Source of the DNA: a virus
Reading direction: 5' to 3' (one strand)
DNA length: 23,119 nucleotides
Virus record (IMG/VR): IMGVR_UViG_3300027796_000048
Span: 1-23,119 of that record
Positions 1-23,119 of this stretch are shown here, one piece after another. A program made the translations under genes and the position numbers. How positions within the stretch are numbered: the first letter of the stretch is position 1; the number at the start of each line of letters is the position of its first letter. The notes beneath the pieces were generated by a model, which ran no database searches, had not been told where the DNA came from, and saw nothing but the letters and a program-made list of their open reading frames with translations.

Positions 1-57
1 AGTTTTTCAAGTGCGCTATATGTTGCCTTAGAAAAACTTGGGCATATTAATAAATGA
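1..57 (+). CDS. 3' end of an unidentified gene (partial)
   Basis: An open frame enters from the left edge and stops with TGA at 55-57, giving the last 18 residues (ending LEKLGHINK). The stop overlaps the ATG of the next gene as ATGA, which is the same coupling used between other genes of this early cluster, and this is the main reason to believe the frame. Too little is present to assign a family. It is probably the last part of an early phage gene. Confidence 0.45.
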   Translation, partial: SFSSALYVALEKLGHINK

Positions 58-203
58 AACCAACTAAAACAAACCTATCAAAATACTACGGTATAACAAC
101 CCGCACATTACGTAACTGGGAATTATCAACAGACGGACGAGAGAAGATATACGAGGCTATAAAAGCCTACTACATAGCACACCAAGAAAGGGGGAATAGA
201 TGA
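54..203 (+). CDS. small helix-turn-helix-like protein (49 aa)
   Basis: This 49-residue gene begins at ATG 54, overlapping the previous stop as ATGA, and ends at TGA 201-203, overlapping the next ATG in the same way. The segment LSKYYGITTRTLRNWE (about residues 8-23) has the form of a helix-turn-helix: a turn-containing GIT followed by a recognition-like helix TRTLRNWE, as in small phage regulators. A second amphipathic helix (EKIYEAIKAYYIAHQ) follows. It may bind DNA as a small regulator of early genes, but this is inferred only from the motif. The ATGA junctions on both sides suggest translational coupling and argue that it is a real gene despite its size. Confidence 0.6.
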   Translation: MKPTKTNLSKYYGITTRTLRNWELSTDGREKIYEAIKAYYIAHQERGNR

Positions 204-442
204 AAATACAAACACGGGAAGAGTATGAGCGAGAGTACAATATATTGCGAGATGTATTCAAAGACTCTAACGCAATGCTCAACAAAAATCTTTTAATACT
301 AGATAACTCTTTTATTAAATCGCTAGAAGAACAAAACCAATGGCTTCAAAGCCTACTTGATTTAAAACAGCAGGAAATATCTGTGTTGGAATCGAAAGTT
401 GAAGAGCTAGAAGAATATACAAAACCAATTTTGGCGCATTAA
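200..442 (+). CDS. hypothetical coiled-coil protein (80 aa)
   Basis: No family is recognised. The 80-residue product is rich in Glu, Leu, Gln and Asn. Its second half (about residues 38-73, from IKSLEEQNQW to VEELEEYT) has the heptad spacing of hydrophobic residues expected for a coiled coil, so it probably forms a dimer or binds a partner. There is no signal peptide, membrane segment or cysteine. The start at 200 has AAAGGGGG just upstream and overlaps the previous stop. The stop at 440-442 touches the next ATG at 443, so it belongs to the same early operon as the two nucleases downstream. Confidence 0.6.
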   Translation: MKIQTREEYEREYNILRDVFKDSNAMLNKNLLILDNSFIKSLEEQNQWLQSLLDLKQQEISVLESKVEELEEYTKPILAH

Positions 443-769
443 ATGATAGGAATAACAAAAGCCGAGCAACTTAAAAAGAACGGAACACTCAAAGAGAAGC
501 CATTCAAAAGTAAAGCCTATTTAGAGTGGTTCCACAATCAGAACTTTGGGTGCTTAGTGTGTGGAGATAACAATATCGAAGCACACCACATAATGCAAGG
601 AAATAGAGGCAGACAGGACGATTTAATTGTACCGTTATGCCCCGATCACCATCGAGGTAAATATTCTCCTCACGGGTTTGATGCTACGATGTTCCACGCG
701 ACTTATCCAAAAGATATGCAGATTGATATCGCAAATAAATTATTTGGAGAATGGGATGAAAGTAAGTAA
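443..769 (+). CDS. HNH-family nuclease, Ref/DUF968-like
   Basis: The 108-residue protein has a zinc-binding HNH arrangement: CxxC at residues 37-40, a HH pair at 48-49 within EAHHI, PLC at 64-66, a second HH pair at 69-70 and H77. The order C..C-HH-x(16)-C-xx-HH resembles the phage Ref (RecA-dependent nuclease of P1) and DUF968 families, which cut DNA during recombination. The C-terminal WF-type end (KLFGEW) also fits. The choice between Ref and DUF968 is not certain, and activity is inferred. It starts immediately after the upstream stop and overlaps the next gene, another nuclease, by 14 bases, so the two probably work in the same DNA-processing step. Confidence 0.7.
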   Translation: MIGITKAEQLKKNGTLKEKPFKSKAYLEWFHNQNFGCLVCGDNNIEAHHIMQGNRGRQDDLIVPLCPDHHRGKYSPHGFDATMFHATYPKDMQIDIANKLFGEWDESK

Positions 770-1076
770 ATATCGTAACAAAAAAACAAACGGGTACGAT
801 AGTGCAAAAGAAGCAGGAAGAGCTTGGCAATTAAAGATACTAGAGCGTAATGGAGAAATATACGATCTCCGAGAGCAAGTGATGTTTATACTGCAAGACA
901 AATTTAAACGTGACGGAAAATCAGAAAGAGCAATAACATACGTTGCGGATTTTGTTTATATGCAAGACGGTAAAAAGATCGTTGAGGACGTAAAGGGGTT
1001 CAAAACAGACGTTTACAAGATTAAGCGTAAAATGTTGTTATTTCGCTATCCTGATATTGTTTTTTTGGAGACATAA
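756..1076 (+). CDS. DUF1064-like PD-(D/E)XK nuclease (106 aa)
   Basis: The sequence matches the pattern of the phage DUF1064 family: KYRNKKTNGYDSAKEAGRAW at the N-terminus, Glu19 in the first helix, YVADFVY with Asp65, then IVEDVKG with Asp78 and Lys80. D65...D78-V-K80 is a PD-(D/E)XK nuclease core. Family members are thought to be structure-specific or Holliday-junction-type nucleases, but the substrate here is inferred. The frame stays open upstream to 627, but the start at 756 is preferred: GGAGA lies 7 bases before it, the family N-terminus begins there, and the extra upstream 43 residues look like a shadow of the HNH gene. It overlaps the HNH gene by 14 bases and the next ATG by one base. 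Confidence 0.78.
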   Translation: MKVSKYRNKKTNGYDSAKEAGRAWQLKILERNGEIYDLREQVMFILQDKFKRDGKSERAITYVADFVYMQDGKKIVEDVKGFKTDVYKIKRKMLLFRYPDIVFLET

Positions 1077-1300
1077 TGAAAACAGACTATCTATACTGCA
1101 TAAACGAAAACACATGCTTGCATCGCCGAGGGTGTAAGCGTTGGATAGGAAACTACACCGACGAAGAAGCTATTGAAGAGTCAGATAACAATGCCAACGG
1201 ATACGTCGATGATTACTACTGCATGCGAGAAGATTACGACTACGATAACGTAAAACATCCGTTTGATATGTTGGATAGATTTCGTTCGAGTTTAGGATAA
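1076..1300 (+). CDS. small acidic Cys-containing protein (74 aa)
   Basis: The function is unknown. The 74-residue product has C8, C14 and C20 near the N-terminus (CINENTC, RRGCKRWIG) and C49 in YYCMRED, with a very acidic, Tyr- and Asp-rich middle. Four cysteines and one nearby His16 could bind a metal ion, but spacing of five between the cysteines is not a classical zinc finger. The ATG overlaps the preceding TAA by one base, with TTGGAG upstream as ribosome binding site, so it is the last gene of the early operon. Small proteins of this look are common in phage early regions. Confidence 0.6.
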   Translation: MKTDYLYCINENTCLHRRGCKRWIGNYTDEEAIEESDNNANGYVDDYYCMREDYDYDNVKHPFDMLDRFRSSLG

Positions 1301-1315
1301 ATTTCAGTAAAAAAG

Positions 1316-1323
1316 TGTATAAT
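1316..1323 (+). promoter_or_regulatory. candidate sigma70-type -10 box (TGTATAAT)
   Basis: TATAAT at 1318-1323 is preceded directly by TG and by a run of A bases. No good -35 box is visible. It points rightward into a 110-base stretch without a plus-strand gene, which makes it a candidate promoter for a small RNA rather than for a protein gene. Confidence 0.4.
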
Positions 1324-1430
1324 ACTACATACCGACAAACTACCACTTGGTAGCGTCGAAGTAGTTTTAAATAGATGCAACAAGTAAGGAATGCGACTTC
1401 ATCCGCTCCCGCCTGAACCTTGCATCGACT
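1324..1430 (+). ncRNA. possible structured RNA or terminator region
   Basis: Between two genes that converge here lies a stretch with strong complementary segments. ACTAC 1324-1328 can pair with GTAGT 1361-1365, CGAC 1333-1336 with GTCG 1355-1358, and CTACC 1340-1344 with GGTAG 1349-1353, giving one long interrupted hairpin followed by TTTT. A second stem joins GATGCAA 1374-1380 to TTGCATC 1420-1426. GTCGA 1355-1359 could alternatively pair with TCGAC 1425-1429, so the two parts could switch. The -10 box just upstream would start transcription at about 1330. It could be a phage small RNA, or the first hairpin may simply be the terminator of the early operon. No known RNA family was recognised. 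Confidence 0.35.
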
Positions 1431-1435
1431 TAAGA

Positions 1436-1795
1436 CTATTTTAGTGTACGCAACTTATAAAGCGTAGTAAGATAAAGCCCAACTATCTCATCTATAATAT
1501 TTTGAATCGCTGTATCTTCTTTGTCAGCATCATAAAATCTATTTTTCTCAATAGTCTTAAGATGAGTTTCCAATACAGTAGCAATATCTCCTTGTGGTGT
1601 ATCATTCATACGGGGGATATCTTTAATGATTCCGTGTCTACCTTGCCAAGTCTCAGCTAGACTATCTGCAAGATCAACAATCTCACTATAGAAAGTGTTA
1701 AGTGCCATGTGTTGAGCAAAGCTCTTAGTTTTTAAATGCTCCCTATGTGCAACATCACGACTTAGAAACATAATACCGATTAATTTACCTGCCAT
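1436..1795 (-). CDS. DUF5856-like phage protein (119 aa)
   Basis: This is the only gene on the minus strand. The N-terminal half (FLSRDVAHREHLKTKSFAQH followed by MALNTFYSEIVDLADSLAE and WQGRHG) fits the pattern of a helical phage family, DUF5856, whose members show SR-x-xAH-x-HL-x-TKS and a later AE-x-x-QG motif. The many spaced His, Glu and Asp residues recall ferritin-like helix bundles, but no function is established and I infer none. The start is supported by TAAGGAG on the minus strand 8 bases before the ATG. It is transcribed away from the terminase genes and may be an accessory gene with its own control. Confidence 0.68.
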   Translation of the reverse strand: MAGKLIGIMFLSRDVAHREHLKTKSFAQHMALNTFYSEIVDLADSLAETWQGRHGIIKDIPRMNDTPQGDIATVLETHLKTIEKNRFYDADKEDTAIQNIIDEIVGLYLTTLYKLRTLK

Positions 1796-1824
1796 ATCAT
1801 AAACTCCTTAAAACCAAATTTGTA

Positions 1825-1836
1825 GTATAATTATAC
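1825..1836. promoter_or_regulatory. palindromic divergent -10 element
   Basis: GTATAATTATAC is a perfect 12-base palindrome that contains TATAAT on the plus strand (1826-1831) and TATAAT on the minus strand (1835-1830). It lies between the minus-strand gene at 1795 and the terminase gene at 1915, so it can serve as -10 box in both directions. No convincing -35 box is seen on either side. Confidence 0.5.
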
Positions 1837-1914
1837 CTTACTATGGTATTGACCGATATGTGATCGTGGCTTGTGTTGGCTGTGGTAACTTAAATTAAAC
1901 TTGAAAGATGCAAA

Positions 1915-2301
1915 ATGAAGCCTTTAACGCAATTACAAGAGAAATTCGCACAATTGGTAGCAAGTGGTATGACACAAGCAGATGCTTACCGCGGGTCATT
2001 CTCAGCTGATAAAATGAAACCTGAAACCATACATAAACGTGCAAGCGAAATGATGGCAAAGGGGGAGGTAATGGGTAGGGTCGATGAGCTACGAAAAGAA
2101 CTCTCAAATAAAGCATTGTGGACGCGAGAAGAGAGCGTACAAGCGTTAAAGAATGTATTAGCTGACGGTAAGGGTTCGGAGGTTGTTTCAGCCGTTAAGG
2201 AGCTTAATTCAATGCACGGATATAACGCTCCTATCAAGATCGATGCGGAACTAAGAGCTACTGTAAACATTTACGTACCCGAACAAAGCGAAGATGAGTA
2301 G
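1915..2301 (+). CDS. terS: terminase small subunit
   Basis: The 128-residue protein begins with LTQLQEKFAQLVASGMTQADAY, the N-terminal helix-turn-helix pattern of Terminase_2-type small subunits (LT-x-x-Q-x-x-F ... G-x-x-x-x-A-Y). A helical middle (RASEMMAKGEVMGRVDELRKEL) and an acidic tail follow. The family recognises the packaging site on viral DNA and presents it to the large subunit. Its position directly before the large subunit, with an 8-base overlap, supports the call. The ribosome binding site (GAAAG) is weak. A second ATG at 1908 is out of frame. The upstream palindromic -10 element probably drives it. Confidence 0.82.
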   Translation: MKPLTQLQEKFAQLVASGMTQADAYRGSFSADKMKPETIHKRASEMMAKGEVMGRVDELRKELSNKALWTREESVQALKNVLADGKGSEVVSAVKELNSMHGYNAPIKIDAELRATVNIYVPEQSEDE

Positions 2302-3619
2302 CTGGAAACCAACGCCTAAACAATCCCTATCGCTACGCACTACCGCCAAGATGATTTTATTTGGCGGTGGTAGAGGGAGCGGCAAGACCGATGCAGGGCT
2401 AATGCGCCCATTCGTAGCAAATAAATACCTAAACCCCAAGTACCGATCATTAGTAATTAGAAAGAACTCTGACGACCTAAGCGACTGGGTATCACGTGCC
2501 GAACAAATATACACTCAATTTGGAGCAAAGAAGACCGGACAGCTTGCTGTGTTTAAATTTCCAAGTGGAGCAACGATTAAAACTGGACATCTTGCGGATA
2601 AAGATAGTTACGCACGTTATCAAGGGCATGAGTACCAAGAGATAACCATCGAAGAGCTTACACACATACCTACACAGCTTTTGTTTGAACAGCTCATGGG
2701 GTCATTGCGATCAACCACTCCTGAATTATCGCCGCAATTCTTTGGTACAGCTAATCCGGGTGGAATTGGTCACGAATGGGTAAAAGAGTATTGGCATATC
2801 GGGGAGTATGAACACGGCAAAAAGTTTGATGACAATGGTGTAACAAAGATTTACATACCTGCAAACATCGACGATAATCCATATCTTATGAACGCAGACC
2901 CTGATTATGTCAACTATCTCAATAACCTCCCTCCTGATTTAAAAGAGAAATGGCGTAACGGTTCATGGGATGATTACGATACACCATCTCAATTCTATGC
3001 CCTATCACTCACTAAAGCAAAGAATCAATCTCGCATAACGACTATACCGATTCAAAGCTCACTAAGAACCTTTGCGGCGTTTGATTTAGGAATGCGTGAC
3101 CAAATGGTGGTGTGGGTGGCGCAGATACACGGTAAAGAAATACGAATAGTACGATGCTATGCTAATCGAGGTCATAATATTGAGCATTACGCTAATTGGC
3201 TCAATGACTTAAAAGATGAGTATGATCTACGCTTTGAGAAAGTATTTGTTCCGCATGATGCCAATGTGAGAGAATTAACTAGCGATGGCACACGATTCGA
3301 TAAGATGAAACAATTAGGAATGAAGCCTGATTTATTGCCAAGGGCTGACGTACTAAGCGGTATTGAGATTGCACGAGACCTTATAGGACATTGTTATTTT
3401 GATGAGGTAGGATGTAAGGATGGGCTAAGAGCCTTAAGAGCTTATGGCCGTGAGTTTGATACTAAAGCAAACCGATACAAAGACAACCCATTGCACGACT
3501 GGGCGAGTGACTACTCAGATTCGTTTAGATATTTAGCGCAAGGGTTATCCAAGTCAATTACTACCTACACGCCTAAACAAACTTATCAACCGCAAGAAGT
3601 ATCATGGATGGGTGCGTAG
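2294..3619 (+). CDS. terL: terminase large subunit (ATPase and nuclease)
   Basis: This 441-residue protein is the DNA-packaging motor. A Walker A motif GGGRGSGKT is at residues 24-32 and a Walker B EITIEEL at 116-122 with the catalytic Glu pair 120-121. The C-terminal RNase H-like nuclease begins with FAAFDLGMRD (about residue 260; acidic metal ligand Asp) and continues with PHDAN and the last acidic motif DWASDYSDSFRY near residue 415. The length is usual for headful-packaging terminases of P22-like phages. It overlaps the small subunit by 8 bases and is followed by the portal gene. Confidence 0.93.
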   Translation: MSSWKPTPKQSLSLRTTAKMILFGGGRGSGKTDAGLMRPFVANKYLNPKYRSLVIRKNSDDLSDWVSRAEQIYTQFGAKKTGQLAVFKFPSGATIKTGHLADKDSYARYQGHEYQEITIEELTHIPTQLLFEQLMGSLRSTTPELSPQFFGTANPGGIGHEWVKEYWHIGEYEHGKKFDDNGVTKIYIPANIDDNPYLMNADPDYVNYLNNLPPDLKEKWRNGSWDDYDTPSQFYALSLTKAKNQSRITTIPIQSSLRTFAAFDLGMRDQMVVWVAQIHGKEIRIVRCYANRGHNIEHYANWLNDLKDEYDLRFEKVFVPHDANVRELTSDGTRFDKMKQLGMKPDLLPRADVLSGIEIARDLIGHCYFDEVGCKDGLRALRAYGREFDTKANRYKDNPLHDWASDYSDSFRYLAQGLSKSITTYTPKQTYQPQEVSWMGA

Positions 3620-3624
3620 GTATC

Positions 3625-3641
3625 TTAATATGATACAATAT
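3625..3641 (+). promoter_or_regulatory. candidate phage promoter before portal
   Basis: The 17-mer TTAATATGATACAATAT contains an extended -10 box TG-A-TACAAT (3631-3639). The same 17 bases occur exactly before the scaffold gene at 5853. Transcription would start near 3646, giving a 20-base leader that contains the GGAG ribosome binding site of the portal gene. Confidence 0.55.
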
Positions 3642-3665
3642 CAAATTAATATATGGAGTTTGTAA

Positions 3666-5837
3666 ATGGACGTTATTTCTAAACAACCTATCGATATGCA
3701 AGAAGAAGGCGAAGAAGGTCTAATTAAACTGGCTAAAGAGCGTTCATTAACAGCCTCTAAGTATTGGCAACGCACTTACGACCTATCCCGTACTGATACA
3801 GCGTTCGCATACGGTGACCAATGGGATGATAAAGCCTTAGAGGTTCGTAAAGGCAGACCAACTCTAACACTCAATAAGATGGGGCAGTTTATAAGCAGAT
3901 TGGTCGGTGATTATAGACAGAATGTTTCTACGATTAAATGTATTGCTAACGGTAACTTTGATGGAGTTCTTAAAAATACCGATGGAACTAAAGATTACAA
4001 GCTATCTCAGGTATTAGAAGGTCTTATCCGAAACATCGAACAGATTAGTAATGCGCCATACCAGTATAAGACTGCTTTTCAACACGCTGTAGAGGGAGGG
4101 TTTGGATGGTTAAGAGTTCTAACCGACTATGCGGATGGAGATAGTTTTGATCTTGACCTTAAAATTCAAGCGATTCGACATAGATATACTGTAGTAATTG
4201 ACCCTGATGCAGTAGAACCTGATGCCAGTGATATGAATTGGGCTTTTATCACGGAGCGAATGAGTTCCGAAGAGTTTCATAAGCGATACCCTGACGGACA
4301 AATTGCAGATTTACAGCGTGTTACAGCCGATCATGTTCCATTTTGGGGTGTTGATAAAACAGTTGTTGTATCGGAATACTTTGTTAGAAAACCTATTAAG
4401 CGCACTCTTTTATTGATGAGCAATAACGAAACATACTGGGAAGATGAAGTTAAAAAAATCCTTGATGAGCTATCAGCGCAAGGAATTACAGTATCTCGTA
4501 AACGAAAAGTTGATACACATAAAGTTTTATGGTACAAGATCACAGCGGGTGGAATTTTAGAGGGACCTAAAGAGTGGGTAGGGTCAACTATTCCTATCGT
4601 TCCAATGTGGGGCAAAGAGATTGACTTAGAAGGCAAGAGGGAGTTCAGGGGGCTTATCCATGATGCTATCGATGCTCAACGAATGCACAATTACTGGATG
4701 AGTGCCGCAACTGAACGTGTCGCACTTGCTCCTAAGGCTCCGTGGGTTGGAGCGGCTGAAAACTTTGAGGGTCACGAAGAGAAATGGAATACAGCAAATA
4801 TCACTAATTGGTCATATCTTGCGTATAACCCAACTGCTACAGGCGATAAACCATTACGTACAGACCCACCACCAATGCCAAGTCAAGAGCTGCAAATAGC
4901 ATCATTGAGCGAACAGGGCATTAAATCATCAGTCGGTATGTACGATGCGATGCTAGGACAAAAGAGCCAAGAGACAAGCGGTATAGCCATCCAATCAAGA
5001 CAACAGCAAGGAGACACGGCTAACTTCGTATTCACTGATAACGCAAACTTAGCAATTCAGCGTATCGGTAAAATCCTAGTTGAGTGTATCCCTGCTATCT
5101 ATGACGGTAATCGTATCATTCGTATGCACTTTGCAGATGGTAGCGGTGACTTTGTAGAGATTAACAAAACTATTGTCGATGAGCAGACAGGAAATCCTGT
5201 TATAGTGCATGATTTAGGGATGGGTAAATATGATGTATCAGTAACTACTGGCCCACAATATATGACGCAACGACAAGAAGCGGCAAACTCTATGCTAGAA
5301 CTCGCAAAGGTTATCCCACAAGTAGGACAAATTGCACCTGACTTATTGGCTGGCAATCTTGATATTCCAAATAGTGATGTATTAGCTGAACGTCTTAAAA
5401 AGATGATCCCTCAAAATCTACTATCACCAGAGGAACAGCAAGAGATCGCCAAGAACGCTCCACCTCCTCAGCCACCACAACCTACACCAGAGGAACAAAT
5501 TGCACAGATGGATATGCAATCGGCACAATCCAAACAGCAATTTGATTTACAGATGCAACAGCTAAAAATCCAAGAGGCTAACATCAAGTTACAAACAACA
5601 CAGCTCGAAGCGCAAAACAAAATGGAGGAAATAAATGAACCGACGGATAAAAAGGAATCAGGCGAAAATGGTCATGAAGATTCAGCGCAAGATGCAGAAC
5701 TCATTCAAAGCATTGTTAAAGACCAAGTAGCAAAAGCTATGGCAGAGTTAATCGCTATGCAACGCGGTCAACAATCACCACAAGAAGAAATGCAAGAGCC
5801 AGTTGATAATCCAACCGAAGAGATGGTTGAACCATAA
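3666..5837 (+). CDS. portal protein, P22 gp1-like
   Basis: The 723-residue protein is almost the same length as the P22 portal (725). The N-terminal part has the P22_portal pattern (YWQRTYDLSRTDTAFAYGDQW, then LTLNKMGQFISRLVGDYRQN and WGKEIDLEGKREFRGL). The region around residue 350-440 (DAQRMHNYWMSAATERVALAP, then QETSGIAIQSRQQQGDTANF) is typical of the stem and wing. The C-terminus (about 590-723) is rich in Gln, Glu and Pro with a long helix, like the barrel of P22 gp1. It forms the dodecameric ring through which DNA enters and leaves. GGAG lies 7 bases before the ATG. Confidence 0.93.
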   Translation: MDVISKQPIDMQEEGEEGLIKLAKERSLTASKYWQRTYDLSRTDTAFAYGDQWDDKALEVRKGRPTLTLNKMGQFISRLVGDYRQNVSTIKCIANGNFDGVLKNTDGTKDYKLSQVLEGLIRNIEQISNAPYQYKTAFQHAVEGGFGWLRVLTDYADGDSFDLDLKIQAIRHRYTVVIDPDAVEPDASDMNWAFITERMSSEEFHKRYPDGQIADLQRVTADHVPFWGVDKTVVVSEYFVRKPIKRTLLLMSNNETYWEDEVKKILDELSAQGITVSRKRKVDTHKVLWYKITAGGILEGPKEWVGSTIPIVPMWGKEIDLEGKREFRGLIHDAIDAQRMHNYWMSAATERVALAPKAPWVGAAENFEGHEEKWNTANITNWSYLAYNPTATGDKPLRTDPPPMPSQELQIASLSEQGIKSSVGMYDAMLGQKSQETSGIAIQSRQQQGDTANFVFTDNANLAIQRIGKILVECIPAIYDGNRIIRMHFADGSGDFVEINKTIVDEQTGNPVIVHDLGMGKYDVSVTTGPQYMTQRQEAANSMLELAKVIPQVGQIAPDLLAGNLDIPNSDVLAERLKKMIPQNLLSPEEQQEIAKNAPPPQPPQPTPEEQIAQMDMQSAQSKQQFDLQMQQLKIQEANIKLQTTQLEAQNKMEEINEPTDKKESGENGHEDSAQDAELIQSIVKDQVAKAMAELIAMQRGQQSPQEEMQEPVDNPTEEMVEP

Positions 5838-5848
5838 AACTCTTTTTT
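5823..5848 (+). terminator. weak terminator-like hairpin at the portal stop
   Basis: ATGGTTGAACCAT (5823-5835) is a near-palindrome overlapping the portal stop codon, and it is followed at 5843-5848 by six T bases. The stem has only 4-6 pairs, so it would at best be a partial terminator before the promoter of the scaffold gene. Confidence 0.25.
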
Positions 5849-5852
5849 GTTT

Positions 5853-5869
5853 TTAATATGATACAATAT
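5853..5869 (+). promoter_or_regulatory. candidate phage promoter before scaffold
   Basis: TTAATATGATACAATAT repeats exactly the element at 3625. It has the extended -10 TG-A-TACAAT (5859-5867) and T-rich DNA upstream. A start near 5874 gives a 33-base leader to the scaffold gene, so scaffold and coat can be made at a higher rate than the portal. Confidence 0.58.
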
Positions 5870-5906
5870 TAATATCAAAACACCACGACCTTGAAAGGGA
5901 ACGCAA

Positions 5907-6692
5907 ATGGAAAGAGATTACGGAAGTTTCGACGTTGAGAGCAACAAACCACAACCAGTAGAAGAGGTAGCCACTGAGCCTGTAACAGTAGAAGCAGATG
6001 TTATCGAACCTACCACGACGGATGATCCAAAGGAAGAGGTGAATGAAGCACCAAAGCCACAAGGTAAATCACGAGCGCAAAAACGGATTGAAGCACTCAT
6101 ACAAGAGAAACATGACTTAGCTCGCCAACTTGAAGAAGCAAAAGCAAGTAAGCCAGATCCTAAACTTAAAGAGTTAGACCCTGACGACTTCGAAGATTAC
6201 GACGACTATTTATCAGCGGTAGAAGAAAAGAAGCCTAAAGAGGTAACGAAAGAGGTATCTAAAACAGATGATAATGTAGCCGTAGTAGAGCTATTCAAGG
6301 GCATTACGGAAGATATGATTGATAAGTACGAAGATTACGAAGATAAGTTAAGTGATATGCCATTGCTTACTATCGACATGATACGTGTACTCAACGAGAG
6401 CGACGAAGCGGGTGAAGTCGCATACTATCTCGCAAATAACCCAAAAGAGGCTAAAGCCTTATCGCAGTTATCACTAGGGAAGATGGCGATTGAAGTAGGT
6501 AAGATTGAATTAAAACTCTCTCAACCTAAAGCAGTTGTACCGATCACCAAGAAAGTAACCAGCGCGCCTGAACCAGTAACACCAGTAGGGGGTTCCAATA
6601 TGCCTCCACGTAGCTTATCAGAGGCAACGTCTCAATCAGAGTACGAAGCCATGAGAAAAAGCCAATCACAAAAGTCTAACGGCTTTATTTAA
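5907..6692 (+). CDS. capsid scaffolding protein (261 aa)
   Basis: The product is very acidic at the N-terminus (Glu-, Pro- and Thr-rich, about residues 1-50), then has a basic helix (SRAQKRIEALIQEKHDL, 54-70) that continues as a coiled coil, an acidic stretch with DPDDFEDYDDYL, and a helical region containing YYLANNPKEAKALSQLS, a pattern common in phage scaffolds. The C-terminus is polar and ends in a Ser/Gln-rich tail with EYEAMRK. The position between portal and coat is that of P22 gp8. It would guide coat assembly and leave the shell before packaging. The call rests on position and composition more than on sequence identity. The ribosome binding site is AAAGGGA. Confidence 0.72.
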   Translation: MERDYGSFDVESNKPQPVEEVATEPVTVEADVIEPTTTDDPKEEVNEAPKPQGKSRAQKRIEALIQEKHDLARQLEEAKASKPDPKLKELDPDDFEDYDDYLSAVEEKKPKEVTKEVSKTDDNVAVVELFKGITEDMIDKYEDYEDKLSDMPLLTIDMIRVLNESDEAGEVAYYLANNPKEAKALSQLSLGKMAIEVGKIELKLSQPKAVVPITKKVTSAPEPVTPVGGSNMPPRSLSEATSQSEYEAMRKSQSQKSNGFI

Positions 6693-6705
6693 TTAGGAGA
6701 AAACT

Positions 6706-7983
6706 ATGCCTCAAACAAATGGTATCGGTGGGAAGTTACTCACCTCAGACCTCATCCTTAAAGAAGCGATGTGGCAGTTCAAAAACAATCTTGTTGTGTG
6801 TAAGCGTGTATATCGTGACCTTGAAAATAAAGTTGTCAACGGTGTCGGTAACAGCGTAAGCGTTAAAAAGCCATTCCGTGTTAAATCAACTGAGGGTCGC
6901 ACACTTGGTGTTCAGCCTATGGTCGATAACACAGTTACAATCACTATCAATCGCCAACGTAATGTCGGGTTGAAATGGACTGTACAAGATTTGACTTTGT
7001 CTATCGAAGAGTTTTCACAACGTTACATTCAACCAGCCGTTGGTGAGATCGCAACACAAATCGAACTATCTGTATTTGAAGAAGCACAAAACGCTTACTT
7101 TATGACTGGTACTGTTGGTACTGCGCTTTCATACTCTACGTTTGCACTTACTCGTGCTCAAATGAATGGTGTTGCTATTCCTGGTGAGGGTACAGGCTTG
7201 CGTTCTGCACTTATCAATGATATTGATGCGGCAAACATTTCAACCTCACTCATGACTGTATTCGCTGGTCAAGGTAGTATCGCTAAAGATTCTATCCAAA
7301 AAGGCTATATGGGTCCACTAAGCGGAATGGAGTTCTATTCTTCTCCAATTGTTCCTACTCATACAGTTGGTGCTTATGTAGGTACACCTCTTGCAGACGG
7401 AGCAACGGCTCAAACTGGATCATCAATCCTAACTAAAGGTTGGACTGGATCAGTAACCGGACTCCTTAAGAAGTATGATATTATCACTTTTGCAGGTGTT
7501 TATGAGATCAACCCGATCACTCGTGTATCTACTGGACGATTGCAAACATTCGTTGTAACTGCTGATGTAAACTCTGTATCAGGTGCGGCTACTATTCCGA
7601 TTAGCCCAGCTATCAATGATGGTACTTTGACCACTACCGACATCGAGGGGACAACCATTTCCTTGGCGGCTTATCAAAACGTATCAGCGGCAGTTGCTGA
7701 CAATGCGGCTATTACTGTTAAAGGAACGGCAGGTGGTATCTATCGCCAAAACTTCTATATGCACAAAAACGCTATCGCACTATGTGTACCACAACTTGAA
7801 CTCCCACGTTCAGCGGTAGTTGCAGAGCGTATCACAGACCCTGAAAGCGGATTGTCTCTTTCATTGACTGAGGGATACACAGTTGGAGATCACACCGAAA
7901 CAACTCGTCTCGATGCAGTATGGGGCGTTAAGCTGATGAACCCAGAGCTTATCTTTAAGCAGTACACAGAAAAACTTAACTAA
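6706..7983 (+). CDS. major capsid (coat) protein, P22 gp5-like
   Basis: The 425-residue protein matches P22 coat in length (430) and pattern: the N-terminus SDLILKEAMWQFKNNLVVCK, then VSVKKPFRVKST followed by VTITINRQRNVGLKWT, and the end part MHKNAIALCVPQLELP with GYTVGDHTETTRLDAVWGVK followed by MNPEL. This is the HK97-type coat of the P22 family, in which an inserted beta domain lies in the middle; here the Ser/Thr/Val-rich stretch around residues 225-340 may be that insertion. It builds the icosahedral shell. AGGAG is 8 bases before the ATG. Codon use is more GC-rich and regular than in the accessory genes, as expected for a highly expressed gene. Confidence 0.92.
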   Translation: MPQTNGIGGKLLTSDLILKEAMWQFKNNLVVCKRVYRDLENKVVNGVGNSVSVKKPFRVKSTEGRTLGVQPMVDNTVTITINRQRNVGLKWTVQDLTLSIEEFSQRYIQPAVGEIATQIELSVFEEAQNAYFMTGTVGTALSYSTFALTRAQMNGVAIPGEGTGLRSALINDIDAANISTSLMTVFAGQGSIAKDSIQKGYMGPLSGMEFYSSPIVPTHTVGAYVGTPLADGATAQTGSSILTKGWTGSVTGLLKKYDIITFAGVYEINPITRVSTGRLQTFVVTADVNSVSGAATIPISPAINDGTLTTTDIEGTTISLAAYQNVSAAVADNAAITVKGTAGGIYRQNFYMHKNAIALCVPQLELPRSAVVAERITDPESGLSLSLTEGYTVGDHTETTRLDAVWGVKLMNPELIFKQYTEKLN

Positions 7984-7988
7984 GTTAT

Positions 7989-8021
7989 GTGATAGCTATC
8001 TCTTCGGAGAGGATTATTCAC
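7989..8021 (+). promoter_or_regulatory. RNA hairpin with UUCG loop after the coat gene
   Basis: TCTC 7999-8002 pairs with GAGA 8007-8010 around a TTCG tetraloop, one of the most stable RNA loops. GTGA at 7989-7992 can close with TCAC 8018-8021 outside it. GATAGCTATC at 7991-8000 is also a 10-base palindrome. No T-run follows, so it is more likely an mRNA-protecting or pausing structure than a true terminator. Confidence 0.4.
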
Positions 8022-8043
8022 CTAATAAAAACAAAGGCATATT

Positions 8044-8322
8044 ATGAGCGAACCATACAAACATTGGATGTACAATCTCGAAACAGGCGAAGGCGTACTA
8101 TTCAACAGCGTAGATGAATATAATCCTGAAAAGTGGGTAAATACTCCCGCGTTGTGTAACAAAGTAGAGGACGTTGAGGTGGTATTATCTGAACGTGATA
8201 TGCTTAAAAAAGAAGCCTCAGAATTAGGGCTTACATTTCCATCTAATGTTAAAACAGAAAAGCTAATGGAAATGATTAGCGAAGAAACCGAAAGACAATA
8301 TAAAGCCCAATCAGGAAACTAA
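8044..8322 (+). CDS. small head protein with HeH/LEM-like C-terminus (92 aa)
   Basis: The N-terminal half (HWMYNLETGEGVLFNS) resembles short phage proteins that follow the coat gene. The second half, LKKEASELGLTFPSNVKTEKLMEMI (residues about 54-78), has the helix-extended-helix pattern of the HeH/LEM fold (A-x-x-LG-x-x-x-P-x-N-x-K-T-x-x-L-x-x-x-I). Such domains bind DNA or proteins in phage capsid modules, but the exact role is not known. It lies between coat and the gp4-like gene and may be a head-completion or decoration protein. AAAGG lies upstream of the start. Confidence 0.6.
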   Translation: MSEPYKHWMYNLETGEGVLFNSVDEYNPEKWVNTPALCNKVEDVEVVLSERDMLKKEASELGLTFPSNVKTEKLMEMISEETERQYKAQSGN

Positions 8323-8331
8323 GGAGTTACA

Positions 8332-9054
8332 ATGCTCTTATCTAAAACAATAGACGGGGCATTGCGCCTCTTGGGTGTTCTTGCCGCTGGTGAAGAAGCA
8401 AGTCCAACAGAACACGAGGACGCATTAGATCGGTTAAATGGAATGATCGACGGATTCAATATTCAAAACTTCACTGTATCACACCTCCAAGAAAAAGTAT
8501 ATCATACCCCTCCAGCTGGATGGACTTCAAAAGTTACAATCGGTGCTGACCTTGATAACATATTTGTCGAGACCGCTCCAATGTCTATCCAAGCCGCTTT
8601 TTTCCGTGATGCCGCAGGGGTTGACTTTAAAATGTCTCCTATGGGTATCAATGAATGGGCTGATATGGTTTGGAAAAACATTGTTGCCCCTCCACTCAAA
8701 TACTATGAAAATTACTACGGTCATAATTTGGCTTTACAGTTTGATGTAATCCCGTACTCGTCATACACTCTTCATCTGATCTGTAAACTACCATACGTAG
8801 GAAACTATAAACCTACCGATAACATCGATTGGGATTATGGTTTTGAAGAAATGCTACGCTATCAACTCGCTGTACGTCTTGCTCCTGAGTATGGTGTAGC
8901 ATTGCGCCCTGATGTTGCTATGGCGGCTCAAAACCTTATGCAAAATATCAAGCGCAAAAACGCAACTTCTAAAACTATAAACGTTGACGTAGGGCTACAA
9001 CAAGGTAGAAAGCGAATGGGGTACTATGATATTATCAGCGGTGTTACACGATGA
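8332..9054 (+). CDS. head-tail connector, P22 gp4-like
   Basis: The 240-residue protein has the pattern of P22 tail accessory factor gp4: ALRLLGVLAAGEEASPTEHE followed by DALDRLNGMIDGFN near the N-terminus, then PMSIQAAFFRD and LHLICKLPYVGNY, FEEMLRYQLAVRLAPEYG, and a C-terminal helix before GYYDIISG. P22 gp4 itself is shorter (166), so this is a longer member. It would bind the bottom of the portal ring, stop DNA leaking out and give the platform for gp10. AAGGAG is 6 bases before the start, and its last four bases overlap the next gene. Confidence 0.82.
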   Translation: MLLSKTIDGALRLLGVLAAGEEASPTEHEDALDRLNGMIDGFNIQNFTVSHLQEKVYHTPPAGWTSKVTIGADLDNIFVETAPMSIQAAFFRDAAGVDFKMSPMGINEWADMVWKNIVAPPLKYYENYYGHNLALQFDVIPYSSYTLHLICKLPYVGNYKPTDNIDWDYGFEEMLRYQLAVRLAPEYGVALRPDVAMAAQNLMQNIKRKNATSKTINVDVGLQQGRKRMGYYDIISGVTR

Positions 9055-10241
9055 AAGTTCCTTTTGCTATATCTACGTCTCAGGCACGTAATAAAAAAGG
9101 CAACAATGAAGCCCTCATAAATATGTACGCTGATAGTATGCCGCCTAACGCAAAGAGCCAAGTAGTATTGTTAGGGTCTCCGGGATATATTGCGATTGAT
9201 AATATCGGATATAAAATAATTGGACTGCATTATTTTCAAGGTAGTACGTTTATTGTAACACCTAAAAAGCTATACAGACTAACAAACTCTGAGGATATCA
9301 TAGAAGTTGGTAATGTTTTGTTCACTACTGAGAAAGTATCAATAGCTGACAATGGCATCCAAATGGTCATAGTCGGTGGCAATGGGTTTTATTTTGATGG
9401 AAATGTCGTTACTCAAATTACAGACACGGCATATTACAAAAGCGATGCAGTTACATTCCAAGATGGATACTTTATATTCAAGCGTAACAACTCACAGCAA
9501 TTCTTTATATCAAAGCTATATTCAGTCGAATTTGACGCAACTATGTACGCAAGCGCGGAGGGTTCACCAGATCAAATCGTAGGAATAGTATCATTACACC
9601 AACAACTATTTATACTCGGTGAAAAATCAATCGAGGTATGGTACAACAGCGGTGACGCTCTTTTTCCTTTTGATAGAATACAAGGGTCGTTCTCTAAGCG
9701 TGGGTGCGTTGATAAAGATACAATAGCAGTTACGAATATGTCGATATTTTGGGTTGGCGATGATAATGTAGTTTACACAAATAATGGCTATACCCCAACG
9801 TCAATATCAAACAATTACGTAGAGTATCAGCTAGGTATAAACAAAGACAAAAAACTATTTGCGTTTACCTATACCGAAGAGGGGCATTATTTCTACGCCC
9901 TAACGATAGCAGATACCACAACAATGGTATTTGATGTAAAGACAGGGCTATGGCATACACGTTCAAGTAACGGGGGGCAATGGAACATCAAAGATATTAT
10001 CCATGTTGACGGCAAGCTAATAGGTGCTACTTATGATAATAATGTTGTGAGTGTAGGGCTTGACTACTACACAGAGGACGGACAAACCATAGAGCGACAC
10101 GCTGAGACTTCACCGTTTAGCAATGGGGTTAATTATTTCACACTAAATAAGTTTGAGCTTGACATGGAGACTGGGAAAACTCCTGCCAATGGTGGGTTAG
10201 AATATTATTTAATATCAATAGGGGGAGTATATGGCGATTAA
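9051..10241 (+). CDS. N-terminal part of gp10-like DNA stabilisation protein (split gene)
   Basis: The first 383 residues follow the P22 gp10 (Phage_stabilise) pattern: VPFAISTSQARNKKGNNEAL with NMYADSMP, then LLGSPGYIAI, VSIADNGIQMVIVGGNGFYF, SPDQIVGIVSLHQQLFILGE with KSIEVWYNSGD, and FSKRGCVDKDTIAVTN with IFWVGDD. It would form the beta-propeller ring under gp4. P22 gp10 has 472 residues; this one stops after GKTPANGGLEYYLISIGGVYGD at 396. The missing C-terminal module is found as residues 296-362 of the next gene, so the family gene is interrupted at about 10200. The start overlaps the gp4-like gene by four bases. Whether the two pieces still form one functional ring is not known. Confidence 0.85.
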   Translation: MKVPFAISTSQARNKKGNNEALINMYADSMPPNAKSQVVLLGSPGYIAIDNIGYKIIGLHYFQGSTFIVTPKKLYRLTNSEDIIEVGNVLFTTEKVSIADNGIQMVIVGGNGFYFDGNVVTQITDTAYYKSDAVTFQDGYFIFKRNNSQQFFISKLYSVEFDATMYASAEGSPDQIVGIVSLHQQLFILGEKSIEVWYNSGDALFPFDRIQGSFSKRGCVDKDTIAVTNMSIFWVGDDNVVYTNNGYTPTSISNNYVEYQLGINKDKKLFAFTYTEEGHYFYALTIADTTTMVFDVKTGLWHTRSSNGGQWNIKDIIHVDGKLIGATYDNNVVSVGLDYYTEDGQTIERHAETSPFSNGVNYFTLNKFELDMETGKTPANGGLEYYLISIGGVYGD

Positions 10242-11319
10242 TAATGTATTTAGCACAAATAGTTTAAGCGGAAATATTGTATTTGGAAACAATACGAATT
10301 TCCCTATAGACTATATCTATGACCATACCACTACATTATTGCAAGATGGAAGATTATTAATTATAGCTGGGAGACATTCTGCCCCACCTGATTATTTTAA
10401 TATTGTATCTAATAGCTGCTATTTAGGAACCATGAATAATGGTGTTTTATCATGGGTACAAATAAATGATTTCCCTATAACAGTAAATCAACATTCTAGT
10501 GTTTTATTATCGGATGGTAGGGTTTTGGTAGTAGGTGGATGGGATCAATATAACGCCTTAAACTCAACATATATTGGAACAATTTCAGGCAATACTATAT
10601 CATGGGTTCAATCCAACAATTTCCCAACATATATATCACTAAAAAGCTTAATATTGCTATCTGATGGTAGAGTAGTAACGTTTGAGCCTGAAAATGTAAG
10701 CCCTGATATGTCATATTTTATGACTATAAGTGGGGATACTATTGCCTATCAACAGTTAATAGTATCTCCTGATTATATTGTATACCCTAGATATGCAATA
10801 CAATTAAATTATACGAGAATATTGGCTGTTAGCAACTTTCTTGGTGTGGATTATATTCATAAAATATACATTGGAACAATTTCAGGTAGCTCTATTACAT
10901 GGGTATATGCAGGGGATTACCCTAGTGTACCCGGAGCTATTGGGTCGCTTACGTTGTTACCAAATGGTAAAGTTTTTTCTAAAGAAGATGGTTCTGTAAA
11001 TACATATATAGGCACAGTGAGTGGTAATACTGTATCATGGGTTCCAAATGATAATTTCCCGTATGGGTATCAGGACAATACAATGACAATTTTACCAGTT
11101 AGCATACCTGTAAAACCCGACGAAATAACCCTATCATTCTCATCCGATGGTGGAGTATCTTTCAGCAATAACAAAACCATATCACTCGGAGCGCAAGGGG
11201 AGCGTAAAAAACGTATTATATGGCGCAGACTTGGACGGCATAGGAACTTGACTCTCAAAGTGACTACACGGTGTACTTCACAAGTAAATATCATTGCGGC
11301 TCATGCGGAGCTTTCATGA
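10231..11319 (+). CDS. kelch-like propeller fused to C-terminal module of gp10
   Basis: Residues 1 to about 290 hold five repeats of roughly 48 residues with the kelch look: LLQDGRLLIIAG, LLSDGRVLVVGG, LLSDGRVVTF, a weaker one near ILAVSNF, and LLPNGKVF, each followed by YIGTISG-x-x-ISWV and FP. This would be a carbohydrate- or protein-binding beta-propeller. Residues 296-362 (PDEITLSFSSDGG, then GERKKRIIWRRLGRHRNLTL and IIAAHAEL) match the C-terminal end of gp10-family proteins (LSDDGG...RRLGR.R). The gene has its own start with GGGGGAG 3 bases before ATG and is in a different frame from the upstream gp10 part, which it overlaps by 11 bases. The propeller part is clearly more A+T-rich than its neighbours, suggesting acquisition. 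Confidence 0.75.
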   Translation: MAINNVFSTNSLSGNIVFGNNTNFPIDYIYDHTTTLLQDGRLLIIAGRHSAPPDYFNIVSNSCYLGTMNNGVLSWVQINDFPITVNQHSSVLLSDGRVLVVGGWDQYNALNSTYIGTISGNTISWVQSNNFPTYISLKSLILLSDGRVVTFEPENVSPDMSYFMTISGDTIAYQQLIVSPDYIVYPRYAIQLNYTRILAVSNFLGVDYIHKIYIGTISGSSITWVYAGDYPSVPGAIGSLTLLPNGKVFSKEDGSVNTYIGTVSGNTVSWVPNDNFPYGYQDNTMTILPVSIPVKPDEITLSFSSDGGVSFSNNKTISLGAQGERKKRIIWRRLGRHRNLTLKVTTRCTSQVNIIAAHAELS

Positions 11320-11579
11320 TACTCAAAGAATCTAAACTCGATCAAGTACCGTCTAACGTACAAATAGTTGATAGCAGAGGGTTTGCTACACGCTCGCTCA
11401 CATTCTTTTTAGTGAAGATCATCAATAAGTTAGTAAATAATGACTTGAATGTGTCGGGTATAAACGACGAAGTATCCGCACTATCTAATGGCATAACCAC
11501 ATCGATTACTGTCGTGGATACATCATTGGTAACAAAGACACTGAACTTTGAGAACGGCATACTAAAAAGCATAACTTAA
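11316..11579 (+). CDS. small tail-associated protein (87 aa)
   Basis: The frame is open from 11271, but ATG 11316 is the likely start: GGAG lies 5 bases before it and it overlaps the upstream TGA as ATGA. The 87-residue product (MILKESKLDQ...) has no recognised domain. Its C-terminus ITVVDTSLVTKTLNFENGIL followed by KSIT has the Val/Thr-rich strand pattern (TKTL-x-F-x-NG-x-L) often found at the end of short phage tail or head-tail proteins. The position after gp10 suggests a small virion or assembly protein. Confidence 0.55.
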   Translation: MILKESKLDQVPSNVQIVDSRGFATRSLTFFLVKIINKLVNNDLNVSGINDEVSALSNGITTSITVVDTSLVTKTLNFENGILKSIT

Positions 11580-11592
11580 TATGGTATGATAT
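11576..11592 (+). promoter_or_regulatory. candidate phage promoter (divergent copy)
   Basis: TTAATATGGTATGATAT matches the 17-mer at 3625 and 5853 at 14 of 17 positions and keeps the extended -10 (TG-G-TATGAT, 11582-11590). Transcription would start near 11597, inside or at the start of the following gene. Confidence 0.45.
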
Positions 11593-11893
11593 GAACATGA
11601 AAACACTTGAAGAAATGATTGAAGCTTATTTAAAATCAGTAAATAAATACCAACTCGATGGGGATTTTATTGAGCATAATGAACACGGCTTTATTACCTT
11701 TTCATTTGTAGGAGATGTGATGGTATTGCCAGACCTATACGGAGACGGTAAGCATTGGTTAAACAGGGCGCTAGAGATTGCAAAAGAAAATAACTGCACA
11801 CGACTAAGAGGAGGAACATCACGCAATATTAAGGCATATTGTAGAATGTTTGGGCTTCACGTTGTAGGGTATGTAGTAGAAAGGGAGGTTTAA
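11591..11893 (+). CDS. GNAT acetyltransferase-like virion-region protein (100 aa)
   Basis: The end of the protein (WLNRALEIAKENNCTRLRGG, then TSRNIKAYCRMFGLHVVGYV and VEREV) looks like the last part of a GNAT fold, where TSRN-x-x-A-x-x-R-x-FGF is followed by a final strand. The N-terminal GNAT strands with the acetyl-CoA loop are not clear, and at 100 residues the protein is short. Similar proteins are known beside ejection genes of short-tailed phages. Enzyme activity is therefore doubtful. There are two starts, 11591 and 11597. No ribosome binding site is seen before either, and the promoter at 11576-11592 would start RNA at about 11597, so a leaderless message from ATG 11597 is possible. 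Confidence 0.55.
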   Translation: MNMKTLEEMIEAYLKSVNKYQLDGDFIEHNEHGFITFSFVGDVMVLPDLYGDGKHWLNRALEIAKENNCTRLRGGTSRNIKAYCRMFGLHVVGYVVEREV

Positions 11894-11894
11894 A

Positions 11895-12527
11895 ATGGGT
11901 TTTGATCCAGTAACAATAGCGGCGGGTGCAATGATAGGGTCTACTGTAATTGGTGCAGTTACAGGCAGTAAGGCTAGTAAGGCACAGGCTAGTGCCGCAA
12001 ACAATGCTACTGCTACACAAGCTGATATGTTCAATAAACAAGTTGAACTAAATCAACCGTGGCAAGATGCAGGGCTTGAAGCATTAAAGAGCTATGCAGA
12101 TAACCCAGCCTTTCAATTCTCATACAACGATATGACCGCTGACCCGTCTTATAAATTTAGACTTAATGAAGGGGTAAATGCTCTAGATGCTTCCGCTGCT
12201 TCAAGAGGAAAACTACTCTCAGGCGCACAAGATAAAGCACTGCAAAATTATGGTCAAAATATGGCAAGCCAAGAATATGGTAACGCTTACAATAGAGCAT
12301 TACAAAACTACAACACAAACGCAAATACAAATCTAAATATTGCTAATATCGGGCGTGGTGCGGCAGGGCAAACACAAAACGCAATGCAGAACTATGCGAA
12401 TGCCAATACAAACACTCAAATGCAATTAGGGCAAGCACAAGCGCAAGGATATAATAACATGGCTAATACATTGAATACTGGAATCGGTAATGCTTTGTAT
12501 ATGTATAATACCGCTGGTAATCCTTAA
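11895..12527 (+). CDS. DNA ejection/internal virion protein, gp7-like (210 aa)
   Basis: The N-terminus has a Gly- and Ala-rich hydrophobic segment (VTIAAGAMIGSTVIGAVTG, residues about 6-24) able to enter a membrane, followed by a helical Ala/Asn/Gln-rich body. ADPSYKFRLNEGVNAL and AASRGKLLSGAQDKALQNYG are a hallmark pattern of phage ejection proteins of the gp7/gp14 kind. It would be packaged in the head and form part of the channel through the host envelope. GGGAGG lies before the start. The gene stops at TAA 12525-12527 after AGNP, but the same frame continues for 18 more sense codons (NAQTMASF...TPIGG) to TAA 12582-12584, so the present stop may be a recent nonsense change. Confidence 0.72.
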   Translation: MGFDPVTIAAGAMIGSTVIGAVTGSKASKAQASAANNATATQADMFNKQVELNQPWQDAGLEALKSYADNPAFQFSYNDMTADPSYKFRLNEGVNALDASAASRGKLLSGAQDKALQNYGQNMASQEYGNAYNRALQNYNTNANTNLNIANIGRGAAGQTQNAMQNYANANTNTQMQLGQAQAQGYNNMANTLNTGIGNALYMYNTAGNP

Positions 12528-12587
12528 AACGCTCAAACAATGGCATCATTTAGCAATAATAATTATACACCAATAGGGGGTTAAGTC

Positions 12588-13463
12588 ATGGAATTAGCTA
12601 ACCAATACGGTATTAATTTACCAGCAATAGATCAAGCAGTATCCGCAAAGAAAACAGCAGAGCAAAATGTTTTAGCCAATAAACAAGCCTACGACTTTAA
12701 TGCGCTTAAAATGGATTCATTCAAGCGTACCGAAGCAGAAGACGTAGAAGATCGTGCTAAAAAACTTGATTTAGAAACCCAAGCAAAGAATGCGGAGAAC
12801 CTAGCAAGACACGCTATTGTTATTTCAAAGCTACCAGATGCACAAAAGGTAAGCGCAACCAAACAAATACTTAGCCAACTTCCGCCAGAGGCACAGGCAA
12901 AAATATATCAAGACTATGCTATTAATCCCAACGATGATAACTCTATTCTGCAAGCATTACCGCACATGACAATGGCTACACTAAAAACAGCTGATATTCT
13001 TAAAAGACAGTTTGAGCAACAAGACGCAGAAACAAAACAACAAAACGTACTTGCAGAAGAAGGGGTTAAACACGCAAATAAAATGGATCAGATTAATGCG
13101 CTGTACGGAAACAAAAAAGAGATTGCTGGAAAGACAAACGAAACTAAAATAAAAGTTGCTGAGATTGGGGCTAAAGGCAGACAGAAACTTGCAGAGTATA
13201 AAGCTAATCATGGTACATCATCAAGTAAACCAACAGTATTAGAGATGAAAGCGGCGGCACTAGTAGACGGAGGAGAAGCTAAAAACATTAATGAAGCAAT
13301 CCGGATGGTAATGAGAAGCACGAGCGTTACAAATGTGAATGACCCTGTAATGGGAAATAAAACAATCACATCTAATAAATCTTATGGTAATGCGCTTAGA
13401 CCTCCTCCTCCATTAGCAAAAAAGAAGTTGCCTCCACTCGACGTTAATAAATATACACGATAA
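12588..13463 (+). CDS. helical ejection-type virion protein (291 aa)
   Basis: No exact family is recognised. The product is almost entirely helical, rich in Ala, Lys, Gln and Glu, with a long coiled-coil region from about residues 35 to 75 and again 130 to 210. The C-terminus has a Pro-rich stretch (RPPPPLAKKKLPPLDV). It lies between a gp7-like ejection protein and a giant virion protein, where P22-like and T7-like phages encode proteins injected with the DNA (gp20-like). This position is the main argument. GGGGG 8 bases upstream serves as ribosome binding site. No membrane helix is seen. Confidence 0.58.
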   Translation: MELANQYGINLPAIDQAVSAKKTAEQNVLANKQAYDFNALKMDSFKRTEAEDVEDRAKKLDLETQAKNAENLARHAIVISKLPDAQKVSATKQILSQLPPEAQAKIYQDYAINPNDDNSILQALPHMTMATLKTADILKRQFEQQDAETKQQNVLAEEGVKHANKMDQINALYGNKKEIAGKTNETKIKVAEIGAKGRQKLAEYKANHGTSSSKPTVLEMKAAALVDGGEAKNINEAIRMVMRSTSVTNVNDPVMGNKTITSNKSYGNALRPPPPLAKKKLPPLDVNKYTR

Positions 13464-13471
13464 GGATCACT

Positions 13472-16400
13472 ATGTTTGACTATGAATCAGCCGTAAAAGA
13501 TGGATATACAGATGATGATATTCAAAAAGCTACTGGCGTTGACATAGCCAAAATTAGAGCGGACGGATACGGTTATGATGATATCAAAAGTGCTTTCAAA
13601 AACTACAAACCAAAGCAACAAAATCCACGTCAAGCCGTAGCCCAAAAACAAGACACAGTTGATAACCCTTTCCAAGCAAAAGAGCCATCATTCTTAGATA
13701 AGTTATCAAGTGCATTTAAAGAAGATACCCAAAATATTACTCCGCTAACAACTGCTGAAAAATTAGATCGTGCAAAAATTCAATATAAATTAGGGCGAAG
13801 AAGCAAAGAGTATGTTGATAACTTAGAGCGTCAAGCTAAGACGGAAGCATATACACAAAGCAATGCAGAGAAGATGAAAACACGTATCGCGCAACAAGAG
13901 TTCACTAAACAGCCTATAGGCACACAACTCCAACAAGAGATACTCGATATACCTGAACGGTCACTAAAGGCCACAGCGCAAGGATTAGCAACATTACCCG
14001 CTATGCTAGTTGGAAGCAAAACTGCAAAAGTAGTTAGTGACGCATTCGGTCAAGATGATAAATTTACCAAAGCATATCCGCACTTAGCAACACTCGAAAG
14101 CATTATCGTAGACCCAACCATGATCGGAGCAAAAATAGGCGTAGGCGAAGAAGCTGTAAAAGCTATCGTAGCAAAACAAAAGCCTATCATCCAAGCAGTA
14201 AAAGACGGAACACTTCACCCACAACAAGCAGAGGAAATTCTAAAAACCGACCCATCACTAAAATCATTCACAGATATAGTGGCTGAAAACATCAACAAGC
14301 CTGAACGTGTAGAACCATCTATCACAGAGGATATCGACAAGCACTTAGTAGATATGGGTGAAGAACCGAACTTTAAAACAGCAGAGTTAAAGCCTATCGA
14401 AGAAGTTAAGCTAATCGATCCTATGTCGGGAAATGTACCGGAAGAAAAACCTCTATTTAGTAAAGAAGCTATCAATACGGAAGATATATTATCATCAAAA
14501 ATAAACGATAATTTTAATACTTTAGTTGAAAGACAGAAAGAAATAGGAATACCTGAATCTAATTATAGTAAATTCCAAAGCCAATATGATGTAATAAATT
14601 CTTTTGAAGATTTACTAAAAGAAAATAAAATAGATTATAAAAAAAATACGTCACAATCATCTACGTATTTTAATATAGATGGCAAAAAAATTAGATTTTC
14701 AGGTCATGATAATCAGGGTGCAGGAGTATTAAACCACGGAGGAAATGACTTCAATTTTATTATAGATGGTAAATCCAACATAAGCAAACATGAATTAAAT
14801 AATATCTCAAAAATAATAGATGAAGCTAGAAACAATAAAACTATACTAATGAGTAAAGGCGCACAAGGCTCAACCACCACAGAATCAATCCACCAATCAG
14901 CTAAAAAGCTACTTGGTAAAAACTACGATAACCTAAAAGGTGACATAAACATCGTACAGTCATATAAAGACCTACCTAAAAGATTAGTCGATAGCGGAGT
15001 TGAGTTTTCATCAGGTGGAAAAGTGCGTGGTATATTCAGCCCTATAGATGGTAAAGTACACCTTATCGCTGATACTATGAGCGCAAAAGAAGCTCCTTCT
15101 ATTTTGGTACATGAGCTACTACATAAGGCTAAATATTCAGGCGAAAAAGTATTAGGCGAATCACATGGTACATTCGTACTACGCCTTAAACAACTCAAAG
15201 ACGAGACGATTGTAAGGCAAGCCATGCAAGCCGCAAAAGATGCCGGAACACAACCAAAACATATGAACGATGAAATCATGTCGTACCTCGTAGAAAAATA
15301 CCAACTCGGCAAAGATATGTCCCCAAAGGTTAAGCGGTTTGTGTCAGACATAATTGATGCTATCAAAGTGTTTGCTTCCAAAACTGCTGTTAAGTTAGGG
15401 GTAGATGCAAAGTGGTTAATCTCAAAGATGAACGAGAAAGACATAGCGGCATTATTGAAATCATCGGCTATTAAGCAAAGCGGAAAAGCAGTATCAAAAG
15501 AAGCTAAACCTATGTACTCAAAAGCCTCGGATGCTATGGATAAAGTCACAGAACATATCCAAGACTATTGGAAACCTGCTGAGAAGTATTTAAAAGGGGT
15601 AGAAGGCGAGAAAGTAAATGATGCACGTAAACTTATCTTCGGAAGAGTTGGCACACGTATAGAGGAAGTAAAAGCCGCTCAACAGATTATTACAGATGAT
15701 ATTGTGAACTACGGCAAAAAATCAGGCGAGGAAGTAGAAACATTACGCAAAGACTTAAACGCTTTTCTAATTGCTCAACACGCACCAGAAAGAAATGCGG
15801 CACTTCGAGACGGGGCGGCTGGTATATCAACGCAAGCCGCTACTGATTCACTAGATGCTTTGAAAAAGTCAAACCCGCAAAAGTATAAATTCTTTGAACA
15901 GATGGCAACCAATGTACGAAGATTAAACGAGCAATCACTAAGAATACTTTTAGATGGTCAAGTAATCACACAAGAACTTTACGACACGCTACGGAACAAA
16001 TATAAAATGCACGTACCGCTTCAACGTGTTATGCCAGAAGATACGAATATGGCAGACGGTATCACTGGAGGCAAAGGGTTAAGCGTTAAATCATCAGGCA
16101 TCAAAGCGGCAAAAGGTAGCGACCTCGAAGTGTCAGACATTTTAGGCAATGTATCCGCCAACGTCCAAGAGGCAATTATCCGATCAGAGAAAAACCGTGT
16201 CGGGCTTACAATGGAAAATCTCTTTGAAGCTCAACCGACTTTAGGCAAGGTACGTGGTTTAAAAATGGTAGGTAAAGATTTCAAAGATAAGCCTATCATG
16301 GAAACACCAACTAATGATATGATCGTATTTTTCAAAGAAGGCAAGAAAAAGGTTATTGAACCTAACGAACCTATCTTAGCACACGTTTATAATCAGCTAA

Positions 16401-17968
16401 ACGTAGCAGAAAAAGGAATTATAGCTGATATTATCGCACCAGTTACCCGCACACTAGCTGGACTATACACACGGCTTAACCCTGAGTTTGCTTTCTCAAA
16501 CTTAGTGCGTGACCTACAGGAATCTATGATTTACAACGCTTCTACTATGGGAGGCAAAGGCGCAACTAAAGCATTAGGAAACCAAGCCCAAGCGATTAAT
16601 GGAGTTCGTAACGCTGTATTCGGAGATGGTAAATCAGAATGGGCAAAACTCTATAAGCAGATGAAGTACGATGGTGGTACTACTGGCGGGATAACTCTTG
16701 CTACCCGTACCAAGATAACCCAAGACGTTGACGATGCTTTTAAAATTGCACAATCAAAACCAAGACAAGCAGTTGAAAAGGCGTTTGAATCAATCGACAA
16801 CTTTAATACTGTATTTGAGGATAGCACAAGACTTGCGGCATATAAGCAAGCATTAGATCAAGGGTTAAGCCGTGAACGTGCGGCAGTAATAGCAAAAGAA
16901 ACTACTATTGACTTTAACCGTAAGGGCGCACAAACTCCGTGGTTAAATGCTTTATATATGTTCTCTAATGCTTCAATACAAGGGTCGTACAAAATGATTC
17001 GTGCATTGAAAAACCCTAAAGTATTGGCTACAACAGTTGGGCTAATAACCGCCGCTTCAATTTCAAATGATGCACACAACGATAGTATCGACCCTGATTG
17101 GAGAGACAAGGTAAGCGACTTTGAACGTGGTAGTAACTTTGTGATATTGCTCGATAGTAAAGATGGCAAGTTAAGACGTATTGATATTCCAGTAGGCTGG
17201 GGAATTAAACCTATTAAAGTCATGGTTGATACGTTGCACGACAAAGCAATAGGCAAAGCTAAAGGCAGTTCAGCCCTGAAATTAGCAAAGGCAATCGCAG
17301 GGGGGTATAACCCATTGGGCGGAAACTCATTATTGCAAAGTGCAGTTCCTACCATTGGAGACGTAGCAACAGACATAATGACCAACACAAGTTTTAGCGG
17401 AGGGTCGATCACCCCTAAAGGTTCAGAGCTTGCTAACCCATCAAAACGATATTATCCTGAAACTCCCGAAACATTAGGCGGAAGATTGGCGATTAAATTT
17501 GTTCAAGGCACAGAGGAGATAGGATTAGATTTAACCCCAGAGGACGTAAAATATATTGTTAAATCATACGGTGGTGGTCCATTAAACTTTTCTACTGGTA
17601 TGTATAATATGCTCGACCAAGCTATCAGCGGTGAACATATGAAAGAAGAAGATAGAATTATGATGCGCAGATTCTATAAAGTGTCCGACCCAGAAAGACT
17701 TGAAAAGTTTATGGGAAGTCAAGCCATTAAACAAATGGTGCAAAAAGTTCAAGAAGCTAAAACACAAGAAGAGCGGATACGTATAGTCCGTGAAGAGTTG
17801 CAGAAAATACCAGACGCTCAAAAGAAACAAGCCATTAATGCCGTAAGATATGGCGGTCTATTGCCTAATCGAAAGAACGTCATACAGGCAAGAGATGAAG
17901 CAGAATGGCAACAAAATATATTCGCACCGTTTAAAAGCACAAAAACAAAACAAAATGAACTTAAATAG
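13472..17968 (+). CDS. giant virion/ejection protein with HELLH metallopeptidase motif (1498 aa)
   Basis: The N-terminus has DGYTDDDIQKATGVDIAKI and GYGYDDIKSAF, a repeated GY-D-D-I motif seen in phage large polyvalent proteins. Residues about 330-463 are an A+T-rich inserted part with IRFSGHDNQGAG. A zinc peptidase-like part follows, with HELLH at 547-551 and a possible third ligand Glu601 in NDEIMSYL. The C-terminal half has the pattern of large polyvalent domain 38: LYDTLRNKYKMHVPLQRV, LNPEFAFSNLVRDLQES, then KETTIDFNRKGAQTPWLNAL and FSNASIQGSYKMIRAL. Such proteins are carried in the virion and ejected, and the peptidase may open the cell envelope or process partners. AAGGA is just before the start. 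The domain assignment is from remembered patterns and the substrate is unknown. Confidence 0.75.
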   Translation: MFDYESAVKDGYTDDDIQKATGVDIAKIRADGYGYDDIKSAFKNYKPKQQNPRQAVAQKQDTVDNPFQAKEPSFLDKLSSAFKEDTQNITPLTTAEKLDRAKIQYKLGRRSKEYVDNLERQAKTEAYTQSNAEKMKTRIAQQEFTKQPIGTQLQQEILDIPERSLKATAQGLATLPAMLVGSKTAKVVSDAFGQDDKFTKAYPHLATLESIIVDPTMIGAKIGVGEEAVKAIVAKQKPIIQAVKDGTLHPQQAEEILKTDPSLKSFTDIVAENINKPERVEPSITEDIDKHLVDMGEEPNFKTAELKPIEEVKLIDPMSGNVPEEKPLFSKEAINTEDILSSKINDNFNTLVERQKEIGIPESNYSKFQSQYDVINSFEDLLKENKIDYKKNTSQSSTYFNIDGKKIRFSGHDNQGAGVLNHGGNDFNFIIDGKSNISKHELNNISKIIDEARNNKTILMSKGAQGSTTTESIHQSAKKLLGKNYDNLKGDINIVQSYKDLPKRLVDSGVEFSSGGKVRGIFSPIDGKVHLIADTMSAKEAPSILVHELLHKAKYSGEKVLGESHGTFVLRLKQLKDETIVRQAMQAAKDAGTQPKHMNDEIMSYLVEKYQLGKDMSPKVKRFVSDIIDAIKVFASKTAVKLGVDAKWLISKMNEKDIAALLKSSAIKQSGKAVSKEAKPMYSKASDAMDKVTEHIQDYWKPAEKYLKGVEGEKVNDARKLIFGRVGTRIEEVKAAQQIITDDIVNYGKKSGEEVETLRKDLNAFLIAQHAPERNAALRDGAAGISTQAATDSLDALKKSNPQKYKFFEQMATNVRRLNEQSLRILLDGQVITQELYDTLRNKYKMHVPLQRVMPEDTNMADGITGGKGLSVKSSGIKAAKGSDLEVSDILGNVSANVQEAIIRSEKNRVGLTMENLFEAQPTLGKVRGLKMVGKDFKDKPIMETPTNDMIVFFKEGKKKVIEPNEPILAHVYNQLNVAEKGIIADIIAPVTRTLAGLYTRLNPEFAFSNLVRDLQESMIYNASTMGGKGATKALGNQAQAINGVRNAVFGDGKSEWAKLYKQMKYDGGTTGGITLATRTKITQDVDDAFKIAQSKPRQAVEKAFESIDNFNTVFEDSTRLAAYKQALDQGLSRERAAVIAKETTIDFNRKGAQTPWLNALYMFSNASIQGSYKMIRALKNPKVLATTVGLITAASISNDAHNDSIDPDWRDKVSDFERGSNFVILLDSKDGKLRRIDIPVGWGIKPIKVMVDTLHDKAIGKAKGSSALKLAKAIAGGYNPLGGNSLLQSAVPTIGDVATDIMTNTSFSGGSITPKGSELANPSKRYYPETPETLGGRLAIKFVQGTEEIGLDLTPEDVKYIVKSYGGGPLNFSTGMYNMLDQAISGEHMKEEDRIMMRRFYKVSDPERLEKFMGSQAIKQMVQKVQEAKTQEERIRIVREELQKIPDAQKKQAINAVRYGGLLPNRKNVIQARDEAEWQQNIFAPFKSTKTKQNELK

Positions 17969-17977
17969 TGATATAAT
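17961..17977 (+). promoter_or_regulatory. candidate promoter before the tail fibre block
   Basis: TTAAATAGTGATATAAT ends in a perfect extended -10 box TG-A-TATAAT (17969-17977) and resembles the elements at 3625 and 5853 with one base more spacing. A start near 17984 leaves a 22-base leader with AAAGAGG before the GTG start of the fibre gene. Confidence 0.55.
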
Positions 17978-18006
17978 TCATATTAACAAATATAAAGAGG
18001 TTTGCA

Positions 18007-19686
18007 GTGATAGCTAAAATTTTTACCGACGGAGTTTTTCAAGGGCTTGGTAATGATGGATTGCCAGTTGCTCTAGGTAGTGTTGCTATTAAAGTAACAT
18101 CAACTGGCGTAGACGCAACTACATACCAAGACTCGGCTATGGCTGTAACAAACCAAACCCCTGTTCCATTGTCTGCATCAGGCAAGGCAAAAATATTCTT
18201 ATCCCCAGACACTTATGATATTACGCTTTACGATCAATACGATGCGGTAGTATGGACGCTTGATGCGCTTGATTATAATGTAGATACTAGCCAATTAGGA
18301 ACATTTCAAACAGATGTAAGAATAGAGGGTAACGACACTAGGCTGACTGGTAGCTATGGTACAGGCGACCTAAGTACCAATTTAGCGTTAGGTGACGATT
18401 CACTATTTAATGTAACAACTGGTGACAATAATATTGCCATAGGGCCTAACTCGCTTTATTTCAATACTACTGGATATAACAATGTATCCGTAGGTGTTTA
18501 CTCTCTTTACTTGAATACTACAGGATATGGCAATATATCTTTTGGCAATGAATCATTATATAACAACACCACAGGTAATGACAATAATGCTCATGGAGAT
18601 AGAGCATTATACTCCAACATATCAGGGTATAACAATACTGCAATAGGACAGCATACACTATATTTTAATACCACTGGGTTTGATAATACTGCCGTAGGAA
18701 AAGAGGCTTTATACTCTAATACTACAGGAGCATCTAATACTGCATTAGGTAAATTTACATTGTATTCAAACACGTCAGGATATAGCAATACTGCTATTTG
18801 CGATGGTTCATTATATAGTAACACTACTGGGTATGGAAATAATGCTATAGGGTCAAGAGCATTATATAACAATACTACAGGCAATGACAATAATGCCATA
18901 GGGGCTGATTCATTATTTTTAAATACAACAGGTAGTAATAATAATGCTATTGGTTCAGGTTCATTAAATAGCAACACTACAGGAGATGAAAATTGTGCAT
19001 TTGGTGATTACGCTCTGCATGATGCCGATTCTGTAAACAACAATGCGATAGGGTTTGCTTCGCTGAGATTGACAACAACTGGTGCAACAAATAACGCATT
19101 CGGGTCATATGCTCTTTACTCAAATACAACTGGAAGTAGCAATTGCGCTTTTGGAGACAACGCACTTTCTAATAATGTATCGTATGATAATACTGTTGGA
19201 ATAGGGACAGATTCACAAGTAACAGGTAGTGACCAAGTACAGCTTGGGGACTCAGCGACTACAACTTACGTATACGGAACAGTACAAGATCGATCGGATG
19301 AGAGAGACAAAGCAGACATTAAAGATACATCACTTGGTCTTGATTTCATTATGTCCCTTAGACCAGTCGAATATAGATGGGATATGCGCGAAGATTACAA
19401 ACCTAAAAAACAAAAAGGTCTCTCAGGTAAGGAATTATCAGATTACTTAGAGAAGTGCAAATTAGGGAATATAACTCACGATGGAACTCACAAGAGAAAA
19501 AGACTTCATCAAGGGTTTATAGCTCAGGAAGTTATGCAAACCAATCCTAACTTTGGAGGGGTGCAAGACCACTCCATCAATGGTGGGGATGATGTAATGA
19601 GCATTGGGTATAATGAGTTTATAGCACCACTGGTAAAAGCTATTCAAGAGTTAAAAAAAGAAATCGATATACTAAAAGGAGTTTAA
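18007..19686 (+). CDS. tail fibre with 17-residue repeats and S74 self-cleaving chaperone
   Basis: It starts at GTG with AAAGAGG upstream. Residues 1-95 (IFTDGVFQGLGNDGLPVALG, later TTYQDSAM and LSASGKAKIFLSPDTYDITL) look like the virion-binding domain of phage fibres. From about residue 132 come about sixteen repeats of 17 residues, consensus ALYSNTTGYNNTAIGxx, like the beta-roll heads of trimeric adhesins. The C-terminus has a Peptidase_S74 domain (SDERDKADI, LRPVEYRW, HQGFIAQEV, YNEFIAPLVKAIQELKKEI). This family folds the trimer and then cuts itself off before an Asp; here the Ser-Asp pair is S430-D431, so a 430-residue fibre and a 129-residue chaperone are expected. It is the first gene of the adhesion block. 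Confidence 0.88.
   Translation: MIAKIFTDGVFQGLGNDGLPVALGSVAIKVTSTGVDATTYQDSAMAVTNQTPVPLSASGKAKIFLSPDTYDITLYDQYDAVVWTLDALDYNVDTSQLGTFQTDVRIEGNDTRLTGSYGTGDLSTNLALGDDSLFNVTTGDNNIAIGPNSLYFNTTGYNNVSVGVYSLYLNTTGYGNISFGNESLYNNTTGNDNNAHGDRALYSNISGYNNTAIGQHTLYFNTTGFDNTAVGKEALYSNTTGASNTALGKFTLYSNTSGYSNTAICDGSLYSNTTGYGNNAIGSRALYNNTTGNDNNAIGADSLFLNTTGSNNNAIGSGSLNSNTTGDENCAFGDYALHDADSVNNNAIGFASLRLTTTGATNNAFGSYALYSNTTGSSNCAFGDNALSNNVSYDNTVGIGTDSQVTGSDQVQLGDSATTTYVYGTVQDRSDERDKADIKDTSLGLDFIMSLRPVEYRWDMREDYKPKKQKGLSGKELSDYLEKCKLGNITHDGTHKRKRLHQGFIAQEVMQTNPNFGGVQDHSINGGDDVMSIGYNEFIAPLVKAIQELKKEIDILKGV
18400..19205 (+). repeat. tandem 51-base coding repeats in the fibre gene
   Basis: About sixteen units of 17 codons, consensus (S/A)LYSNTTGYNNTAIG plus three variable residues, lie in one row. 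Units diverge in DNA but keep Asn, Thr and Gly positions. The unit beginning ALHDADS is one residue short. Such arrays can change length by slippage or recombination, which would change fibre length. Confidence 0.85.
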
Positions 19687-19687
19687 G

Positions 19688-19924
19688 ATGCCAACAATGA
19701 CAGCAGATCAAGGCGGAGTGCCTATCCCAGCGTTTCCACTAAAAAAAGGACAGATAGGTATTACTACTGGTACAATTTCTAATTGCAAGATGGCAAACTG
19801 TTCTACGGATGGTACGTTAACGTTAGTATCTTACGGCGAATCAGTAGGTATGGTAGCTGGAGATGTTTACACATTCGACACACAAGATGTTACCGTAGAG
19901 TCTGGCTCTTTTAACTTGGCTTAA
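19688..19924 (+). CDS. small beta-rich protein of the fibre block (78 aa)
   Basis: The family is not recognised. The 78-residue product is rich in Thr, Gly, Ser and Val and looks all-beta, with two Cys (NCKMANC). AFPLKKGQIGITTGTISNCK, later GDVYTFDTQDVTVESGSF, resembles short phage decoration or fibre-tip proteins. AAAGGAG is 7 bases before the start and the spacing from the fibre gene is one base, so both are translated from the same message. It may attach to the fibre or head, but nothing in the sequence proves this. Confidence 0.55.
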   Translation: MPTMTADQGGVPIPAFPLKKGQIGITTGTISNCKMANCSTDGTLTLVSYGESVGMVAGDVYTFDTQDVTVESGSFNLA

Positions 19925-19928
19925 TACT

Positions 19929-20081
19929 ATGCTTTTAATGATGAATAGTGCGGGTAGTAGAACAAGGGGAAGGGGCGAGCCTATTCCACCACCTCCTCCA
20001 CCTGACGGATCATTAGTAGACCCAAGCGGAAACTATATTTTAGATAAATTCGGTAATTACATTACTACAACGGAGGTATAG
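19929..20081 (+). CDS. short Pro-rich protein (50 aa)
   Basis: A 50-codon frame fills the gap between 19924 and 20083 completely. The product begins MLLMMNSAGSRTRGRGEPI, has six Pro in a row (residues 20-25), then DGSLVDPSGNYILDKFGNYI with a repeated GNYI and ends in TTTEV. No ribosome binding site is seen, but the start follows the upstream stop by four bases, so translational coupling is likely. The GGAGG site of the next gene lies inside its last codons. The function is unknown. Its fit to the gap and sensible codon use make it a probable gene. Confidence 0.5.
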   Translation: MLLMMNSAGSRTRGRGEPIPPPPPPDGSLVDPSGNYILDKFGNYITTTEV

Positions 20082-20082
20082 A

Positions 20083-21333
20083 ATGCCAACAGTACAAACA
20101 ACGGCAAGCGTAGCAGATATAAATAAGATCACTGGCTTACAATCAAGTGCGGCTACTATAGACGCTGGAATGACAAAGCTAGACGGTATTGCAAGCGGTG
20201 CAACTGCAAACACTGGTACAGTCACAGAGGTAATGGGTGATTCAATCATCTCAGTAGCCACTGGAACTACAACCCCTACACTTACCCATAGTACGTCAGA
20301 TGGTTATCTTCATGTACCTGCTACATCAACTACAAACAACGGTAAGGTCTTAATGGCAGGGGCAACAGCTGGAAGCATATCATGGGAGACACCTACCAGT
20401 GGAGTAACAGATCACACGTTACTTTCAAACATTGGAACAAATACCCATGCACAAATTGATACAGCATTGACTCGTCTTGCTAATACAAGCGGTACTAACA
20501 CAGGAGATCAAACAGATATAACTGGCAACGCTGGAACTGTAACTAATGGAGTATATACTACAGACATTGGAACTACAGTACAAGCGTATAGCGCAAACAC
20601 TACCATTCAAGGCAACACGTTTAACGGGGCTTCACAACTTGTTAAGCTAGACGCGACAGGAAAACTACCAGCTATCGACGGAAGTGCTTTAACTGGATTA
20701 CCAAGTGGGGTTACAGATCATACACAATTAACTAATATTGGAACCAATACACACGCTCAGATCGATACTGCATTAACTCGTCTTGCCAATACAAGTGGTA
20801 CTAACACTGGTGATTTAGTATCAGGCACAACCATAAAAACTGTAAACTCAACGTCATTACTTGGAAGCGGTGATGTTGCTGTTCAATCTACATTAGTAAG
20901 CGGAACTAACATCAAGACAATCAACTCAACGACGTTGTTAGGATCAGGAGACATCCAGGTTCAGGCTTATAACGCCAATACTGCATATACAAATGCCAAT
21001 CAGACGTTTACAGTAGCGCAACGCGGTGCGGTTAATGCGATCGCTTACTCGGCAAGTGTTATTCCAGACTTCAATTACCAAAATTTTTCATGCTCACTCA
21101 CAGGTAATATAACTATCGCAAATCCTACAAATATTACAGTCGGGCAGAGTGGTAACATTACTTTGACTCAGGACGCTACGGGTGGTAGGACTACTGCATG
21201 GGGGACTTATTTTAAATGGTCTGGTGGAACAGCGCCTACCTATGTTACAACTGCAAACAGCAAATCTACATTTGCATATTCAGTACAAAGTGCTACCGAA
21301 ATAATCTTAGTGCCAATCATAGATTGGAAGTAA
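20083..21333 (+). CDS. tail fibre protein with duplicated modules (416 aa)
   Basis: The protein is rich in Thr, Ser, Gly and Asn, as usual for phage fibres. A 37-residue module (SGVTDHT...ANTSGTNTGD) occurs at residues 106-142 and again at 208-244 with only two differences. A collar-like motif follows twice (KTVNSTSLLGSGDVAVQ and KTINSTTLLGSGDIQVQ), known from fibre shafts. The C-terminus (NQTFTVAQRGAVNAIAYSAS to the end) is a beta domain found at tips of several phage fibres, ending in ILVPIIDWK. GGAGG is 6 bases before the start. It is probably a trimeric fibre that holds or is capped by the propeller protein encoded next. Confidence 0.75.
   Translation: MPTVQTTASVADINKITGLQSSAATIDAGMTKLDGIASGATANTGTVTEVMGDSIISVATGTTTPTLTHSTSDGYLHVPATSTTNNGKVLMAGATAGSISWETPTSGVTDHTLLSNIGTNTHAQIDTALTRLANTSGTNTGDQTDITGNAGTVTNGVYTTDIGTTVQAYSANTTIQGNTFNGASQLVKLDATGKLPAIDGSALTGLPSGVTDHTQLTNIGTNTHAQIDTALTRLANTSGTNTGDLVSGTTIKTVNSTSLLGSGDVAVQSTLVSGTNIKTINSTTLLGSGDIQVQAYNANTAYTNANQTFTVAQRGAVNAIAYSASVIPDFNYQNFSCSLTGNITIANPTNITVGQSGNITLTQDATGGRTTAWGTYFKWSGGTAPTYVTTANSKSTFAYSVQSATEIILVPIIDWK
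20398..20814 (+). repeat. two copies of a 37-codon fibre module
   Basis: The module at 20398-20508 recurs at 20704-20814, 306 bases apart. The proteins are identical in 35 of 37 positions while 20 codons differ, 18 of them silently, so the copies are old and kept by selection on the protein. Confidence 0.85.
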
Positions 21334-21334
21334 G

Positions 21335-22228
21335 ATGTTATACGATAAATTATTATTATTTTCAAAAATAACTATTAGTAGTGGGTCATACGGTTATATT
21401 GCTGGGGCAAACACAGGCTCATCTGCAATTAAAAAAATAAATGTGGAAGTAGATAGTGCCACGGCAAATATATCTGCTACACTTAGCTATAGCACATGGG
21501 CTAGTAGTTCAGTATCTACAAGCAGTAATGCTTTTAATATGGGAGGAGCTGGGACATACCCAACCACTATAAATAAATTTAACTTAGCGTCTGAGGCTAT
21601 ATCAGTACCATCTGCGACCTTAGCCCTCGGTAGAATGAACGCCGTTGGAATGTCATCATCTACTAATGGATATGGTATTACTGGATATAATGGGGCTGAT
21701 AGAACAGAAATAGACGGATTGTCTTTTAGTACGGAAACCTCTATAAACCCATCTGCAACAGCATCATTCGCGTCTGGATACTCAGAGTGCAGAGGTTTTC
21801 AAAAAGGTACAACTTCTGGAATTATGGGCGGAGGGAACGGGTCAAGCCTACTTAATTCTACTATGGAATTTACTTTTTCTACCGAAACATCATCTACATT
21901 GGGGGCAACTCTATCCGTTTCTAGGGGATTTCTTGCAACTGTGTGGAGTTCGTCAAACGGATATTGGTGTGGTGGGTTTAGTTCTGTAAATTATTCGGAT
22001 ATTGACGGAATAAATTTAAGCACTAACGCGGCGATAAACCCATCGGCAACATTAACCGCAGCTAATCGTGGCTGCCATGGGTTTAATGGTGTATCAAAAG
22101 GGTTAATTGCAGGAGGGCAAGCGGCTAACACCGTAGATGAACTAACATTTTCAACCGAAACTCGTTCCGCTCGTACAAATTCATTAAATAGTACGGTATA
22201 TTATGGAACATCTTTACAAGGACTTTAA
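21335..22228 (+). CDS. six-repeat propeller-type adhesin (297 aa)
   Basis: Six repeats of about 46 residues follow one another, each with GY-x-x-GG near the start, a central I-x-x-L-x-FSTET strand and a SATLS-x-x-R end (for example GGGNGSSLLN, then MEFTFSTETSS and GATLSVSRGF; later GGQAANTVDELTFSTETRSA). This is the look of a kelch or galactose-oxidase-type beta-propeller, here six-bladed. The start lies one base after the fibre stop and no good ribosome binding site is visible, so it is probably coupled. The product is likely a receptor-binding tip for the preceding fibre. The binding target is unknown. It is not closely similar to the kelch insert in gp10, although the fold may be related. 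Confidence 0.62.
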   Translation: MLYDKLLLFSKITISSGSYGYIAGANTGSSAIKKINVEVDSATANISATLSYSTWASSSVSTSSNAFNMGGAGTYPTTINKFNLASEAISVPSATLALGRMNAVGMSSSTNGYGITGYNGADRTEIDGLSFSTETSINPSATASFASGYSECRGFQKGTTSGIMGGGNGSSLLNSTMEFTFSTETSSTLGATLSVSRGFLATVWSSSNGYWCGGFSSVNYSDIDGINLSTNAAINPSATLTAANRGCHGFNGVSKGLIAGGQAANTVDELTFSTETRSARTNSLNSTVYYGTSLQGL

Positions 22229-22798
22229 ATGAATATAACTATACAAAACTCAGAAGAAATATTTAATGAAATAAATGGAAGGTTATGGGATATACCATTT
22301 GATAACTCACAGTTTCAAAATGAAAATTTTATTATCAATTCTGCATTGACTCCTGAGAGATCTTATCGTTCAGCGGCATTGCGATTGCAAAATCGGCTTA
22401 ACGCTTTGAAAGACGCAAAATTTAAGTCTATGAAAGATGATGTAAAGAAACGACAACTCAAACATAAGATTGAAAATGAGAGGGATGAATTTGAGAAAGA
22501 GCTATTATGTATTGAGCTGTTAGAACTCGAAGCCAATGAACCATATACAGCGAAACTAATTAATGACGCTATTGTTGAGTCTAATCAGTTATATAACTTT
22601 ATTCAATCATGCCCTAAGTATACAAGAGAAGAGTTTGAGAAAGCTGAGAGGGGTCATTTTGAACAAAGACTACTGCAAGAAGCCAATGGTATCACAGGGG
22701 CATTGAAATCACTTGTAGATATGGGGGTTGATATGAATGCTTTAAAGCAAGGACAATTACAATATAAGGAGCAAGAAGATGCTTTACGGATACGTTAA
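22229..22798 (+). CDS. coiled-coil protein of the fibre block (189 aa)
   Basis: No family is recognised. The 189-residue product is charged and helical, with a long coiled coil (residues about 55-100, rich in Lys, Glu and Leu) and a C-terminal part YTREEFEKAERGHFEQRLLQ followed by EANGITGALKSLVDMG. It follows directly after the adhesin gene (stop and start adjoin), with AAGGA upstream. Helical proteins here often act as fibre-assembly chaperones, but that is an inference from position only. Its last 20 bases overlap the next gene. Confidence 0.52.
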   Translation: MNITIQNSEEIFNEINGRLWDIPFDNSQFQNENFIINSALTPERSYRSAALRLQNRLNALKDAKFKSMKDDVKKRQLKHKIENERDEFEKELLCIELLELEANEPYTAKLINDAIVESNQLYNFIQSCPKYTREEFEKAERGHFEQRLLQEANGITGALKSLVDMGVDMNALKQGQLQYKEQEDALRIR

Positions 22799-23119
22799 AA
22801 AGGTTGGCAATACCTTTGAGTTTTTATCGAACGAAGGGATTGAAGTTAGTTTAGTTGTATATAACCCTCAGTTCTTGGACGCGTCAAGCGTTGATTTTTT
22901 GCTTAGTATTGGGGTTTATCGTACTGAGTTAATACCTACACCTGTTAACGCATTGGACAAAGACGGTACGTACTACTTCAATTTAAGAGCTGACAACATT
23001 GTTGAATATCGTCCAAACTATACAATAGGAGTGCGTATTCCTAAGTCACTAACTCCTCGTCAAGTACGATTGATTCTTAATCAATATGGGTTGAGATCAA
23101 ATGTGGAAACTGCTATAGC
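22779..23119 (+). CDS. hypothetical tail/assembly-type protein (partial)
   Basis: An open frame starts at ATG 22779 with TAAGGAG 7 bases upstream and runs off the right edge; 113 codons are visible. It overlaps the previous gene by 20 bases. The last visible segment SLTPRQVRLILNQYGLRSNV follows the pattern (TPRQ-x-RL-x-L-x-x-x-GL-x-x-VE-x-AI) seen at the end of many small phage tail-fibre-associated proteins, so the gene is probably almost complete. The N-terminal part (GYVKKVGNTFEFLSNEGIEV) is beta-rich. The precise function is unknown. Confidence 0.6.
   Translation, partial: MLYGYVKKVGNTFEFLSNEGIEVSLVVYNPQFLDASSVDFLLSIGVYRTELIPTPVNALDKDGTYYFNLRADNIVEYRPNYTIGVRIPKSLTPRQVRLILNQYGLRSNVETAI

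What the first reader, a model, noticed from the sequence alone, without database searches (positions are those of the whole stretch)
9051..11319. gp10-like gene split by an inserted kelch propeller
The gp10 family pattern runs to about residue 383 of the first gene and resumes at residue 296 of the second. The two parts sum to about 450 residues, close to the 472 of P22 gp10. Between them lies an A+T-rich kelch cassette with its own ribosome binding site, and the frame changes. If both products assemble, the tail ring would carry propellers around the stabilising ring, a possible second receptor-binding layer. The alternative is a disabled gene or frameshift-made fusion.
Basis: partly seen in the sequence, partly recalled or inferred. 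Interest (0 to 1): 0.78.

Follow-up and report, generated by a model that had tools for sequence, protein, structure and literature searches.

The report
Phage tail-ring gene interrupted by propeller
In this short-tailed virus of bacteria, the gene for the protein ring that seals the tail has a kelch propeller domain inserted into one loop and is read as two overlapping genes; the same loop carries other, unrelated extra domains in other phages, so it looks like a place where the tail ring picks up accessory, perhaps cell-binding, parts.

Summary
Gene 1 (9051-10241) matches the P22 gp10 tail-hub family (phrog_578) over profile positions 5-398. Residues 295-361 of gene 2 (10231-11319) match 404-469 of the same profile. 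Between them lie about 310 residues: five complete kelch blades plus the two ends of a sixth. No homologue surveyed has this layout: the nearest relatives (about 59-66% identical over the N part) have one continuous gene of 452-454 codons, and no second gp10 was found in the 23-kb record.

(1) The insertion site is a loop that takes unrelated domains in at least three other phage lineages (about 82, 109 and 154 residues), always in one continuous frame. (2) The gene boundary is probably not the domain boundary. A read-through model matches complete six-bladed kelch domains (Z about 25), with the tail of gene 1 supplying a strand of the closing blade. That evidence is suggestive, not proof.

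Best reading: a tail hub with an inserted propeller, made as two translationally coupled chains that fold together (about 0.5). Rivals: one chain whose frame is broken in this contig (0.3), or a frameshift-made fusion (0.12). Receptor binding is inference.

The parts
9051..10187 (+). gp10 N part: N-terminal strands, hub beta-propeller and first strands of the C-terminal (platform) domain
   Evidence: phrog_578 positions 5-398, E 2.7e-84; 59-66% identity to intact relatives
10188..10241 (+). Tail of gene 1 beyond the gp10 loop (NGGLEYYLISIGGVYGD, stop): probable first strand of the inserted propeller
   Evidence: Absent from relatives; strand in the read-through model; aligned to the start of six-bladed kelch domains; not scored by the blade profile
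10220..10225 (+). AGGGGG ribosome-binding site of gene 2
   Evidence: 5 nt before the ATG; same form before genes 200 and 12588; rarity estimated
10231..10305 (+). Start of gene 2: probable last strands of the closing (sixth) blade
   Evidence: Strands NNVFST and VFGN in the read-through model; alignment to other blades not significant by shuffling, p 0.09
10306..11061 (+). Five kelch blades of 46-57 residues
   Evidence: Repeat alignment and profile; fold matches
11062..11115 (+). End of the propeller (strand TMTILP of the closing blade) and linker back to gp10
   Evidence: Strand in the model; sequence lacks a match in relatives
11116..11319 (+). gp10 C part, in frame with the propeller; completes the platform domain
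   Evidence: phrog_578 positions 404-469, E 2.1e-9; 86% identical to L002
8332..9054 (+). Upstream neighbour: gp4-like adaptor, overlapping the start of gp10
   Evidence: phrog_12985 E 1.2e-35 and phrog_637 head-tail adaptor E 4e-8; same order in relatives
11316..11579 (+). Downstream neighbour, overlapping the gp10 stop by 4 nt as in L002 and L010

Best explanation
This is the tail-hub gene (P22 gp10 family) of a short-tailed phage with a kelch beta-propeller inserted into a loop of the C-terminal domain. Shown: the two gp10 parts, their order, the site, the propeller repeats, and the absence of this insertion in every surveyed homologue. Inferred: by comparison with solved nozzle proteins, the loop lies in the platform domain that abuts the adaptor, so a hexameric hub would carry six extra propellers. 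Proposed mechanism: gene 2 is translated by coupled re-initiation at 10231 from its own ribosome site inside gene 1, and the two chains fold together, with the gene-1 tail closing the sixth blade and the last 67 residues completing the gp10 C-terminal domain. The propellers most likely act as an accessory surface that binds cell-surface glycans or steadies the spikes (inference only).
For: Complementary halves of one profile in the right order and place; uninterrupted gene in all near relatives; three other unrelated insertions in the same loop, so the site tolerates domains; AGGGGG site and ATG at the overlap, where a site-equipped in-frame start within 10 codons of a random break is expected at 0.3-0.8%; C part 85-86% identical to relatives and in frame with the propeller; both parts show far fewer replacement than synonymous changes. 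Nozzle architecture: PMC6702177, PMC9509320.
Against: All other insertions at this loop are in one continuous frame. The closing blade seems to span both genes, which points to a one-chain origin. No co-folding or protein evidence; both models have low confidence. Synonymous sites are saturated, so selection since the insertion cannot be tested.
Confidence: 0.5

Rival explanations
1. The real gene encodes one chain, gp10 with an inserted propeller, and the frame change is an assembly error or a disabling mutation in this genome copy.
For: Every other insertion at this loop is single-frame; the closing blade appears to span the break; a homologue in the same collection, L046, has a broken frame, about 1 in 105.
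Against: The break coincides with a good ribosome site and ATG, expected by chance at under 1%.
Confidence: 0.3
2. Ribosomal frameshifting or transcriptional slippage at the G-rich stretch makes a fused gp10-kelch-gp10 chain.
For: Run of five G and an internal ribosome-site-like sequence at the overlap; frameshifted structural proteins are known in other phages (PMC5009743, PMC6669499).
Against: No recognised slippery site with a stimulator was identified; the ribosome site and ATG explain the layout more simply; the shorter product alone would be an incomplete hub.
Confidence: 0.12
3. A kelch gene landed in gp10 by chance and the hub function is supplied by another gene outside the fragment.
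For: Own start and ribosome site; base composition differs somewhat. The record is a 23-kb fragment.
Against: Insertion at a loop boundary, in frame with the gp10 C part; no target-site duplication; no second gp10 in the record; no Rfam match and no intein domain among the Pfam matches.
Confidence: 0.08

Closest known systems
P22 gp10 and relatives (PHROG 578; PDB 8tvr, 7sg7, 8eap, 7eeq, 9vyg)
   Same: Sequence family, gene order, total length of the gp10 parts
   Different: Known members are one uninterrupted chain without a kelch domain
gp10 homologues with other insertions at the same loop (L112/L120, L133, L050)
   Same: Extra domain in the same loop
   Different: Domains of about 109, 154 and 82 residues, not kelch by the searches made here, single frame
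T7 gp12 and SU10 gp17 nozzle proteins (PMC6702177, PMC9509320)
   Same: Hexameric nozzle with a beta-propeller and a platform domain; extra domains or fibre docks carried on the nozzle
   Different: Extra domains sit elsewhere in the chain and are not kelch; T7 and SU10 show no sequence similarity to each other
'Evolved' Dit and tail proteins of lactococcal 936 phages (PMC6669499)
   Same: Accessory domain inserted in a conserved tail protein; a tail extension there is made by programmed frameshift
   Different: Carbohydrate-binding modules on siphophages, with binding shown for some; no binding data here
Six-bladed kelch domains (Keap1, KLHL proteins)
   Same: Fold of the read-through model over residues 31-335, Z about 25
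   Different: 10-14% identity; function not implied; low-confidence model

Membership tests
P22 gp10 tail-hub family (PHROG 578) | Profile match over the length of the protein | tested here: met
   Positions 5-398 in gene 1 and 404-469 in gene 2
P22 gp10 tail-hub family (PHROG 578) | Gene order after the gp4-like adaptor | tested here: met
   Same order in relatives
P22 gp10 tail-hub family (PHROG 578) | One uninterrupted chain (usual, not strictly defining) | tested here: not met
   Two overlapping frames; relatives uninterrupted
P22 gp10 tail-hub family (PHROG 578) | Hexameric ring sealing the tail in the virion | not testable with these tools
   Needs virions or a multimer model
Kelch propeller | Repeats of about 50 residues, four strands each | tested here: met
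   Five repeats; strands in models
Kelch propeller | Curated Pfam kelch score reached | tested here: not met
   Best Kelch_4 18.9 bits against a cut-off of 21.6; weak members are often missed
Kelch propeller | Closed ring with a closing blade from both ends | tested here: inconclusive
   Read-through model fits six-bladed domains, but confidence is low and the tail is not scored by the blade profile
Programmed frameshift gene | Recognised slippery site with a stimulator at the overlap | tested here: inconclusive
   G run and ribosome-site-like sequence by inspection; no dedicated search or product evidence
Intein or self-splicing intron | Intein domain or intron RNA in the insert | tested here: not met
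   No such Pfam match and no Rfam match at gathering score
Carbohydrate-binding tail decoration (evolved Dit type) | Inserted domain binds host glycan | not testable with these tools
   No binding data; propeller lectins are only among the fold matches of the gene-2 model

The most novel reading that the evidence does not exclude
A phage tail hub made of two separately translated chains whose shared kelch propeller is closed by one strand from the first chain and the remaining strands from the second, so that the propeller itself clamps the two halves of the hub together and carries a ring of six extra binding heads.
Probability: 0.3. Interest if true: 0.65.

Novelty: new variant of a known kind. 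Interest (0 to 1): 0.45.

Why it matters
gp10 seals the genome in short-tailed phages and is treated as a conserved core part. Four unrelated domains at the same loop (the kelch propeller and three others) show a permissive site on the hub where phages add accessory parts, as siphophages do on Dit. If the two-chain version is real, it is a natural split of an essential ring protein held together by a propeller. The site would also be a testable attachment point on podophage tail hubs in laboratory strains.

Tried and rejected
Pattern search for the junction in viral contigs: none. Kelch relatives in viral and genome contigs: none beyond generic kelch proteins, one weak hit (E 5) in Myxococcus phage Mx1, and none in 16 relatives' contigs (no positive control). 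Intein or intron: no Pfam or Rfam match. Transposon-like target duplication: none of 8 or more bases. Gene-1 tail as a decayed copy of the gp10 C part: shuffle p 0.012 to 0.47 over five sequences, not convincing. A blade profile does not score the gene-1 tail. Ageing the insertion by dN/dS: synonymous sites saturated. Literature searches for kelch in phage tail proteins: no direct precedent seen in the held library, which lacks many subscription papers.

Full report
What is there. The window is a 23,119-base virus record with a P22-like structural module: terminase, portal, scaffold, coat, adaptor, the finding, a DNA-ejection protein, a large polyvalent protein and tail-spike genes. Gene 1 (9051-10241) matches PHROG 578 at positions 5-398 and gene 2 (10231-11319) at 404-469. 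A profile of intact relatives finds P22 gp10 (8tvr) at E 6e-19 and two other solved hub proteins (7eeq, 9vyg) at E 1.5e-58 and 2.5e-65. The record holds one gp10 match only.

Relatives. The nearest IMG/VR relatives (L002, L004, L005, L010, L013) have one gp10 of 452-454 codons, with the loop ETGKSPINAEDTITLSF (L002) at the place where the window carries about 310 extra residues. Among 105 distinct homologous ORFs, 92 cover most of the family profile; none of these carries a kelch insert or this two-frame layout.

A permissive loop. Insertions of 20 residues or more occur at a few sites. Three independent ones fall at profile positions 389-392, the same loop as in the window: about 109 residues in L112 (L120 is a near copy), 154 in L133 and 82 in L050. 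The L050 insert resembles an E1_FCCH domain (E 0.0008, below the Pfam cut-off). The L112 insert matches stretches of other virion proteins. All are in one frame. Other insertions fall at positions 123-158 (L050, L144, L148) and 313 (L134).

The propeller. Gene 2 contains five clear repeats. tblastn finds a stretch of a Cupriavidus replicon at E 5e-6 and weaker matches to annotated kelch proteins of Leptospira, Azoarcus and Cupriavidus, but no close relative was found in phages or genomes. A single-sequence model of gene 2 (mean pLDDT 50.5) still matches galactose oxidase and Photorhabdus lectin propellers (Foldseek E 4e-7 and 1e-6; Z up to 17 for galactose oxidases).

Where the gene boundary lies. 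Read through as one chain from 10101, the model (mean pLDDT 63, pTM 0.65) has strands in the gene-1 tail (YYLISI), then NNVFST and VFGN, and the last propeller strand TMTILP. It aligns over about residues 31-335 to complete six-bladed kelch domains such as KLHL3 and Keap1, Z about 25, with 272 residues aligned to the 289-residue KLHL3 chain at 2.9 A. The tail also shows the hydrophobic-GG motif of kelch strands (frequency 0.006 among 13-residue stretches of other proteins here, 0.05 among composition-matched shuffles). A blade profile does not score it, and the read-through model also had a small alignment that the gene-2 model lacked, so the comparison of the two models is not a clean control. 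This is suggestive only. If right, the frame change falls inside the closing blade, which points to a one-chain origin.

Two chains, one fusion, or a broken gene. For separate translation: AGGGGG five bases before the ATG, the form used before genes 200 and 12588. Half of the listed gene starts in the window carry such a site, whereas a site-equipped in-frame start within 10 codons of a random break is expected at 0.3-0.8%. Against: all other insertions at this loop are single-frame, and about 1 in 105 homologues in this collection (L046) has a broken frame. I weigh these as about 0.5 for two coupled chains, 0.3 for a break in this copy, 0.12 for frameshifting and 0.08 for an unrelated inserted gene; these are judgements, not computed values.

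History. The window's coat protein and adaptor are 93% and 87% identical to L010, but its gp10 N part is only about 61% identical and its C part 85%. The N part has therefore diverged more than its neighbours, or came from another lineage. Both parts show far fewer replacement than synonymous changes, with synonymous sites near saturation, so no age can be given.

Function. In T7 and SU10 the platform domain of the nozzle contacts the adaptor, and fibre docks or extra domains sit on the nozzle (PMC6702177, PMC9509320). In lactococcal 936 phages, inserted carbohydrate-binding modules decorate Dit and other tail proteins (PMC6669499). By analogy, propellers on the hub could bind glycans or brace the spikes. 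This is inference; that the loop lies in the platform domain is also inferred from those structures, not measured here. The window also has its own tail-spike gene at 18007.

Noticed in passing
L050 3962-6040; L133 2270-4198; L112 3893-5707; L148 870-2603; L144 2651-4204: gp10 homologues with other extra domains, both at the same loop and at hub-propeller loops (profile positions 123-158).
   Followed up: partly
L046 4141-5546: gp10 homologue broken into two frames mid-gene, near runs of A and T; it may be a sequencing or assembly error.
   Followed up: partly
window 9051-10187 compared with 6706-9054: gp10 N part is much more diverged from relatives than the neighbouring coat and adaptor genes, as if exchanged.
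   Followed up: partly
window 21335-22228: Glycine-rich repetitive protein matching phrog_19111 (function unknown), possibly another propeller near the tail genes.
   Followed up: no
window 18007-19686: Tail-spike-like protein with many short repeats and a C-terminal Peptidase_S74 chaperone domain.
   Followed up: no
window 443-769 and 627-1076: HNH-endonuclease-like and Holliday-junction-resolvase-like genes upstream of the terminase, overlapping each other.
   Followed up: no
window 1436-1795, - strand: Matches phrog_858, named a starvation-inducible transcriptional regulator, on the opposite strand to the structural genes.
   Followed up: no
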